Shown here one piece after another: positions 1 through 64,000 of a DNA stretch of 64,000 nt (the first letter of the stretch is position 1; every line of letters starts with the position of its first letter). The stretch covers positions 372,076-436,075 of the forward strand of contig JADMKP010000008.1 of the NCBI GenBank assembly GCA_015478775.1. The letters run 5' to 3'. The notes beneath the pieces are model-generated. The model did not search any database and was not told the DNA's origin. It saw only the letters and a list, made by a program, of their open reading frames with translations. The DNA is from Fermentimonas sp. (lineage in GTDB: Bacteria > Bacteroidota > Bacteroidia > Bacteroidales > Dysgonomonadaceae). Position numbers and translations under genes: made by a program.

Positions 1-615
1 ACGTACAGAGGGCATATTATGGAAAGGGCCGATCATTTAGCTTTTACGAATCATGCTGGTACAATAGATTTTAAGGGAAATTCATATATCTTTTATCACG
101 ATCAGGCTTTGTCTAAGCAAGGCTTTAAGCGCTCGGTTAGTGTTGAGCAGTTTACCTATAATGCCGATGGCAGCATTCCGCTAATCACCCCTACTAAAGA
201 GGGCGTGACCAAAAGTGTTGCCAACCTTAATCCTTATCAAAAGGTGGAAGCCGAGACCATCGCATGGAGCGAAGGTTTGAAAACTGCTGGTAATACTAAG
301 GATGGTGGTGTTTATGTTGCTAATATAGAGAACGGTGATTATCTGAAGGTGCGCAGTGTCGATTTTGGGAAAGGTGCCAAAAGTATTGAAGCGGGTGTTG
401 CTTCGGCTTCTAATGGGGGCAAGATTGAGATTAGACTTGATAATCTGAACGGTGAGCTAATTGGCACGGTTGATGTGAAGAATACGGGTGGTTGGCAGAA
501 ATGGGCAACCGTGAAAAGTAGTGTGAAGAAGACTACTGGTGTGCATGATGTTTATTTTGTGTTCACAGGTGGTGAGGGTGAGTTGTTTAACTTCGATTTC
601 TGGAAATTAAAATAG
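1..615 (+). CDS. GH43 glycoside hydrolase with C-terminal CBM6, 3' part only
   Basis: The reading frame is open from the first base, so the gene starts outside the window and only about the last 204 residues are present. The first part holds the last propeller blade of a GH43 enzyme (motif NHAGTIDFKGNSY, then a segment reading SVSVEQFTYNADGSI). From about KVEAETIAWSEG to the end is a CBM6-type beta-sandwich ending in FNFDFWK. The same architecture and closing motif occur in the GH43 gene at 911, so the two are probably tandem relatives. GH43 enzymes remove arabinose or xylose from plant cell-wall xylan or arabinan. The catalytic residues lie outside the window, so substrate and activity cannot be judged. 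Family assignment is firm; specificity is inference. Confidence 0.85.
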   Translation, partial: TYRGHIMERADHLAFTNHAGTIDFKGNSYIFYHDQALSKQGFKRSVSVEQFTYNADGSIPLITPTKEGVTKSVANLNPYQKVEAETIAWSEGLKTAGNTKDGGVYVANIENGDYLKVRSVDFGKGAKSIEAGVASASNGGKIEIRLDNLNGELIGTVDVKNTGGWQKWATVKSSVKKTTGVHDVYFVFTGGEGELFNFDFWKLK

Positions 616-642
616 TAATTAAAAAATATAAAGAACTTTACT

Positions 643-878
643 ATGGATAAATTATACCAAAATTATAGCATTGAATTGTTATTTCTTTTGATAGTTGTTT
701 ACTTTTATTTAGCAATAACACTTATTCCCAAAGCGAAGTGCTCGCTCACTGGCGCTTTGAACAGGTTCAGCATCTCAATGGCGATTCCGCTTCGACTTCA
801 TGCGTTGAATACCTCTACTTCGATAAAGATGGCAGTATAAAACCAATCGGCCTAACTGTTGAAGGGGTTAGTATATAA
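643..878 (+). pseudogene. Chimeric remnant: signal-peptide start joined to a GH43 tail
   Basis: Two frames are needed to read this stretch. From 643 one frame gives a hydrophobic, signal-peptide-like start (MDKLYQNYSIELLFLLIVV). Around 705-720 the sense moves to another frame, which reads SEVLAHWRFEQ, typical of the start of LamG-type enzymes, and then CVEYLYFDKDGSIKPI and a stop at 876-878. The last part matches the end of a GH43 catalytic domain (compare SVEQFTYNADGSIPLI in the gene at 1-615). The start of one gene and the end of another therefore seem to have been fused by deletion and then frameshifted. The 65-residue forward frame alone is unlikely to be a real protein. Confidence 0.6.
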
Positions 879-910
879 CCGAAAAAATGATCACAATAAT
901 CATATTTAAA

Positions 911-2272
911 ATGAAAAAAGTACTGATAATTAATATCTTTATGGCAATTGCTCTTCTTGGTGTTGCACAGAAACCTATGACTTTGCCAATTATCTCAACA
1001 AAATATACGGCGGATCCTGCGCCATTGGTGTATAACGATACGGTGTTTTTATATACTTCGCACGATGAGGATGATGCGATGGGTTTTAAGATGCTCGACT
1101 GGCTCTTGTATTATTCTACCGATATGGTAAACTGGACAGAGTACGGTGCGGTGGCGTCGTTAAAGGATTTTGACTGGGTGCCGTATGATAATGGTGCTTG
1201 GGCGGTGCAGTGTATTGAGCGGAATGGTAAGTTTTATCTGTATTGCCCCATGCCGGGTGGTGTGGGTATTGGTGTTTTGGTGGCGGACACTCCTTATGGT
1301 CCTTTTAAAGATCCGCTGGGAAAGGCTTTGATTAAGAATAGCAACCATGATATCGACCCAACAATAATGATTGATGATGATGGCCAGGCGTATATGTACT
1401 GGGGTAATCCTAAGGTGTATTGGGTAAAGCTTAACGAGGATATGATTTCTTACTCGGGCGAAATTATGCAGGATGCTACTACTCCCGCAAAATACCAAGA
1501 GGGGCCTTGGGTGTGGAAGCATGATGGTATGTATTATATGGCATATGCGTCTACTTGTTGCCCCGAGGGTATTGGTTACGCTATGAGCACTAAGCCTACA
1601 GGTGCTTGGGAGTATAAGGGTATGATTGTGGATGCTTCTGAGAAGACGCGCGGTAATCACCCGGGTATTATTGAATTTAAGGGAAAGTGGTATTGTTTTG
1701 GACATAGTTATGATTTGCTGAAACAGATTACGGACAAGTTTTATGAGAGGCGCTCGGTTGATATGGATGAGATGGTGTTTAATGCGGATGGGACTATTCA
1801 GAATCGTGCGTATTGGTCGGTTGAGGGTCCTGCTCAAGTTGGCACTCTTAATCCATTTAATCGTGTGGAGGCCGAAACAATGGCTTGGAGTGAGGGTGTG
1901 AAGACTCATTTTGAGACTGAGTGGACGGGCGACTTTGACTGGGACCGTGGCACTAAGATTGATGATCATTTGTTTGTGACTTCTATTAATAACGGTGATT
2001 ATATTTTAGTGAGGGGTGTTGATTTTGGCAGTGGTGCTAAAACTGTTGAGGCTAATGTTTCGCCTATTTATGGTGGAAAGATTGAGGTGCGTGTTGATAG
2101 ATTAGATGGTCCTGTTATTGCCACTATTAATGTTGATTCTTCCCGTGAGGCTGGTTACTGGAAGTCTTTTTCTGCGCCAGTTGATGATGTGAATGGCGTG
2201 CATGATGTGTATTTTGTTTTTAAGGGTGATAAGGACTTGTTTAACTTCGACTGGTGGAAATTTAATAGATAA
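911..2272 (+). CDS. GH43 family glycoside hydrolase with CBM6 (beta-xylosidase / arabinofuranosidase type)
   Basis: A secreted 453-residue enzyme. An ATG exists at 887, but the start at 911 gives a clean signal peptide (MKKVLIINIFMAIALLGVAQ). The five-bladed propeller carries the GH43 acidic residues: D35 in ADPAP, D149 in HDIDPT and E197 in QEGPW. The motif GNHPG lies in a later blade. From about residue 315 a CBM6-like domain begins (RVEAETMAWSEG) and ends FNFDWWKF. The enzyme would release xylose or arabinose from xylan side chains in the periplasm or outside the cell. It lies 27 bp before the GH31 gene and close to a CE15 esterase, which suggests glucuronoarabinoxylan as the target. Exact specificity within GH43 cannot be told by eye. 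Confidence 0.9.
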   Translation: MKKVLIINIFMAIALLGVAQKPMTLPIISTKYTADPAPLVYNDTVFLYTSHDEDDAMGFKMLDWLLYYSTDMVNWTEYGAVASLKDFDWVPYDNGAWAVQCIERNGKFYLYCPMPGGVGIGVLVADTPYGPFKDPLGKALIKNSNHDIDPTIMIDDDGQAYMYWGNPKVYWVKLNEDMISYSGEIMQDATTPAKYQEGPWVWKHDGMYYMAYASTCCPEGIGYAMSTKPTGAWEYKGMIVDASEKTRGNHPGIIEFKGKWYCFGHSYDLLKQITDKFYERRSVDMDEMVFNADGTIQNRAYWSVEGPAQVGTLNPFNRVEAETMAWSEGVKTHFETEWTGDFDWDRGTKIDDHLFVTSINNGDYILVRGVDFGSGAKTVEANVSPIYGGKIEVRVDRLDGPVIATINVDSSREAGYWKSFSAPVDDVNGVHDVYFVFKGDKDLFNFDWWKFNR

Positions 2273-2299
2273 GTTATATTATAATAAATACTAAATTTT

Positions 2300-4756
2300 A
2301 TGAAGAAAATTATTGTTGCTCTTAGTCTGATATTGTTGTACACGTCAGGCTTTGCTCAATCGTATAAGAAGACAGATTATGGGGCTAGTGCTCAAATTAA
2401 CTCGATGGATATTGAGGTTCAGTTTTATGGACCGTCTATTGTTAGGGTGGTGAAAACGCCTGTGGGTGAGAGTGTAGAGAAAGAGAGTTTGTCGGTTATT
2501 AAGTCTCCTGAAAAGGTGAGTTTTACGACTAAAGAGTTGGGTGATGAGCTCTTGTTAAGTAATAAAAGTGTGCAGGTGGTATTGAATCTGAAAAGTGGTA
2601 AGGTTTCTTTCAAGAACACTAAAGGTGAAATCCTTTTGAATGAGAAGGAGGGTGGTGCTACTTTTACTGATTTTGATGATGCTGGTGTAAAAACATATAG
2701 TGTGAATCAGTCTTTTGTACTTGAGCAGGACGAATCGATTTATGGTCTGGGTGTTCTGCAGAATGGTAAGATGTCGCAGCGCAACCAAGAGGTACACATG
2801 GTACAGAACAACACATGGGATTTTGTTACTTTCTTTCAGTCGGTAAAGGGTTATGGTCTTTTCTGGGATAATTATTCGCCTACTAATTTTAAGGATGTGC
2901 CGGGTGAGACTTCTTTTAGATCTGATGTGGGCGATTGTATAGATTACTACTTTATGTATGGTGGTGATGCCGATGGTGTGATTGCAGAGATGCGCAATCT
3001 GACCGGCGAGGTACCTATGTTCCCTTTATGGACGTATGGATTTTGGCAAAGTAAGGAGCGTTATAAGAGTCAGCAGGAAACTGTTGGTGTGGTAAAGAAA
3101 TATCGCGAACTGGGTGTACCGCTTGATGGTGTGATACAGGACTGGCAGTATTGGGGTAGCAATTATTTGTGGAATGCAATGGAATTTCTTAACGACGAAT
3201 TCCCAAATCCGCAGGCAATGGTGAACGAGATTCATGATTTGAATGCGCATATGATCATTTCTATTTGGTCGTCGTTTGGCCCTGCTACAAAGCAATATCG
3301 TGAATTGGAGAAGATTGGTGCACTTTATAGTTTTAATACGTGGCCGGAGTCGGGACTTACCGCTTGGCCTCCTAATATGGATTACCCGTCGGGTGTGCGT
3401 GTGTATGACGCTTTTAATCCGCAAGCTAGAGATATTTATTGGAAGTATATGAATGAGGGCTTGTTTAAGTTGGGTATCGATGGTTGGTGGATGGACTCTA
3501 CTGAGCCTGATCACTTGAGCTTTAAGCCTGAGGATATGGATAATAAAACGGCATTAGGTTCTTTTAGAAAGGTGAGGAATGCGTATCCACTGGTAACTGT
3601 TGGTGGGGTGTACGACAATCAGCGTGCGGTTAGTTCTGATAAGAGGGTGTTTATTCTTACTCGTTCGGGGTTTGCTGGTCAGCAGCGATATGGTGCCAAT
3701 GTGTGGTCGGGCGACGTATTTACTACTTGGGAGAACTTCCGCAATCAGATTCCTGCTGGTTTGAATTTTTCTATGACTGGTATTCCGCATTGGAATAGTG
3801 ATATTGGTGGTTTCTTTGCCGGTGAGTATAATAAGTCGTGGAACGACGGCACTGCTTCTAAAAACCCATTGTTTCAGGAGTTATATGTTCGCTGGATGCA
3901 GTTTGGAGCTTTTAACCCGATGATGCGTTCACACGGTACGGACTTATCGAGGGAAATTTATAACTTCGGTGTAAAGGGTGAGCCGATTTATGATGCTATT
4001 GAGAGTGCTATTCATTTGCGTTATTCTCTTTTACCTTATATTTATTCTACTTCGTGGGACGTGACTAATAACCAGTCTAGTTTCATGCGTGCTCTTGTTA
4101 TGGATTTTGCTCATGATAAGAATGTATGGGATATAAAGTACCAGTATATGTTTGGCAAGTCGATTCTAGTTGCTCCAGTGGTGGAGGCACAATATACTAA
4201 TGAGAAGATTGTGAAGTCTACTATCGATGAGGGTTGGCTGCGTAATGATGGTGATGGAAATGATGGCACTGAATCTAATAAAGGTTCGGAGGTTGACTTT
4301 ACTGTAAATAAGTCTACTGAATTATATCTTCCTGCTGGTGCTGAGTGGTATGACTTTTGGACGAATGAAACTTTTGAGGGTGGACAGGAAATTACACGTG
4401 AGACTAGCATCGATCTGATTCCTTTATACATTAAAGCGGGTAGTATTTTGCCTATTGGACCAAAAGTGCAGTATGCAACAGAAAAGAACTGGGACAACCT
4501 GGAGCTTAGAGTTTATGAGGGTGCTGATGGTGAGTTTACTCTTTATGAAGATGAAAACGATAACTATAATTACGAAAAAGGTATTTATTCTACTATCACA
4601 TTTACGTGGAACGATGCGAAAAATGTTCTTACAATAAGTGACCGCAAGGGTGAATTTCCAGGTATGTTGTTAGAAAGGAAATTCAACATTGTGCTTGTTG
4701 GGAAAACCAATAAAGTGGTTGATTTTAAGGGGAAGAAGGTTACGGTTAGGTTTTAA
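2300..4756 (+). CDS. GH31 alpha-glycosidase (alpha-xylosidase or alpha-glucosidase)
   Basis: An 818-residue secreted protein with a signal peptide (MKKIIVALSLILLYTSGFAQ). It has an N-terminal beta-sandwich, a (beta/alpha)8 catalytic barrel and C-terminal beta domains, the usual GH31 order. The predicted nucleophile is D399 in WWMDSTEPD, a signature form common in alpha-xylosidases, and the likely acid/base is D472 in VWSGDV. Typical GH31 stretches around the active site include WQYWG, FGAFNPMMRSHG and the late WYDFWT. The family retains alpha-configured xylose or glucose; the neighbouring GH43 and CE15 genes favour a role in hemicellulose breakdown. It follows the GH43 gene by 27 bp and is probably cotranscribed with it. 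Alpha-xylosidase is preferred but alpha-glucosidase cannot be excluded. Confidence 0.9.
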   Translation: MKKIIVALSLILLYTSGFAQSYKKTDYGASAQINSMDIEVQFYGPSIVRVVKTPVGESVEKESLSVIKSPEKVSFTTKELGDELLLSNKSVQVVLNLKSGKVSFKNTKGEILLNEKEGGATFTDFDDAGVKTYSVNQSFVLEQDESIYGLGVLQNGKMSQRNQEVHMVQNNTWDFVTFFQSVKGYGLFWDNYSPTNFKDVPGETSFRSDVGDCIDYYFMYGGDADGVIAEMRNLTGEVPMFPLWTYGFWQSKERYKSQQETVGVVKKYRELGVPLDGVIQDWQYWGSNYLWNAMEFLNDEFPNPQAMVNEIHDLNAHMIISIWSSFGPATKQYRELEKIGALYSFNTWPESGLTAWPPNMDYPSGVRVYDAFNPQARDIYWKYMNEGLFKLGIDGWWMDSTEPDHLSFKPEDMDNKTALGSFRKVRNAYPLVTVGGVYDNQRAVSSDKRVFILTRSGFAGQQRYGANVWSGDVFTTWENFRNQIPAGLNFSMTGIPHWNSDIGGFFAGEYNKSWNDGTASKNPLFQELYVRWMQFGAFNPMMRSHGTDLSREIYNFGVKGEPIYDAIESAIHLRYSLLPYIYSTSWDVTNNQSSFMRALVMDFAHDKNVWDIKYQYMFGKSILVAPVVEAQYTNEKIVKSTIDEGWLRNDGDGNDGTESNKGSEVDFTVNKSTELYLPAGAEWYDFWTNETFEGGQEITRETSIDLIPLYIKAGSILPIGPKVQYATEKNWDNLELRVYEGADGEFTLYEDENDNYNYEKGIYSTITFTWNDAKNVLTISDRKGEFPGMLLERKFNIVLVGKTNKVVDFKGKKVTVRF

Positions 4757-4835
4757 AGATTTAATGAGCAGATCAATTGTGTATAATTGTTTATAAATGA
4801 ACTGCTCAGCAGACAAATAAAAAATTACTAATAAG

Positions 4836-5319
4836 ATGAAATTCAACATTATTGCAGTATTATTTTTTACATTATTGCTGTCTTCATGCAATGAAAAGCA
4901 TGAGCAGATGATGAGAGGAAACATATGAACCTACATGGGAGTCGCTTGCCCAATATGGTGAAGCGCCTGAGTGGTTTAGGGATGTTAAGTTTGGGATTTG
5001 GTCGCACTGGGGACCGCAATGTCAACCTGGCCAGGGCGATTGGTACGCTCGCGAAATGTATATTGAAGGGAGTCGTGCATATAATTGGCATGTAGAGAAT
5101 TATGGGCATCCATCTGAGTTTGGTTTTAAGGATGTTATTAATGAGTGGAAGGCCGACCAGTGAAATCAAGAAGAGTTAATGGAGGGTGAAATCAGTTCTG
5201 TGTCGCTAGTTGGAAGTGATAGTGAGATTAAATTCAACAGAAATGCTGAGGGGTTAGTTGTTGAACTGCCCGAAGCTGAAACACCAAATGAGATATCGTT
5301 GTTATTAAAAATATTGTAA
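4836..5319 (+). pseudogene. Decayed GH29 alpha-L-fucosidase (internal deletion, frameshift and stop)
   Basis: The stretch begins with an intact lipoprotein signal (MKFNIIAVLFFTLLLSSC), then meets a TGA after about 30 codons. In a shifted frame it continues as the conserved N-terminus of a GH29 fucosidase: WFRDVKFGIWSHWGPQCQPG, then GDWYAREMYIEGSRAYNWH and YGHPSEFGFKDVINEWKADQ. A TGA follows at 5161 where a Trp codon is expected. After it the same frame gives a sequence like the extreme C-terminus of the family (ISSVSLVGSDSEIKF to LLLKIL). Roughly 350 residues of the catalytic domain, including the nucleophile region, are absent. This is a gene gutted by deletion, not a short functional protein. 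Confidence 0.8.
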
Positions 5320-5378
5320 TTTTGTATTAAATAATATTATTAAATACCTTACCTATTAAATATAAAGTGGAAAATTGA

Positions 5379-5660
5379 ATGAGAAGAATAAGTATTACAT
5401 TAATTCAATTAACATTAAAATCATTTTTCATGATTTTTGCTATTGCATTGATGTGTTCGTGTTCTACCTCTGTAAAAAAGGAATTAGGTCTTAATTGCCC
5501 GGAAAAGCTAAATCAGGAAAGCTGGGGAGGCCGGTTTACACAACCGGATCTCAAGAATAATCACTGGTGTGATCACCCTGACGGATCTATTACGGTGTCG
5601 AAATGGAGAAGAGTAGTACAGGATGATTTTGCCAATCGAGCAGACTGGATGCAACCCTGA
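5379..5660 (+). pseudogene. Internally deleted DUF1593-type lipoprotein remnant
   Basis: An open frame of 93 codons. It has a lipoprotein-type start (hydrophobic segment ending FAIALMCSC) and then a short segment reading WGGRFTQPD, HWCDHPDGSITVSKWRR and DDFANRADWMQP. The last part resembles the middle of DUF1593 family proteins (secreted nucleoside-hydrolase-like enzymes of several hundred residues), where WGGR is followed by a WR...DFAARMDW block. Nearly all of the conserved N-terminal domain is missing and the frame stops just after the block. It lies 59 bp after the fucosidase remnant. The most likely reading is another deletion relic in a decaying locus; a small functional lipoprotein is less likely. 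Confidence 0.55.
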
Positions 5661-5713
5661 AGTATAAGGTTATTACTAATCAACCGGAAATCAGATTTAA
5701 AAAAATAAATAAG

Positions 5714-6922
5714 ATGAAAAGGAAAGTCTTAAGAACTTTTGCAATGACAATGCTGACTGTTTTCTCTATGAATCTTCAAGTGTCAGCTCGAGAGATACCA
5801 CTGGTCTATAATACCGAAAGCTCGGTCACCCCTTTTGAAGTTTGTCTGCCCTCTTTGAAAGAACTGCCTGTAATCGAAAAACTTCCCGATCCCTTTGCAT
5901 GGTCAGACGGGAGTGGGCGTTCAACCCTTTTCGAGGACTGGAGTCGCAGAAGGATGGAAATTGGTGCTGAGATTCAACATTATGAGATTGGTGAGAAGCC
6001 AGCACGACCGGACTCTATTACTGCCGACTTCAGTGATGACACTCTCACTGTATGGATAAATGTTAATGGTGAACAATTGATACTCAAATCTCATGTGATT
6101 ATACCTGAAGGAGAGGGCCCCTTTCCTGCAGTGATAGGTATAGGCAGAGGTTCTGGCAGCTTACCGGCTGAACTCTTTTCCTCTCGCGATATTGCACAAG
6201 TAACTTTCAATTTTGCTCAGGTGATGGCTTGGCAACAGAAAAGAGGAGAGGAGCCGATTAACCGTCTTTATTCCGATTTGGTACATATGGGTGCGTATAG
6301 TGCTTGGTCGTGGGGGGTGAGCCGTTTGATTGATGGTCTTGAACTTGTGGCCGATAAACTGCCTGTGGATTTGCAACGGCTAGCTATTACGGGTTGCTCT
6401 TTTGCTGGTAAGATGGCGCTTTTTGCTGCTGCGTTTGATGAGAGAATTGCTCTGACCATTGCACAAGAATCGGGTGGTGGTGGTGCTGCAGCGTGGCGTG
6501 TGTCTGAGACATTGGGTGAGGTGGAGACCCTTGGCAGAACCAATTTTGTATGGTTTATGGAGAAATTGTCTCAGTTTTCTGATGATGTGAATAAGCTGCC
6601 TTACGATCACCATGAGCTGATGGCTATGGTGGCACCACGTGCATTGCTGGTACTTGGCAATCCCGATTTTGAGTGGTTAGCCGAAGAGTCGGGTTTCATC
6701 TCTTCTAAAGCTGCAAAACGTGTATGGGAAACATTTGGGATTGAAGACCGATTTGGATTCTCAATTGTAGCAGATCATGGTCACTGTATGCTTCCAGATG
6801 TGCAAAGGCCTGAAGTGGAGGCTTTTATTGATAAATTCTTGATGGGTGATAAAACTGCTAATACTATTGTTGAGATCCATCCCTATTCTGAAGAGAAAGT
6901 TGCTTCGTGGATGGATTGGTAA
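5714..6922 (+). CDS. CE15 glucuronoyl esterase-like protein
   Basis: A 402-residue secreted alpha/beta-hydrolase with a signal peptide ending VSA. It matches carbohydrate esterase family 15, which cuts the ester between 4-O-methylglucuronic acid of xylan and lignin alcohols. The predicted triad is visible: S229 in TGCSFAGK, E252 in AQESGGGG and H357 in DHGHCMLP. Other family landmarks are PYDHHELMAMVAPRALLVL and the Trp-rich segment AYSAWSWGVSRLIDGLE. The nucleophile motif in characterised CE15 enzymes is GCSRxGK; here a Phe replaces the Arg that helps stabilise the oxyanion. It sits next to GH43 and GH31 enzymes, consistent with glucuronoxylan use. Fold and family are secure; activity on lignin-carbohydrate esters is inferred. 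Confidence 0.85.
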   Translation: MKRKVLRTFAMTMLTVFSMNLQVSAREIPLVYNTESSVTPFEVCLPSLKELPVIEKLPDPFAWSDGSGRSTLFEDWSRRRMEIGAEIQHYEIGEKPARPDSITADFSDDTLTVWINVNGEQLILKSHVIIPEGEGPFPAVIGIGRGSGSLPAELFSSRDIAQVTFNFAQVMAWQQKRGEEPINRLYSDLVHMGAYSAWSWGVSRLIDGLELVADKLPVDLQRLAITGCSFAGKMALFAAAFDERIALTIAQESGGGGAAAWRVSETLGEVETLGRTNFVWFMEKLSQFSDDVNKLPYDHHELMAMVAPRALLVLGNPDFEWLAEESGFISSKAAKRVWETFGIEDRFGFSIVADHGHCMLPDVQRPEVEAFIDKFLMGDKTANTIVEIHPYSEEKVASWMDW

Positions 6923-6961
6923 TCAGAAGATAATCTGTATTGTGATTTGTTAATTTAGTAT

Positions 6962-6969
6962 TATCTTTG
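6962..6969 (+). promoter_or_regulatory. Bacteroidetes -7 promoter element for the FNT channel gene
   Basis: The sequence TATCTTTG matches the TAnnTTTG consensus of the phylum's main sigma factor. Transcription would start a few bases downstream, around 6976. This argues that the gene starts at 7042, not at an earlier in-frame start codon at 6967 that overlaps the promoter. Confidence 0.5.
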
Positions 6970-7041
6970 CGGTTTGTTTTAAAACAGACAAAAGCCGTAG
7001 TCTTTCAAGATTTTCGGTATAAACCAACTGCAAAGATAAAT

Positions 7042-7830
7042 ATGAATTATAATAGTCCTGCCCAAACTGCTAATGATTTTAGATTGGCGGCTCTTGATAA
7101 ATGTAAGCGTCCGTTTTGGGAATTTGCATTAATGGCAATTCTTGGTGGTACATTTATTGCTATTGGAGGTTTGCTCACTGTAATGGTTGCAGGTGGTATG
7201 CCTGGTGTAGCTGCGGTTAACCCTGGTATTGTGAAGTTTGTGGCGGGTGCACTGTTTCCGGTGGGGCTAATTATGGTTTCTATAACGGGGGCCGACCTGT
7301 TTACGAGTAATTGCGCCTCATTTACTTTCCCTTTGATGAGGAGAGAGTTGCCGCTATCGAAAGTGGCTTTGGTGCTGGTTATATCGTATTTGTTTAACTT
7401 TATAGGTGCTCAGTTTATTGCCTTTGTTTTATCTGCTAATGTAGGACTGCTTGATTCTGATCCTTGGAGGGCTTACCTTCTAAATTACACGGAGCTGAAG
7501 ATGAATCAGGATTTTATGACTGTGCTATGGAAGGGTATTGGTGCCAACTGGCTTGTATGTCTTGGTATGTATATGGGGTACGCGGGTAAGGATATTATTG
7601 GTAAGTGCATTGGTATATGGATTCCGGTTATGTTGTTTGTTACACTTGGATATGAGCATTCTATTGCTAATATGTTTTTTATGCCGGCAGCAATATATGT
7701 GGGTGCGGATTTCACCTGGAGTAGTTTTATTATCAATAACCTGATACCTGCTACTATTGGTAACTTGATTGGTGGCGCAGTGCTGGTGGGAATGGTTTAT
7801 TGGTATCTGTTTCTTAAAAAGAGGAGCTGA
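7042..7830 (+). CDS. Formate/nitrite transporter (FNT/FocA) family channel
   Basis: A 262-residue integral membrane protein of the FNT family, pentameric channels for formate, nitrite or hydrosulfide. About six hydrophobic helices are visible. The family landmarks are the N-terminal GGTFIAIGGLLTV segment, the GALFPVGLIMVSITGADLFTSN stretch (in parts GALFPVGL and TGADLFTSN) and the later ANWLVCLGMYM and EHSIANMFFMP. The frame is open upstream to 6967, but a promoter-like element covers that position and MNYNSPAQTANDF is a typical FNT start, so 7042 is chosen. It stands alone between the CE15 and DUF5916 genes. The transported anion cannot be assigned from sequence. Confidence 0.88.
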   Translation: MNYNSPAQTANDFRLAALDKCKRPFWEFALMAILGGTFIAIGGLLTVMVAGGMPGVAAVNPGIVKFVAGALFPVGLIMVSITGADLFTSNCASFTFPLMRRELPLSKVALVLVISYLFNFIGAQFIAFVLSANVGLLDSDPWRAYLLNYTELKMNQDFMTVLWKGIGANWLVCLGMYMGYAGKDIIGKCIGIWIPVMLFVTLGYEHSIANMFFMPAAIYVGADFTWSSFIINNLIPATIGNLIGGAVLVGMVYWYLFLKKRS

Positions 7831-7841
7831 TTAACCCATTT

Positions 7842-7862
7842 AAGGAAATAATATTTCTCCTT
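7842..7862 (+). terminator. Possible hairpin terminator after the FNT gene
   Basis: An imperfect inverted repeat (AAGGAAATA against TATTTCTCCTT, with one bulge) lies just after the stop codon, and a T-rich stretch follows from about 7868. The stem is weak and the T-run is interrupted. Confidence 0.3.
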
Positions 7863-7940
7863 TAAGACCTTTTGCATTTTTATTTCTATTTTTATATTTA
7901 GAATTAATAATTGGTTTTTTAAAGTATTATTTTCTCAATC

Positions 7941-10112
7941 ATGAAAAATATTGTTGTTGCGCTCATATTTCTTATTTGTGGGGGTGGCTTGGCAGCTCAG
8001 GTTGCACAAGGGAATGCGATATTGCCTGATACTGTTGGCATTAACATACAAAACAAGAACTTTGTATATGTGGCAAAGAAGATGAAGGGCGATGATATCT
8101 TGCTTGATGGTATTTTGGATGAGCAGGATTGGCAAATTGCAGATAAGGCTAAAAACTTCAGGTTGGTAACGCCTGTGGATAGCGGCTATCCCGAGCAGGC
8201 ATCGGAAGTGATGATTACTTACAACAACAAAGCTATGTTTATTGCGGTGGTGTTTCATGACACTATACCCGGTAAAATGGTGGCAGAATCGTTTAGGCGC
8301 GACTTCAGCTTTAATAATAACGATAATTTTCTTTCTGTTTTTGATACTTTCAGAGATCAAACAAATGCATATACATTTGGCTTTTCTGCAGTGGGTGCAC
8401 TGTGGGATGGTGTTATATCTGGACAACAAACAAACCTCAACTGGGATAGTAAGATGGAGGTTGAGGTTAACCAACAGGATGGAATGTTGGTGGCTGAGAT
8501 TAAAGTGCCTTTTAAGTCGGTAAGATACCCCGAGGGCAGTAAAGTGTGGTATGCCAACTTTGGGAGGCTTGATTTGAGAACTACTGAGAAGTCGGCCTGG
8601 GCCCCCGTACCTCGTCAGTTTCCTCACGCTTCTCCTGCTTATACGGGTGTATTGATATTTGATGAGGTATTGCCCAAGCCGGGTATTAATCTATCTCTTA
8701 TTCCTTATATATCTGGTGGCTACCACAGAGATTTTGAAGCGGGCGAGAGTGCGGGCTATCGCAAGAATGTGGGTGTGGATGCAAAGATTGGTTTTTCGAC
8801 TTCTACTAACCTCGATTTAACTATTAACCCCGACTTTGCACAGGTGGAAGTTGATCAGCAACAGATGAATGTGGATAGGTTTGAATTGTTTTTTCCGGAG
8901 AAGAGGCAATTCTTTTTGGAGAACCAAGATCTTTTTGCCGAGTATGGCGAGCGTGAGGTGCGTCCGTTTTTCTCACGACGTATTGGTTTAGATGCTCCTG
9001 TGTTGGGGGGTGCACGGTTTACGGGTAAGATTGGCAACGACTTCAGATTGGGGGTGATGAATATGACTACCGACGAGACATCTGTTATGCCTGTAAGAAA
9101 TTATACTGTATTATCTATGCAGCAGAAGTTGTTTGCTCGTTCTAACCTCAGTTTTATGTTTGTAAACAAAGAATATTCGGGAAGCGATAATTTTAACCGT
9201 GTGGCTGCTATGGATTATAATATGGCCAGTAGTAATAATGTTTGGACAGGGAAGTTTTTCTATCATCGTTCGTTTCAGCCGGGCAACCCAGATAAGCAGT
9301 TTGCACAGGGTGCTCATGTTAACTTCAGCAAGAAGAAGATTGATATTGAGTTTAATCAAACATCGGTTGGTGAAAACTTCCATGCCGAAACGGGTTATGT
9401 GAGGCGCAGGAATTATATTTTACTGAATCCGGAGATAAGATACTCTTTTATTCCGAATAAGATGGTTGTATCTCACGGTCCGTTCATTGATATGGAGGGT
9501 TATTATTCTATGGGTTTTGATAGGCTGGATCATGTATTAGAGCTAGGATATAATGTTGAATTTAAGGATAAAACTTCTCTGTCTACCGGTATGAGCGATA
9601 TTTATGTGAGGCTGATGGAAGATTTTGATCCAACTCATGCGAGTGACAACTACTTAAGTGCAGGTACCACATACAGATATAAACAGTGGTATACAGAACT
9701 TACAACTAGTCCGCGCCACCCCTTAAATGGCAGCCTTATGTACGCGAAAGGTGGTTTTTATAGTGGCGATGTGGATGTTGTACAGGCTAATATGGTTTAC
9801 AGGTATCAGCCATTTATAAACCTTTCTTTGAATGCAATTTATACTAACCTCAGACTACCTTCGCCGTTTGAGCATCAGCAGTTCTGGCTCATCGGACCAA
9901 AGCTGGATATTACTTTTTCTCCAAAGGTATATCTCACAACTTATGTACAATATAACGAGCAGCTTAATAATGCTAACGTAAACATAAGATTTCAATGGAG
10001 ATATAAGCCTGTATCTGATCTTTTTATTGTTTATACCGACAACTATTTTGCCAATACCCGTGAGGTGCGCAACAGGGCTCTTGTGCTTAAACTTACATAC
10101 TGGTGGAATTGA
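7941..10112 (+). CDS. DUF5916 outer-membrane protein with N-terminal CBM9-like domain
   Basis: A 723-residue exported protein. After a signal peptide (MKNIVVALIFLICGGGLAAQ) comes a carbohydrate-binding family 9-like domain at about residues 45-215, with the usual DGILDEQDWQIADKAKNF start. The rest is rich in alternating aromatic/hydrophobic strands typical of an outer-membrane beta-barrel, with the DUF5916 hallmark INPDFAQVEVDQQQMNVDRF followed by FFPEKRQFFLEN. It ends in LVLKLTYWWN, an aromatic C-terminal strand suited to barrel assembly. Such proteins are widespread in Bacteroidetes, but their function is not established. It appears monocistronic. Confidence 0.88.
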   Translation: MKNIVVALIFLICGGGLAAQVAQGNAILPDTVGINIQNKNFVYVAKKMKGDDILLDGILDEQDWQIADKAKNFRLVTPVDSGYPEQASEVMITYNNKAMFIAVVFHDTIPGKMVAESFRRDFSFNNNDNFLSVFDTFRDQTNAYTFGFSAVGALWDGVISGQQTNLNWDSKMEVEVNQQDGMLVAEIKVPFKSVRYPEGSKVWYANFGRLDLRTTEKSAWAPVPRQFPHASPAYTGVLIFDEVLPKPGINLSLIPYISGGYHRDFEAGESAGYRKNVGVDAKIGFSTSTNLDLTINPDFAQVEVDQQQMNVDRFELFFPEKRQFFLENQDLFAEYGEREVRPFFSRRIGLDAPVLGGARFTGKIGNDFRLGVMNMTTDETSVMPVRNYTVLSMQQKLFARSNLSFMFVNKEYSGSDNFNRVAAMDYNMASSNNVWTGKFFYHRSFQPGNPDKQFAQGAHVNFSKKKIDIEFNQTSVGENFHAETGYVRRRNYILLNPEIRYSFIPNKMVVSHGPFIDMEGYYSMGFDRLDHVLELGYNVEFKDKTSLSTGMSDIYVRLMEDFDPTHASDNYLSAGTTYRYKQWYTELTTSPRHPLNGSLMYAKGGFYSGDVDVVQANMVYRYQPFINLSLNAIYTNLRLPSPFEHQQFWLIGPKLDITFSPKVYLTTYVQYNEQLNNANVNIRFQWRYKPVSDLFIVYTDNYFANTREVRNRALVLKLTYWWN

Positions 10113-10176
10113 ACAATAGCTGGTATTATGCTGTTGTATAATTAGATAATTAAGGTGTTATTTAAAATGGATAGGT

Positions 10177-11148
10177 ATGATCTATTTTATTGTTATTATT
10201 TTACTACTGGCTTTTGAACTGTTGTATTTGCGACTTGCCTCTAGAAGGGATTCTCTTATAGTACCATACTGGAGTGAGGCTACGAGTGATGAACGCGATT
10301 TTATTACTGTAAGGGGAGGTGGGGTTGTATTTTGGATTGCCTCACTATTACTTCTCATTTTTATTCCCAACGAATTTAACACATGGTTTTTTATAGCAAT
10401 TACTATTGTTGCAGCAATTAGTATGTTTGACGATGTAAAACGAGTGTCTTTATGGACCCAGTTATTGTTTCACATTGTAGCTGTTAGCATTGCATTTTAT
10501 ATAGCAGAACTGTTTGTGGTAATCACCTGGTGGAATCTGCTGTTTGCATATATCTTTTTTATTGGAGTTATGTACTCATTTAGGCCAATGGATGATGTGA
10601 ACGGGATGACAGGACTTTATACATTGGCAGCACTGCTCCCAATGGTGTATGTGAACCAGTATATTGAGTCGTTTATTCATATTTATCACCTTTTGTTTCC
10701 TATTATTGCGGCGTTTATTCTTCTTGTATTTAATCTCAGGAGGGATGCAGCAACAACAGCGGGTAGTGTTGGAAGTATGACTATTGGCTTTTGGGTGAGC
10801 TTTCTTTTGATGATGCTTATAATAGAGAGTGGATCAATTGTATGGCTATCGTTTGTACTTGTATATTTGGTGGATGAAGCACTTACTACAGTTCAGAAAA
10901 TATATCAGAGAAAAGCATTTTTTGGTCCCGAAAAGCTTCACATGTCTCAGCTATTAGGCAATGAGATAAGAGTTGATCACAGACTAGTTTCGTCTATTTA
11001 CTTTTTTATGCAGCTCTTTTGCAGTGTTTTGGTAATATTGCTTTACCCCACTTTGGGAGTATCGATATTCTGGATACTGCTTGTTGTATTAATGAGTTTA
11101 TATTTATTCAAATTCAAAGTAGTGAAAGTTGCCAAACAGCTGCGTTAA
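10177..11148 (+). CDS. WecA/MraY-like polyprenyl-phosphate sugar-1-phosphate transferase
   Basis: A 323-residue protein with about ten membrane helices that fits the MraY/WecA family, which attaches a sugar-1-phosphate to undecaprenyl phosphate at the inner membrane. Landmarks: VRGGGVVFW near residue 46 (the family's RGGG motif); DDVKRVS near residue 86 (the metal-binding DD motif); RPMDDVNGMTG (normally NxxDGxxG); and AGSVGSMTIGF (normally GDxGS, here Ser in place of Asp). The loop LHMSQLLGNEIRVDHRLVS resembles the usual HxHLYQRL region. The acceptor role in O-antigen or capsule synthesis is inferred. No other glycan-synthesis genes lie nearby, and altered motifs make the donor sugar uncertain. 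Confidence 0.8.
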   Translation: MIYFIVIILLLAFELLYLRLASRRDSLIVPYWSEATSDERDFITVRGGGVVFWIASLLLLIFIPNEFNTWFFIAITIVAAISMFDDVKRVSLWTQLLFHIVAVSIAFYIAELFVVITWWNLLFAYIFFIGVMYSFRPMDDVNGMTGLYTLAALLPMVYVNQYIESFIHIYHLLFPIIAAFILLVFNLRRDAATTAGSVGSMTIGFWVSFLLMMLIIESGSIVWLSFVLVYLVDEALTTVQKIYQRKAFFGPEKLHMSQLLGNEIRVDHRLVSSIYFFMQLFCSVLVILLYPTLGVSIFWILLVVLMSLYLFKFKVVKVAKQLR

Positions 11149-11203
11149 CATCTTAATTTAATCTGAATTAATTTAATGTTGAATTTTTAAAAGATCATTT
11201 ATA

Positions 11204-11755
11204 ATGAAATTGAACTATAATACATTATCTAACAGACCACATTTGGCCGTTTTAACAACGGATGGATTTCAGGATATGGAGGTTATTGTACCCATTGGAT
11301 ATCTTGTGAACAAATGTGTTGATATAACAGTGATTGGTCCCAATAAAGGCAGAATTAAAGCTTATAACAGTGACTTTGAGATGATAATTGAGAACGAAGT
11401 GGGAGAGGTTAATATTGATGACTTTGATGCTTTGTTTATCCCCGGAGGGAAAGCACCCGCTGCTTTGAAAGAGCATGAAGGATCGGTGAACTTTACAAGA
11501 GATTTCTTCATGACCGGCAAGACCGTGGCAGCAATTTGCCACGGCCCGCAAGTCTTAGCTGCCACCGGAGTACTTTTAGGTGTTATAACCACCGGTGTAA
11601 GTAAAATAAAGAATGAGCTTAAAAAAGCAGGTGCTATTTACAAAGATGAGGAGTTGGTTATAGATGACAACCTCATTACATCAAGGGTGCCTGAAGATTT
11701 GCCGGTATTTGTAAAGGCAATTGAAGAAGCCTTAATCACAAACCCCATCGATTGA
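11204..11755 (+). CDS. DJ-1/PfpI family protein
   Basis: A 183-residue cytosolic protein of the DJ-1/PfpI superfamily. It shows the start strand HLAVLTTDGFQDMEV with the conserved acidic residue before the nucleophile, the FDALFIPGGKAP loop and the nucleophile elbow AAICHGPQ with C112 and the following His. This arrangement is closest to the PfpI/YhbO-type class, linked to stress resistance through glyoxalase or deglycase-like chemistry; the true substrate is unclear. Its 3' end overlaps the convergent DsbA-like gene by 24 bp. Confidence 0.88.
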   Translation: MKLNYNTLSNRPHLAVLTTDGFQDMEVIVPIGYLVNKCVDITVIGPNKGRIKAYNSDFEMIIENEVGEVNIDDFDALFIPGGKAPAALKEHEGSVNFTRDFFMTGKTVAAICHGPQVLAATGVLLGVITTGVSKIKNELKKAGAIYKDEELVIDDNLITSRVPEDLPVFVKAIEEALITNPID

Positions 11756-12439
11756 GCAACTCTGTCCTTTGGTAATTTCTATCTTAATTTCTGGGTTAGC
11801 TTCTCTCCACTCTGCAAACGACTTCTCAAGGGTTTGTAGGAATGCTTGTTTAGGTTGAGCACCCGATACAGCGTACTTTCTATCGAAGACAAAAAATGGT
11901 ACGCCCTGAACACCTATTGTGCGTGCTTCTTGAATATCTTGTTGCACCCTCTCAAGATACTTATCGTCTGAAAGCGCTGTATTCACATTCTCTTCTGATA
12001 ATCCAATATCATTACCAATCTTAATTAGCGTTGCGTTATCGGCTATATTCTCACCATTAGTAAAAAAAGCCTTAAAGAAACGCTCTTCAGCTTCATCGCC
12101 CAATCCTCTTGTTTTGGCAAACTGTATTACCCTGTGTGCTTTAAGTGAGTTTACCATCACTGCCTTGTCGAAATCATAATCAAGACCTGCACTTTTTGCA
12201 TTATTGGTTACGTTTGCAAGCATACCCTCCACTTGAGGTTTGCCCATACCCTTGGTTCTAGCCAGATAATCGGTGTAATTATTTTTCTGCACCTCAGGAA
12301 TTGAGGGGTCTAGTTGATAACTCTTCCATACCACCTGCAACTTATCTTTATCGGTAAACTGCTCTAGTGCCTTCTCAAAATTTCTTTTGCCTATATAACA
12401 AAACGGACACATCACATCGCTCCATATTTCTATTTTCAT
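11732..12439 (-). CDS. DsbA family oxidoreductase, FrnE-like
   Basis: A 235-residue protein without a signal peptide. It has a thioredoxin fold with a large helical insertion, as in the FrnE/2-hydroxychromene-2-carboxylate isomerase-like branch of DsbA proteins. The CxxC motif is C11-P-F-C14 in SDVMCPFCYIGK, and the cis-Pro region is GVQGVPFFVF. The absence of a signal sequence suggests a cytosolic disulfide isomerase or redox role, as known for Deinococcus FrnE. The gene is convergent with the DJ-1/PfpI gene and overlaps its end. The C-terminal GQSCSIDGVCD adds two further cysteines that could form or transfer a disulfide. Confidence 0.88.
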   Translation of the reverse strand: MKIEIWSDVMCPFCYIGKRNFEKALEQFTDKDKLQVVWKSYQLDPSIPEVQKNNYTDYLARTKGMGKPQVEGMLANVTNNAKSAGLDYDFDKAVMVNSLKAHRVIQFAKTRGLGDEAEERFFKAFFTNGENIADNATLIKIGNDIGLSEENVNTALSDDKYLERVQQDIQEARTIGVQGVPFFVFDRKYAVSGAQPKQAFLQTLEKSFAEWREANPEIKIEITKGQSCSIDGVCD

Positions 12440-12500
12440 ATTGTTCTTTGTTTTAGTTTTATTTTTAGCAATAGTATAAGCTCTATGTGCTATTATTGCA

Positions 12501-12508
12501 CAAACCTA
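12501..12508 (-). promoter_or_regulatory. Possible -7 element for the DsbA-like gene
   Basis: On the minus strand this reads TAGGTTTG, matching TAnnTTTG, about 60 bases before the start codon. A second match (TAAATTTG, 12542-12549) lies further upstream, so the one in use is not certain. Confidence 0.35.
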
Positions 12509-13029
12509 TGCACTAGTATGCTGTATTACTTATATATACTACAAATTTAACGCTTTAATGTCAATAAAGCATGCAGATTGCCCTTCGGCCTCACTTTTGA
12601 ATAATATTATAGATATACATAAACCATTGCTCATCTAGCTTACAGCTATGATTATAAAAACAGTCTTAATGCCATTAATTCTATCAATAATTAGCTAGGC
12701 AATTCATCTCAATTCTGAGAAATCACTATATCAGACCCTAATTTTCTCCGAACCAACACTAGACATGAGCCGCAGCATCTTCATGCCTGCATCGTACCTG
12801 GTCCGTATCTTGCTCGTTTATAAATGAGGATGATCAGGACTTGGTCCTGCTGAAGTAGGGGAGAAGTTGGGGGGATGAGTGTGTTTTTCGTAAAGAAATA
12901 AAATAAAATAATAAAGAGCTAGAGTAAAATGCTGTTTAAAACTAGTTTTCTGATATTTGAAGTAATTATAAATATATAGTAATTATTAATTTATTCTATG
13001 TGAATATTTTTTTAATTAAATAAAAGAAA

Positions 13030-13037
13030 TATATTTG
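13030..13037 (+). promoter_or_regulatory. -7 promoter element for the nine-gene operon
   Basis: TATATTTG matches TAnnTTTG exactly. Transcription would begin near 13044, leaving a leader of about 45 bases before the first start codon at 13089. No other match was noticed before the internal genes, which fits one transcript for the whole block. Confidence 0.5.
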
Positions 13038-13088
13038 TATAATTAATTTTACCAATATATCATAGAAACATTTATATTATAGTTTTAA

Positions 13089-14357
13089 ATGAGAAAGTTA
13101 ATATATTTAATATCCATACCATTGATTGTCCTTTCTGTAACAATTGTTAGCTGTAATGGTAAATCGGGCCGTAATAATAATTGGAATCCCAATTCACTTC
13201 TTGCTTCTCCAATAGAAGATTCATCTGTGCAATTTGAACATACAAAACCTGTCTTAAATGTCTACTTAGAGAACTCTGGCAGTATGGATGGATATGTAAA
13301 TGGAGGTTCTGATTTCGCTAGTATTATATATAGATATCTAAATCATATAGACAATTCAGGTTGGGTTAATGATTCCATTAATTTGCATTATATTAATAGT
13401 AATTTAGTTCCTGTTGGAAGTGATATTACATTATTTTCGAGCAAAAATCTAACTCCTTCATCTTTTAGGATGATGGGAGGAAGTAGAGCTTCAACTGATA
13501 TTTCAGATCTCTTAAAACAAGTTCTAATTAGAACTAACAATGACACTATATCTATGCTGATTTCTGATATGATATTCTCTCCAGGATCAAAAGTTGATGC
13601 GAGTCAATACTTAGAGGATCAAAAAACTGAAATTATGTCTTTGTTTACTAACAAAGTTAATAATAGTGATTTATCCGTAATAATTCATCAACTAAGTACT
13701 GCATTTAATGGCACTTATTTTAATAAAATTGATGCTAAGTCTTCTATCAATGAAAACCGTCCTTTCTATATTATTTTCTTTGGGAATAAGGAGTATTTAG
13801 AGCAAATTCCATTTGAAACTTTACTTCAAGATGACTTAGTTTTAAAACATATAGAAAATAAGTATTTAATTACAAAGGAGGTACCTGTAAACTATGCTGT
13901 TCAAGTAGGATCTGGTAATTTTGTACTAGATAAGAAGGACCCTCAAAAAAGTATAATTAAAGCAAGGAAAGATAAAAGGACAGATAAAATATCATGTGTA
14001 GTAAATGTTAACTTTCAGAATATAATGTTGGATGATTTATATTTAACCGATATAGATAATTATTTTATAGACAATAACTATCAAATTGAATCGATAAAAC
14101 CTTCGGCATTACAAGGCTTCACTCATTCTTTAAAATGGAACACAGTTGTTCCGCAATCAAAAGTACTTTCAATTGGACTATCTAATAAAATCCCTGAGTG
14201 GGTCGATAGGAAGAATGACAGCTCGGGAGATAATTTATTTAACGATGATGCCATAGACAAAACATACGGATTAAAATATTTAATTGAAGGCATTCATGAA
14301 CCATATAAAAAAGCATCAGAATTTTATACAAAAATTGAAATTAATATTAACAACTAA
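13089..14357 (+). CDS. VWA-like lipoprotein, first gene of the tubulin/actin-like operon
   Basis: A 422-residue lipoprotein with a hydrophobic start and lipobox IVSC (C22), followed by NGKSGRNN. A von Willebrand factor A-like domain begins at about residue 54. The metal-site motif reads E61-N-S-G-S-M, so Glu stands where DxSxS has Asp. A Thr follows in RASTDISDLL, and an Asp in MLISDMIFSPG completes a MIDAS-like set. VWA domains bind partner proteins through a metal ion and often act in multi-protein membrane assemblies. The remaining C-terminal 200 residues are mostly beta-rich and unrecognised. Lipidation suggests it works in the periplasm or at the outer membrane. The next gene starts 11 bp downstream. 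Domain call is by motif only. Confidence 0.7.
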   Translation: MRKLIYLISIPLIVLSVTIVSCNGKSGRNNNWNPNSLLASPIEDSSVQFEHTKPVLNVYLENSGSMDGYVNGGSDFASIIYRYLNHIDNSGWVNDSINLHYINSNLVPVGSDITLFSSKNLTPSSFRMMGGSRASTDISDLLKQVLIRTNNDTISMLISDMIFSPGSKVDASQYLEDQKTEIMSLFTNKVNNSDLSVIIHQLSTAFNGTYFNKIDAKSSINENRPFYIIFFGNKEYLEQIPFETLLQDDLVLKHIENKYLITKEVPVNYAVQVGSGNFVLDKKDPQKSIIKARKDKRTDKISCVVNVNFQNIMLDDLYLTDIDNYFIDNNYQIESIKPSALQGFTHSLKWNTVVPQSKVLSIGLSNKIPEWVDRKNDSSGDNLFNDDAIDKTYGLKYLIEGIHEPYKKASEFYTKIEININN

Positions 14358-14368
14358 TAAAGCTAGTA

Positions 14369-14836
14369 ATGGGAAACATTTATTGTGTTTTAGAAAATTT
14401 ATTTGGCGTTAACCTGGCCAACTATCTTTGGGGATATGATTGTGCAACAAACGCATATACCAATCAAAATTTATTCAATATCATAGGTGTTATAGCAATA
14501 GTGATTACACTTATTTTTACATTGATTTATTATTATGCAATTAGACATCCTCGCTTTACTGGATGGGGAAGTTGGTTGATAGTAATGGCTGTGGTAGGTC
14601 TAATTAATTTCTCTATTGGGTATGCTTGGACGAATAATGATTTACTAAATGGGAAAATTGGTAGCTGCTTAGTTCACCAACTGGATCAAAATGGTGATGT
14701 CATTAGTACACAAATTGCTTCAATCAACTGTTTGATGTTTGGTTTTGTAAACCTGCTTGTGTCAATTATTCTGTTAGTGATTTTTTCTTTTGCATTAAAA
14801 TGGTGGAGCAAACATGCCAAATATTCACCCATATAA
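14369..14836 (+). CDS. Small membrane protein of the nine-gene operon, unknown function
   Basis: A 155-residue protein with three clear membrane helices at about residues 37-59, 66-86 and 117-143. A 30-residue polar loop between the last two contains a Cys. The N-terminal 35 residues hold an amphipathic segment with two further cysteines. No family is recognised. The position between the VWA lipoprotein and the tubulin-like gene, with short gaps, makes it a likely membrane anchor or adaptor of the same complex. Confidence 0.75.
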   Translation: MGNIYCVLENLFGVNLANYLWGYDCATNAYTNQNLFNIIGVIAIVITLIFTLIYYYAIRHPRFTGWGSWLIVMAVVGLINFSIGYAWTNNDLLNGKIGSCLVHQLDQNGDVISTQIASINCLMFGFVNLLVSIILLVIFSFALKWWSKHAKYSPI

Positions 14837-14863
14837 ATAAATTAATTAATTAGACATAGTAGT

Positions 14864-16330
14864 ATGAGTAAATTATATATATTTGGAATCGGAGGCACTG
14901 GTTCTCGTGTTCTCAAGTCGTTGATTATGCTTTTAGGAGCTGGTGTTGAAATGAAAAACACATTGGAAATTGTACCTGTTATTATTGATCCTGATTTTGC
15001 ATCTGCAGATTTAACTCGTACTATAGAGCTAATAAAACGATACAAAGGAATTAGATCAAAGATTAAATTTGAATCATCTAAAGAGAACAAGTTTTTCAAT
15101 ACTGATATTAATGATGGCATTTTGCCAAATATGATAATACCTTTAAAAGAAACTCAAGACAAGAGGTTTAAAGAGTATATAGGTCTAGAACTTATGAAAG
15201 ATAGTAGAGGAAAGAGTGACGCTAACTATGCCTTTGCTAATTTACTTTTCTCTGAACAGAATCTTGAGTCAGATATGAATGTAGGTTTCAAAGGAAATCC
15301 TAATATCGGTAGTGTTGTGCTTAATCAAATAACTAATACTAAAGAGTTCGAAAATATTATTGCATCATTTGATCAAGGAGATAGAATCTTTATTATAAGC
15401 TCAATTTTTGGTGGAACTGGAGCAAGCGGTTTTCCACTTCTTCTTAAGAACCTTCGTTCAATATCAGATAAATTGGCGGGTGCTGGAATCATAAAGAATG
15501 CACCCATTGGTGCTATTACTGTCCTTCCTTATTTTGATGTGAAACCAGATAATAATGATAAAAGCAAACGCAGTCAAATTGACTCTTCAACATTTATTTC
15601 TAAAACAAAAGCAGCTCTTTTATATTATGATAAAAATATAAAAGGGGCCAACGCACTATATTATATTTCTGATGATATATCTAAACAGTATGAAAACTCT
15701 GAGGGTGGAACGACTCAAAAAAATGATGCTCATTTTATAGAGATGGCATCAGCTTTAGCAATTATTGACTTTGTAAGTATTTCACCAGAAAATTTAATTA
15801 CACAAAACGGTGTGCCTGATAATTGTATTTATAAGGAATTTGGTATTAAAAACGAAACTGAGAATATCATATTTGGTAACTTAGGTAATCAAACTCAAGG
15901 TTTGATTAAAAAAGAACTACTACAGTTCACTCTTTTTTCAAAATATTTAAAAGAACAGATTAAACTTTCAAGAAACACAACATGGGCAAGAGACCATAAA
16001 TTAGACAACAGTTTTTTTAAATCTAATTTTTACAATTATGATTTAACTGGGTTTTGTGACGATTACATTTCTTGGTTGAATGAGATGTCTTCAAATAGAA
16101 GGGGTTTCTCGCCATTTTATTTAGAAGAAAAAAGGAAAGATTTGTTTTCTTTGGTTAAGGGTTTGAAACCCGATAAGGTGATGAGTCTTGCTTCTAATTA
16201 TGATCTCTTTGACTTTTATCTAAATGAAATTCAACGAGATGTAAAAAAAGATGCGCCAAAAGAAACATGTTTTATAGAGCTGTTCTATCGTGCTACGAGT
16301 ATGCTAGTTAATAAAAAATTCAGTTTATAA
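14864..16330 (+). CDS. Tubulin/FtsZ-like GTPase family protein (Tubulin_2 / FtsZl-1 type)
   Basis: A 488-residue cytosolic protein. The N-terminus reads YIFGIGGTGSR (G8-R15), as in the T1 nucleotide loop of the FtsZ/tubulin superfamily. Residues 183-189 are GGTGASG, the T4 signature that binds the GTP phosphates (GGGTGSG in FtsZ), preceded by a hydrophobic strand (RIFIISSIF). A strand and loop GAITVLPYFDV fits the next core element. It is clearly not cell-division FtsZ. Tubulin-like proteins of this divergent type have been predicted to remodel membranes with VWA and OmpA-family partners, and both are encoded here. Filament formation and GTP hydrolysis are inferred. The gene lies 11 bp before the actin-like gene. 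Confidence 0.75.
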   Translation: MSKLYIFGIGGTGSRVLKSLIMLLGAGVEMKNTLEIVPVIIDPDFASADLTRTIELIKRYKGIRSKIKFESSKENKFFNTDINDGILPNMIIPLKETQDKRFKEYIGLELMKDSRGKSDANYAFANLLFSEQNLESDMNVGFKGNPNIGSVVLNQITNTKEFENIIASFDQGDRIFIISSIFGGTGASGFPLLLKNLRSISDKLAGAGIIKNAPIGAITVLPYFDVKPDNNDKSKRSQIDSSTFISKTKAALLYYDKNIKGANALYYISDDISKQYENSEGGTTQKNDAHFIEMASALAIIDFVSISPENLITQNGVPDNCIYKEFGIKNETENIIFGNLGNQTQGLIKKELLQFTLFSKYLKEQIKLSRNTTWARDHKLDNSFFKSNFYNYDLTGFCDDYISWLNEMSSNRRGFSPFYLEEKRKDLFSLVKGLKPDKVMSLASNYDLFDFYLNEIQRDVKKDAPKETCFIELFYRATSMLVNKKFSL

Positions 16331-16341
16331 ATTTAATTGCC

Positions 16342-19300
16342 ATGGCAAAAGTACTAAGATTACATAAACAAGGTGACAATACGATTAACGATTGGGGAAA
16401 TTCTGCAAAATATAGCAATCAAGTAATTGATCAAATAGTGGATCCTAATGGGCAGTCGCCATCAAGAGAGATTACATCCATACCTTCTCCATTTGCAAGA
16501 ATGGACCTTGTGAAAAGCGCATTTAAAGTAGTAGTTGAATCCCCCAGCTTAGAGGGTAATACTATTTATCATAAGATGGTTTCAGACAGCTTAGATGTGG
16601 GGCAAATATTTTTTGATATTGATAAATTTAAGAATTTAGTTGAGATAATTGTATGGGACAAAGGTAGGGATATAAAAGAATTAGCTATATCAAATAATGA
16701 GGGCCATAAACTTCTTGGTAAAACTTATGAGATTTATCTTAATCAAGATGCAGAATCGTTCAATTTCGATAAGTTGAAATGCATATACATCTTAAATTAT
16801 AAATATGGTAAAGCATTTTCTAATATAATAGGTGGTACTTCACCGGCCTCGTTATTCTTTTCTCCTGCAAATGACTTAAGTTATATAAGTAGCAAGTTTT
16901 CATTAGGTAGTCATTCTGCTTTTGATGGAAAATTCACACCTCTATACAAAAGAAATTTTGAATATCAGAAATACTGGTTTTACCTACAGTCAAAATTTGA
17001 CGGCAAATTTTCACAGTTATTCCCCGAGGTTAATGAGTATTTGGACTTGAGTTATGAAAAATTAAACTGGAATGAAAAGGAGAAAATCCGGAAAATGAGG
17101 GATAACACTACTAATGTTTTTTTACCCTTAACTGTTTCTGGGGCGGGTCATAATGTAGAGGTAGTTGGATATAGTTTAGAAAAAAACAATCCAATCAGTA
17201 AAGCAATTGATAGTGATTTTGCAATTAAAAGCAAAAAGAAAATTACTGAATTAACGCCTCTTGTTCTTCCAATAGGTACATTAAATGAAGAGTATGTTTA
17301 TACTCCAAATAATATTTGGAAAAGTGAATATAAAGCTCCAGTTAAATCAGACAAGCCTTTAGAGGATAGACAACTCCCTAACGATGGTATGAAATACCCT
17401 TTCTTAACAATTAGTGATTTTTTGGAAGATACAATCATTGAATTGCCAGGAAATATAAACCGAGCTGCTTTTTTTGATGGAAATCTTGATAAGCGTGAGG
17501 GTAAAAGCTATTTATTGCCAATTAAAAAAAAGTTCTTTAAGTATTTTTATAATGAGGATCTTACGGGAGTACTACCAGACGGTAAGAAAATGATTGAACT
17601 TAAAATTAGAGCTGATTCCGTTGCTGTTGAGTTACGAATCCCTACTAAGAAAAATTATATTGAGTATAAAAGAACTTATATAGAAAATTACAAGCCTAAT
17701 GTTGACGAAACTAATAATGATGGTGCAGTTGTTAAATGGGATTTTACTTTAGGCTTAATTCCAGCAGTTGATTTTATAAAACCAGAGTTTGCTAACTATC
17801 GTGTAAGTTTGATTTCAACTGTAGGTGATACAAAAACGTACGATTTAGCATTTTATAAAAACAACGAACATATTGGTGAAGTAGAGAATGTAGTGAGGAA
17901 TGTGGACATTATGAATATTCCAAAAAGCGAAACTCGTATAATTGAAAATGAATTGTTTGACACTATCGAAGTCTCAAGTAATATGTGTAGGGGAATTATA
18001 ATACCACAATTAAGAAATCAAACTGGAAATGACAGGTTTGCTTTTGCAATAGATTTTGGTACAACCAACACCCATATAGAATATAGTATTAATGACTCTC
18101 CTTCTAGAGTCTTTGATATTACAGAGGCTGATAAGCAGATTGAGTTTCTATTTGATGATATTGACGATATACATAAGTATATTTTTGATTATGACTTAAT
18201 TCCTGAACATATAGGTGTTGATAAGCAATTTAATTTTCCTACAAGAACAGCTTTGTCTGTTTCCAAAAATGCCAATTATAAACATGCAGTTTACCCTTTA
18301 GCACATGCAAGTCTTGCATTACCATATGAAAAAAGAGTTGGGTATAAGTATAATTATATAAAAACAAATCTTAAGTGGTCTATTGAAGAGAATAATGATG
18401 TTCTTATAAGAAAATACATTGAGTCAATTTTCATCTTAATCAGAAATAAAGTTGCTTTAAATAATGGTGATATTTCTGCCACCAAAATAATATGGTTTTA
18501 CCCAACAAGTATGGCTGAAAGTAGGTATAACTTATATAAAAGAGTATGGAGAGAGTCTTATATGAAGTTCTTTGGAGATAAAGTTGAAGAGAATCTAGTT
18601 GAGATTACTGAATCGATTGCGCCATATAAGTACTATAAAGAAAGTAATTCAGTAAACAACATAGTAAACATAGATATTGGTGGTGGTACTTCAGATATAG
18701 CAATTTCATATAATGGTAAAATAGAGTCTATTACATCATTTAGATTTGCAGCAAATTCAATATTCGGTAATGGATATTCTATAGATGGTCTTTCCAGAAA
18801 CGGGATTGTAGAACAGTATATGGAAAACATTAAAGAGAGGTTGGAGTCCAATAGCCTTGATGCGTTGAATAATGTATATACGGATCTTATTAACAAAAAA
18901 GATAAAAGTGATATGGCATCTTTTTTCTTTTCTCTAAAAGATAATAAAGATGTAAAGGATAAAAACCTGCAAAATCTTTTAGATTTTAATGACATGTTGC
19001 AAAAAGATGAAGATTACTCAATTGTTTTCCTTATTTTCTATGTTGCTCTTATTTATCACTTTGCTCATATTTTAAAATCTAAAGGTTTAAAAATGCCCAG
19101 ACATTTATCATTTAGTGGAAAAGGATCTCTGATTCTTCAAATATTAACCCCAGAAATTAAAACTCTAGAACAGTTTACGAAATTAATTATCGAAAAGGTT
19201 TTTAGAGAACAATATCATTCAGACGGTCTTGATATTATTCACAATATTAAAAATCCAAAAGAAGCCACATGTAAGGGGGGTATTATTAGTAACACAAAAC

Positions 19301-19695
19301 ATGATTATGAAGAAATAGAAAACCTTAAAGTGGTTTTAAAAGGATATGATATGAAGTCTTTTATAAAAAGAGATCAAACATACGAGTCTGTACTAAATGA
19401 TGAAAACTATATAGAGAGTGTAGTGAATGAGGTTATAAAGTTTTTTGATTTCACTTTTAGTTTGAACAGTGAGTTTTCATTCAAAAATAAGCTGAATGTT
19501 TCAAGTAAGTCATTAGAAATAGCAAAGAAAGTGTGTTATAGAGATTTGGAAACTTTTACGAAAAAAGGGATAGATAAAAAACTTGAAGAGGTGTCTAAAG
19601 ACGATAAAATTGAGGAGAGCTTCTTCTTTTATCCGCTAAATGGGGTACTGAATGCACTTACAAATGCGATTTTTCAACAAAAAACAAAAAACTGA
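16342..19695 (+). CDS. Large protein with C-terminal actin/Hsp70-like ATPase domain
   Basis: 1117 residues, the largest product of the operon. The second half is an actin/Hsp70-fold ATPase: phosphate-1 motif AIDFGTTN (DFGTTN at 571-576), phosphate-2 motif NIDIGGGTSD (D778-D785) and adenosine motif SGKGS (925-929). Between them lies a helical, lysine-rich segment. The first 560 residues are beta-rich, with no signal peptide or membrane helix, and resemble nothing I know. Hsp70-like proteins bind ATP and change shape to act on partners; actin-like members form filaments. The fused N-terminal region may be the substrate- or partner-binding part. It is flanked by the tubulin-like gene (11 bp) and a membrane coiled-coil gene (5 bp). 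ATPase fold is confident; its action is unknown. Confidence 0.8.
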   Translation: MAKVLRLHKQGDNTINDWGNSAKYSNQVIDQIVDPNGQSPSREITSIPSPFARMDLVKSAFKVVVESPSLEGNTIYHKMVSDSLDVGQIFFDIDKFKNLVEIIVWDKGRDIKELAISNNEGHKLLGKTYEIYLNQDAESFNFDKLKCIYILNYKYGKAFSNIIGGTSPASLFFSPANDLSYISSKFSLGSHSAFDGKFTPLYKRNFEYQKYWFYLQSKFDGKFSQLFPEVNEYLDLSYEKLNWNEKEKIRKMRDNTTNVFLPLTVSGAGHNVEVVGYSLEKNNPISKAIDSDFAIKSKKKITELTPLVLPIGTLNEEYVYTPNNIWKSEYKAPVKSDKPLEDRQLPNDGMKYPFLTISDFLEDTIIELPGNINRAAFFDGNLDKREGKSYLLPIKKKFFKYFYNEDLTGVLPDGKKMIELKIRADSVAVELRIPTKKNYIEYKRTYIENYKPNVDETNNDGAVVKWDFTLGLIPAVDFIKPEFANYRVSLISTVGDTKTYDLAFYKNNEHIGEVENVVRNVDIMNIPKSETRIIENELFDTIEVSSNMCRGIIIPQLRNQTGNDRFAFAIDFGTTNTHIEYSINDSPSRVFDITEADKQIEFLFDDIDDIHKYIFDYDLIPEHIGVDKQFNFPTRTALSVSKNANYKHAVYPLAHASLALPYEKRVGYKYNYIKTNLKWSIEENNDVLIRKYIESIFILIRNKVALNNGDISATKIIWFYPTSMAESRYNLYKRVWRESYMKFFGDKVEENLVEITESIAPYKYYKESNSVNNIVNIDIGGGTSDIAISYNGKIESITSFRFAANSIFGNGYSIDGLSRNGIVEQYMENIKERLESNSLDALNNVYTDLINKKDKSDMASFFFSLKDNKDVKDKNLQNLLDFNDMLQKDEDYSIVFLIFYVALIYHFAHILKSKGLKMPRHLSFSGKGSLILQILTPEIKTLEQFTKLIIEKVFREQYHSDGLDIIHNIKNPKEATCKGGIISNTKHDYEEIENLKVVLKGYDMKSFIKRDQTYESVLNDENYIESVVNEVIKFFDFTFSLNSEFSFKNKLNVSSKSLEIAKKVCYRDLETFTKKGIDKKLEEVSKDDKIEESFFFYPLNGVLNALTNAIFQQKTKN

Positions 19696-19700
19696 TACCG

Positions 19701-20555
19701 ATGAAGAAAAAAACAATAACTTTTTTATTACTTGCAATTATAATATTGTTAATATCATCAGTAGTGATTATATATAAAAGGAGCAATGATAATTCAAACA
19801 ATAATGTTCAAAAAACAGAACAGACTACAGAAAATGAGGGAGAAGATGTTCAAATGGTCGAACAAGTACAGACAATTAAAATGCAAGTTTATGAGATAAA
19901 TAATGATTTAATAAGAATAAAAAGGAACAACGCTATCCTTACGTTACTAATAATCATTGCTTTTATTTTATATGTACTAAGTTTTCTTATAAAAAGGAAG
20001 ACATATAAACATCGTAGTAAAAGTTCGAGAAGTTCTAATATTGATTTTGAATTAGATATAAAAAGAAAGGTTAGAAGGTTGGAGGTTAGATCAGATGAAT
20101 CTTATAGTACAATAAGGGGCTTATACAAAAAAGTTGAAAATCTCGAAAATAATTTTTCAAAAATTCAAGAAAGTACGAAATTATCAACATGCGAAACAGA
20201 AGTCAATCAAAACAGCATACCAAAAGAGGAAAACGAATCTGAAGATAAAAGCTTTACACCAAACAAAATAAAATACTTAAAAGGTAAAACAGGTGATAAA
20301 TTCAAAAGAGAAGTAGATACTGAAGATCACGAAACCTTTTATAGACTAGAAAAAAATGGAAATATTGGTTTTTTTGAATTCTGCGGAAATCAGGAAGGTG
20401 CATTAGGTAACTTTAGTGCAATATTTGACAATGTGTGTGATTATGAAGGAGATCCAACAAGGGCAAAAAAGATTATCAATATTGAACCTGGTCAGGTCGA
20501 ATTGAATGAAGGCTATTGGAAGGTATCAAAGAAAGCAAAAATTAAAGTGGAATAA
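19701..20555 (+). CDS. Membrane protein with coiled coil, unknown function
   Basis: A 284-residue protein. One hydrophobic helix at about residues 5-26 and a second at about 71-92 enclose a short acidic, Gln-rich extracytoplasmic segment. After the second helix comes a basic patch (KRKTYKHRSKSSRSS), then a probable coiled coil at about 110-165 and a Glu/Lys-rich linker. The C-terminal domain of about 90 residues contains GNIGFFEFCGNQEGALGNF. The topology suggests a cytoplasmic coiled coil and C-terminal domain tied to the inner membrane. No family is recognised. It sits 4 bp before the MotA-like gene and may couple the cytoplasmic ATPase/GTPase pair to the channel. Confidence 0.7.
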   Translation: MKKKTITFLLLAIIILLISSVVIIYKRSNDNSNNNVQKTEQTTENEGEDVQMVEQVQTIKMQVYEINNDLIRIKRNNAILTLLIIIAFILYVLSFLIKRKTYKHRSKSSRSSNIDFELDIKRKVRRLEVRSDESYSTIRGLYKKVENLENNFSKIQESTKLSTCETEVNQNSIPKEENESEDKSFTPNKIKYLKGKTGDKFKREVDTEDHETFYRLEKNGNIGFFEFCGNQEGALGNFSAIFDNVCDYEGDPTRAKKIINIEPGQVELNEGYWKVSKKAKIKVE

Positions 20556-20558
20556 AAT

Positions 20559-22151
20559 ATGGAAACTTACCAAACAATAATTTCGATTTCAATTATAATT
20601 ATTATATTTATTTTTCAGATAGGTGTTTTCGAATCAACTTTATTAGGACTAAAAATATATCGTAATATTTTTCCAAAACTAATAGGAAGTAACAGTTTTA
20701 GTGTGGTTAAAGATGAAAGCACAAATAATATAATTGGAGTTAAGACCACACATAAAAACAATATACTTGAATCAATAGTAATATCTATCAACAGTTATCT
20801 GTTCAATAATCAGGGTAGTGTAAGCGATTTTCATATTTTAAAAGATATAGTAGACAGAAACTGCGATTCAAAAGAAGAAGAAATAAATACTCAAATACCT
20901 ATTCCGATATATCTTGGATTAATGGGTACAATGATAGGGATACTACTAGGTGTGGTTTTTTTAATGAATTCAGGCAGTATACAAGATTTACTTAATATAG
21001 GTAGCACTGGGAACAATATTGATGGGGTGAAAGAAGGCAGTGCTAATGGTATCAGCGGATTATTGTCGGGTGTAGGAGTTGCAATGATAACTAGTATTCT
21101 CGGGATTTTTCTTAATATTTGGGCTTCAAGTTTACAGAAAAGAGATAAAGTTGAAATAGAGAGGAGAAAAAATGATTTCCTTAGTTGGATTCAGGCTGAG
21201 TTGTTACCCCAACTTTCTACTGATACAACTATGGTATTTGAAAGAGTTACTAGAAATTTAATTGACTTCAATAATACTTTTTCCAAAAATACAGATGATC
21301 TAAAAGAAACATTATCTATCGTAGGAGAAACCACTAAGTCGCAAGTCGAACTTATTGAGAAGTTAAACAAATTAAATATTTATGAGATTGCTTCCTTAAA
21401 TATTCAGGTGTACGACAAATTAAAGAATAGTACACAAGAAATTGGTCAGTTTGCTGCTTATCTTGACAATGTAAATGGATATATTAATGGAATTAATGAA
21501 CTCAACAAGAAATTAGATGAACAGGATGTCAGAACAAAAGCCATAGAGGATATGGGATTTTACTTCAAAGAGGAAAGATCCAGAATGGAGAAATGGGATA
21601 GTGCTGTTAGTGCGTCTGTTGCGAAAGCTAATGAAAAGTTATCTGATAGTGTTGAGGCCTTAATAAATAGTTCTGACGAACAGATTAATAGGCTAAAAGA
21701 CAATACTAGAACTCAAACTGATGGATATAGAGATTTAATTGATGACCAGCATAAAGCATTCAATGAAGCTGTAAAAATAGTTAGTGCGGGATTAAAGATT
21801 ACAGTGGAGGAAGGACAAAATGCAATAAATAAAGTTGTTGAGGAAGAAGAGAAGTCATTGCGATCACGAAATGAACAGTTGGAAAAGGTTGTTGAAGAAA
21901 TCCAAAGTTTATCTTCAATTAAAAATTTACTAAGTGATCTAGCGAAAGCTACACGAGAACAAAATAATAAGCTAGATGAACTTGTTACTTCTATAAATAT
22001 AACTCCTACTTATGAGGGGCAAATAGTTAAAACAACACCTCACAGAATAAAAATACCTTTATGGGTTAAAGTATCTGGTGTCGCAGCAGTTTCAATTTTA
22101 GTATTGCCGAATTTAATTACTTTGATAACGTTCATAATATCAATAATATGA
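20559..22151 (+). CDS. MotA/TolQ/ExbB-like (ZorA-like) membrane protein with long coiled-coil tail
   Basis: A 530-residue protein. A helix at about 7-28 is followed by a cytoplasmic domain. Then come the two helices diagnostic of the MotA/TolQ/ExbB family: IPIYLGLMGTMIGILLGVVF (about 116-137) and GLLSGVGVAMITSILGIFLN (about 163-184), the latter followed by the basic stretch QKRDKVEIERRK. Residues 200-470 are mostly heptad-like coiled coil, recalling the long tail of ZorA in Zorya defence. A final hydrophobic helix at about 505-528 is unusual for the family. With the next gene's MotB-like partner it should form a proton- or sodium-driven motor unit in the inner membrane. No chemotaxis or gliding genes are nearby. 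Confidence 0.75.
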   Translation: METYQTIISISIIIIIFIFQIGVFESTLLGLKIYRNIFPKLIGSNSFSVVKDESTNNIIGVKTTHKNNILESIVISINSYLFNNQGSVSDFHILKDIVDRNCDSKEEEINTQIPIPIYLGLMGTMIGILLGVVFLMNSGSIQDLLNIGSTGNNIDGVKEGSANGISGLLSGVGVAMITSILGIFLNIWASSLQKRDKVEIERRKNDFLSWIQAELLPQLSTDTTMVFERVTRNLIDFNNTFSKNTDDLKETLSIVGETTKSQVELIEKLNKLNIYEIASLNIQVYDKLKNSTQEIGQFAAYLDNVNGYINGINELNKKLDEQDVRTKAIEDMGFYFKEERSRMEKWDSAVSASVAKANEKLSDSVEALINSSDEQINRLKDNTRTQTDGYRDLIDDQHKAFNEAVKIVSAGLKITVEEGQNAINKVVEEEEKSLRSRNEQLEKVVEEIQSLSSIKNLLSDLAKATREQNNKLDELVTSINITPTYEGQIVKTTPHRIKIPLWVKVSGVAAVSILVLPNLITLITFIISII

Positions 22152-22161
22152 CTCAGTTTTA

Positions 22162-22818
22162 ATGAAGGTAAAAAAACAACCCTCTTTTTGGGCAAGTTAT
22201 TCAGACTTGATGTCTAACTTGTTTTTTATCATGTTGGTACTCTTTGTATTAGTATTGGCCCTATTGAGCTCAAGAGTTGTGCAAATTAGTACAATAGCTA
22301 TTTCTACAGCAAACCAGTTAAAAATCCTAGAGGAAATTGAGAAATCGACCGATAATATTGACTCTGTTTATTTTGAGTATAAGCCAGAATTCAAAAAGCA
22401 TGTTGTAAAGATTAAAGTAAATTTTGAAACTGGAAGCTCTGATATAAGCAATATTGGTTATACCACTCAACAAAAACTAGCAGCTGCAGGAAAGACAATA
22501 CAAACATTTATAAAGCAAAATACCGAAGAGTATAAAGAGTATGACATTCAATATTTACTTATAATAGAGGGGCAGGCGTCTAAAGATAACTGGGATAGGA
22601 ATTATGAATTAAGTTACGAAAGAGCACTTTCCTTAAAAAAATTTTGGGATGATCAAAATATTCACTTCGGAGATAAATGTGAAGTTTTAATTTCAGGAAG
22701 TGGGGATGGAAGATCTAGTGGAACTGATTTTATGCGTGAACATATTGAGACTGATAATCAGAGATTTCTAATTCATATAATTCCAAAACCTGGTATTGTA
22801 GAAAAAGTAAGTAGTTAA
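22162..22818 (+). CDS. MotB/OmpA-like partner protein (ZorB-like)
   Basis: 218 residues. A short cytoplasmic start leads into one membrane helix, FWASYSDLMSNLFFIMLVLF, in which D14 occupies the place of the ion-carrying Asp of MotB, TolR and ZorB. The rest is an OmpA/MotB-like peptidoglycan-binding domain: VNFETGSSDIS, then LIIEGQASKDNW, NYELSYERALSLKKFW, and ISGSGDGR with DNQRFLIHI. These correspond to the usual FxxgSxxI, GHTD-like, NxxLSxxRAxxV and NRRVEI blocks, though GHTD is changed to GQAS. It should pair with the MotA-like product to form an ion channel anchored to the cell wall. Start chosen at the first ATG; it lies 10 bp after the previous gene. Confidence 0.8.
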   Translation: MKVKKQPSFWASYSDLMSNLFFIMLVLFVLVLALLSSRVVQISTIAISTANQLKILEEIEKSTDNIDSVYFEYKPEFKKHVVKIKVNFETGSSDISNIGYTTQQKLAAAGKTIQTFIKQNTEEYKEYDIQYLLIIEGQASKDNWDRNYELSYERALSLKKFWDDQNIHFGDKCEVLISGSGDGRSSGTDFMREHIETDNQRFLIHIIPKPGIVEKVSS

Positions 22819-22832
22819 CAATATTGTCAATC

Positions 22833-23594
22833 ATGAGACAGGTCATTTATTTTGTACTGATTTTTTTATTATTAGCCACTTCTTGCGGAAGAAAATCGGG
22901 GCGAATGGTAAATGATGGCAATCAAGTTCAAGGAAACTCTAATTCCGAAAATCAAAACTATGTAGTACGTAGAAATCAAAACACAAAAACCAAATCTGCA
23001 ACAGCCCAACCTGGGCCTAAAGTTACGAAGAATCCTTTGACAGGGAGCGAGATTTTTGAAAAATATAACAAAGCTGTTTTCATGGTTTACACTTATGATG
23101 GTGTTAATGTTTTTCAAGGTTCAGGGTTTGTAGTGAAGAGTAAGGGAATTGCAGTTAGTAATTATCATGTTTTTGAAGGTACAGGAATGGGATTTGAGTT
23201 GTTAGTATTTTCAAATGGTAACGAATATAATCTTAAGGATGTAATAGCATATGATAAAGAAAAAGATATAATAATATTTAGTATAGACTCTGATGGTGAA
23301 ATATTTCCTTTTATACCAATTTCTACCTCTACGCCAAGAGTAGGTGAAAAAGTATATGCAATAGGTAGTCCATTAGGTTTAGAAAATACTTTTTCGTCAG
23401 GTGAGATTTCGCAGATAAGAGGTTCTGATATTATTCAAATTAGTGCTCCAATTGATCATGGTAGTAGTGGTGGTGCTCTTTTAAATAATTATGGAGAGGC
23501 AATAGGAATTACAACTGCAGGTATAGACGAATCAAGTGCTAACCTCAATTTTGCAATAAATATAAATGTTGTAAAGAAATATCTATCAGAATGA
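22833..23594 (+). CDS. Trypsin-like serine protease lipoprotein (HtrA-type fold)
   Basis: 253 residues. The ATG at 22833 is preferred to a TTG three codons earlier. The signal peptide ends in the lipobox ATSC (C18) and is followed by GRKSGR, a motif shared with the other lipoproteins of the operon. A low-complexity polar linker of about 50 residues precedes a chymotrypsin-fold protease. The triad is H112 in SNYHVFEG, D145 in KEKDIIIF and S212 in DHGSSGGALLN, with the AIGSPLGLENTFSSGEIS segment typical of HtrA/Deg enzymes. There is no PDZ domain. It would act in the periplasm, either trimming partners of the complex or as an effector. Its stop overlaps the next start (ATGA). Confidence 0.88.
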   Translation: MRQVIYFVLIFLLLATSCGRKSGRMVNDGNQVQGNSNSENQNYVVRRNQNTKTKSATAQPGPKVTKNPLTGSEIFEKYNKAVFMVYTYDGVNVFQGSGFVVKSKGIAVSNYHVFEGTGMGFELLVFSNGNEYNLKDVIAYDKEKDIIIFSIDSDGEIFPFIPISTSTPRVGEKVYAIGSPLGLENTFSSGEISQIRGSDIIQISAPIDHGSSGGALLNNYGEAIGITTAGIDESSANLNFAININVVKKYLSE

Positions 23595-24127
23595 AAAATA
23601 ATTTTTTACTTATATTATTATCCTGTATTTTCTTAATTTCCTGTACAAGAAAATCGGGTCCTAACGCTGCACCATCTGACACTTACTATAGAATTGAAAA
23701 AAAGAATTCAAAGTCTGATGTTGATTATTATATTACTGTAGTAAAGGTAGTTGATGGAGATACATTTGATGCTGTCACTCAAGATGGAATTGAAATTCGT
23801 TATCGCATACATGGCATAGATGCACCAGAAAGAAAACAAGATTATACTACAAAGTCAAAAGATAAATTATCTGAATTAATTTTTGGAAAAAGTGTTGGTA
23901 TAAAAGTGCAAAAGAAAAGGGATGGGTACGGCAGACCTATAGTATATGTGAGAACTGCTGAATATAATGATGTTGGTGCTGAAATGCTAAGATCGGGTTT
24001 AGCGTGGCATTCAAAAAAATATGATAATTCTGAACTTTATGATGAATTAGAAAAAGAAGCACGCAGGGACAGGAGGGGTATGTGGGATGCAAATAATCCT
24101 ATACCACCATGGGAATATCGTAATTAA
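23591..24127 (+). CDS. Thermonuclease (staphylococcal nuclease-like) lipoprotein
   Basis: 178 residues. The signal peptide ends in the lipobox ISC and is followed by TRKSGP, close to the motif in the two other lipoproteins of the operon. The SNase domain is complete: VVDGDTFDAV (calcium-binding Asp), RYRIHGIDAPERKQ (containing the catalytic Arg and Glu of the RxxGIDxPE motif) and DGYGRPIVYV (second catalytic Arg), then GLAWHSKKY and the late RRGMWDA. Such nucleases cut DNA and RNA, here outside the inner membrane. It overlaps the protease gene by four bases and ends the operon. In a defence setting it could degrade incoming DNA; a nutritional role is also possible. No inhibitor gene is visible. 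Confidence 0.9.
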   Translation: MKNNFLLILLSCIFLISCTRKSGPNAAPSDTYYRIEKKNSKSDVDYYITVVKVVDGDTFDAVTQDGIEIRYRIHGIDAPERKQDYTTKSKDKLSELIFGKSVGIKVQKKRDGYGRPIVYVRTAEYNDVGAEMLRSGLAWHSKKYDNSELYDELEKEARRDRRGMWDANNPIPPWEYRN

Positions 24128-24298
24128 AATCAACATTCAACTATACTTTTTGACCGATTAGGCCAAGACGAAAAGTGCTTCTTTCCAATTCAGGATTGTC
24201 TGCATCAAAATTGACAAAGAACCCTTATAGATCGAAAGTGCTGGTATAAATCAAACCGTTTTATCCAATGTTTGATGTATTACAATCAAAAGAAACTG

Positions 24299-24306
24299 TA
24301 TATTTG
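24299..24306 (+). promoter_or_regulatory. -7 promoter element before the TlpA-like gene
   Basis: TATATTTG matches TAnnTTTG, about 38 bases before the first ATG of the thioredoxin-like gene. This suggests that transcription of that gene is separate from the nine-gene operon upstream. Confidence 0.45.
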
Positions 24307-24336
24307 AATTAAGTAGAATAATATTGATATCCTAAG

Positions 24337-24957
24337 ATGACAACCAACAGATTAAAAGCAGGAAATATGCAGGATAATAAATGGAAGTTTATTAAAAAGA
24401 ATGCCTTCACTATAGTGTTGGTTATTATCGTGGGGGTATTGTTTTTTAGCCCCGATGCAAAATCATTTGTGTTGCGACAATTAGTGGCAACTGGACTTTT
24501 TAATCCTAGTATAGATAATAAGGATGCTAATATGGCGAACTTGGCAAAAGTAGATTTTGATTTTGTTGACGAGGGAGGGAACCTTCAAAATACTTCATCC
24601 TTAAGAGGCAAAGTGGTATTTATTAATTTTTGGGCATCATGGTGTCCACCTTGCAGAGCAGAATTTCCTTCAATCGAAAAACTTTATACTCAGTTTAATG
24701 ACAACCCTGATTTCATCTTTCTTACCATCAACGAGGACATCGACACAATTGCTGGAAAAGCATACCTTGATAAAGAGGGCTTTACTGTTCCGATGTATCA
24801 GTCCAGAGGTAATGTTCCCGCAGAAGTATATTCCGGTACATTGCCCACTACTGTTGTTTTAGATAAGAATGGAATGGTAAGATATCATCATATTGGGATT
24901 GCTAATTATGCATCAAAGAAATTTGTGAGACAGATTAGGGAATTGATAAATGAATAA
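24337..24957 (+). CDS. TlpA-like thioredoxin family protein, membrane anchored
   Basis: 206 residues. A membrane anchor at about residues 24-42 (AFTIVLVIIVGVLFF) is followed by a thioredoxin-like domain of the TlpA/ResA type with the active-site motif FWASWCPPCRAEF. Later landmarks are LTINEDID and SGTLPTTVVLDKNG with the cis-Pro. It should reduce disulfides in exported proteins or cytochromes. An alternative start at 24367 (MQDNKWKF) would remove ten residues, and the sequence does not decide between them. The SDR-like gene follows 12 bp downstream and is likely cotranscribed. Confidence 0.88.
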   Translation: MTTNRLKAGNMQDNKWKFIKKNAFTIVLVIIVGVLFFSPDAKSFVLRQLVATGLFNPSIDNKDANMANLAKVDFDFVDEGGNLQNTSSLRGKVVFINFWASWCPPCRAEFPSIEKLYTQFNDNPDFIFLTINEDIDTIAGKAYLDKEGFTVPMYQSRGNVPAEVYSGTLPTTVVLDKNGMVRYHHIGIANYASKKFVRQIRELINE

Positions 24958-24969
24958 TAAGATCTTTTC

Positions 24970-25572
24970 ATGAAAGCATTATTAATAGGCGCCACAGGTG
25001 CCACCGGAAGTGATCTCTTGCAGCTATTACTTGATGATAGTGAGGTTGAGAGTGTGGATATTTTTGTGAGAAGAGATCCGGGCATGGAGCATTCAAAGAT
25101 TAATGTTCATATTATAGATTTTGAGAAGTATGAGGAGTGGAAACATCTTGTGGATGGTGATGTTTTATTTTCTTGTTTGGGTACTACTTTAAAAGATGCA
25201 GGTAGCAAGGAGGCTCAGTGGAAAGTGGACTATGAATATCAGTATCAGTTTGCTAAGGCTGCCCGTGAGAATGGAGTGGGGTGCTATGTGCTGGTTTCTG
25301 CTATGAATGCATCTTCAAAATCTAAGATATTTTATTCTCGTATGAAGGGTAAGCTAGATGAGGATGTGAATAAGCTAGGGTTCCCCAAATTATTGATCTT
25401 TAAACCGCCTTCGTTAATACGAAAGGGGAGTAGTAGGAAAATGGAAAAGATGGGAGTTAAGGTAATTAACTTCTTTAATAGGTTGGGGCTGTTGAAGTCT
25501 ATGAAGACTATGTCTACTTATACTCTTGCGAAAGATATGCTGGATGCTGTGAAACTTAGCGTAAAAGCCTGA
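24970..25572 (+). CDS. NAD(P)-binding Rossmann-fold protein (atypical SDR, NmrA/HTATIP2-like)
   Basis: 200 residues. The dinucleotide-binding loop is GATGATGSD at residues 8-16, and later landmarks are DVLFSCLGTTLKD and the strand YVLVSAMNASS, followed by YSRMKG, which fits the YxxxK catalytic pair. The closest recognisable type is the atypical SDR group that includes NmrA-like and HTATIP2/YwnB-like proteins. Substrate unknown. The 3' end overlaps the convergent P-type ATPase gene by 17 bp. Confidence 0.8.
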   Translation: MKALLIGATGATGSDLLQLLLDDSEVESVDIFVRRDPGMEHSKINVHIIDFEKYEEWKHLVDGDVLFSCLGTTLKDAGSKEAQWKVDYEYQYQFAKAARENGVGCYVLVSAMNASSKSKIFYSRMKGKLDEDVNKLGFPKLLIFKPPSLIRKGSSRKMEKMGVKVINFFNRLGLLKSMKTMSTYTLAKDMLDAVKLSVKA

Positions 25573-27421
25573 GCCCATTAAGTATTACAACAAGCGTGCT
25601 TCCTTCATGAAATATTACGCTGGTAGTGATATCGGTGAGGTTTGTAAAGGTTGCGGTAACTAGAAAGGCAACTACCCCCATTGAAATGAAGATGTTTTGC
25701 CAGATTACCCGCTTCATTTTTGTAGAGGTTTTATGTGCATGGACTAGTTTTGATATATCATTGTGAATTAATGCCAAGTCTGATACTTCTACTGCAACAT
25801 CGGTGCCATCGCCCATTGCTATGCCTACATCGGCATTGACAAGTGCGGGGGCGTCATTTACTCCATCGCCTACCATTGCGGTGATTCCATATTTTTGTTT
25901 TTGGCTGCTTATTATGTTGGACTTGTCATGGGGCATTACATTTGTGATGGCTTCGTCAATTCCTAGGTCACGGGCAACTGATTGGCCTGTTATTTCTGAG
26001 TCGCCGGTAATTAGGGTGGTGTGGATTCCAAGTTTTTGGAAGTAGTTGATGGTTGCTTTGGCTTCTTCTCTTGGTGTATCCATTAATGCTATGACTCCGA
26101 TTACATTTTCGTCTTCTGAGACATATACAACTGTGTTTCCGTTAGTCGACCATTTGTAGTTTAGATTGGTGTATTCGTCTGACACTTTCTCAAAAGCGGT
26201 AGGTTTACCAATACGATAGTTTTTATTATCGTAATTGCCTTCTAGTCCTTTTCCGATATGGTTGGTTGTGCTGATATCTAGTATGTTATTAGGCGTAAAC
26301 TTTTGGAGTATAGCATCTGCAAGGGGGTGATTAGATTCTTTTTCGAGAGCTACAATTATATCGATTATATATTCTTCTTTTATAGTATCTGAGAAAAAGT
26401 CATTTGTTACTTCTGGTTTTCCTTGGGTAAGTGTTCCGGTTTTATCAAATGCTATAGCCTTTATATCTGCAAGTTGCGAAAGATAAGTGCTACCTTTTGA
26501 AAGCACTCCGTGCCGTGCAAGGTTTGAAGTTGCTGATAATGTTACTGAAACAGTAGCAGCTGCAATGGCGCATGGGGAAGTTGCAACTAATAGCACCAGT
26601 CCTCTGTAAATACTATGCATCCATGTATAATTGAAAAAAATAACTGCACCTATAACTATAAGAGGGATTGATATCAATACAAAGTTTACATATTTAGGCT
26701 CTAGCTTTTGAATAATGCTTGCTGCCTTAGTTTGGTTGTTCTGATTTTGATCTACAAGTTGCAATATTTTGGAAAATAGTGTGTCTTTATTTTCTTTCGT
26801 TACTTCCATTATAAAAGTGCCACTACCATTTATAGTGCTTCCAAATACTTGATCGCCTTTGTACTTCTCTCGAGGTATGCTTTCGCCGCTAATTGACGAT
26901 TCATCGATGGAGGTGGTGCCCGACAGGATTACTCCATCTATTGGTACCTGATCGCCATTAAGTACCTGAAGATGATCGCCTACTTTTAAATCTTTTACTT
27001 CTACTAACTGAGTATTGCTGTTGGGCATAATGAGGCGGGCGGTAGTTGGGCTCATTTGCAGCAGTTTGGTTATCTCTCTTCTACTTCTTCCCTCGGCATA
27101 ATGTTCTAGAAATTGAGCGCCTGAGAATATAAGAATTAGTAGTGTTGCTTCCCAAAAATTACCTATTACAGAAGCTCCAATTGCTGCTAAACCCATTAAT
27201 ATATGTGAGTTGGGAGTGAATCTTCTTTTTAGTCTAGTATGCACAATAGTTTCTCCAACTCCTTCAAGAATAATTACATGGTAACCGGCAGCAATTGTTG
27301 CAAGTGTAAATAGTATATTTTTTAATACTATATTATTTTCACTCACAAACAGTGCTGCAATTGTAAGTGCCAGGCCAATGAAATAGAGTGTTACGGGTGT
27401 CTTTTTATGACTGTGTTCCAT
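25556..27421 (-). CDS. P1B-4-type heavy-metal ATPase (Fe2+/Co2+/Zn2+ efflux class)
   Basis: 621 residues, with no N-terminal metal-binding domain. Core P-type ATPase motifs are present: ISGES in the actuator, D326 in DKTGTLT, the NHPLAD nucleotide loop and MVGDGVNDAPAL. The transport-site motif is S282-P-C284 in place of CPC, and the last helix carries HEGST (605-609). This SPC plus HEGGT-like pair defines the P1B-4 class (CoaT, CtpD, PfeT), exporters of ferrous iron, cobalt or zinc. It is divergent from a Fur-family gene, which fits metal-controlled expression. The N-terminus has a few His residues (MEHSHKK). Iron is a reasonable guess for the substrate, since PfeT-type pumps are commonly under Fur/PerR control. 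Confidence 0.88.
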   Translation of the reverse strand: MEHSHKKTPVTLYFIGLALTIAALFVSENNIVLKNILFTLATIAAGYHVIILEGVGETIVHTRLKRRFTPNSHILMGLAAIGASVIGNFWEATLLILIFSGAQFLEHYAEGRSRREITKLLQMSPTTARLIMPNSNTQLVEVKDLKVGDHLQVLNGDQVPIDGVILSGTTSIDESSISGESIPREKYKGDQVFGSTINGSGTFIMEVTKENKDTLFSKILQLVDQNQNNQTKAASIIQKLEPKYVNFVLISIPLIVIGAVIFFNYTWMHSIYRGLVLLVATSPCAIAAATVSVTLSATSNLARHGVLSKGSTYLSQLADIKAIAFDKTGTLTQGKPEVTNDFFSDTIKEEYIIDIIVALEKESNHPLADAILQKFTPNNILDISTTNHIGKGLEGNYDNKNYRIGKPTAFEKVSDEYTNLNYKWSTNGNTVVYVSEDENVIGVIALMDTPREEAKATINYFQKLGIHTTLITGDSEITGQSVARDLGIDEAITNVMPHDKSNIISSQKQKYGITAMVGDGVNDAPALVNADVGIAMGDGTDVAVEVSDLALIHNDISKLVHAHKTSTKMKRVIWQNIFISMGVVAFLVTATFTNLTDITTSVIFHEGSTLVVILNGLRLLR

Positions 27422-27440
27422 ATATTTGTTTATTCTATCG

Positions 27441-27448
27441 CAAACTTA
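27441..27448 (-). promoter_or_regulatory. -7 promoter element for the P1B-4 ATPase gene
   Basis: On the minus strand this reads TAAGTTTG, matching TAnnTTTG, 19 bases before the start codon, giving a very short leader. Confidence 0.4.
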
Positions 27449-27520
27449 TGATATTTTTTTTACAATTTGGTTTTTATAGTTAAATATTGCAATTTCTGCT
27501 TTTGGTAATTGTAACGTTGT

Positions 27521-27528
27521 TATATTTG
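27521..27528 (+). promoter_or_regulatory. -7 promoter element for the Fur-family gene
   Basis: TATATTTG matches TAnnTTTG. Its last two bases are the first two of the palindrome at 27527-27541, so a bound repressor would cover the transcription start. Confidence 0.5.
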
Positions 27529-27541
27529 CAACATTGTTGCA
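27527..27541. promoter_or_regulatory. Perfect palindrome, probable Fur-family operator
   Basis: TGCAAC ATT GTTGCA is a 15-bp perfect inverted repeat with six-base arms and a three-base spacer. It lies 16 bp before the Fur-family start codon, directly after the -7 element, and about 80-90 bp from the divergent ATPase promoter. Its size and position suit autoregulation by the adjacent Fur-type protein. Confidence 0.55.
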
Positions 27542-27557
27542 TTAATAGGATTGTTTT

Positions 27558-27968
27558 ATGATTACAGCGGAGAAAATATTACATAAGTATGGTTTAAAGG
27601 GCACAGGGTGTCGCAAGTTTATTGTGAGCCGGTTGTTGGAAAGCGAAATGGCTTTATCGGAGAATGAGATTAAAGGTAAGTTTACCGACTTGTTTGATAG
27701 GGTTACGTTTTACAGAACTTTAATTACGCTTGAAGAGAGTGATATTATTCATAAGATTGTGCTTAACGACAATTTAGTGAAGTATGCATTGAATAAGCAT
27801 CATCATGTGATAGGTGATTTGCACTCGCACTTTCATTGTAATGGGTGTGATGATGTTATTTGCCTTGAGGGGAAGACTAAATTTGATGTTGAGCTGCCGG
27901 AAGATTTTGTGCAAAACGAAGTTTTTGTGGTGATTGAGGGGGTGTGCGCAAGTTGCAATAAAGAATAG
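27558..27968 (+). CDS. Fur-family metal-responsive transcriptional regulator
   Basis: 136 residues. An N-terminal winged helix includes LSENEIKGKFTDLFDRVTFYRTLITLEE, with the usual TxYRxLxxLEE recognition pattern. A C-terminal metal-binding domain contains HVIGDLHSHFHCNGCDDVIC. The CxxC of this block and the final CASC would form the structural zinc site. Which of Fur, Zur or PerR it is cannot be settled. It is divergent from the P1B-4 ATPase and followed 9 bp later by a TonB receptor gene, so it probably governs both the efflux and the uptake arm through the palindrome in front of it. Confidence 0.88.
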   Translation: MITAEKILHKYGLKGTGCRKFIVSRLLESEMALSENEIKGKFTDLFDRVTFYRTLITLEESDIIHKIVLNDNLVKYALNKHHHVIGDLHSHFHCNGCDDVICLEGKTKFDVELPEDFVQNEVFVVIEGVCASCNKE

Positions 27969-27977
27969 ATTGAAGGG

Positions 27978-30209
27978 ATGAGGTTATCTTTTACAATGCT
28001 GTTCTTGACAGTGGGACTACTGTATGCTTTTTCGCAGGACATTTCTATTGGTGGGTTTGTGCATGATCCTGAAAATGAAAGAAATTTGCAACGCGATACT
28101 TTTGAGCATCTTTTGCAACCATCGCCTATATTGCTGCAGGAGGTGACGGTAGTTGCAAGGAGGGATGACTTTAATGGGGCTGCTTCGTCGCTACCTGTAA
28201 CAGAGATAAGCAAGAATTATCTTTTGAAGAACAGCGCTGCTAATTTTATACAGACTCTGTCGTCTATTGCCGGTATTTCGTCGATGGATATTGGTGCGGG
28301 TTTCTCGAAGCCAATGATTAGAGGTTTTGGGTTTAACCGCGTGGCGGTGGTTGACAAGGGTGTGGTGCAACAAAACCAGCAGTGGGGTGCTGATCATGGA
28401 CTAGAGATTGATCAGTATGATGTGGATGGTGTGCGCGTTCATAAAGGTCCGATGTCACTATTTTACGGCTCCGATGCTATTGGTGGGGTAATTGAAATTA
28501 TTCCTCCTGTAATTCCATTTGAAGATATGTTTTGGGGTGATGCAACAATTATTGCTAAGAGTAACAACGATTTGATTGGTGCTTCGGTTGCAGCTAGTGT
28601 TAAGAGAGGCAACATGTTTGTGCGTGGTCGTGCTACGGTTCAGAGTTATAGCGATTACAGGGTGCCTGCCGATACTATTGAATATCTTACTTGGCGCTTG
28701 CCTGTGCATAACGGCAGGATGAAGAATACAGCTGGAAGGGAGGCTAACCTGGCATTATCGGTAAATTACAGTAAGGACAACTTAAGCAGTTGGTTTCATT
28801 TATCTGATATTTATAGTAAGAATGGTTTTTACCCCGGCGCACATGGTATTCCATCGTTAGATAGGGTTGCACATGATGATAGCTTTAGAAATATTGAGAT
28901 GCCTTTTGCAATATCTAATCATTTTAAACTGATTTGGAATAGCGAATTAAAGCTTACAGATAATGATAAGATAATGTTAGATGTTGGATATCAGCAGAAC
29001 AAGCGAGAGGAATTGTCGGCATTTCATACTCACTACGGAAATCAGGATGCTCCTGTACAGAAACCGAACGTGGAGCTGCAATTCGGTCTTAACACTTTAT
29101 CAGGTAGTGCCAGGTATGTTAAGGGTGAGGGTAAGCGTTGGAGTAAAACATTTGGTGGTTCTATCGAATATCAGCACAACCGGGTGGGTGGATACTCATT
29201 TTTATTGCCCGACTTTGAGCGGCTTTCAGGCGGTTTGTTTTGGATTAATAGTGTGAAACTCAACGATAAGTTTGTGCTTACCGGAGGATTGAGATATGAT
29301 ATGGGTAGGCTTAATGTTAGTGAGTTTTACGACCCTTTATTGGCAGAATTTTTGATGTTGCAGGGATATACGCAAGAGAATGTGGAGTTTTACGCGATGA
29401 GAGCGGCCAACTTAGATAGGGTATTTGGTGATTTATCGGGTTCGGTTGGGTTTGAATATCGTCCTTCTACTATTCATTCTTTAAAGTTTAATGTGGGTAG
29501 GAGTTTTAGATATCCTGGGGCTAATGAGTTGAGCAGTAACGGTCTTCATCATGGAGCATTTAGGCATGAGCAGGGGAATAAAGAGTTGAGTTCTGAGAGA
29601 GGTTATCAGCTGAATATTGATTATCTATATGAAAATGGAGTATTTAATGTGAGATTGAATCCGTTTGTGAGTTGGTTTGAGAACTATATATATTTGGAAC
29701 CCACAGGTGGTTGGTCGGTTCTACCCCACGCTGGGCAGATTTACCGTTACAACGAGGCGGAGGCTTTGGTGGCTGGAGGTGAGCTAATGATGGGCTACAA
29801 GATTAACAGCATGTGGAGTGTGAATATGGATGTTGAGTATGTTTTTAATAGAAATATTACTGATAATTATGCTTTGCCATTTACGCCCCCTACAGTGGTG
29901 ACAACAGATATTACATATTCTGGAAACAGTATGAAAAGTTTAATATCAAACTATGAAATAAAGCTTGAAAATAGGCTGGTGATGGATCAGACTTCGGTTG
30001 CACGTAATGAGGCAGCTACTCCTGGTGCAGCACTTTGGAATATCTCGGCATATGTGCATTGGCATATCAGGGGTAAGATGTTTATTACTTTACTACAGGT
30101 AGATAATATTTTTAACACATCGTTTATGAATCATCTGAGTTTTTATAAAAAGCTTAATGCTCCTGAACCGGGCAGGAATATTCAGTTGATTGTTAAAATT
30201 CCGTTTTGA
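27978..30209 (+). CDS. TonB-dependent outer-membrane receptor, probably for a metal or metallophore
   Basis: 743 residues with a signal peptide (MRLSFTMLFLTVGLLYAFS). There is no obvious carboxypeptidase-like N-terminal domain. The TonB box/plug start is near ILLQEVTVVARR. The plug continues with SSIAGISSMDIGAGFSKP, IRGFGFNRV and GPMSLFYGSDAIGGVIEI, and the barrel ends in the aromatic strand NIQLIVKIPF. The plug loop QQNQQWGADHGLEID resembles receptors of the zinc/copper ZnuD-like branch. The gene follows the Fur-type regulator by 9 bp and precedes a His-rich lipoprotein by 35 bp, so it is likely regulated by metal. The ligand is inferred from context. Confidence 0.85.
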   Translation: MRLSFTMLFLTVGLLYAFSQDISIGGFVHDPENERNLQRDTFEHLLQPSPILLQEVTVVARRDDFNGAASSLPVTEISKNYLLKNSAANFIQTLSSIAGISSMDIGAGFSKPMIRGFGFNRVAVVDKGVVQQNQQWGADHGLEIDQYDVDGVRVHKGPMSLFYGSDAIGGVIEIIPPVIPFEDMFWGDATIIAKSNNDLIGASVAASVKRGNMFVRGRATVQSYSDYRVPADTIEYLTWRLPVHNGRMKNTAGREANLALSVNYSKDNLSSWFHLSDIYSKNGFYPGAHGIPSLDRVAHDDSFRNIEMPFAISNHFKLIWNSELKLTDNDKIMLDVGYQQNKREELSAFHTHYGNQDAPVQKPNVELQFGLNTLSGSARYVKGEGKRWSKTFGGSIEYQHNRVGGYSFLLPDFERLSGGLFWINSVKLNDKFVLTGGLRYDMGRLNVSEFYDPLLAEFLMLQGYTQENVEFYAMRAANLDRVFGDLSGSVGFEYRPSTIHSLKFNVGRSFRYPGANELSSNGLHHGAFRHEQGNKELSSERGYQLNIDYLYENGVFNVRLNPFVSWFENYIYLEPTGGWSVLPHAGQIYRYNEAEALVAGGELMMGYKINSMWSVNMDVEYVFNRNITDNYALPFTPPTVVTTDITYSGNSMKSLISNYEIKLENRLVMDQTSVARNEAATPGAALWNISAYVHWHIRGKMFITLLQVDNIFNTSFMNHLSFYKKLNAPEPGRNIQLIVKIPF

Positions 30210-30244
30210 AGCTCTGTAATAATCTAAATGTATTAAATTAAAAT

Positions 30245-30790
30245 ATGAAAAAATCGGTATTAATTACAGCTATTGTGTTGAAAGCTGTGTTGGGTTTAGT
30301 TTCGTGTGATAGCGAAAACCTGGATAATGAGAGACCTGTAGTAAAGGTAATTTTGCCCTCAGAAGATGAGTTGGTAATACCGGGTAGTGATATTCATTTT
30401 GAGGTGGAGATGAGCGATAATGCAGCTCTATCATCGTATAAGGTGAATATTCATGGTGCTTTTGATGGGCACGGACATGGAGAAGCTCTTTCTGCAACAA
30501 CCCGTGCTGCATCTGATTCGGTGGAGTTTAGTAGGACTTGGCTGGAGAGCGATTTTATAGCTTTGGGTGAAGAGCCCATTTCGGGTAAGACAAAAGTGAG
30601 CGTTAAACATCATCATATGAAAATTCCTGCCAGTGTAACCAGAACCATTGATGGGGAACAAAAAGAAATGCCCCTGAAGGAGGGGCATTACCATTTTATA
30701 GTGTATTGTACCGATGAGGCAGGGCAGGAATCATTTGCATCTAAAGAGATTTTTATTTCTTATGATGCAGAGGGTCACAATCATAATTAG
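30245..30790 (+). CDS. DUF4625-like lipoprotein, His-rich, likely metal-binding
   Basis: 181 residues. A signal peptide ends in the lipobox LVSC. A single Ig-like domain follows (RPVVKVILPSEDELVIPGSD, HFEVEMSDNAAL, HFIVYCTDEAGQ), as in the DUF4625 family often encoded beside TonB receptors in Bacteroidetes. It carries histidine clusters: DGHGHGE, VKHHHMK, EGHYHF and the tail AEGHNHN. The clusters suggest that it binds zinc, copper or another soft metal for hand-over to or from the adjacent TonB receptor. Its stop overlaps the end of the convergent GH92 gene by four bases. Function is inferred from composition and context. Confidence 0.75.
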   Translation: MKKSVLITAIVLKAVLGLVSCDSENLDNERPVVKVILPSEDELVIPGSDIHFEVEMSDNAALSSYKVNIHGAFDGHGHGEALSATTRAASDSVEFSRTWLESDFIALGEEPISGKTKVSVKHHHMKIPASVTRTIDGEQKEMPLKEGHYHFIVYCTDEAGQESFASKEIFISYDAEGHNHN

Positions 30791-32985
30791 TGATTGCTCA
30801 TATAAAATGTGAGTTTGCCACCATTCATTATATCGGAATGTGTGATAAAGTTTTCTTTATAGGGCTCTCCATTGAGCTCTATTTTTTCGATATACATATT
30901 CTCTTCAGATAGGTTAATTGCCTCCATTATAAACGAGTTGCCATTACCTAGATTGATTGTAGCTTTTGAAAGTTGTGGTGCACCAAATATGTACTGGCCA
31001 TCTACTGTATTTACTGGATAGAAACCCATTGAAGAGAATAGATACCAAGCAGACATCTGACCGCAATCGTCGTTTCCGATTAGTCCATCTGGCTTGTTTT
31101 GATAGAAATCTTTGCAAATTTGTCTGATTAGTCGCTGCGTATCATGTGGCCTATCGAGGTGCATATATAAATATGCTATGTGGTGACTAGGTTCATTGCC
31201 ATGAGCATACTGACCGATGAGTCCGGTAACGTCTGATAGTTGACCGGTTGACTCCTGCTCTGTGGTGAATAGATAGTCGAGTGCTTTGCCTGCCTGTTCT
31301 TTACCTCCCATATGTTGAATTAACCCTGGTATATCATGCATTACATGCCATGTGTATTGAAGTGCATTGCCTTCGGTGTAATGACCACCTATGTGTGAAT
31401 CGGCATGGGCAAGCTGATATGGGTCGAACGGTGTCAACCAATCTCCTTTTGAATCTTTTGGTCTCATGCTCATTGTTTCACTGTCGAAATGGTTTTTATA
31501 GAAGTTAGATCTATTGATGAAGAACTTATAATCATCGGTTTTGCCTAACTTCTGTGCCATTAGTGCAGCAGCGTAATCGTCGTATCCTGCTTCGAGTGTA
31601 CGTGATACTGATTCAACTTTTGCAATGTCGTATGGGTAATATCCCAGTTTATCATAGAGCTCCCACCCTGCATTCTTGTGTGTCCCTTGTGTGAGCGACT
31701 TCTTAATTTCGTTGTAAGCACGCTCTGCATCGAAGCCGTTGAACCCTTTTAGGTAGGCATCTACAACCATAGGAACGGAGTGATTTCCTACCATAGTGTA
31801 GGTTTCTTGTGCCATTAATGCCCAAATGGGCAGGTGGCCCTGTTGCTCGCTAAATTCGAGCATGTTGTTTACGAGGTCGTCGATAATTTCGGGACTGAGG
31901 ATGGTATACATCGGGAAGGCCGCACGGAAGGTGTCCCACTGCGATAGTGTGGAGTAGTATTTTCCGGTTGGTGATTTTGCGACTTCTCTATTGGGCCCAA
32001 CATAACTGCCATCTACATCGGCAATGTTGTTTGGTTGTATATAGAGATGATAGAGGGAGGTGTAGAAATTGACTTTATCGTTTTGGCTACCTTCAACTTG
32101 TACTCGTGAGAGGTATTTGTTCCACTCGTTTTTGGCATTGGTATATACTTTGTCAAAATCCCAGTGTGTAACTTCAGCAGCGAGGTTGGCCTTTGCGCCC
32201 TCTATGCTTGTGGTGGACATGGCTACCTTCATATTGAGTACGTTCTCGCCATTCATATCAAAATTAAGTATGTAGCGTGGTGCCTTTTCGCGAGGGTCGC
32301 GTTGTTCGAGCATATCCTTAGAAAGAATTGGTTTATCGAATTCGATTACGAAATAGTAGGTGCGACGAACCCATTCTGTGCGTGTGGTATAACCAGTTAT
32401 GATTCTGTCGCTTTCGAAGTTAACCTCATTGTCGAGTACATGTATTGCAGCACGGTCTTTGCTCCAAACTAATCCACTTTGGAAATCGGCAAGCACATTT
32501 GCTTCTTTTTGGGAATTGTACGTATAGCGATGAAACGCAACATGTGGAGAAGTTGTGACTTCAACCTTAACATCATTATCGGTTAGCTCTACACCATAGT
32601 ATCCGGGAGTTGCCTTTTCACTGCTTTTATTGAATCCGCTGCTTAGATCTTCTCGAATATCTCCTGAGAAGGGTTGAATTAGCAGATCGCCAAGATCGAC
32701 AATGCCAGTGCCATTGAGTCTGTTTTGTGAGAACCCGTTTATTCTGTCATCATCGTAAAAATAACCTGAACAGTAATCCCATGAGTAATTACCGGTTTCG
32801 GGTCCGGGTTGCATAAACCCCAAAGGATAAGTAGCCCCAGGGAATGTGTGACCGGTGAAGGCGGTGCCAATGAAAGGATTGACATATTGTGTGAAGTCGC
32901 CACCAGCATCAATATCACTGCTTACTTTGTTTGCACAAGCAAGCAGTGAGAGTGATACGGCGAGCAGTATTATTGATTTTCTCAT
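30787..32985 (-). CDS. GH92 alpha-mannosidase, lipoprotein
   Basis: 732 residues with lipobox LLAC (MRKSIILLAVSLSLLAC). The family start NPFIGTAFTGHTFPGA is followed by the beta-sandwich and then an (alpha/alpha)6 barrel, with family landmarks YFSTLSQWDT-like text (YYSTLSQWDTFRAAFPMY), ALMAQETYTMVGNHSVPMV, YTEGNALQYTWHV and GNDDCGQMSAWY. The last two contain the acidic residues of the inverting, calcium-dependent catalytic site. The enzyme trims alpha-1,2- to 1,6-mannose from N-glycans or yeast mannan at the cell surface or in the periplasm. No SusC/SusD pair is adjacent, so it seems to be an orphan enzyme. Confidence 0.93.
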   Translation of the reverse strand: MRKSIILLAVSLSLLACANKVSSDIDAGGDFTQYVNPFIGTAFTGHTFPGATYPLGFMQPGPETGNYSWDYCSGYFYDDDRINGFSQNRLNGTGIVDLGDLLIQPFSGDIREDLSSGFNKSSEKATPGYYGVELTDNDVKVEVTTSPHVAFHRYTYNSQKEANVLADFQSGLVWSKDRAAIHVLDNEVNFESDRIITGYTTRTEWVRRTYYFVIEFDKPILSKDMLEQRDPREKAPRYILNFDMNGENVLNMKVAMSTTSIEGAKANLAAEVTHWDFDKVYTNAKNEWNKYLSRVQVEGSQNDKVNFYTSLYHLYIQPNNIADVDGSYVGPNREVAKSPTGKYYSTLSQWDTFRAAFPMYTILSPEIIDDLVNNMLEFSEQQGHLPIWALMAQETYTMVGNHSVPMVVDAYLKGFNGFDAERAYNEIKKSLTQGTHKNAGWELYDKLGYYPYDIAKVESVSRTLEAGYDDYAAALMAQKLGKTDDYKFFINRSNFYKNHFDSETMSMRPKDSKGDWLTPFDPYQLAHADSHIGGHYTEGNALQYTWHVMHDIPGLIQHMGGKEQAGKALDYLFTTEQESTGQLSDVTGLIGQYAHGNEPSHHIAYLYMHLDRPHDTQRLIRQICKDFYQNKPDGLIGNDDCGQMSAWYLFSSMGFYPVNTVDGQYIFGAPQLSKATINLGNGNSFIMEAINLSEENMYIEKIELNGEPYKENFITHSDIMNGGKLTFYMSNH

Positions 32986-33012
32986 AAATTGTTTTACTGT
33001 TAAACGCCTTTA

Positions 33013-33107
33013 ATTAGTAGTTGTACTTTCGATTAGTAGTTGTACTTTCGATTAGTAGTTGTACTTTCGATTAGTTGTTATACTTTCGATTAGTTGTTTT
33101 ACTCCTG
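33013..33107. repeat. 19-bp minisatellite, five units
   Basis: Five head-to-tail 19-bp copies start at 33013, 33032, 33051, 33070 and 33089. The first three are identical (ATTAGTAGTTGTACTTTCG); the last two carry three to six substitutions. A partial sixth unit begins at 33108. There are no spacers, so it is not CRISPR. It lies between the end of the OPT transporter gene and the start of the GH92 gene (both minus strand), upstream of the latter. Confidence 0.9.
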
Positions 33108-33122
33108 ATTAGTTGTAATTGA

Positions 33123-35144
33123 TTAATCATCAATTTTTGCTCTTTTTGTTTCCCAGATAAAGTAAGCTATAAGACCAATGAAAGCAACGAGAGCTGTAAC
33201 TTGAGCACCTACACCATCGGGATCTGACCAAACACCCATATCCATTGCATAGCTATTGCCAGTTAAGAATATTATTAATGCACCAATTACACCAAACAAA
33301 GCTGCACCGGCAATGAAGCCCGAGGAGATGAGTATTGCACGTTGGTGACGAGCATTTTTAAGCTTTATGTCTTTGCCTTTTTTATTGATGAAATGATTTA
33401 GAAGACCTCCTACAATAAGTGGAGTGTTAAGTTGAATTGGAATGAACATGCCCAGTGCAAATGCTAGTGGGGATATGCCCAGCCAGTTGATTAGAACTGC
33501 AATAATAGCACCAATTCCCAATAACATCCAACTTACACCTGAGCCTGCCATAAGAGGCTCTATAATAGCTGCCATGGCATTTGCCTGAGGTGCAACCATT
33601 GGATTGGGATGATCGGGAGATGGAACAAAACCATAAGCCTCATTGAGGATAAAAATAACGGCGCCAACAGTTGCTGCTGATACAAGTGTACCGAGGAATT
33701 TATATGACTCCTGTTTTGCTGGAGTAGAGCCAATCCAATATCCAATTTTAAGGTCGGTGACAAACCCTCCCGCCATAGATAACGCTGTACATACGACACC
33801 ACCGATGATGAGTCCGCTTACCATTCCTTGCCAACCATCGAGACCAACTGCAACGAGTACTACCGATGTGAGAATGAGTGTCATTAACGTCATACCTGAT
33901 ACGGGGTTTGATCCAACAATTGCTATTGCATTTGCAGCAACTGTGGTGAAAAGGAACGAGATTATGGTTATGGTTAGGAGGGCTACCAGAGCCTGCACCA
34001 ATGTGATTTTAACGCCTATGATTAGGAATATGAAAACTGCAATTAGAGTGAGAAAGAGAAATAGCATTACGAATGACATCTTTAGGTCGCGATCGGTACG
34101 TTTACCATCTTCCTGATTGCCTTCTGTTTTTATTTTTTTGCCTACCGCCAACTTAAATGCTGTGCCGATTACACTAGATGACTTGATAATTCCTATTATA
34201 CCTGCCATGGCAATTGCACCTATGCCGATGGGGCGTACATAATCTGCAAAGATTAGCTCGGCACTCATTGCTTGAAAAGGGTTGATGCCACCACCTACGG
34301 CAGCACCTAGTACGCCAATTTCGTTTACCATAGGCACTAAAACCAACCACGAAAGGAGTGAACCCATGGCAATAATAACAGCATATCGTAATCCTACCAG
34401 ATATCCGAAACTGAATATAAGTGCACTTACGTTGAACTTAAATACCATCTTGAACCTGTCGGCCATCATTGCCCCTGCAGGAATGATTTTGGTGGTTATA
34501 ACTTCACTCCACAAGCGGAATGATGAAAAACAAAAATCAAAAAGACCTCCAATGATACCACTAGTAATAAGTAGTTGTGCTTTATTTCCACCTTTCTCAC
34601 CGGTCATCAGTATTTCTGTTGTGGCTGTAGCTTCTGGGAATGGAAGTTTGCCATGCATATCTTTAACAAAATATTTGCGGAAAGGGATGAGAAATAATAT
34701 TCCTAAGAAACCCCCTAAAAGAGATGAGAAGAATATTTGCCAGAAATCGACCTGGATTTCGGGGTATTTTGCTTGAAGTATATATAATCCGGGTATTGTA
34801 AATACTGCACCGGCAACTATAACTCCTGAAGATGCACCTATTGATTGAATGATTACGTTTTGTCCTAATGCATTTTTTCTTTTGAAAGCAGCAGATGCAC
34901 CCACAGCAATGATTGAAATAGGTATGGCAGCCTCGAATACCTGTCCGATTTTTAGTCCAGAATAGGCGGCAGCAGCTGAGAATATAACAGCCATTAACAG
35001 TCCCATAAAGATTGAATAACCTGTTACCTCGGTTGCGGGTTTGTTTGGCGGGAGAACCGGTTTGTATTCTTCGCCAGGAGCCAGCTCTCGATAAGCATTT
35101 TGTGGTAGTTCAGTTACCTTCTTCTCTTGCTCTTTTGTTTCCAT
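33123..35144 (-). CDS. OPT family oligopeptide transporter
   Basis: 673 residues with about 16 hydrophobic helices after a soluble acidic N-terminus (METKEQEKKVTELPQ). Landmarks of the bacterial OPT family: SGLKIGQVFEAAIPISII, the NVIIQSIGASSG segment (a QxxxxxSG-like region), LPFPEATATTEIL and NPVSGMTLMTLILTS. The family imports small peptides or peptide-metal complexes, using the proton gradient. It faces the DPP-IV-like peptidase gene across a divergent region of about 230 bp, which fits a peptide-use pair. No binding protein or ABC partner is present or needed. Confidence 0.9.
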   Translation of the reverse strand: METKEQEKKVTELPQNAYRELAPGEEYKPVLPPNKPATEVTGYSIFMGLLMAVIFSAAAAYSGLKIGQVFEAAIPISIIAVGASAAFKRKNALGQNVIIQSIGASSGVIVAGAVFTIPGLYILQAKYPEIQVDFWQIFFSSLLGGFLGILFLIPFRKYFVKDMHGKLPFPEATATTEILMTGEKGGNKAQLLITSGIIGGLFDFCFSSFRLWSEVITTKIIPAGAMMADRFKMVFKFNVSALIFSFGYLVGLRYAVIIAMGSLLSWLVLVPMVNEIGVLGAAVGGGINPFQAMSAELIFADYVRPIGIGAIAMAGIIGIIKSSSVIGTAFKLAVGKKIKTEGNQEDGKRTDRDLKMSFVMLFLFLTLIAVFIFLIIGVKITLVQALVALLTITIISFLFTTVAANAIAIVGSNPVSGMTLMTLILTSVVLVAVGLDGWQGMVSGLIIGGVVCTALSMAGGFVTDLKIGYWIGSTPAKQESYKFLGTLVSAATVGAVIFILNEAYGFVPSPDHPNPMVAPQANAMAAIIEPLMAGSGVSWMLLGIGAIIAVLINWLGISPLAFALGMFIPIQLNTPLIVGGLLNHFINKKGKDIKLKNARHQRAILISSGFIAGAALFGVIGALIIFLTGNSYAMDMGVWSDPDGVGAQVTALVAFIGLIAYFIWETKRAKIDD

Positions 35145-35337
35145 CTAATTTTGATTAATATGTTATGATTTTCTATTTATATTATTTGTCTACTTTTGCA
35201 TGATGCAGTTGCATTAGCTATTCTTTATTTAGGATATACGGATTTAAACAAACGCCGAAAATACAAAAAAAAGAGTTAGGTACACATAATTTCAGTATTG
35301 TAAATAACTTTTGTTACCTATTTAGATGTAGATTTCT

Positions 35338-35345
35338 TATATTTG
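35338..35345 (+). promoter_or_regulatory. -7 promoter element for the DPP-IV-like gene
   Basis: TATATTTG matches TAnnTTTG. Transcription would start near 35352, after an in-frame start codon at 35343, so the protein should begin at 35373. Confidence 0.5.
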
Positions 35346-35372
35346 TGGCTTAAACATGATAAGGTAAGGACA

Positions 35373-37532
35373 ATGAGAAAGATAATGTTTTTGGTGCTGA
35401 CAGTAATGTGTGTTTCAATTCTAGCGGCTCAGCAATATAACCTACATGATATTGTAGGAGGAAAATTTAGGGCTAAGGGTGTATCGGCAATAGTTTCATC
35501 GGCCGACGGTATGCATTATTACAAAGCTGATGTGCCTGGCACTGCAGTGATTAAATATTCGTATAGCAATGGTGAACCAGTGGATACGCTATTTAACACA
35601 AGAACTGCCCGCAATTGTACTTTTGATACTTTCGAGGGGTTTTTAGTTAGCGACGATGAGAACAGAGTACTTGTTTATAGAGATAAGGAGCAGATTTACA
35701 GGCACTCGTTTAAGGCAACATATTATTATCATGATGTAAGACGTAATATGACAAGGAAATTGTCGGAACAATCATCGAAGCAGATGGTTCCGGTTTTCTC
35801 TGATGATAGCAAGTTATTGGCGTATGTGATTGATGGAAATATATGGCTTACAAAATTCGACTTTGATACTGAGTCTCAAGTTACTAATGATGGTGAGGCC
35901 AATAAAATTATAAATGGTGCAACAGATTGGGTATATGAGGAAGAGTTTGGTGTGACTAGATTAATGGAGTTCTCGCCTGATAATAGAGTGTTGGCTTTTG
36001 TACGCACCGATGAGAGCGAGGTTGAGAAGTTTAGTTTTCAAACATATGAAGAGAAAATGTACCCGGGATATTATGAGTTTAAATATCCCAAAGCAGGAAG
36101 AAAAAACTCTACTGTGGAATGTAGAATTTTCGATATAGAGAGTAGAGTAACACGCAAAATGGAGGTGCCACTAGATGTAGATGGATATATTCCGAGAATA
36201 AAGTTTACAAAGGATGAGTCGCAACTTGCTGTGATGACACTCAACAGGAATCAGAATAGGTTTGATATGTATTTTGCTAACCCCAGATCTACTGTTGCAA
36301 GATTGATTCTTAGGGAAGAAAATAAATATTTTATCGACTCAGAACTGTTGAAATCGATATATTTCATGAATGATAAATTCACTTATTTATCTGAGAGAGA
36401 TGGCTATAGTCACATTTATATTTATGGAATAACAGGAACTTTGCAGAAGCAATTGACATCGGGCAGCTGGGATGTGACGAAGTTGCTTTCTGTGGACGAG
36501 CAGTTGCAAACGGTTTATTACCAAGCTGCTGATGAGCAGCCTATGCAGCGAAATATCTACAAGGTGAATATTGCAAAACCAGTACCTCAAAAGCTTTCGC
36601 AACAAGTGGGACATAACAATGCAACATTTAGCAGTAATGGTAAATTTTATGTTAATCAATGGTCTGATTACAACACACCAACACAAATTACACTTCACAG
36701 TGGTGATGGCAAGCAGGTGAGGGTGCTGGAAGATAATCGTGCAGTGAAGGATGCTTTTAATGCCGCACAGATGCCTAAACGCGAATCAATTAAAGTGAAA
36801 GCTGCAGATGGGATAACAGATTTGAATGGTTGGATTTTGAAACCGGCTAGCTTTAATCCCTCAAAAAAATATGCTGTTGTGATGGTGCAATATAGTGGCC
36901 CGAACTCGCAAGAGGTACTAGATAGGTATAGTGTTGATTGGTATTTTGCATTGCTTAATGAAGATATTTTGGTGGCTGCTGTTGATGGTAGGGGCACAGG
37001 TGCAAGGGGGGCTGAATTTAGAAAGGGTACTTATCTTAATTTAGGTATACAGGAATCGGACGACCAGATTGCAGCTGCTAGTTACCTTGCTTCATTGCCT
37101 TATGTTGATGCCAAAAGAATTGGTATTTGGGGATGGAGCTATGGTGGTTATAATGTTTTGATGAGTATGAGCAGGGGTAATGGTGAAATTAAAGCGGGTG
37201 TTGCTATTGCGCCTGTAACCGACTGGCGCTTTTATGACACTGTTTATACCGAACGATTTATGCGTACTCCGCAACAAAATATTGAGGGATATGATAAGGG
37301 ATCGCCTGTTGCACTGGCAGGTAATTTGCAAGGGAATTTGTTAATTATTCATGGCACCGCAGATGATAATGTGCATTTACAAAACTCAATGGAATATGCG
37401 CGTGCTCTTATAAACGAAGGTAAACATTTTGATATGTTTTTCTTCCCAGATAAAAATCACTCTATTGTTGGAACATCTGTAAGGGAATACCTTTATGAGA
37501 AGGTAATAAATTATTTTAAAGAAAACCTGTAG
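35373..37532 (+). CDS. Dipeptidyl-peptidase IV-like S9 serine peptidase
   Basis: 719 residues from the ATG at 35373, giving a signal peptide (MRKIMFLVLTVMCVSILAAQ). An eight-bladed propeller precedes the alpha/beta-hydrolase domain. Propeller motif DWVYEEEF supplies the Glu pair that holds the substrate N-terminus in DPP-IV. The triad is S589 in GWSYGGY, D664/D665 in GTADDNVH (the first or second Asp) and H696 in DKNHSI. The enzyme removes N-terminal X-Pro or X-Ala dipeptides in the periplasm. It is divergent from the OPT transporter, consistent with peptide nutrition. An upstream start at 35343 is rejected because it falls in the promoter. Confidence 0.92.
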   Translation: MRKIMFLVLTVMCVSILAAQQYNLHDIVGGKFRAKGVSAIVSSADGMHYYKADVPGTAVIKYSYSNGEPVDTLFNTRTARNCTFDTFEGFLVSDDENRVLVYRDKEQIYRHSFKATYYYHDVRRNMTRKLSEQSSKQMVPVFSDDSKLLAYVIDGNIWLTKFDFDTESQVTNDGEANKIINGATDWVYEEEFGVTRLMEFSPDNRVLAFVRTDESEVEKFSFQTYEEKMYPGYYEFKYPKAGRKNSTVECRIFDIESRVTRKMEVPLDVDGYIPRIKFTKDESQLAVMTLNRNQNRFDMYFANPRSTVARLILREENKYFIDSELLKSIYFMNDKFTYLSERDGYSHIYIYGITGTLQKQLTSGSWDVTKLLSVDEQLQTVYYQAADEQPMQRNIYKVNIAKPVPQKLSQQVGHNNATFSSNGKFYVNQWSDYNTPTQITLHSGDGKQVRVLEDNRAVKDAFNAAQMPKRESIKVKAADGITDLNGWILKPASFNPSKKYAVVMVQYSGPNSQEVLDRYSVDWYFALLNEDILVAAVDGRGTGARGAEFRKGTYLNLGIQESDDQIAAASYLASLPYVDAKRIGIWGWSYGGYNVLMSMSRGNGEIKAGVAIAPVTDWRFYDTVYTERFMRTPQQNIEGYDKGSPVALAGNLQGNLLIIHGTADDNVHLQNSMEYARALINEGKHFDMFFFPDKNHSIVGTSVREYLYEKVINYFKENL

Positions 37533-37599
37533 ATAACCATAGTAAACAAAAAGGACCTTTTATTGTTATTAAGTCAAAATTAATGCCTAATGGCAGTAT

Positions 37600-38691
37600 A
37601 TGACAAAAATTTCATTTATAGATAGGTTGATTAAGAATCCGTCATTCGGTCTTATTCCATTTTTAATATATTCGTTCCTAATCGGTTATGTCGACTCTAT
37701 AGTTGCCATCTTAATTGCTTTTGCTCTTTCGGTTTTGGGATTGATAGTAGTAAAAAGGAATAACAGATTGGTTTATGATGCTTCGTTTGTTACATTTTTG
37801 ATTGCTCTTTTATTGTCGTTTACCTCATTTAGTGAACTTCCACGAATGAATAAGTTTGTTGTAGTGGAGGTTGTCTTTGCGATGATTCTGACACTTTTGA
37901 GATTGTCGAAAGGTCGTTTGTTGCTAATTACTGCCAAAGATACAAGTGGTAGTGCTGAAACACATATGGAAGAATCTATTAGGGTAGCATTTCAAGCTCA
38001 ATATGGTCTAACCCTGCATCTATTTCTTTTTATGATATATCTGGTTTCTGTGGGCACTGTTGAGTCAATGGTTAGTGCTATGTTTATAAAAGTGTTGTTT
38101 CAACTTATACTGCTATCTATTATAGTGTTTGAATCTACACGTTTGCATATTCTTACTAAAAAACTTTTTAACGAAGACTGGCTTCCGGTAATTACCGAAA
38201 CAGGGGAGGTTACAGGAAGAGTGGCAAAGTCGGTTACGAAAGATATGAAGAATAAATTTATGCATCCGGTTGTTAGGGTTGCATTGATGAACAAAGGTGC
38301 TATTTATTTGAAAGAGCGCGGTATGAGTAGAGTGCTTAACCCTGGAAAACTCGACCATCCATTTGAAGAATACATGGAGTTTAAAGGTGAACTTGATAAA
38401 TCTGTAAGAGAAAGTATTGGCAAAGAATGTGGAAATGAAAATATACCTGTTAGATTTTTACTTAAATATACTTTTGAGAACGAAATTACGAAGCGTTTAA
38501 TATTATTTTATGTTGCAGAGATAGATGATGATGTTATGTTTAACAGTCTAAACTTGCAAGGAGGAAAACTATGGACAACTGCCCAGATTGAAGATAATAT
38601 GGGATTGGAAATCTTTTCTGAATGTTTTGAGCTGGAATTTGAATATCTGAAAAATACACTTCTTTTAGTTCAACAGTATAAAAAGAAATAA
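37600..38691 (+). CDS. Membrane protein with C-terminal degenerate Nudix-like domain
   Basis: 363 residues. The first half holds about six membrane helices (roughly residues 18-50, 58-75, 83-100, 140-160 and 165-185). After about residue 195 a soluble domain begins with VITETGEVTGRVAKS, then HPVVRVALMNKGAIYLKERG, NPGKLDHPFEEYMEFKGEL, and SVRESIGKECG. This order matches Nudix proteins of the isopentenyl-isomerase-like group (VtG, HPVVhV, PGKWD, GHV, RExxEExG). However, the Nudix box is damaged: the RExxEExG core reads RESIGKECG, so the metal-binding Glu set is incomplete. It may sense a nucleotide, not cut one. Standalone, upstream of the ribosomal operon. Family call is mine by eye. Confidence 0.6.
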   Translation: MTKISFIDRLIKNPSFGLIPFLIYSFLIGYVDSIVAILIAFALSVLGLIVVKRNNRLVYDASFVTFLIALLLSFTSFSELPRMNKFVVVEVVFAMILTLLRLSKGRLLLITAKDTSGSAETHMEESIRVAFQAQYGLTLHLFLFMIYLVSVGTVESMVSAMFIKVLFQLILLSIIVFESTRLHILTKKLFNEDWLPVITETGEVTGRVAKSVTKDMKNKFMHPVVRVALMNKGAIYLKERGMSRVLNPGKLDHPFEEYMEFKGELDKSVRESIGKECGNENIPVRFLLKYTFENEITKRLILFYVAEIDDDVMFNSLNLQGGKLWTTAQIEDNMGLEIFSECFELEFEYLKNTLLLVQQYKKK

Positions 38692-38752
38692 AGTTAGAAC
38701 TATAGCTGTTGAAAAGTTTCTTCATATTTTTTGTAAAAACAATTGCAAATGC

Positions 38753-38783
38753 TTGCGTATCTGGCTGATTATTTGTAATTTTG
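38753..38783 (+). promoter_or_regulatory. Promoter of the str-S10-spc-alpha ribosomal operon
   Basis: A -33-type TTG at 38753-38755 and a -7 element TAATTTTG (TAnnTTTG) at 38776-38783 are 20 bp apart, the spacing expected in Bacteroidetes. The rpsL start is at 38911, leaving a leader of about 120 bases. Confidence 0.55.
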
Positions 38784-38910
38784 TGCCGTTTTTCACCCTA
38801 AGTATACGGTTATCTCATGATAATCAGGGCGTTATTAAAGCCTATTGTGGGAAGAAATGCATTAAGAGAAAGTAATACATAAAATAAAAATTACCAAAAG
38901 AAAGTAGAAA

Positions 38911-39333
38911 ATGCCTACAATTCAACAATTAGTAAGAACAGGACGTACTACCCTGAAAGAAAAGAGCAAATCCAGGGCTCTGGACTCAAGTCCACAGCGC
39001 CGTGGTGTTTGTGTGAGAGTATATACTACCACCCCTAAGAAACCAAACTCAGCGATGAGAAAGGTGGCACGTGTTAGATTGACTAACTCAAAAGAGGTGA
39101 ATGCTTATATTCCGGGAGAAGGGCACAACCTGCAAGAGCACTCAATTGTGTTAGTGCGCGGGGGACGTGTAAAAGATCTTCCCGGTGTTCGTTATCATAT
39201 TGTAAGAGGTGCATTGGATACAGCCGGTGTAGCTGGTCGTACTCAAAGACGCTCTAAATATGGAACTAAAAGGCCTAAGCCAGGTGCAAAAGTTGCTCCA
39301 GGTGCAAAAGCTGCTCCAGGTAAGAAAAAATAA
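38911..39333 (+). CDS. rpsL: 30S ribosomal protein S12
   Basis: 140 residues. Part of the decoding centre of the small subunit. Conserved blocks [40 protein letters not shown] and GVRYHIVRG are intact, with Lys at both classical streptomycin-resistance positions (sensitive form). The C-terminus has a short Pro/Ala/Lys tail with repeated PGAK/PGKK units beyond the universal end. First gene of the ribosomal operon; 142 bp separate it from rpsG, a gap that could hold a translational control site, though no structure was recognised. Confidence 0.98.
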
Positions 39334-39475
39334 TTAGGCGATATAATAATTAAGAATTAAAAAATTACTGTTGAAATATTTGGGAAGGCTACTTTATGGG
39401 GGTTGAGTAAATGAATTCAGTGGAATTTGTTGAAGGCTAATAAAAGGCAACCAAACAACACAAAATTATACAACA

Positions 39476-39952
39476 ATGAGAAAAAGTAAACCAAAAAAGA
39501 GACAGATCCTCCCGGATCCTGTTTATGGTGATATAAGGGTGACAAAATTCGTTAACCACCTTATGTACGACGGAAAGAAAAGCATATCGTACGATATTTT
39601 TTATTCTGCATTGAACACAGTTAAGGCGAAATTGGCCAACGACGAGAAGTCGGCTCTCGAGATATGGAAAGCTGCACTCGATAATATTACTCCTCAAGTG
39701 GAGGTTAAATCACGCCGTGTAGGGGGTGCTACTTTTCAAGTTCCTACAGAAATTAGACCAGACAGAAAAGAGTCAGTTTCAATGAAAAACCTAATTCTTT
39801 ATGCACGCAAAAGAGGAGGTAAAACCATGTCAGATAAATTGGCAGGTGAAATAGTTGACGCTTATAACAGTCAGGGTGGCGCATTTAAACGTAAAGAAGA
39901 TATTCATAGAATGGCAGAGGCTAACCGTGCATTTGCTCATTTCAGATTTTAA
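39476..39952 (+). CDS. rpsG: 30S ribosomal protein S7
   Basis: 158 residues. Primary binder of the 3' domain of 16S rRNA and organiser of the small-subunit head. Recognised from the start [18 protein letters not shown], the central block [20 protein letters not shown] and the end [15 protein letters not shown]. Length is standard. It precedes fusA by 21 bp in the usual str order. Confidence 0.98.
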
Positions 39953-39973
39953 CATAGCAAGAAGGTAAAAAAG

Positions 39974-42103
39974 ATGGCTAAGGGTTCAAAAGAAGTTTTA
40001 AATTTAACTCGCAATATAGGTATCATGGCTCATATTGATGCCGGCAAAACAACCACTTCTGAGCGTATCCTGTTTTATACAGGTTTGACTCATAAGATTG
40101 GTGAAGTGCACGACGGCGCAGCAACCATGGACTGGATGGCGCAGGAGCAGGAAAGAGGTATTACTATTACTTCAGCAGCTACCACTACAAGCTGGAAGTA
40201 TAACGATCAAACATATAAGATTAATTTAATTGACACTCCGGGGCACGTTGACTTTACAGTTGAAGTTGAGCGTTCGCTTCGTGTACTTGATGGTGCAGTT
40301 GCAGCATTTTGTGCAGTTGGAGGTGTTGAACCACAGTCTGAAACCGTATGGCGTCAGGCTGATAAATATAAAGTGCCACGTTTAGGTTACGTAAATAAAA
40401 TGGACCGTTCTGGTGCCAATTTCTTTGATGTGGTACGCCAGATTAGAGAAATGCTAGGTTCTAATGCTTGTCCAATTCAAGTGCCAATTGGTGCTGAAGA
40501 GAGCTTCAAGGGTGTTGTAGACCTAGTGACAATGAAGGCATATTTGTGGCACGATGAAGCTATGGGAGCCGACTATGATATTGTTGAAATTCCAGCAGAT
40601 GTTTTGGAGGAAGCAGAAGAGTGGCGCGAAAAATTGCTTGAGGCAGTTGCCGAGCATGATGACATTTTGATGCAGAAATATTTTGATGATCCATCAACTA
40701 TAACTGTTGATGAAATAAAAGCAGCAATAAGAAAAGCTACCCTTTCAATGGAGTTTAACCCTATCATTTGTGGTTCTTCATTTAAGAATAAGGGTGTGCA
40801 AACTCTTTTAGATGCAGTTTGTGCATATCTTCCTAGCCCAATAGATACTGAATCTATTACAGGCACAGATCCTGACGATAGCTCTATAGAACTAGTACGT
40901 CATGCAGATCCTAATGAACCACTTAGTGCACTTGCATTTAAGATTGCTACAGACCCATTTGTTGGTCGCTTATGTTTCTTCCGTGTATATTCGGGTGAAT
41001 TAGAAGCAGGATCTTATGTATATAATCCACGTTCAGGAAAAAAAGAACGTATTTCACGTCTATTCCAGATGCACTCTAACAAACAGAACCCCAAAGATTT
41101 TATTGGAACTGGTGATATTGGTGCTGGGGTAGGTTTTAAAGATATTCGTACAGGAGATACTCTTTGTGACGAAAAACATCCTATTATTTTAGAAGCTATT
41201 GACTTCCCGGATCCTGTTATCGGAATAGCAGTGGAGCCAAAAACTCAAAAAGACTTGGATAGATTATCTAACGGATTGGCTAAGCTTTCGGAAGAGGATC
41301 CAACATTTACAGTAAAAACTGACGAGGATACAGGACAAACTGTTATCTCGGGTATGGGTGAACTTCATCTTGAAATTATTATCGACCGATTGAAACGTGA
41401 GTTTAAGGTAGAGGCAAATCAAGGTCGTCCACAGGTAACTTATAAAGAGGCTATCACAAAATCTGTTGAGCTTCGTGAAACTTATAAGAAACAATCGGGT
41501 GGTCGTGGTAAATTTGCTGATATCATAGTTCGCATTGAACCAACTGACGCTGATTTTGAGGGAGATTTGCAATTTATTGATGAGGTAAAAGGTGGAAATA
41601 TTCCTAAAGAATATATTCCCTCAGTACAAAAAGGTTTCCAGCGTGCCATGAAAAATGGTGTTCTTGCAGGATATTCCATGGATAAACTGAAAGTAACACT
41701 TATTGATGGTTCGTTCCACGCAGTTGACTCCGACCAGTTGTCTTTTGAGATTTGTGCTATGCAGGCTTATAAGAGCGCTGTGGAAAAAGCAGGTCCAATT
41801 TTACTTGAGCCTATAATGAAGGTTGAAGTGGTTACACCCGAAGAAAGTATGGGAGATGTAATTTCTGACCTAAACAAGAGACGCGGACAAGTTGAAGGAA
41901 TGGAGTCTAACCGTTCAGGTGCTCGTGTAGTTAAAGCTAAAACTCCATTATCGGAGATGTTTGGTTATGTAACTTCATTGCGTACTATTACTTCAGGACG
42001 TGCTACATCTACAATGGTGTTCTCGCATTTTTCAGAGGTGTCTGCTTCTATTGCAAAACAGGTATTGGAAGAAGTGAATGGCCGTGTTGATTTGATCAAA
42101 TAA
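39974..42103 (+). CDS. fusA: Elongation factor G
   Basis: 709 residues, the GTPase that drives ribosome translocation. GTP-binding motifs are [17 protein letters not shown] and [10 protein letters not shown]; switch I contains [17 protein letters not shown]. Domain IV has the [10 protein letters not shown] block, and the end ([13 protein letters not shown]) is full length. It lies between rpsG and rpsJ; the tuf gene that often follows fusA in other phyla is absent here, as is usual in Bacteroidetes. It is 12 bp from rpsJ. Confidence 0.98.
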
Positions 42104-42115
42104 CATAATATATAT

Positions 42116-42421
42116 ATGAGCCAAAAAATCAGAATTAAACTGAAATCATACGATTATAGCCTGGTTGATAAATCGGCTGAGAAAATCGTGAAAACCGTAA
42201 AAGCTACGGGTGCTGTGGTAAGCGGTCCAATTCCATTGCCAACACACAAAAGAATCTTTACAGTAAACCGTTCTACTTTCGTGAATAAGAAGTCTCGCGA
42301 ACAGTTTGAACTGGCTTCTTTTAAACGTCTTATTGACATTTATAGTTCAACAGCTAAAACTGTCGATGCGTTGATGAAGCTTGAACTTCCAAGTGGAGTT
42401 GAAGTTGAGATTAAAGTCTAA
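42116..42421 (+). CDS. rpsJ: 30S ribosomal protein S10
   Basis: 101 residues. Small-subunit head protein and, in other bacteria, the NusG/antitermination partner NusE. Matches through [37 protein letters not shown] and [18 protein letters not shown]. First gene of the S10 cluster, 37 bp before rplC. Confidence 0.98.
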
Positions 42422-42458
42422 TTTATAGACACAATTATAATTTATAAACAACAGAGAA

Positions 42459-43076
42459 ATGCCAGGATTATTAGGAAAAAAAATCGGAATGACATCCGTT
42501 TTCAGTGCCGAGGGAAAAAACATTCCATGCACTGTTATCGAAGCAGGTCCTTGTGTGGTTACTCAGGTTAAAACCGTTGACAATGACGGTTATGACGCAA
42601 TTCAGGTGGGGTTTGTTGACAAAAAAGACAAACATACACCTAATGCTGAAAAGGGTCACTTTAAAAAAGCCGGAACCACTCCCAAGAGACACTTGGCCGA
42701 GTTCAAAGGTTTTGGAGACCAGTATAAAGCTGGATCTGAAATTAGTGTTGACATCTTCGAAAATGAATTGTATGTTGATGTAATAGGAACATCAAAGGGT
42801 AAAGGTTTTCAGGGCGTTGTAAAACGTCATGGATTCTCAGGAGTTGGCCAAACCACACACGGACAGCACAATAGATTGCGTTCGCCAGGTTCGATTGGTG
42901 CGGCTTCATATCCCGCTAAAGTTTTTAAAGGAACTAGAATGGGTGGACAAATGGGTAATGAGCGTGTAACTGTTCAGAACCTACAGATAATAAAAATTAT
43001 TCCGGAACACAACTTGTTACTTGTAAAAGGTTCTATCCCCGGATGCAATGGTTCAATCGTAATAATTGAGAAATAA
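42459..43076 (+). CDS. rplC: 50S ribosomal protein L3
   Basis: 205 residues. Binds near the peptidyl-transferase centre and starts 50S assembly. Landmarks: [13 protein letters not shown] at the N-terminus, the loop [20 protein letters not shown] containing the Gln that is methylated in other bacteria, and [18 protein letters not shown]. One base separates its stop from the rplD start. Confidence 0.98.
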
Positions 43077-43077
43077 A

Positions 43078-43722
43078 ATGGAATTAGCAGTATATAATAT
43101 CAAAGGAGAGGTGACAGACAAAAAGGTGACACTCGATGATTCCATTTTCGGGATTGAACCTAATGAGCATGTTATCTGGTTAGATGTGAAGCTATATCTG
43201 GCTAACCAACGTCAGGGTACACATAAAACAAAAGAGAGAAATGAAATTACCGGTAGTACACGCAAATTGATTCGTCAGAAAGGCGGTGGCGGTGCTCGTC
43301 GTGGTGATATTAAATCACCCCTATTGGTAGGTGGAGGTCGTGCTTTTGGTCCTAAACCAAGAGACTATGGCTTTAAGATTAATAAGAAAACTAAAGTATT
43401 GGCTCGTAAGTCGGCACTTTCTTTAAAAGCTAAAAATAGTGCTATAGTAGTAGTAGAGGATTTTGATTTTGAAACACCTAAAACTAAGAGTTTGGTGGAG
43501 CTTACAAAAAAACTGCAACTCACTGATAAAAAGCTACTTTTCGTTTTGCCAGGTCAAAATAAAAATGTATATTTGTCGGCTCGAAATTTAGCAAAAGTTA
43601 ATATAGTAACAGCTTCGGATATAAATACTTACAAAATCATGGACTGTACAAGTCTAGTGATTACTGAGTCTTCTGTGGCCGCAATTGACAACCACTTTAA
43701 AGTGCAAGGAGAAACAATATGA
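43078..43722 (+). CDS. rplD: 50S ribosomal protein L4
   Basis: 214 residues from the ATG at 43078; an earlier in-frame start lies inside rplC and is less likely, because [11 protein letters not shown] is the family start. The exit-tunnel loop is present as [18 protein letters not shown], followed by [20 protein letters not shown]. In E. coli L4 represses its own operon; no evidence for that is visible here. The end overlaps rplW by four bases (ATGA). Confidence 0.97.
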
Positions 43723-44012
43723 GTGTAATAGTAAAACCAATATTCACTGAAAAGCAAACTGCGATAACCGAAAAGTTTGAAAATCGTTACGGATTCATCG
43801 TAGTTCCTTCTGCTAATAAGGTGGAAATCAAGAAAGCTGTTGAAACGCTATACAACGTACATGTTGAAAGTGTAAACACTATGAAATATGATGGTAAAGA
43901 AAGAAGCCGATTTTCTAAATCGGGAGCTGTAAAAGGTCGTACTGCATCATATAAAAAAGCAATTGTAACCTTGAAAAAAGGTGAAACAATCGATTTATTT
44001 AGCAATATTTAA
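43719..44012 (+). CDS. rplW: 50S ribosomal protein L23
   Basis: 97 residues. Sits at the exit of the nascent-chain tunnel and docks trigger factor and SRP. Recognised by [40 protein letters not shown] and the basic loop [17 protein letters not shown]. Overlaps rplD by four bases, which suggests translational coupling; rplB follows after 6 bp. Confidence 0.97.
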
Positions 44013-44018
44013 TAGAAA

Positions 44019-44846
44019 ATGGCAATACGTAAATTAAAGCCCACTACACCGGGGCAAAGACACAAGATTATCGGTTCATTTGAAAATATCACTGCAAGTG
44101 TACCGGAGAAATCTCTTGTTGTTGGTAAAGGCGTTACAGGTGGTCGCAACAATCGCGGTAAAATGACCGTAAAAAATGTTGGTGGCGGACACAAGAGACG
44201 TTATAGATTTATCGATTTTAAGAGAACAAAAGATGGTATACCAGCCGTTGTTAAAAGTATAGAGTACGATCCAAACCGCTCGGCAAGGATTGCACTTCTT
44301 TATTATGCTGATGGTGTTAAAACTTATATTTTAGCTCCAAACGGTCTAAAGGTAGGAACCACAGTGATGTCTGGGGACAAAGCTGCCCCTGAAGTAGGAA
44401 ATGCATTGCCTTTGTCGGTAATTCCAATTGGTACAATTGTTCATAACATTGAGCTACGTCCAGGACAAGGTGCAAAAATGGCACGCTCTGCCGGAACATT
44501 TGCACAGCTTGTTTCTCGTGAGGAGAAATATGCTATTATTAAAATGCCTTCCGGAGAAGTACGTAAGATTCTTTCTGCATGTAAGGCTACGATAGGTAGT
44601 GTTGGTAATTCGGACCATGCTCTAGAACAATCAGGAAAAGCCGGTCGTTCACGTTGGCTGGGTCGCCGTCCTAATACTCGCGGGGTTGTGAAGAACCCAG
44701 TAGATCACCCGATGGGTGGTGGAGAAGGACGTGCTTCAGGTGGTCACCCAAGATCAGCCACTGGCTTATACTCTAAGGGCTTGAAAACAAGAGCTCGTAA
44801 AAAGCACTCCTCTAAGTATATAGTTGAAAAGAGGAAGAAAAAGTAA
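44019..44846 (+). CDS. rplB: 50S ribosomal protein L2
   Basis: 275 residues. Needed for subunit joining and peptidyl transfer. Landmarks: [10 protein letters not shown] start, [25 protein letters not shown], and the C-terminal [19 protein letters not shown] containing the His important for activity. Full length with the basic end [15 protein letters not shown]. Confidence 0.98.
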
Positions 44847-44867
44847 CTGATTAAATAGAATAAAACT

Positions 44868-45137
44868 ATGAGCAGATCATTAAAAAAAGGTCCATATATC
44901 AACCTGAATTTAGAAAAAAAGGTTCACGCCATGAATGATAGCGGTAAGAAAACTGTTGTTAAAACATGGGCCCGCGCCTCTATGATATCACCCGATTTTG
45001 TTGGACATACTATTGCAGTTCATAATGGTAATAAATTTATACCTGTATATGTAACTGAAAATATGGTGGGTCACAAGTTAGGAGAATTCGCTGTAACACG
45101 TACGTTCCGCGGTCACGCAGGCAACAGAAAGAAATAA
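44868..45137 (+). CDS. rpsS: 30S ribosomal protein S19
   Basis: 89 residues. Head protein that pairs with S13. Start [18 protein letters not shown], core [20 protein letters not shown] and end [17 protein letters not shown] are canonical. Lies 21 bp after rplB and 18 bp before rplV. Confidence 0.98.
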
Positions 45138-45155
45138 AGATAAACAGAAAAAGAG

Positions 45156-45569
45156 ATGAGTGCTAGAAAAAGAATATCAGCCGAAAAAAGAAAAGAAGCC
45201 CGTAAAGAGGTCTCTTTAGCCGTGTTGAGAAATGTTCCGTCTTCGCCGCGTAAAATGCGATATGTTGCAGATATGGTACGTGGTATGGAAGCCTTTAAAG
45301 CATTAGGTGTATTAAAGTTTTCCAACAAAGAAGCATCAGCTAAAGTGGAGAAATTGCTTATGTCAGCTATTTCTAACTGGGAGCAAAAGAACGATCGCAA
45401 GGCAGAGACTGGCGAATTATATATTAAGACAATATCTGTGGACGAAGGTACAACTTTAAAAAGATTACGTACTGCACCGCAAGGACGTGGACACAGAATC
45501 CGTAAACGTTCTAACCATGTAACTATCGTGGTTGATACTATTAACAAAGAAGTTAAAGAACAAAATTAA
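45156..45569 (+). CDS. rplV: 50S ribosomal protein L22
   Basis: 137 residues. Its beta-hairpin lines the exit tunnel. Family signature [18 protein letters not shown] and the hairpin region [20 protein letters not shown] are intact. The N-terminus has about 20 extra basic residues ([17 protein letters not shown]), common in Bacteroidetes. Five bases before rpsC. Confidence 0.97.
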
Positions 45570-45574
45570 GCAAG

Positions 45575-46351
45575 ATGGGACAAAAAGTAAATCCGATAGC
45601 AAATCGTTTGGGAATCGTCAAAGGATGGGACTCTAACTGGTATGGAGGAAATGACTATGGCGATATTTTGTTGGAAGATAACAAAATCAGAACCTATCTG
45701 AATGCCCGTCTTTCTAATGCAAGTGTATCGCGCATTGTCATCGAGAGAACATTGAAATTGGTGACAATTACTATCTGTACTGCCCGCCCAGGTATAATTA
45801 TTGGAAAAGGTGGACAAGAGGTAGACAAGCTCAAGGAAGAGCTGATGAAGATTACCGATAAAGACATTCAAATAAACATTTACGAAATCAAAAAGCCCGA
45901 GTTGGATGCTGTTATTGTAGCAAACAACGTTGCTAAACAAATTGAAGGTAAAATTGCTTACCGTAGAGCTGTTAAGATGGCTATTGCTTCAACTATGAGA
46001 ATGGGTGCTGAAGGTATCAAAATTCAGGTTTCAGGAAGATTAAACGGTGCAGAGATGGCACGTTCAGAAATGTATAAAGAGGGTAGAACTCCTCTCCACA
46101 CTTTCCGTGCTGACATCGATTATGCACTTGGTGAGGCACTTACCAAAGTAGGTTTAATTGGAGTAAAAGTTTGGATCTGCCGTGGTGAGATTTTCGGAAA
46201 GAAGGATCTTGCTCCTTCATTCTCAACATCAAAAGACAATCGTACACAAGGTGGTGGTGGTCGCAGAGGCAATCGTCAGGATGCCGGACCAGGACGTGGT
46301 GGCAAACGCGGCGGTGGCGGCGGAGGCAGAAGAAATATTAAAAAAGCTTAA
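45575..46351 (+). CDS. rpsC: 30S ribosomal protein S3
   Basis: 258 residues. KH-domain protein at the mRNA entry site. GxxG loop in [21 protein letters not shown]-terminal domain with [20 protein letters not shown] and [20 protein letters not shown]. The end carries a long Gly/Arg tail (from about residue 222, [18 protein letters not shown] and onwards) well beyond the E. coli form. Precedes rplP by 12 bp. Confidence 0.97.
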
Positions 46352-46363
46352 TAGGATATAGAG

Positions 46364-46795
46364 ATGTTACAACCTAAGAAAACAAAATTTAGAAGACAGC
46401 AAAAAGGTCGCATGAAAGGCAATGCCGGACGTGGAAACGAGCTGGCATTCGGTTCTTTTGGTATAAAATCATTACAATCTAAGTGGATTACTGGAAATCA
46501 AATTGAAGCTGCCCGTATTGCTGTAACACGTTATATGCAACGTCAGGGACAAGTTTGGGTACGTATTTTCCCAGATAAGCCTATTACAAAAAAACCAGCA
46601 GAAGTACGTATGGGTAAAGGTAAGGGTAATCCAGAAGGATTTGTAGCTCCAATAACCCCAGGAAGAATAATTTTTGAGATTGAAGGCGTTTCGTTTGAAA
46701 TTGCACAAGAGGCATTGCGTTTAGCTGCCCAAAAACTTCCGGTTACAACCAAATTTGTGGTAAGAAGAGATTATGATTATGACAAAAAATCGTAA
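46364..46795 (+). CDS. rplP: 50S ribosomal protein L16
   Basis: 143 residues. Positions tRNA in the large-subunit A site. Landmarks [40 protein letters not shown], and the [20 protein letters not shown] segment with the conserved Arg hydroxylated in some bacteria. Six bases before rpmC. Confidence 0.98.
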
Positions 46796-46801
46796 ACAGA
46801 G

Positions 46802-47005
46802 ATGAAAAAGCAAGAAGATATAAGAGAGCTTCCAGAAAAAGATCTGATTGAGAGATTGGATGCAGAGATTATTGAACTTAATCAGTTGCAAATTAATCAT
46901 ACAATTACACCACTCGATAATTCAGGCCTAATAAAGGAAAAACGCAGAGATATTGCCCGTATAAAGACAGAGCTGCGTGCCAGAGAATTGAAACAAGATC
47001 AATAA
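46802..47005 (+). CDS. rpmC: 50S ribosomal protein L29
   Basis: 67 residues, two helices near the tunnel exit. Start MKKQEDIRELPEKDLIERLD and end RDIARIKTELRARELKQ fit the family. The conserved Arg-rich second helix is present. Confidence 0.96.
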   Translation: MKKQEDIRELPEKDLIERLDAEIIELNQLQINHTITPLDNSGLIKEKRRDIARIKTELRARELKQDQ

Positions 47006-47013
47006 AATAGAGA

Positions 47014-47271
47014 ATGGAAACGAGAAATTTAAGAAAAGAAAAAGTCGGGGTCATTTTCAGCAATAAAATGGATAAGTCTGTAACAGTTGCTGTAAAATGG
47101 AAAGAAAAACACCCTATGTATGGGAAGTTCGTTAACAGAACGAAGAAATTTCACGCCCATGATGAGAGCAACAACTGTAACATTGGTGATACAGTTCGTA
47201 TAATGGAAACACGTCCTTTGAGTAAAACAAAGAGATGGAGAGTGGTTGAAATATTAGAAAGAGCTAAGTAA
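47014..47271 (+). CDS. rpsQ: 30S ribosomal protein S17
   Basis: 85 residues. OB-fold protein of the 16S 5' domain. Recognised by [39 protein letters not shown] and [20 protein letters not shown]. One base separates it from rplN. Confidence 0.97.
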
Positions 47272-47272
47272 T

Positions 47273-47638
47273 ATGATACAAAAAGAATCCAGATTAAAAG
47301 TGACTGACAATAGCGGTGCAAGGGAGGTTCTCTGTATCAGTGTATTGGGAGGTACAGGAAGACGTTATGCGTCGGTAGGGGATATCATAGTTGTTTCAAT
47401 TAAGAGCACAATCCCTGCGAGTGATATAAAAAAAGGTGCCGTATCAAAAGCAATTATAGTTCGCACTAAAAAAGAGATTCGTCGTAACGACGGTTCTTAT
47501 ATACGATTTGATGATAATGCTTGCGTATTACTAAATAGTGCAGGTGAAATCAGAGGAAGCCGTATCTTTGGACCCGTTGCTCGTGAACTCAGAAACACGA
47601 ACATGAAGATTGTATCATTAGCTCCTGAAGTATTATAA
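47273..47638 (+). CDS. rplN: 50S ribosomal protein L14
   Basis: 121 residues, at the intersubunit bridge and the docking site of silencing factor RsfS. Start [20 protein letters not shown], middle [20 protein letters not shown] and end TRIFGP-type block ([12 protein letters not shown]) are canonical. Confidence 0.98.
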
Positions 47639-47659
47639 TCTATTAATCAATCACAGGCA

Positions 47660-47980
47660 ATGACAAAATTACATATAAAGAAAGGTGATACGGTTTACGT
47701 TAATTCCGGAGAAGACAAAGGAAAGACCGGCCGCGTACTTGAGGTTCTAATTAACAAGAACAGAGCTATTGTGGAAGGCGTAAACGTTGTATCGAAACAT
47801 GCAAAACCAAGCGCTCAAAATCCTAATGGAGGTATTGAAAAGAAAGAAGCTTCAGTGCATCTTTCTAACTTAAACCCAGTGGATCCTAAAACAGGAAAGC
47901 CCACTCGCGTTGGTAGAAAATTAGATAGTAAAGGCAAAAACGTTCGTTACGCAAAAAGATCCGGGGAGGAAATGAAATGA
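47660..47980 (+). CDS. rplX: 50S ribosomal protein L24
   Basis: 106 residues. Assembly initiator near the tunnel exit with a KOW motif ([20 protein letters not shown]). The block [20 protein letters not shown] is typical. Overlaps rplE by four bases (ATGA). Confidence 0.97.
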
Positions 47981-48549
47981 GTGAAACTACAATAACATAC
48001 GAAGTAAGTCTGAAAAAGGACTACAATGAGCGTATTGTTCCCGCTTTGATGAAAGAATTCAACTATACATCTGTAATGCAGGTACCACGCCTAGAGAAGA
48101 TTGTTATAAATCAGGGTTTAGGTGCTGCAGTTGCTGATAAAAAAATCATTGAAACAGCGATAAACGAACTTACAGCTATAACTGGACAAAAAGCAGTAGC
48201 GACAATTTCAAAAAAGGATATTTCGAATTTCAAGCTACGTAAAAAAATGCCAATTGGTGCTAGAGTTACATTGCGTAACGATAAAATGTATGAATTCCTA
48301 GAAAGATTAGTTCGCGTATCACTACCACGTATACGTGACTTCAAAGGGATTGCTTCTAAATTTGACGGTGGGGGTAACTATACTCTTGGAATTGAAGAAC
48401 AGATTATCTTTCCTGAGATAAATATCGAAAATGTGGCAAGAATTCAAGGAATGAATATTACTTTTGTAACAAATGCTCATACTGACGAAGAGGGTTATGC
48501 TCTTTTAAAAGCGTTTGGATTACCATTTAGAACAAAACAAAATCAATAA
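47977..48549 (+). CDS. rplE: 50S ribosomal protein L5
   Basis: 190 residues. Binds 5S rRNA and contacts P-site tRNA. Landmarks [58 protein letters not shown] and the end [15 protein letters not shown]. Three bases before rpsN. Confidence 0.98.
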
Positions 48550-48552
48550 ATA

Positions 48553-48822
48553 ATGGCAAAAGAATCAATGAAAGCCCGCGAGGTGAAGAGAGCTAAAATG
48601 GTTGCCCGTTATGCAGAGAAAAGAGCAAAGTATCTTGCAGAAGGTAATTATGAAGCACTCCAATCTATTCCAAAAAATGCCTCTCCTGTACGTTTACACA
48701 ATCGTTGTAAAATAACAGGAAGACCTAAAGGATATATGCGCCAATTTGGCCTATCTCGTATCCAGTTTAGAGAAATGGCATCACAAGGTTTAATTCCTGG
48801 GGTAAAAAAAGCGAGCTGGTAA
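48553..48822 (+). CDS. rpsN: 30S ribosomal protein S14, zinc-free type
   Basis: 89 residues. The longer form without the CxxC zinc ribbon: only one Cys, in [20 protein letters not shown]. The end [17 protein letters not shown] is typical. Zinc independence is read directly from the missing cysteines. A gap of 52 bp follows before rpsH. Confidence 0.98.
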
Positions 48823-48874
48823 GAGAATTATAAATATTGTCCCGGTAGTCGGGATCAATTTAAACTATTAAAAT

Positions 48875-49270
48875 ATGACAGATCCAATAGCAGATTATTT
48901 GACGCGGTTACGCAATGCTATCCAGGCGAAACATCGTGTGGTAGAGATACCCGCATCGAATCTAAAAAAAGATATCACTAAGATTCTTTTTGAAAAAGGA
49001 TACATACTTAATTATAAGTTTGTAGACAATGGTCCTCAAGGTACTATTATGGTTGCTTTGAAATATGATCCAATTAACAAAGTTAACGCGATCAAGAAAT
49101 TAGAGCGCATTTCATCTCCTGGTTTACGTCAGTATGTAGGGCATAAAGAATTGCCTCGCGTACTTAACGGGTTAGGAATTGCCATTCTTTCTACTTCAAA
49201 CGGAGTAATGACTGATAAAGAGGCTCGCGAGAAAAAAGTGGGTGGTGAAGTATTATGTTTCGTTTATTAA
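48875..49270 (+). CDS. rpsH: 30S ribosomal protein S8
   Basis: 131 residues. Central-domain 16S binder and, in E. coli, the translational repressor of the spc genes. Start [20 protein letters not shown] and end [19 protein letters not shown] fit the family exactly. Confidence 0.98.
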
Positions 49271-49288
49271 TTTGAAGGAGAAGAAAGT

Positions 49289-49843
49289 ATGTCAAGAATA
49301 GGAAAATTGCCCATTACATTCCCTGCAGGTGTAACAGTTACACTAGGAGAAAATCAAGTGGTTACAGTAAAAGGACCTAAGGGAGAGTTGAAACAGCAAC
49401 TTCGTGAAAATGTAAATGTAGAAATAAATGGTGACGAAATTGTCATTGGAAGAGCAAACGAATCGAAAGAAAGTCGCTCAATGCACGGACTATACCGCTC
49501 ACTATTAAATAATATGGTTATTGGCGTTTCGGAAGGTTTTCGTAAAGAACTGGAACTTGTTGGGGTTGGTTATCGTGTATCTAACGTAGGCCAAATTTTA
49601 GAGTTATCACTTGGTTTTTCACATAATATATTTCTTCAGTTACCTGATGAGATAAAAATAGAAACTAAGATGGAAAGAAACAAGAACCCACTTATTTTGC
49701 TTGAGTCTTGTGACAAACAATTACTGGGACAAGTATGTGCAAAAATTCGCTCATTCCGTAAACCTGAACCTTATAAAGGAAAGGGTGTACGCTTTGTAGG
49801 AGAAGATGTACGTCGTAAATCCGGTAAAACGGCATCTAAATAA
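49289..49843 (+). CDS. rplF: 50S ribosomal protein L6
   Basis: 184 residues, two related domains near the GTPase centre. Landmarks SRIGKLPITFPAGVTVTLG, SMHGLYRSLLNNMVIGVSEG and the end EPYKGKGVRFVGEDVRRKSG. Confidence 0.98.
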   Translation: MSRIGKLPITFPAGVTVTLGENQVVTVKGPKGELKQQLRENVNVEINGDEIVIGRANESKESRSMHGLYRSLLNNMVIGVSEGFRKELELVGVGYRVSNVGQILELSLGFSHNIFLQLPDEIKIETKMERNKNPLILLESCDKQLLGQVCAKIRSFRKPEPYKGKGVRFVGEDVRRKSGKTASK

Positions 49844-49865
49844 TTTTACGTAAACTGAAATCGCA

Positions 49866-50210
49866 ATGATAACAAAAAACGAAAGAAGATTAAAAATAAA
49901 GACTCGTGTTCGCGGTAAAATTAGTGGCACACCGGAAACTCCGCGTCTTACCGTTTATAGAAGTAATAAACAGATATATGCTCAGGTAATTGATGACTTA
50001 AGCGGTAAAACTTTAGCTTCAGCATCATCACTAAAGATTGAAGATAAACTTCCTAAAATAGAGATAGCTGCAAAAGTTGGTGAACTTATTGCTCAAAGTG
50101 CAAAAGAAGCTGGTGTAGAAAAAGTTGCTTTTGACAGAAACGGTTATCTGTATCATGGAAGAATTAAAGAACTGGCTGATGCCGCTCGTAAAGGAGGACT
50201 TAAATTTTAA
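49866..50210 (+). CDS. rplR: 50S ribosomal protein L18
   Basis: 114 residues, 5S rRNA binder. Recognised by [20 protein letters not shown] and the end [20 protein letters not shown]. Five bases before rpsE. Confidence 0.98.
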
Positions 50211-50215
50211 CGATT

Positions 50216-50734
50216 ATGGCTAGAGTAAGTAATAAAGTAACAACAACAAACGACATCGAATTAAAAGACCGTTTAGTGGCTATTAATCGTACCACCAAAG
50301 TTACAAAGGGAGGACGTACGTTCACATTTGCTGCTATGGTAGTGGTAGGTGACGAAGATGGCATAGTAGGCTGGGGACTAGGTAAAGCAGGTGAGGTTGC
50401 AACAGCAATTGCAAAAGGTGTTGAAGCAGCCAAGAAGAATCTTATTAAAGTACCTGTACATAAAGGAACTATACCACATCAGCAAATTTCACGCTTTAGC
50501 GGTGCTGAGGTATTTCTTAAACCAGCAGTTACTGGAACAGGAGTTAAAGCAGGTGGTGCAATGCGTGCTGTACTTGAGAGTGTGGGTGTAACGGACGTTC
50601 TTGCAAAGAGTAAGGGTTCTTCTAATCCTCACAACCTTGTTAAGGCAACAATTCTGGCATTAACAGAAATGAGAGATCCTCTTACTGTTGCCCAAAATAG
50701 AGGCATAAGTGTAGACAAAGTATTTAACGGATAA
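50216..50734 (+). CDS. rpsE: 30S ribosomal protein S5
   Basis: 172 residues, at the mRNA entrance and important for accuracy. Landmarks [40 protein letters not shown] and [20 protein letters not shown]. Confidence 0.98.
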
Positions 50735-50747
50735 AAAGGAAACTGAA

Positions 50748-50924
50748 ATGGCTAAGATTAAAGTTAAACAGACAAAAAGCAGAATTGGTGCTCCTATAGA
50801 TCAAAAAAGAACGTTAGATGCTCTAGGACTAACCAAAATGAACAGAGTGGTTGAACATGACGATACTCCTTCTATAAGAGGACTTATTAATAAGGTTCAC
50901 CATTTGGTAACTGTAATAGATTAA
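50748..50924 (+). CDS. rpmD: 50S ribosomal protein L30
   Basis: A short gene of 58 codons plus stop, read directly between rpsE and rplO. The product starts MAKIKVKQTKSRIGAPIDQK and continues TLDALGLTKMNRVVEHDD, ending HHLVTVID, all typical of L30. It lies 13 bp after rpsE and 30 bp before rplO. Confidence 0.95.
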   Translation: MAKIKVKQTKSRIGAPIDQKRTLDALGLTKMNRVVEHDDTPSIRGLINKVHHLVTVID

Positions 50925-50954
50925 GATATATAAACGGTTAAAAAGATATATAAA

Positions 50955-51401
50955 ATGGATTTATCGAATTTAAAACCGGCTGCGGGTGCTACTAAATCAT
51001 CAACCAGAATCGGACGTGGTGAAGGCTCTGGCAAAGGTGGTACTTCAACAAAAGGACATAAAGGTCAAAAATCAAGATCAGGATATTCAAAAAAAGTTGG
51101 TTTCGAAGGTGGACAGATGCCATTACAGCGCAGGGTTCCGAAATTCGGATTCAAACCTCTTAATAGAATTGAATACAAAGCTATCAATATCGAAACACTT
51201 CAGGAGTTGGCTGATGCTAATAAGCTCACCAAAATAGACCGGAAGGTGTTGATGGATGCAGGTCTTGTTACCGGTAAACATTTAGTTAAAATATTAGGTA
51301 GAGGTACATTAACTGCCAAACTTGAAGTTGAGGCAAACGCATTCTCTAAGTCAGCTGAACAGGCAATTACCAATGTTGGTGGAACTGCAGTAAAACTCTA
51401 A
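50955..51401 (+). CDS. rplO: 50S ribosomal protein L15
   Basis: 148 residues, a late assembly protein of the large subunit. Start [20 protein letters not shown], then the Gly/Lys-rich [20 protein letters not shown] and [20 protein letters not shown]. The secY start is 4 bp downstream. Confidence 0.98.
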
Positions 51402-51405
51402 GAAA

Positions 51406-52728
51406 ATGGGATTTGTACAAACAGTAAAAAACATTTGGAAGATAGAAGATCTTAGACAAAGACTTCTGATAACTATTGGATTTATTGCCATATATCGGTT
51501 TGGGTCATTTGTTGTATTACCAGGGATTAACCCAGAAGCACTAGTTTCATTACAACAGAATGCTAGCACAGGTTTATTAAGCCTATTGGATATGTTCTCA
51601 GGTGGTGCATTTTCTAATGCATCAATTTTTGCACTAGGAATTATGCCTTATATCTCTGCATCAATCGTAATGCAGTTGTTGGGTATAGCTGTTCCTTCTT
51701 TTCAGAAGATGCAACGTGAAGGTGAGAGCGGACGTACTAAAATTAATCAGTACACACGTTATCTTACTGTAGCAATTCTTCTAATTCAGGGTCCTGCATA
51801 TTTATATGGTGCTGTTGGTGCAGCTATTCCAGGGGGTTTCTGGGATTGGGTATTGCCTTCAACAATAATTCTTGCCGGTGGAAGTATGTTTGTACTATGG
51901 CTTGGTGAGCGTATTACCGATAAAGGAATTGGAAACGGAATTTCGTTTGTTATTTTAATTGGTATTATTGCACGTCTTCCACACTCTTTGGTAGCTGAAT
52001 TCGATCGTTTGGTGAATGCACCTGGTGGTCTTGTTTTATTACTTCTAGAGTTGTTATTTCTTGTAGCTGTAACAGCTGCTGCTATCATGCTTGTTCAGGG
52101 TGTAAGAAGAGTTCCTGTTCAGTATGCAAAACGCATTGTTGGAAATAAACAGTATGGTGGGGTAAGACAATATATTCCTCTAAAGGTTAACGCGGCTAAT
52201 GTGATGCCTATCATTTTTGCACAAGCATTAATGTTTATTCCGCTAACCCTCGCACAGTTTTCTGTGAGCGAAGGAGGCGGCTTTTTTGCAGCACTTATGA
52301 ACCCTGGCAGTTTCTGGTATAACTTGATATTTGCTTTGTTGATTATAGCATTCACATGGTTCTATACAGCTATTACTGTTAACCCAGTACAAATGGCAGA
52401 AGATTTGAAACGTAATAACGGATTTATTCCGGGTGTGAAACCAGGTAAGAAAACGGCAGAGTATATCGACACAGTTATGTCGAGAATTACACTACCTGGC
52501 TCTTGCTTCCTTGCTATAGTAGCTATACTACCTGCTTTTGCAGGGCTTATGGGAATTAATTCTATGTTTGCTCAATTCTTTGGGGGAACATCACTATTAA
52601 TTCTTGTTGGTGTAGTTCTTGATACTTTGCAACAAATTGAAAGTCATTTATTGATGCGTCATTATGACGGCTTCCTTAAATCAGGAGCAAAGATTAAAGG
52701 TAGAACTGGATCAGCTGCAGTTTATTAA
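51406..52728 (+). CDS. secY: Protein translocase subunit SecY
   Basis: 440 residues with ten membrane helices; the channel of the Sec translocon. Landmarks: FGSFVVLPGINPEAL, FALGIMPYISASIVMQLLG (plug and pore region), the basic cytoplasmic loop REGESGRTKINQYTRYLT, and GFIPGVKPGKKTAEYID before the last helices. It overlaps the map start by one base (TAATG), which suggests coupled translation. Confidence 0.98.
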   Translation: MGFVQTVKNIWKIEDLRQRLLITIGFIAIYRFGSFVVLPGINPEALVSLQQNASTGLLSLLDMFSGGAFSNASIFALGIMPYISASIVMQLLGIAVPSFQKMQREGESGRTKINQYTRYLTVAILLIQGPAYLYGAVGAAIPGGFWDWVLPSTIILAGGSMFVLWLGERITDKGIGNGISFVILIGIIARLPHSLVAEFDRLVNAPGGLVLLLLELLFLVAVTAAAIMLVQGVRRVPVQYAKRIVGNKQYGGVRQYIPLKVNAANVMPIIFAQALMFIPLTLAQFSVSEGGGFFAALMNPGSFWYNLIFALLIIAFTWFYTAITVNPVQMAEDLKRNNGFIPGVKPGKKTAEYIDTVMSRITLPGSCFLAIVAILPAFAGLMGINSMFAQFFGGTSLLILVGVVLDTLQQIESHLLMRHYDGFLKSGAKIKGRTGSAAVY

Positions 52729-53519
52729 TGTCAGATTATATGGATAGCAAAATGATTATACTGAAAACCGACGAAGAAATTGAGTTTATGCGTGAAGCGA
52801 ACCGATTAGTGGGGAAGACACTTGGAGAGTTGTCTAATTACATTAAACCGGGGGTTACAACGTTGCAGCTTGACAAAATTGCGGAAGAATTTATCAGAGA
52901 TCATGGCGCTGTTCCCACTTTTCTAGGATATGGTGGTTTCCCAAATTCATTATGTACTTCAGTAAACGAAAACGTGGTACATGGTATTCCAAATAACACT
53001 CCTCTTAAAGATGGTGATGTTGTTTCAATAGATTGTGGTACTCAGCTCCGTGGATTTTGTGGTGATTCGGCTTACACTTTTTGTGTAGGTGAGGTATGTG
53101 CAGAAGTGAAAGCACTTTTGCAGACTACGAAAGAATCACTCTATAAAGGGATTGAGAATGCAAAGGAGAATGGGAGAATTGGAGATATAGGTTCAACAAT
53201 ACAAGAGTATTGTGAAAAAAGAGGATATTCAGTTGTTCGGGAACTGGTAGGCCATGGAATTGGTCGCCAGATGCACGAAGCCCCCGAAGTTCCTAATTAC
53301 GGTAAAAGGGGTACAGGCCCTATCATTAAAAATGGTATGTGCATAGCAATTGAACCGATGATTAATATGGGTGGCAAGAAAGTAGTATTTGAAAACGATG
53401 GATGGACAGTGCGTACTAAAGATCGCAAACCATCTGCTCATTTCGAACACACAGTAGCTATTCGCAACGGTAAAGCTGATATACTCTCAACATTTGAATT
53501 TATAAATGAGACAAATTAA
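52728..53519 (+). CDS. map: Methionine aminopeptidase type I
   Basis: 263 residues. Removes the initiator Met. Metal ligands sit in VVSIDCGTQLRGFCGDSAYT (two Asp), VGHGIGRQMHEAPEVPN (His), AIEPMINMG (Glu) and HFEHTVAI (Glu). The start overlaps secY; in-frame ATGs at 52740 and 52752 are possible alternatives. The secY-map-infA order without adk is the Bacteroidetes pattern. Confidence 0.97.
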   Translation: MSDYMDSKMIILKTDEEIEFMREANRLVGKTLGELSNYIKPGVTTLQLDKIAEEFIRDHGAVPTFLGYGGFPNSLCTSVNENVVHGIPNNTPLKDGDVVSIDCGTQLRGFCGDSAYTFCVGEVCAEVKALLQTTKESLYKGIENAKENGRIGDIGSTIQEYCEKRGYSVVRELVGHGIGRQMHEAPEVPNYGKRGTGPIIKNGMCIAIEPMINMGGKKVVFENDGWTVRTKDRKPSAHFEHTVAIRNGKADILSTFEFINETN

Positions 53520-53541
53520 TTAAACAATAAAGCAGAGATTC

Positions 53542-53760
53542 ATGGCTAAACAATCATCAATTGAACAGGACGGAACAATTATTGAGGCATTATCAAATGC
53601 TATGTTTCGTGTTGAATTAGAAAATGGGCATGAGATCACCGCTCATATTTCGGGAAAGATGCGTATGCATTATATTCGTATTTTGCCCGGTGACAGAGTG
53701 AGGGTTGAAATTTCGCCCTACGATCTTTCTAAGGGTAGGATTTCGTTCAGATATAAGTAA
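53542..53760 (+). CDS. infA: Translation initiation factor IF-1
   Basis: 72 residues, OB fold that occupies the A site during initiation. Sequence runs [40 protein letters not shown], and ends [13 protein letters not shown]. An intergenic stretch of 111 bp follows, before rpmJ. Confidence 0.98.
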
Positions 53761-53871
53761 ATTAGTTGTCAGTAGACTAATTATTCAGTTCTGACAATAG
53801 AGAAACAGTATAAAACAGAGGACCTGAAATTTCAGGAGAAAAACAAGTAACGAAAAATAAAATTATAAGAT

Positions 53872-53988
53872 ATGAAAGTAAGAGCTTCTTTAAAGAAACG
53901 TTCGGCCGATTGCAAAATAGTAAGGAGAAAGGGCCGGTTATATATTATAAATAAAAAGAATCCCAAGTTTAAACAACGTCAGGGATAA
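53872..53988 (+). CDS. rpmJ: 50S ribosomal protein L36, zinc-free type
   Basis: A 38-codon gene read directly from the sequence. The product begins [20 protein letters not shown] and ends [11 protein letters not shown]. It keeps only one Cys (C14) and lacks the other zinc ligands, so it is the C-minus form. It lies 36 bp before rpsM. Confidence 0.95.
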
Positions 53989-54024
53989 ATAGTATATCAT
54001 TGTAATCAAATAATTAAATTATAT

Positions 54025-54405
54025 ATGGCTATAAGAATTGTTGGTGTCGATCTGCCGCAGAATAAGAGGGGTGAAGTTGCCCTTACATATATTTATGGAA
54101 TCGGAAGTAGTGCAGCTAACACCATTTTAACAAAAGCAGAGGTTGATAGAAATATCAAAGTGAAAGACTGGACTGACGATCAGGCAGCCCGAATACGTGA
54201 AATCATATCCACAGATTTTAAGGTGGAAGGAGATTTACGATCTGAAGTTCAAACGAACATTAAGCGATTAATGGACATTGGTTGTTATCGTGGCATACGT
54301 CATCGTATAGGTTTACCTGTACGTGGACAGAGTACAAAAAATAATGCTCGTACACGCAAGGGAAGAAAGAAAACCGTTGCTAACAAGAAAAAAGCTACTA
54401 AATAA
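54025..54405 (+). CDS. rpsM: 30S ribosomal protein S13
   Basis: 126 residues, head protein contacting P-site tRNA and the 50S. Start [20 protein letters not shown], middle [20 protein letters not shown] and the tail [17 protein letters not shown] are canonical. Confidence 0.98.
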
Positions 54406-54417
54406 TAAATAAGGAAC

Positions 54418-54807
54418 ATGGCAAAAAGAACAGTTGCAGCAAAAAAAAGAAATGTAAAAGTTTCAGCGGTCGGACAGGCTCACATTTCTTCATCATTCAA
54501 CAACATTATTGTTTCGTTGACTAACGAAGATGGCGAAGTTATAAGTTGGTCATCGGCAGGAAAAATGGGATTCAGAAGTTCCAAAAAAAACACCCCCTAT
54601 GCAGCACAAATGGTTGCATCAGATTGCTCTAAAGTAGCATATGATTTAGGCCTGAGAAAGGTGAAAGCATACGTAAAAGGTCCCGGAAACGGTCGTGAAT
54701 CTGCAATCAGAACAATTCACGGATCAGGTATCGAAGTTACTGAGATTGTAGATGTGACACCACTACCTCATAACGGTTGCCGTCCTCCGAAAGCCAGAAA
54801 AGTTTAA
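54418..54807 (+). CDS. rpsK: 30S ribosomal protein S11
   Basis: 129 residues, platform protein near the E site. Landmarks [40 protein letters not shown] and the end [18 protein letters not shown]. Confidence 0.98.
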
Positions 54808-54833
54808 TTAAAAGATAATATAAGTTTGTAAAA

Positions 54834-55442
54834 ATGGCAAGATATACTGGTCCAAAATCAAAAATCGCCCGTAGATTTGGCGAACCCATTTTCGGTCCCG
54901 ATAAAGTACTTTCTAAAAAAAATTACCCACCCGGACAACATGGAAACTCACGTAGAAGAAAAACCTCAGAGTATGGTATTCAATTACGTGAAAAACAAAG
55001 AGCAAAATATACTTACGGCGTTCTTGAGAAACAATTCCGTCGTATTTTTGAAAAAGCTTCACGCAGCCGTGGTATTACAGGCGAGGTTCTATTGCAATTA
55101 TTAGAACAACGTTTAGATAATATGGTTTTCCGTTTAGGAATTGCTCCAACAAGAGCAGCAGCTCGTCAGCTTGTAACTCACCGTCATATTGTTTTAAATG
55201 GTAAGGTAGTAAACATACCTTCTTATACTGTTAAAGCAGGAGATGTTATAGGAGTTAGAGAAAAATCAAAATCATTAGAGGTGGTTGTTAATTCTTTATC
55301 AGGTTTTAATCACAGCAAATATCCCTGGTTGGAATGGAACAATGGTAATATGAGCGGTACTGTGCTGCACGTGCCAGAAAGATCTGACATTCCAGAAAGT
55401 ATTAAAGAACAACTCATCGTAGAATTATATTCTAAACATTAA
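54834..55442 (+). CDS. rpsD: 30S ribosomal protein S4, zinc-free type
   Basis: 202 residues, a primary assembly protein with an S4-type RNA-binding domain ([37 protein letters not shown]). The N-terminus [20 protein letters not shown] lacks the zinc cysteines of the C-plus type. Four bases before rpoA. Confidence 0.98.
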
Positions 55443-55446
55443 TTTC

Positions 55447-56448
55447 ATGGCAATATTAGCATTCCAAAAACCCGATAAGGTAATCATGCTGCAGGAGGAT
55501 ACGTTCTCTGGTAAGTTTGAATTCCGTCCACTAGAACCGGGATATGGCATTACAATAGGCAACGCCTTACGCCGTATTCTACTTTCTTCACTGGAGGGAT
55601 TTGCGATTACTTCGGTAAAAATCGATGGTGCAGAGCATGAATTTGCTACCATACCAGGCGTCATAGAAGATGTAACAGGTATCATTCTTAATCTTAAAAA
55701 AGTAAGATTTAAGAAGATAGTTGAAGAGTTTGAAACAGAAAAGGTGAGCATCGCTATTTCGGGAACGGAAGTGTTTAAAGCCGGAGATATTGGAAAACTG
55801 CTTACCGGTTTCGAAGTTTTAAATCCCGAACTGGAAATTTGCAGGATGAATAAAAAAGCCGATTTACGTCTCGAACTTACTATTAATAAAGGAAGAGGAT
55901 ATGTTTCGGCTGATGAAAATCGTGCAACATTCGTAAGTGAAGATGTTCAAGTATTGGCAATCGACTCAATTTTTACACCAATACGTAATGTGAAATTCGA
56001 AGTAGAAGATTATCGTATTGAACAAAAAACAGACTACGAAAAATTGCTGATTGAAATTATTTCTGATGGTTCAATTGCGCCAAAAGAGGCATTGAAAGAG
56101 GCTGCGAAGATACTTATTCAACATTTTATACTGTTTTCAGATGATAATAAGATTATGCTGGAGACTTCAGATGCTGAAGGTATTGAAGAATTCGATGAAG
56201 AGGTGCTTCATATGCGTCAACTTCTGAAGAGGAAGCTATCTGACCTTAACCTCTCCGTTAGAGCACTCAATTGCTTAAAGGCAGCAGATGTGGAAAACCT
56301 AGGACAGCTAGTTCAACACAATAAGAATGATCTACTTAAATTCCGTAACTTTGGTAAGAAATCGCTGACTGAGCTAGAAGAATTACTTGACAGTTTGAAT
56401 CTTACTTTTGGTATGGACATATCAAAATTCAAATTAGATAAAGATTAG
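55447..56448 (+). CDS. rpoA: RNA polymerase alpha subunit
   Basis: 333 residues. The N-terminal assembly domain shows [20 protein letters not shown] and [20 protein letters not shown]. After a flexible linker the C-terminal domain has the helix-hairpin-helix [20 protein letters not shown] and [13 protein letters not shown], which bind UP elements and activators. Size and position (rpsD-rpoA-rplQ) are standard. Confidence 0.98.
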
Positions 56449-56456
56449 TTACTACA

Positions 56457-57089
56457 ATGAGACATAGAAAAAGAAACAATCATTTAGGACGTAAAAGTGC
56501 TCATCGTGGTGCAATGCTGTCTAACATGGCAACATCGCTCATTATGCACAAACGCATATTCACCACTGTTCCAAAAGCAAAAGAATTAAGAAAATTTGTG
56601 GAACCCATTATAACTGTAAGTAAAGAGGATACTACAAATGCAAGACGTAATGCTTTTAGTAAACTTCAAAATAAATATGCAGTAACCGAGCTATTTCAAA
56701 CGATATCCCAAAAAGTTGGAGATCGTCCAGGTGGATATACTCGTATAATCAAAACAGGAAATCGTTTGGGTGACAATGCTTCAATGTGCTTCATTGAACT
56801 TGTAGACTTTAACGAAAATATGCTAAGTGAAAGCACAACTAAAAAAGCAAAAACACGCCGCTCACGTAGAGGTGGTGCTTCTGTTGCAAGTGCTGAAACT
56901 GCTGATACTAAAGCTAACAAAAAAGAATCTTCGAAAAAGGAGGCCCCAAAAGCAAAAGACGAGGCAAAAGTAAAAGAGACCAAGGAGGTTAATGAACCAG
57001 CTGAAGTAAAGGACGCCGATATACAAGCAGAAGTGAAAGTTGAAGAGACACCAGAGGTGGAAGACACAGAAGCTATGGTAGAAGAATAA
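56457..57089 (+). CDS. rplQ: 50S ribosomal protein L17 with long charged tail
   Basis: 210 residues. The first 120 are a normal L17: [59 protein letters not shown] and [10 protein letters not shown]. The remaining roughly 80 residues are a low-complexity Lys/Glu/Ala tail ([20 protein letters not shown] and so on) turning strongly acidic at the very end. Such tails are common on Bacteroidetes L17. Last gene of the operon, followed by a terminator. Confidence 0.97.
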
Positions 57090-57403
57090 AACAAAGAGAC
57101 AGAATCGAGCTATTATAAAAAAGCTTTATCTCTATCTCTATAATAAACACTGTGGGTGCAACGTCATTACGACGGAGACCTAAAACCTCAGTCGATGCTG
57201 TAACTGCAGTGAAGCTGTGATTTTTAAAATGTTAAACATTAAAGAAAGCGCCGCGAGTGATTCGTAGCGCTTTTTGCTTTTTACAACTTTCGATATTCCA
57301 ACCAGATTTATCCATTTATAATATTCAGAAATTATTGTCCAACATTTATTGATAACAATTGTTTATATATGCATAGGTAATAGGTTATTTATCAAAAATT
57401 AAA
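57090..57403. other. Intergenic region after rplQ
   Basis: About 310 bp with no gene. It contains the operon terminator at 57246-57284 and otherwise AT-rich sequence leading to ndh. I saw no TAnnTTTG element before ndh. Confidence 0.7.
57246..57284 (+). terminator. Intrinsic terminator of the ribosomal-protein operon
   Basis: Stem AAGCGC (57246-57251) pairs with GCGCTT (57267-57272), with a further inner CGA/TCG match, and is followed by two T-rich runs interrupted by GC. Confidence 0.65.
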
Positions 57404-58663
57404 ATGAAAAAAAGGATTATTGTTGCAGGTTGTGGCTTCGGAGGTCTTCAATTTGTAAATCATTTAAAAAAAAATCAGTTCGATATTATAATAGTGGACA
57501 AAGTAAATCATCATCAATTTCCACCACTTTTTTATCAGGTTGCCGCATCGCAAATAGAGCCATCAACTGTATCTTTTCCAATTAGGAAGATATTTCAAAA
57601 ACGAAGAGATGTACGTATACGCCTGGCTTCTGTTTTGTCGGTCAACAAAGAGCAAAATTTCATCAACACCACAATAGGTAAGTTTAATTATGATTATTTA
57701 GTTATATCTACTGGAACAAGCACCAATTACTATGGGAATAGTAAAGTTGAAGAAAATGCAATGGGACTTAAATCAACCTACCAATCTATCAACGTTAGGA
57801 ACGAGATCCTTCATAATTTCGAGAAACTTCTGTATGCTGAGAATAAAGAAGGACTTTACAATATTGTAATTGTTGGAGGTGGAGCAACCGGTGTAGAATT
57901 GGCAGGTGCTTTTGCCGAAATGACAAAAGAAATACTTCCCAAGGACTATCCGAATATTGAAAAAGCTAAAGTTAATGTATATCTCCTAGAAGGAGGAAAA
58001 AATACATTATCAAATATGAGTTCTTATGCACAGAAATACTCTCAACAGCAATTACAAAAAATGGGTGTAATTGTTAAGACAAGTACCTTTGTAAAGGATT
58101 ATGATGGTAAAGTTGTTACACTTAATAGTGGTGAATTAATCTTATCGAAGAACGTTATCTGGTCGGCAGGAGTTGTTGGTAACACAATTGAAGGAATTCC
58201 CGAGGAATTTGTTTTGCCTAATGGAAGGATTAGAGTAGATAGAATAAATAGGGTAGAAGGTTTCAGTAATGTATTCGCAATTGGTGATGTAGCTTATATG
58301 GAAACAGATAAATATCCAAAAGGTCATCCACAGTTAGCAAATGTTGCTATTGGACAGGGAAAGAATTTAGCACGTAACATACATAAACTAGATTCAGCCA
58401 GCAATCCTGAAGTAAGTATGAAGGAATTGATACAATATGAGTATAAAAATCTAGGGACAATGGCCACCATAGGACGTAACAAAGCGGTTGTGGACCTTCC
58501 GTTTATTAAGTTTAAAGGTAACCTTGCCTGGTTCGTATGGATGTTTCTACACCTGATGCTCATTTTGAGTGTGCGCAATAAACTTGTGGTATTTATTAAC
58601 TGGGCATGGAACTATGTAACTAAGAATAATTCGCTACGTTTAATTATAAAAGACAGTGATTAA
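57404..58663 (+). CDS. ndh: Type II NADH dehydrogenase (NDH-2)
   Basis: 419 residues, a membrane-bound flavoprotein that moves electrons from NADH to quinone without pumping ions. The FAD-binding loop is VAGCGFGGLQFVN and the NADH-binding loop is IVIVGGGATGVELAGAFAEM. Landmarks PPLFYQVAAS and the second flavin-site block NVFAIGDVAYM are present. The C-terminal hydrophobic segment near LAWFVWMFLHLMLIL would anchor it in the membrane. It is monocistronic, and sits a few kilobases before the ion-pumping NQR genes, giving the cell both coupled and uncoupled NADH oxidation. Confidence 0.92.
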   Translation: MKKRIIVAGCGFGGLQFVNHLKKNQFDIIIVDKVNHHQFPPLFYQVAASQIEPSTVSFPIRKIFQKRRDVRIRLASVLSVNKEQNFINTTIGKFNYDYLVISTGTSTNYYGNSKVEENAMGLKSTYQSINVRNEILHNFEKLLYAENKEGLYNIVIVGGGATGVELAGAFAEMTKEILPKDYPNIEKAKVNVYLLEGGKNTLSNMSSYAQKYSQQQLQKMGVIVKTSTFVKDYDGKVVTLNSGELILSKNVIWSAGVVGNTIEGIPEEFVLPNGRIRVDRINRVEGFSNVFAIGDVAYMETDKYPKGHPQLANVAIGQGKNLARNIHKLDSASNPEVSMKELIQYEYKNLGTMATIGRNKAVVDLPFIKFKGNLAWFVWMFLHLMLILSVRNKLVVFINWAWNYVTKNNSLRLIIKDSD

Positions 58664-58809
58664 TCATAAGTATAGTTTTTAAAATCAATCCGTAATTCTT
58701 CTAATTATATCTTATTATTATTTTATTATTTAAAACTAATATTGTTTGATAAGTCAATTCATCTGCAACTATATTAACTTAGAAGTGAGCATTTGTCTAG
58801 AAATTAAGT

Positions 58810-58817
58810 TATATTTG
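58810..58817 (+). promoter_or_regulatory. -7 promoter element for the NIF3-family gene
   Basis: TATATTTG matches TAnnTTTG, 39 bases before the start codon at 58857. Confidence 0.5.
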
Positions 58818-58856
58818 TGAGAGAAAATCTTTAGGACCTTAACCAAATTAACTGAT

Positions 58857-59951
58857 ATGCGTATAAAAGAGATAATTCAGACCATTGAACAACTTGCTCC
58901 ACTTTCACTTCAAGAACATTACGACAATAGCGGAGTTCAAGTTGGGGATGTAAACAGAGAAGCCACTGGCACTTTATTGGCAATTGATATTACAGAGAAT
59001 GTAATAGAAGAAGCTATTTCCTTAGGTTGTAACCTTATAATATCTCACCATCCAATTGCATTTAAGCCATTTAAGTCGCTAACAGGTAAAACCTACATTG
59101 AGCGGTGCATAATGCAAGCAATAAAAAACGATATAGTTATTTACTCAGCCCACACTAATTTAGACAATGCACTAGGAGGAGTCAATTATAAGTTGGCACA
59201 GATGCTTGAGTTAGAGAATGTGAAAATTCTTCAGCCTAGAGAAAATTCTTTATTAAAGTTTATAACTACCGTGCCTATACAGCATGCAGAGAGCGTTAGA
59301 AATGCTATCTTTAATGCCGGTGCAGGACATATCGGAAACTATGACAGTTGTAGTTATAATATATTGGGTGAAGGTACATTTAGAGCTGGTAAAGAAACTA
59401 ATCCGTATGTAGGTGAAAAGAATGAGCTTCATTATGAGAAAGAGGTTAGAATAGAAACTGTAGTTCCCATTATGAAAAAAGAAGAAGTTTTGCGTGCCTT
59501 ACTGGCTGTGCATCCTTACGAAGAACCTGTCTTTGATCTTTATCCAATTGCTAACGAGTGGGGGACCCATGGTAGTGGAGTAGTAGGTGTTTTGCCTGAA
59601 CCAATGCCAGAACAAGATTTTTTATATATGCTTAAAGATGTATTTAATTTAAGTAATATAAGTCATTCTAAGATACAAGGAAAAGAGATTCTCGACGTAG
59701 CTATATGTGGAGGATCGGGAGCATTTTTATTTCCCAAAGCTATATCTTATGGTGCAGATGCATTTATTACAGGTGAAGCAAAATATAACGATTTTTATGA
59801 TGTAGAAGATAAAATATTACTAGCTGTGGTAGGTCATTATGAATCAGAAGTATGTACAAAAGAAATCTTTTTTGAAATCATTTCAGAAAAATTTCCTACC
59901 TTTGCATTGCATAAATCCGCTTTCGATTCGAATCCGGTAAAGTATCTGTAA
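58857..59951 (+). CDS. NIF3-like dinuclear metal-centre protein
   Basis: 364 residues, longer than the E. coli YbgI form because a PII-like domain is inserted in the middle (about 130-230, with the HPYEEPVFDLY end). Metal ligands appear in IISHHPIAFKPFK (H64, H65), YSAHTNLDNALGG and VVGHYESEV near the end. Members form toroidal hexamers with two metals per subunit; the cellular reaction is uncertain, and the GTP cyclohydrolase label has weak support. It is followed by a zinc-ribbon gene after 121 bp, a pairing repeated in many Bacteroidetes. Confidence 0.93.
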   Translation: MRIKEIIQTIEQLAPLSLQEHYDNSGVQVGDVNREATGTLLAIDITENVIEEAISLGCNLIISHHPIAFKPFKSLTGKTYIERCIMQAIKNDIVIYSAHTNLDNALGGVNYKLAQMLELENVKILQPRENSLLKFITTVPIQHAESVRNAIFNAGAGHIGNYDSCSYNILGEGTFRAGKETNPYVGEKNELHYEKEVRIETVVPIMKKEEVLRALLAVHPYEEPVFDLYPIANEWGTHGSGVVGVLPEPMPEQDFLYMLKDVFNLSNISHSKIQGKEILDVAICGGSGAFLFPKAISYGADAFITGEAKYNDFYDVEDKILLAVVGHYESEVCTKEIFFEIISEKFPTFALHKSAFDSNPVKYL

Positions 59952-60072
59952 AAATGGCGGTTAGACTGGTTCCCTCCATTACAGTGAAATGTGGTAATAT
60001 TTCGATTTTAATTTAAGTCGTTATAATTACTGCATTTTTTATTAAATACAAACTATTATAAAACATATAAAG

Positions 60073-60840
60073 ATGGCTACAAAAAAGCAAAAAACCGAAC
60101 AAGAAGCATCTGTAGAGGATAAATTAGATTCACTCTATAAATTACAATCGTACTTGTCAGAAATTGATAGGATTAAAATTCTTAGAGGAGAGTTACCGCT
60201 TGAGGTTGCCGACCTTGATGATGAAATAGCTGGCCTTGGTACTAGAATTAATAATTTTGAGCTAGAAGTTAAACAACTTGAGGAAGATACTAAATTACAA
60301 AAAGCTAAAATTGAAACCAGTAAAGCTAAAATTGAGAAGTATAATAAACAGCTCGATAATGTAAGAAACAGTAAAGAGTTTGACCACCTATCTAAAGAGG
60401 TAGAGTTTGAAACTCTTGAAATTGCTCTTTCTGAAAAGCGTATCCGTGAGTTTGGTGAGCAAATTGCAGATGTCAAAGTGCAGAAGGACGAAGCCAATTC
60501 AATATTAAAAGATAAATCTAACGATTTAGAGCATAAGAAAAAGGAGCTTGATGACATCGTTTCAGAAACAAAAGCAAAAGAAGAAAAGATAAGAGAAAAA
60601 GCCAAGAAAACAGAAACTACTATTGAGCCACGTCTGCTTACAGCGTTTAAACGTATTCGCAAAAATGCACGTAATGGATTAGGTGTGGTGCCTATTCAGC
60701 GCGGGGCATGTGGTGGATGTTTCAATAAAATTCCACCACAAAAACAGATGGATATCAAATTAAGAAAAAAAATCATTGTCTGTGAGTACTGTGGAAGAAT
60801 TATGATTGATCCAGAAATTGCGGGAATTACAGAAAATTAG
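60073..60840 (+). CDS. Coiled-coil C4 zinc-ribbon protein (DUF164 / zf-RING_7 type)
   Basis: 255 residues. Residues 20-180 form a long charged coiled coil. The C-terminus holds a four-Cys zinc ribbon: CGGCFNKIPPQ and, 20 residues later, CEYCGRIM. This arrangement matches the conserved bacterial family annotated as C4-type zinc ribbon (DUF164), sometimes nucleic-acid linked. It sits beside the NIF3-like gene, as in many genomes, but the shared function is not known. Confidence 0.88.
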   Translation: MATKKQKTEQEASVEDKLDSLYKLQSYLSEIDRIKILRGELPLEVADLDDEIAGLGTRINNFELEVKQLEEDTKLQKAKIETSKAKIEKYNKQLDNVRNSKEFDHLSKEVEFETLEIALSEKRIREFGEQIADVKVQKDEANSILKDKSNDLEHKKKELDDIVSETKAKEEKIREKAKKTETTIEPRLLTAFKRIRKNARNGLGVVPIQRGACGGCFNKIPPQKQMDIKLRKKIIVCEYCGRIMIDPEIAGITEN

Positions 60841-60899
60841 ATTAAAGAATTATTTCACTATTTTAAATTAATTTCCTCTTATTTGACTTATAAATAATG

Positions 60900-60907
60900 T
60901 ATATTTG
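60900..60907 (+). promoter_or_regulatory. -7 promoter element for the nqr operon
   Basis: TATATTTG matches TAnnTTTG. The nqrA start codon is at 61023, so the leader would be about 110 bases. Confidence 0.5.
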
Positions 60908-61022
60908 CGCCATCAAATGGTAATATAACCAAGAATTATTCACAGTTCATCAATATTCTGTTGATATATAATTGGTTGGTTGAGTAAGAAAACTACAACT
61001 AGGTAAATTATAAAAAAACTAT

Positions 61023-62369
61023 ATGGCAAATCTGATAAAAATAAAGAAGGGCTTGCAGATACCGTTAATTGGAGCTTCAGAAGAAGTTTTAAGAGGCGAT
61101 ATAACAAGTGAATTTGTGAGAATTTGTCCCAATGATTTTCATGGCATTACACCCAAACCACTTGTTAAGGTTAACGATAGGGTGAAAGCCGGAGAAGCGC
61201 TATTCTATGCAAAGGATCACGAAGAAGTTCTTTTTGCTTCACCCGTTAGTGGTGTTGTTACTGCAATTGAACGTGGAGAAAAAAGGCGAATACTTAATTT
61301 TGAAATTAAGGCCGACAGTACAATAGAATATGTGGACTATGGAATAAAAAATGTGTCATCGCTATCATCAGATGATATTAAAAACTCACTTCTTAAGGCG
61401 GGTATGTGGTTTCTAATCCATCAGCGTCCTTATGATGTGGTAGCTAATCCTAAAAAACAGGCAAGAGATATTTTTGTAACCGGTTTCGACACAGCGCCAC
61501 TTGCTCCATCTTATGACTTTATTTTAAAAGGTCAAGATAAAGATCTTCAAACAGGATTCGACGCACTTGCTAAACTCACCACAGGTAAAGTATATCTTTC
61601 GATAAGTCCAAAAACCAAGAGTGAGACACTTAGAGGAGCAAAAAATGTAGTTATAACGGAGTTCGAAGGTCCTCATCCTGCAGGAAACGTTGGCGTTCAA
61701 ATTAATCACATTAAACCTGTCAATAGAGGAGAAGTGGTTTGGACACTTAACGCACTGGATGTTATACTTATTGGGCGTTTGTTTAATAAAGGTATAGTAG
61801 ACTTAACGCGTACAATTGCTCTCACCGGATCTGAGGTAAAGCAAACTGGCTTCTATAATATGATTATAGGCACTGAGGTTAGTTCATTATTCAATAATAA
61901 TGTAACCGAAGGTATTTCTATTAGATATATTAGTGGAAACCCGCTAACAGGAAGAAAGATTAATAAAAACGGTGTTTTGCGAGCATACGATTCACAAATT
62001 ACAGTTATTCCAGAAGGTGATGATGTGCATGAGTTGGTAGGATGGGCCTCATTGTCTGCAAAAAGATACAGCGCAGGTGCTACTTATCTGACTCACAATA
62101 AGAAGTATCGTTTAGATGCTCGTTTATTAGGTGGACCAAGAGCAATTATTGTTTCTAACGAATATGATAAGGTGTTTCCAATGGATATCTTTCCAGAGCA
62201 GCTAATAAAAGCAACTATTGCTTTCAATATTGATAAAATGGAACAGCTTGGTATATATGAAGTAGCTCCGGAAGATTTTGCTCTCTGTGAATTTGTGGAT
62301 ACTTCTAAACTCGAGATACAACGTATCATTAGAACCGGGTTAGATTTACTTCGCAAGGAAATGGAGTAA
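61023..62369 (+). CDS. nqrA: Na+-translocating NADH:quinone reductase subunit A
   Basis: 448 residues. Peripheral quinone-interacting subunit of the Na+-pumping NQR complex. The N-terminus ANLIKIKKGLQIPLIGASEE and the block GITPKPLVKVNDRVKAGEAL are typical, as are GPHPAGNVGVQINHIKPVNR and the C-terminal DFALCEFVDTSKLEIQRIIR. It starts the operon nqrABC seen here; downstream subunits D-F should follow outside the window. It points to a sodium-based energy economy. Confidence 0.97.
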   Translation: MANLIKIKKGLQIPLIGASEEVLRGDITSEFVRICPNDFHGITPKPLVKVNDRVKAGEALFYAKDHEEVLFASPVSGVVTAIERGEKRRILNFEIKADSTIEYVDYGIKNVSSLSSDDIKNSLLKAGMWFLIHQRPYDVVANPKKQARDIFVTGFDTAPLAPSYDFILKGQDKDLQTGFDALAKLTTGKVYLSISPKTKSETLRGAKNVVITEFEGPHPAGNVGVQINHIKPVNRGEVVWTLNALDVILIGRLFNKGIVDLTRTIALTGSEVKQTGFYNMIIGTEVSSLFNNNVTEGISIRYISGNPLTGRKINKNGVLRAYDSQITVIPEGDDVHELVGWASLSAKRYSAGATYLTHNKKYRLDARLLGGPRAIIVSNEYDKVFPMDIFPEQLIKATIAFNIDKMEQLGIYEVAPEDFALCEFVDTSKLEIQRIIRTGLDLLRKEME

Positions 62370-62417
62370 TTTGTGTGATTACATCAGAATAAATAATAAC
62401 ATTTAAATAATATAACT

Positions 62418-63644
62418 TTGAAAGCGTTAAGAAATTATCTTGATAAGATAAAACCTAATTTCGAAGAGGGGGGAAAGTTTCATTGGCTCTATTCAACATA
62501 CGATGCTTTTGAGACATTCCTATTTGTACCTAATACAACTTCGCGATCAGGTGTGCATATTCATGATGCTCGAGACTCTAAACGTACGATGATTATCGTG
62601 GTAATTGCACTACTACCAGCACTATTAGTTGGTATGTATAACGTAGGTCTTCAACACTATATGGCTATTGGTCAAGAAGTAAGTATATTAACCAATCTAT
62701 TATTTGGTTTACTTGCTATTCTGCCACAATTAATTGTATCTTATGTTGTGGGGCTCGGTATTGAGTTTGCCATAGCACAAGCAAGGAAAGAGGAAGTTGC
62801 AGAAGGATTCCTGGTTTCGGGAATATTGATTCCAATGATTTTACCAATCGATACTCCATTATGGATGATTGCCGTAGCAACAGCTTTTGCAGTTATTTTT
62901 GCAAAGGAGGTATTTGGCGGAACTGGCTATAATGTGTTTAATGTGGCTTTAGTAGCACGTGCATTCCTATTCTTTTCTTACCCATCTAAAATGTCTGGAG
63001 ATCAGGTATGGGTTCGCACCGGTGAGACTTTTGGAATGGGTGCAGGCCAAGTGATTGATGGTTACTCAGGTGCAACACCCCTTGGGCAGATGGGTGTTGC
63101 TGAAGCATCTAACTTCAGCGAAGTAACATTTACCGGAATTACAGGTCAAACTCTTTCGATAAGCGATATGTTCTTTGGATTTATTCCAGGTTCTATTGGT
63201 GAAGTATCTACATTTGCAATATTAATTGGAGCTATAATTCTTATTGTTACAGGTGTAGGAAGCTGGAAAACTATGCTTTCGGTGTTTCTAGGAGGAATAT
63301 TTACAGTATTGTTAATAAATATATTTGCACAAAACGCTATAATGGAGATGCCTCCATTGTATCATTTAATTCTTGGTGGATTTGCATTTGGTGCCGTATT
63401 TATGGCAACCGACCCTGTAACTGCTGCAAGAACAGAGAAAGGTAAGTGGATATATGGATTCCTAATAGGTTTAATGGCAGTAACAATTAGAGTCTTCAAC
63501 CCGGGTTACCCCGAAGGTATGATGCTTGCAATTTTGTTTATGAACGCATTTGCACCTCTAATTGATTTCTACGTGGTGGACGCAAACATTAAACGTCGTT
63601 TAAAACGTGCTGTTGCTCCCACAACAACTAACAATAATAAATAA
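62418..63644 (+). CDS. nqrB: Na+-translocating NADH:quinone reductase subunit B (TTG start)
   Basis: 408 residues with about ten membrane helices. The frame opens with TTG at 62418; the product begins as expected for NqrB (KALRNYLDKIKPNFEEGGKF), so the TTG is taken as the start. The covalent FMN site is T220 in DGYSGATPLGQ. Riboflavin and quinone sites lie in the membrane part. It is 48 bp after nqrA. The rare start codon may lower translation relative to its neighbours. Confidence 0.95.
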   Translation: MKALRNYLDKIKPNFEEGGKFHWLYSTYDAFETFLFVPNTTSRSGVHIHDARDSKRTMIIVVIALLPALLVGMYNVGLQHYMAIGQEVSILTNLLFGLLAILPQLIVSYVVGLGIEFAIAQARKEEVAEGFLVSGILIPMILPIDTPLWMIAVATAFAVIFAKEVFGGTGYNVFNVALVARAFLFFSYPSKMSGDQVWVRTGETFGMGAGQVIDGYSGATPLGQMGVAEASNFSEVTFTGITGQTLSISDMFFGFIPGSIGEVSTFAILIGAIILIVTGVGSWKTMLSVFLGGIFTVLLINIFAQNAIMEMPPLYHLILGGFAFGAVFMATDPVTAARTEKGKWIYGFLIGLMAVTIRVFNPGYPEGMMLAILFMNAFAPLIDFYVVDANIKRRLKRAVAPTTTNNNK

Positions 63645-63652
63645 GTAGATAT

Positions 63653-64000
63653 ATGAACAGAGAAAGTAATACTTATACAATTATATATTCAGTTGTAATG
63701 GTTATCCTTGTGGCACTGGGACTGTCTTTTACACACCAGTCACTACTTGATAAACAAATCGCTAATGAAAATATCGATAAGATGCAGCAACTGCTACGTA
63801 CACTCAATATTGAGGCTAATGTGGATGAAGCACAGAGTGCATACAATGAGCTAATTACAGATGCTTATCTTATCACAAATAGTGGAGAAAAGATTAATGG
63901 GACAGATGGTAAAACTCCCGAAGATCCAGCTTTTTCTACTGAGTTGAGCGATACTACTGCTCAGGGACTTCCTGTTTACGAAGTTTCTATTGAGGGTAAA
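63653..64000 (+). CDS. nqrC: Na+-translocating NADH:quinone reductase subunit C, 5' part
   Basis: The first 116 codons are in the window; the gene runs off the right end. The product starts MNRESNTYTIIYSVVMVILV, a single membrane helix, followed by a periplasmic domain (HQSLLDKQIANENIDKMQQL) with the family-like GLPVYEVSIEGK. The covalent-FMN Thr would lie beyond the edge. It starts 8 bp after nqrB and is cotranscribed with it. Confidence 0.9.
   Translation, partial: MNRESNTYTIIYSVVMVILVALGLSFTHQSLLDKQIANENIDKMQQLLRTLNIEANVDEAQSAYNELITDAYLITNSGEKINGTDGKTPEDPAFSTELSDTTAQGLPVYEVSIEGK

What the first reader, a model, noticed from the sequence alone, without database searches (positions are those of the whole stretch)
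13089..24127. Nine-gene operon uniting tubulin-like, actin/Hsp70-like, VWA, MotA/MotB-like, protease and nuclease proteins
Nine same-strand genes with very short gaps or overlaps form one block, clearly more AT-rich than its neighbours. It combines a cytoplasmic tubulin-like GTPase, an actin/Hsp70-like ATPase, a MotA/ZorA-like plus MotB/OmpA-like ion channel pair, a VWA-like lipoprotein, and two secreted hydrolases (trypsin-like and SNase). From memory, a predicted membrane-remodelling system pairing a divergent FtsZ-like protein with VWA and OmpA-family partners has been described computationally (FtsZl-1, Makarova and Koonin, about 2010), and Zorya uses a ZorA/ZorB motor. This operon shares parts of both but adds a giant actin-like ATPase and two lipoprotein hydrolases. 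Hypothesis: an ion-driven, nucleotide-controlled envelope machine that acts on the membrane, phage DNA or a rival cell.
Basis: partly seen in the sequence, partly recalled or inferred. Interest (0 to 1): 0.92.

Follow-up and report, generated by a model that had tools for sequence, protein, structure and literature searches.

The report
Cytoskeletal motor operon with envelope hydrolases
A block of nine bacterial genes joins relatives of tubulin and actin with an ion-driven membrane motor and envelope-anchored DNA- and protein-cutting enzymes; it looks like a mobile envelope defence machine, but that function is untested.

Summary
Nine same-strand genes (13089-24127) form one tight, AT-rich operon. 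The tubulin, ZorB/MotB, trypsin and SNase calls are firm; the actin/Hsp70, ZorA and VWA calls are good but weaker. A core (VWA lipoprotein, small membrane protein, tubulin-like GTPase, giant actin/Hsp70-like ATPase, coiled-coil membrane protein) recurs in 59 of 65 testable relatives. ZorA/ZorB-like genes follow in 40 of 59 loci with enough sequence; 31 of those 40 carry an envelope protease and/or nuclease, as do 5 of the 19 without ZorAB. Found here: the hydrolases are swapped between unrelated folds (trypsin or aspartic protease, never both; SNase, NucA-type or DNase I-type nuclease). The protease tethers lack the acidic surface-export signal, so I predict they face the periplasm. One close relative has an empty site, and 13 of 392 sampled phylum genomes carry the tubulin-like gene: a patchy, apparently mobile cassette. 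It is not Zorya (no ZorC/D/E) and its neighbours are not enriched in known defence genes. Best reading: an envelope immune machine that destroys incoming DNA and protein in the periplasm. Composition and co-occurrence are shown; function is inferred (about 0.45).

The parts
12571..24285 (.). Genomic island carrying the whole operon; boundaries approximate (right end between about 24285 and 24364)
   Evidence: Empty site in G066: window 11001-12570 and 24365-24540 match it at 86.9% and 90.9%, with 67 bp between the matches there. The 24285 edge is judged by eye. GC 0.309 vs 0.387.
13089..14357 (+). VWA-like lipoprotein, 422 aa (label VWA)
   Evidence: Signal peptide and Cys22; E61, S63, S65, T136, D160 MIDAS-like residues; hhalign; model and fold search.
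13269..13283 (+). MIDAS-like motif E-N-S-G-S of the VWA-like protein
   Evidence: E in 37 of 39 (D in 2), S63 in 36, S65 in 39, D160 in 39 of 39.
14369..14836 (+). Small membrane protein, 155 aa (my label TM4)
   Evidence: Family in 84 of 89 loci; 3 hydrophobic segments in 71 of 84 members.
14864..16330 (+). Tubulin/FtsZ-like GTPase, 488 aa (TUB)
15407..15430 (+). T4 nucleotide-binding loop FGGTGASG
   Evidence: F182 G183 G184 T185 G186 A187 invariant in 40 sequences.
16342..19695 (+). Giant actin/Hsp70-like ATPase, 1117 aa; ATPase domain from about residue 565, N-terminal half of unknown fold (ACT)
18052..18075 (+). Phosphate-1-type motif DFGTTNTH
   Evidence: D571 and G573 in 38 of 38.
18673..18696 (+). 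Phosphate-2-type motif DIGGGTSD
   Evidence: D778, G780, G781, D785 in 38 of 38.
19111..19128 (+). Adenosine-type motif FSGKGS
   Evidence: G926 in 38 of 38.
19701..20555 (+). Membrane protein with coiled coil and conserved C-terminal domain, 284 aa (TMC)
   Evidence: Family in 75 of 89 loci; two hydrophobic segments in the window protein, 2 in 19, 1 in 16 and 0 in 2 of 37 members.
20559..22151 (+). ZorA/MotA-like motor subunit, 530 aa, with long coiled coil and C-terminal hydrophobic segment
22162..22818 (+). ZorB/MotB-like motor subunit with OmpA-like domain, 218 aa
22204..22206 (+). Membrane aspartate (Asp15) expected to bind the driving ion
   Evidence: D in 40 of 40; counterpart of the critical ZorB Asp described in PMC11890865 (passages).
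22824..23594 (+). Trypsin/HtrA-like serine protease lipoprotein without PDZ domain, 256 aa
   Evidence: Trypsin_2 2.6e-24, no PDZ match; H115, D148, S214 invariant in 19.
23591..24127 (+). Staphylococcal-nuclease-like lipoprotein, 178 aa
   Evidence: SNase 1.5e-18; DGDT, R72, D77, E80, R115 invariant in 9.

Best explanation
A laterally moved single-operon envelope machine, most likely for immunity against invading DNA (phage). Proposed working: the cytoplasmic tubulin-like GTPase and the actin/Hsp70-like ATPase form a nucleotide-driven switch or filament; the two membrane proteins link it to a ZorA/ZorB-type ion motor; the motor acts in the periplasm on the VWA-like lipoprotein and on lipid-tethered, non-specific hydrolases, a protease and, in part of the loci, a nuclease. 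Such enzymes would be lethal in the cytoplasm but are tolerable in the periplasm, where the cell has no DNA of its own, so injected DNA and proteins could be destroyed without sequence recognition: self and non-self would be told apart by compartment. Shown: gene content, operon structure, recurring core, swapping of hydrolases, conserved catalytic and motor residues, patchy distribution, one empty site. Inferred: filament formation, motor coupling, periplasmic orientation, anti-invader role.
For: Core VWA+TM4+ACT+TMC around TUB in 59 of 65 loci with enough flank, median gaps 2-17 bp and 4-bp overlaps into the hydrolases. ZorAB in 40 of 59; protease or nuclease in 31 of those 40 against 5 of 19 without ZorAB (Fisher 4e-4, not corrected for kinship). 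Proteases of two unrelated folds, never both in one of the 59 loci; nucleases of three unrelated folds. On the tubulin tree the protease type needs at least 9 changes, close to shuffled labels (mean 11.1). Catalytic motifs kept. Protease tethers: 0 of 28 with an acidic pair and 19 of 28 basic without acid, against 9 and 13 of 80 other lipoproteins, while surface export in Bacteroidota needs acidic residues (PMC5080379, passages). ZorB-type Asp in 40 of 40. Patchy: 6 of 101 family genomes, 13 of 392 phylum genomes, own genome included in both. Empty site; tyrosine integrase directly upstream of the VWA gene in 4 loci.
Against: No functional data. Flanks are not enriched in defence genes: 17 PADLOC families matched among 120 flank proteins against 46 among 120 control proteins. 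No match in 50,697 phage records, which neither helps nor excludes. 9 of 40 ZorAB loci have no recognised hydrolase, only 15 of 40 have a nuclease, and 14 of 19 loci without ZorAB have neither, so hydrolases are not needed by every version. Corrected for kinship, the ZorAB-hydrolase link is only suggestive: about 4 of 6 independent pairs agree, none oppose, median p 0.125. ZorA similarity is weak. Most ZorB-like members lack the Asp at the OmpA-domain GHTD position (Ser in 33 of 40; its role in peptidoglycan binding is recalled).
Confidence: 0.45

Rival explanations
1. Envelope remodelling or stress-repair machine: the cytoskeletal NTPases and motor reorganise the envelope, and the hydrolases clear damaged material. 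This follows the membrane-remodelling prediction for FtsZl1 systems.
For: FtsZl1 operons with VWA and OmpA-family genes were predicted to remodel membranes (PMC2875224, parts 1-2 of 5 read). Core-only versions without motor or hydrolases exist. The trypsin-like protease is nearest to DegP/HtrA models in NCBIfam. J-domain proteins flank the operon in two loci.
Against: Patchy presence and an empty site fit poorly with a general housekeeping role; free exchange of nucleases has no obvious repair role.
Confidence: 0.25
2. Scavenging or uptake machine: an energised envelope device that degrades extracellular DNA and protein for food or transformation.
For: Pairing of a non-specific nuclease with a protease (12 of 40 ZorAB loci have both); many carriers are gut or rumen Bacteroidota by record title; ion motors of this class also drive uptake (abstract of PMC11890865).
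Against: No SusC/SusD or channel gene among the nine; the tethers lack the acidic surface-export signal; presence is patchy even within the genus (2 of 39 genus genomes, own included).
Confidence: 0.13
3. Antagonism: the hydrolases are delivered to rival cells.
For: Hydrolases exchanged like polymorphic effectors.
Against: No immunity gene recognised next to the hydrolases and no known injection part among the nine proteins; hydrolases carry lipid anchors in 42 of 62 members by my pattern (28 of 39 proteases, 14 of 23 nucleases).
Confidence: 0.08
4. Regulated cell death: on activation the motor or NTPases breach the inner membrane so that the tethered nuclease and protease reach the cytoplasm and kill the infected cell.
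For: Related predicted conflict systems couple proteases and NucA-type nucleases (PMC7159879, passages).
Against: Needs enzymes facing the inner membrane; no pore-forming domain was recognised.
Confidence: 0.09

Closest known systems
FtsZl1/Tubulin_2 systems (Makarova and Koonin 2010, PMC2875224)
   Same: Divergent tubulin-like GTPase (Tubulin_2) with VWA and OmpA-family genes in one operon; patchy distribution; membrane association predicted.
   Different: The text of that paper has no match for Hsp70, MotB, nuclease or protease (additional files not seen). Here there is a giant actin/Hsp70-like ATPase, a ZorAB-like pair and swappable hydrolases, and none of the nine proteins matches a P-loop GTPase or kinase family.
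Zorya anti-phage systems (ZorAB; PMC11890865)
   Same: ZorA/ZorB-type membrane pair with long cytoplasmic coiled coil, membrane Asp and OmpA-like periplasmic domain.
   Different: No ZorC, ZorD or ZorE; hydrolases are predicted periplasmic lipoproteins, not cytoplasmic; ZorA-like protein often has an extra C-terminal hydrophobic segment (22 of 34); tubulin- and actin-like partners.
DO-GTPase/GAP1-N2 conflict systems with tubulin, vWA or HSP70 (Kaur et al. 2020, PMC7159879)
   Same: Tubulin and vWA genes in predicted membrane-proximal conflict systems; HSP70 in another theme of the same class.
   Different: The tubulin and HSP70 themes are described as non-overlapping there (section 29), whereas here both families sit in one operon; no GTPase/GAP1 recognised here; Bacteroidota is not in that section's list of main carriers.
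NucA-trypsin conflict systems (System 3 of Kaur et al. 2020)
   Same: Coupling of a trypsin-like protease with a NucA-type nuclease.
   Different: No motor or cytoskeletal NTPases are named in the passage seen; in the 59 loci here nuclease and protease types vary independently.

Membership tests
Tubulin/FtsZ superfamily (ORF 14864-16330) | Tubulin/FtsZ GTPase fold | tested here: met
Tubulin/FtsZ superfamily (ORF 14864-16330) | T4 signature GGGTG(S/T)G | tested here: inconclusive
   FGGTGA followed by S, T or A, then G: glycine loop kept, first and sixth positions differ.
FtsZl1 system | VWA gene in the same operon | tested here: met
   63 of 65 testable loci hold the VWA-like family; VWA fold moderately supported.
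FtsZl1 system | Long coiled coil after the tubulin domain (most members) | tested here: inconclusive
   Model shows separate helices at 342-486 rather than one long coil; no coiled-coil predictor was run.
Zorya | ZorB: MotB-like TM with ion-binding Asp and OmpA-like domain | tested here: met
Zorya | ZorA: MotA-like 5:2 partner with long cytoplasmic tail | tested here: inconclusive
   Weak profile matches; stoichiometry not testable.
Zorya | ZorC+ZorD or ZorE cytoplasmic effectors | tested here: not met
   No PADLOC match to ZorC/D/E among the nine proteins at E 0.5.
DO-GTPase/GAP1 conflict system | TRAFAC-type DO-GTPase and GAP1 | tested here: not met
   No such Pfam match among the nine proteins at E 0.5; not searched elsewhere in the genome.
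Hsp70/actin superfamily (ORF 16342-19695) | Phosphate-1, phosphate-2 and adenosine motifs in order | tested here: met
   Motifs at 571, 778 and 924 conserved; MreB/Hsc70 profile hits.
Anti-phage defence system | Neighbourhood enriched in defence genes | tested here: not met
   17 PADLOC families in 120 flank proteins, 46 in 120 control proteins; controls came from other genomes than the flanks.
Anti-phage defence system | Protects cells against phage | not testable with these tools
   Needs experiments.

The most novel reading that the evidence does not exclude
A compartment-based immune machine: tubulin- and actin-family NTPases act together as a nucleotide-gated switch that drives a ZorAB-type ion motor to unleash exchangeable, lipid-tethered nucleases and proteases in the periplasm, so that incoming DNA is destroyed there without sequence recognition. 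It would be a new class of immunity in which place, not sequence, marks the invader.
Probability: 0.3. Interest if true: 0.93.

Novelty: new variant of a known kind. Interest (0 to 1): 0.76.

Why it matters
If right, tubulin-type and actin-type NTPases work in one bacterial machine together with an ion-driven membrane motor, and bacteria have an envelope immune layer that needs no sequence recognition because it acts where the cell keeps no DNA. It would extend Zorya-like motors to a new effector logic, give the 2010 FtsZl1 membrane-remodelling prediction a concrete testable output, and explain why unrelated proteases and nucleases are exchanged at the end of one conserved core.

Tried and rejected
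Defence island: 120 of a random draw of 145 (out of 506) flank proteins from the named loci were scanned against PADLOC and compared with 120 proteins of 11 stretches chosen by me in 6 carrier genomes; no enrichment. The control is imperfect: other genomes, and simple ORF calling for both.

Zorya membership: rejected, no ZorC/D/E among the nine proteins. DO-GTPase/GAP1 membership: rejected for the same nine proteins.

VWA by sequence databases: no VWA Pfam match in 39 members, no PDB profile hit; the untrimmed hhalign comparison (P 0.015) was no better than its best control, while the trimmed one was (3.5e-4).

Shared post-cysteine motif KSGR: seen first in the window, then counted. [KRHS]SG[RKHSQ] just after the lipid Cys in 13 of 17 trypsin and 4 of 11 aspartic proteases with a recognised lipobox, 1 of 8 SNase, 0 of 4 NucA-type, 2 of 47 VWA-like, 0 of 75 other lipoproteins. 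Rows without a recognised lipobox (6 of 23 trypsin, 5 of 16 aspartic) were dropped. The motif is post hoc, so I use it only as a hint.

Phage and plasmid collections: no phage record; 6 plasmid records, five cyanobacterial and one 1.77-Mb Prevotella replicon. I examined two: the Prevotella one has all five core families, the one cyanobacterial plasmid has VWA, TUB, ACT and two weak TMC matches.

No repeats pointing to a transposon were seen at the island edges by a repeat search of 12450-13100 and 24100-24400, each searched on its own, so repeats shared between the two ends were not tested.

TerD in L018: my by-eye label was not borne out at E 1e-5. Hydrophobicity counts give false positives (18 of 40 tubulin-like proteins show one segment), so TM counts are rough. 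The actin-like protein was never modelled: the queue was full and I spent the second job on the VWA-like protein.
Full report
What is there. The nine ORFs are real, collinear and tightly packed, and lie in an AT-rich stretch (0.309 against 0.387). In order: VWA-like lipoprotein, small membrane protein (TM4), tubulin-like GTPase (TUB), 1117-residue actin/Hsp70-like ATPase (ACT), coiled-coil membrane protein (TMC), ZorA-like and ZorB-like motor subunits, trypsin-like lipoprotein, SNase-like lipoprotein. The genome also has its own ordinary FtsZ on another contig and only one strong ZorB-like gene.

How sure the calls are. Tubulin: model and fold search agree, although sequence profiles are weak. 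ZorB: strong, with an invariant membrane Asp. Actin/Hsp70: clear motifs and significant profile hits, no model. ZorA: weak by profile, helped by its place beside ZorB and its membrane pattern. VWA: moderate. Hydrolases: strong and with conserved catalytic residues.

Relatives. In the window's family 6 of 101 genomes have a match to TUB; in a sample of the phylum 13 of 392 genomes and 11 of 174 genera do; the own genome is counted in both. With eight further loci and the window, profile searches found VWA in 80, TM4 in 84, TUB in 89, ACT in 87, TMC in 75, ZorA in 53, ZorB in 48, trypsin in 23 and SNase in 10 of 89 loci, many cut by contig ends. Of the 80 named loci, 65 have enough flank to judge the core, and 59 of them hold VWA, TM4, ACT and TMC around TUB; the exceptions are L039, L074, L089, L095, L099 and L100. 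Most carriers are Bacteroidota. One Leptospiraceae and one Sulfuricurvum bin carry the core too, as does, in weaker form, a cyanobacterial plasmid; bins can be contaminated.

The tail is a swappable module. Downstream of ZorB, often overlapping it by 4 bp, lies a lipoprotein protease that is either trypsin-like or an unrelated retropepsin-like aspartic protease (gag-asp_proteas 6.9e-17). Then, in a minority, comes a nuclease that is SNase-like, NucA-type (Endonuclease_NS 2.7e-54) or DNase I-type (Exo_endo_phos 1.1e-8). Of 59 loci with at least 9.8 kb downstream, 40 have ZorAB: 28 of these have a protease, 15 a nuclease, 12 both, 9 neither. Of the 19 without ZorAB, 5 have a protease, none a nuclease, 14 neither. 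No locus has both protease types. On a quick tree of TUB the protease type needs at least 9 changes over 39 loci, or over 34 with stricter loci, close to shuffled labels (mean 11.1). Nuclease type needs 6 over 20 loci or 4 over 16 (shuffled mean 7.0). The tree is a short-search one with 41 of 92 inner branches well supported. The association of hydrolases with ZorAB is strong without correction (Fisher 4e-4) but only suggestive with it (median p 0.125; about 4 of 6 pairs agree, none oppose).

Where the hydrolases sit. Proteases with a recognised lipobox (28 of 39) have no acidic pair in the six residues after the lipid Cys, and 19 of 28 have at least two basic residues and no acid, against 9 and 13 of 80 other lipoproteins from the same loci. 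In Bacteroidota surface export of lipoproteins depends on acidic residues there (PMC5080379, passages). I therefore predict that they face the periplasm. For the nucleases (14 of 23 with a lipobox) there is likewise no acidic pair, but only 4 of 14 are basic without acid.

Mobility. In the closest relative with both flank genes (G066), DsbA-like and TlpA-like genes that flank the operon here lie side by side: matches of 86.9% and 90.9% identity are 67 bp apart there and 11.8 kb apart here. This is one genome, in a contig that ends inside the right-hand gene, and G066 is the only other genome of 39 with that gene. A tyrosine integrase lies directly upstream of the VWA gene in 4 loci. Gain here or loss there cannot be told apart, but composition and patchiness favour gain.

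Mechanism. Motor residues, catalytic sites and nucleotide motifs are kept, so an active machine is likely. The most economical reading is an ion motor in the inner membrane, coupled through TMC and TM4 to TUB and ACT in the cytoplasm and acting on VWA and tethered hydrolases in the periplasm. Non-specific nucleases and proteases outside the cytoplasm point to destruction of incoming macromolecules. That step, and all coupling, is inference.

Against this reading. No defence-island signal; core-only versions; weak ZorA similarity; most ZorB-like members lack the OmpA-domain Asp (33 of 40 have Ser), so peptidoglycan anchoring, which Zorya needs (abstract of PMC11890865), is doubtful.

Known systems. 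FtsZl1 operons (PMC2875224, parts 1-2 of 5 and passages), Zorya (PMC11890865, abstract and passages), and the GTPase-centred and NucA-trypsin conflict systems (PMC7159879, abstract, section 29 and passages) each share parts. A 2023 paper sets Tubulin_2 proteins aside as divergent FtsZ-like (PMC9871819, passages). Searches of the open-access library listed no paper that I could recognise as describing this combination; subscription papers and preprints are not held, and Makarova and Koonin's additional files were not seen.

Verdict. A recurrent, mobile, modular envelope machine that joins tubulin- and actin-type NTPases with a Zorya-like motor and exchangeable hydrolases: a new variant of known kinds, with an immune role as the best but untested explanation.

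Noticed in passing
L048:5844-6800, L048:19297-20181, L048:20184-21062, L054:20214-21395: J-domain-like proteins beside the operon in two flavobacterial loci, perhaps partners of the Hsp70-like ATPase.
   Followed up: partly
L079, L085, L086, L088, L109, L111: Prevotella-type loci carry the five-gene core without ZorAB or hydrolases, so the core has a use of its own.
   Followed up: partly
   Followed up: no
L015:10708-14310: By eye a second large Hsp70/actin-like protein (1200 aa) upstream of the core; no Pfam match at E 1e-5.
   Followed up: no
L018:3557-12351: Divergent variant with TUB, ACT, a TPR protein and a protein that looks TerD-like by eye, not confirmed by Pfam.
   Followed up: partly
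L129 (Picosynechococcus plasmid): Cyanobacterial plasmids carry TUB relatives; the one examined has VWA, TUB, ACT and two weak TMC matches.
   Followed up: partly
L057, L062, L080, L104 and others: A small membrane protein family, DUF6804, recurs near operon ends (7 loci; Pfam match for L080).
   Followed up: no
window 22570-22581 (ZorB-like OmpA domain): The GHTD position reads GQAS; the Asp thought to bind peptidoglycan (recalled) is lost in nearly all of 40 members while Arg154 is kept in 40 of 40.
   Followed up: partly
L035, L041, L044, L047: Termite-symbiont and related loci end in zinc-ribbon/SH3 proteins (c16) or a large membrane family without Pfam match (c22) instead of the usual hydrolases.
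   Followed up: no
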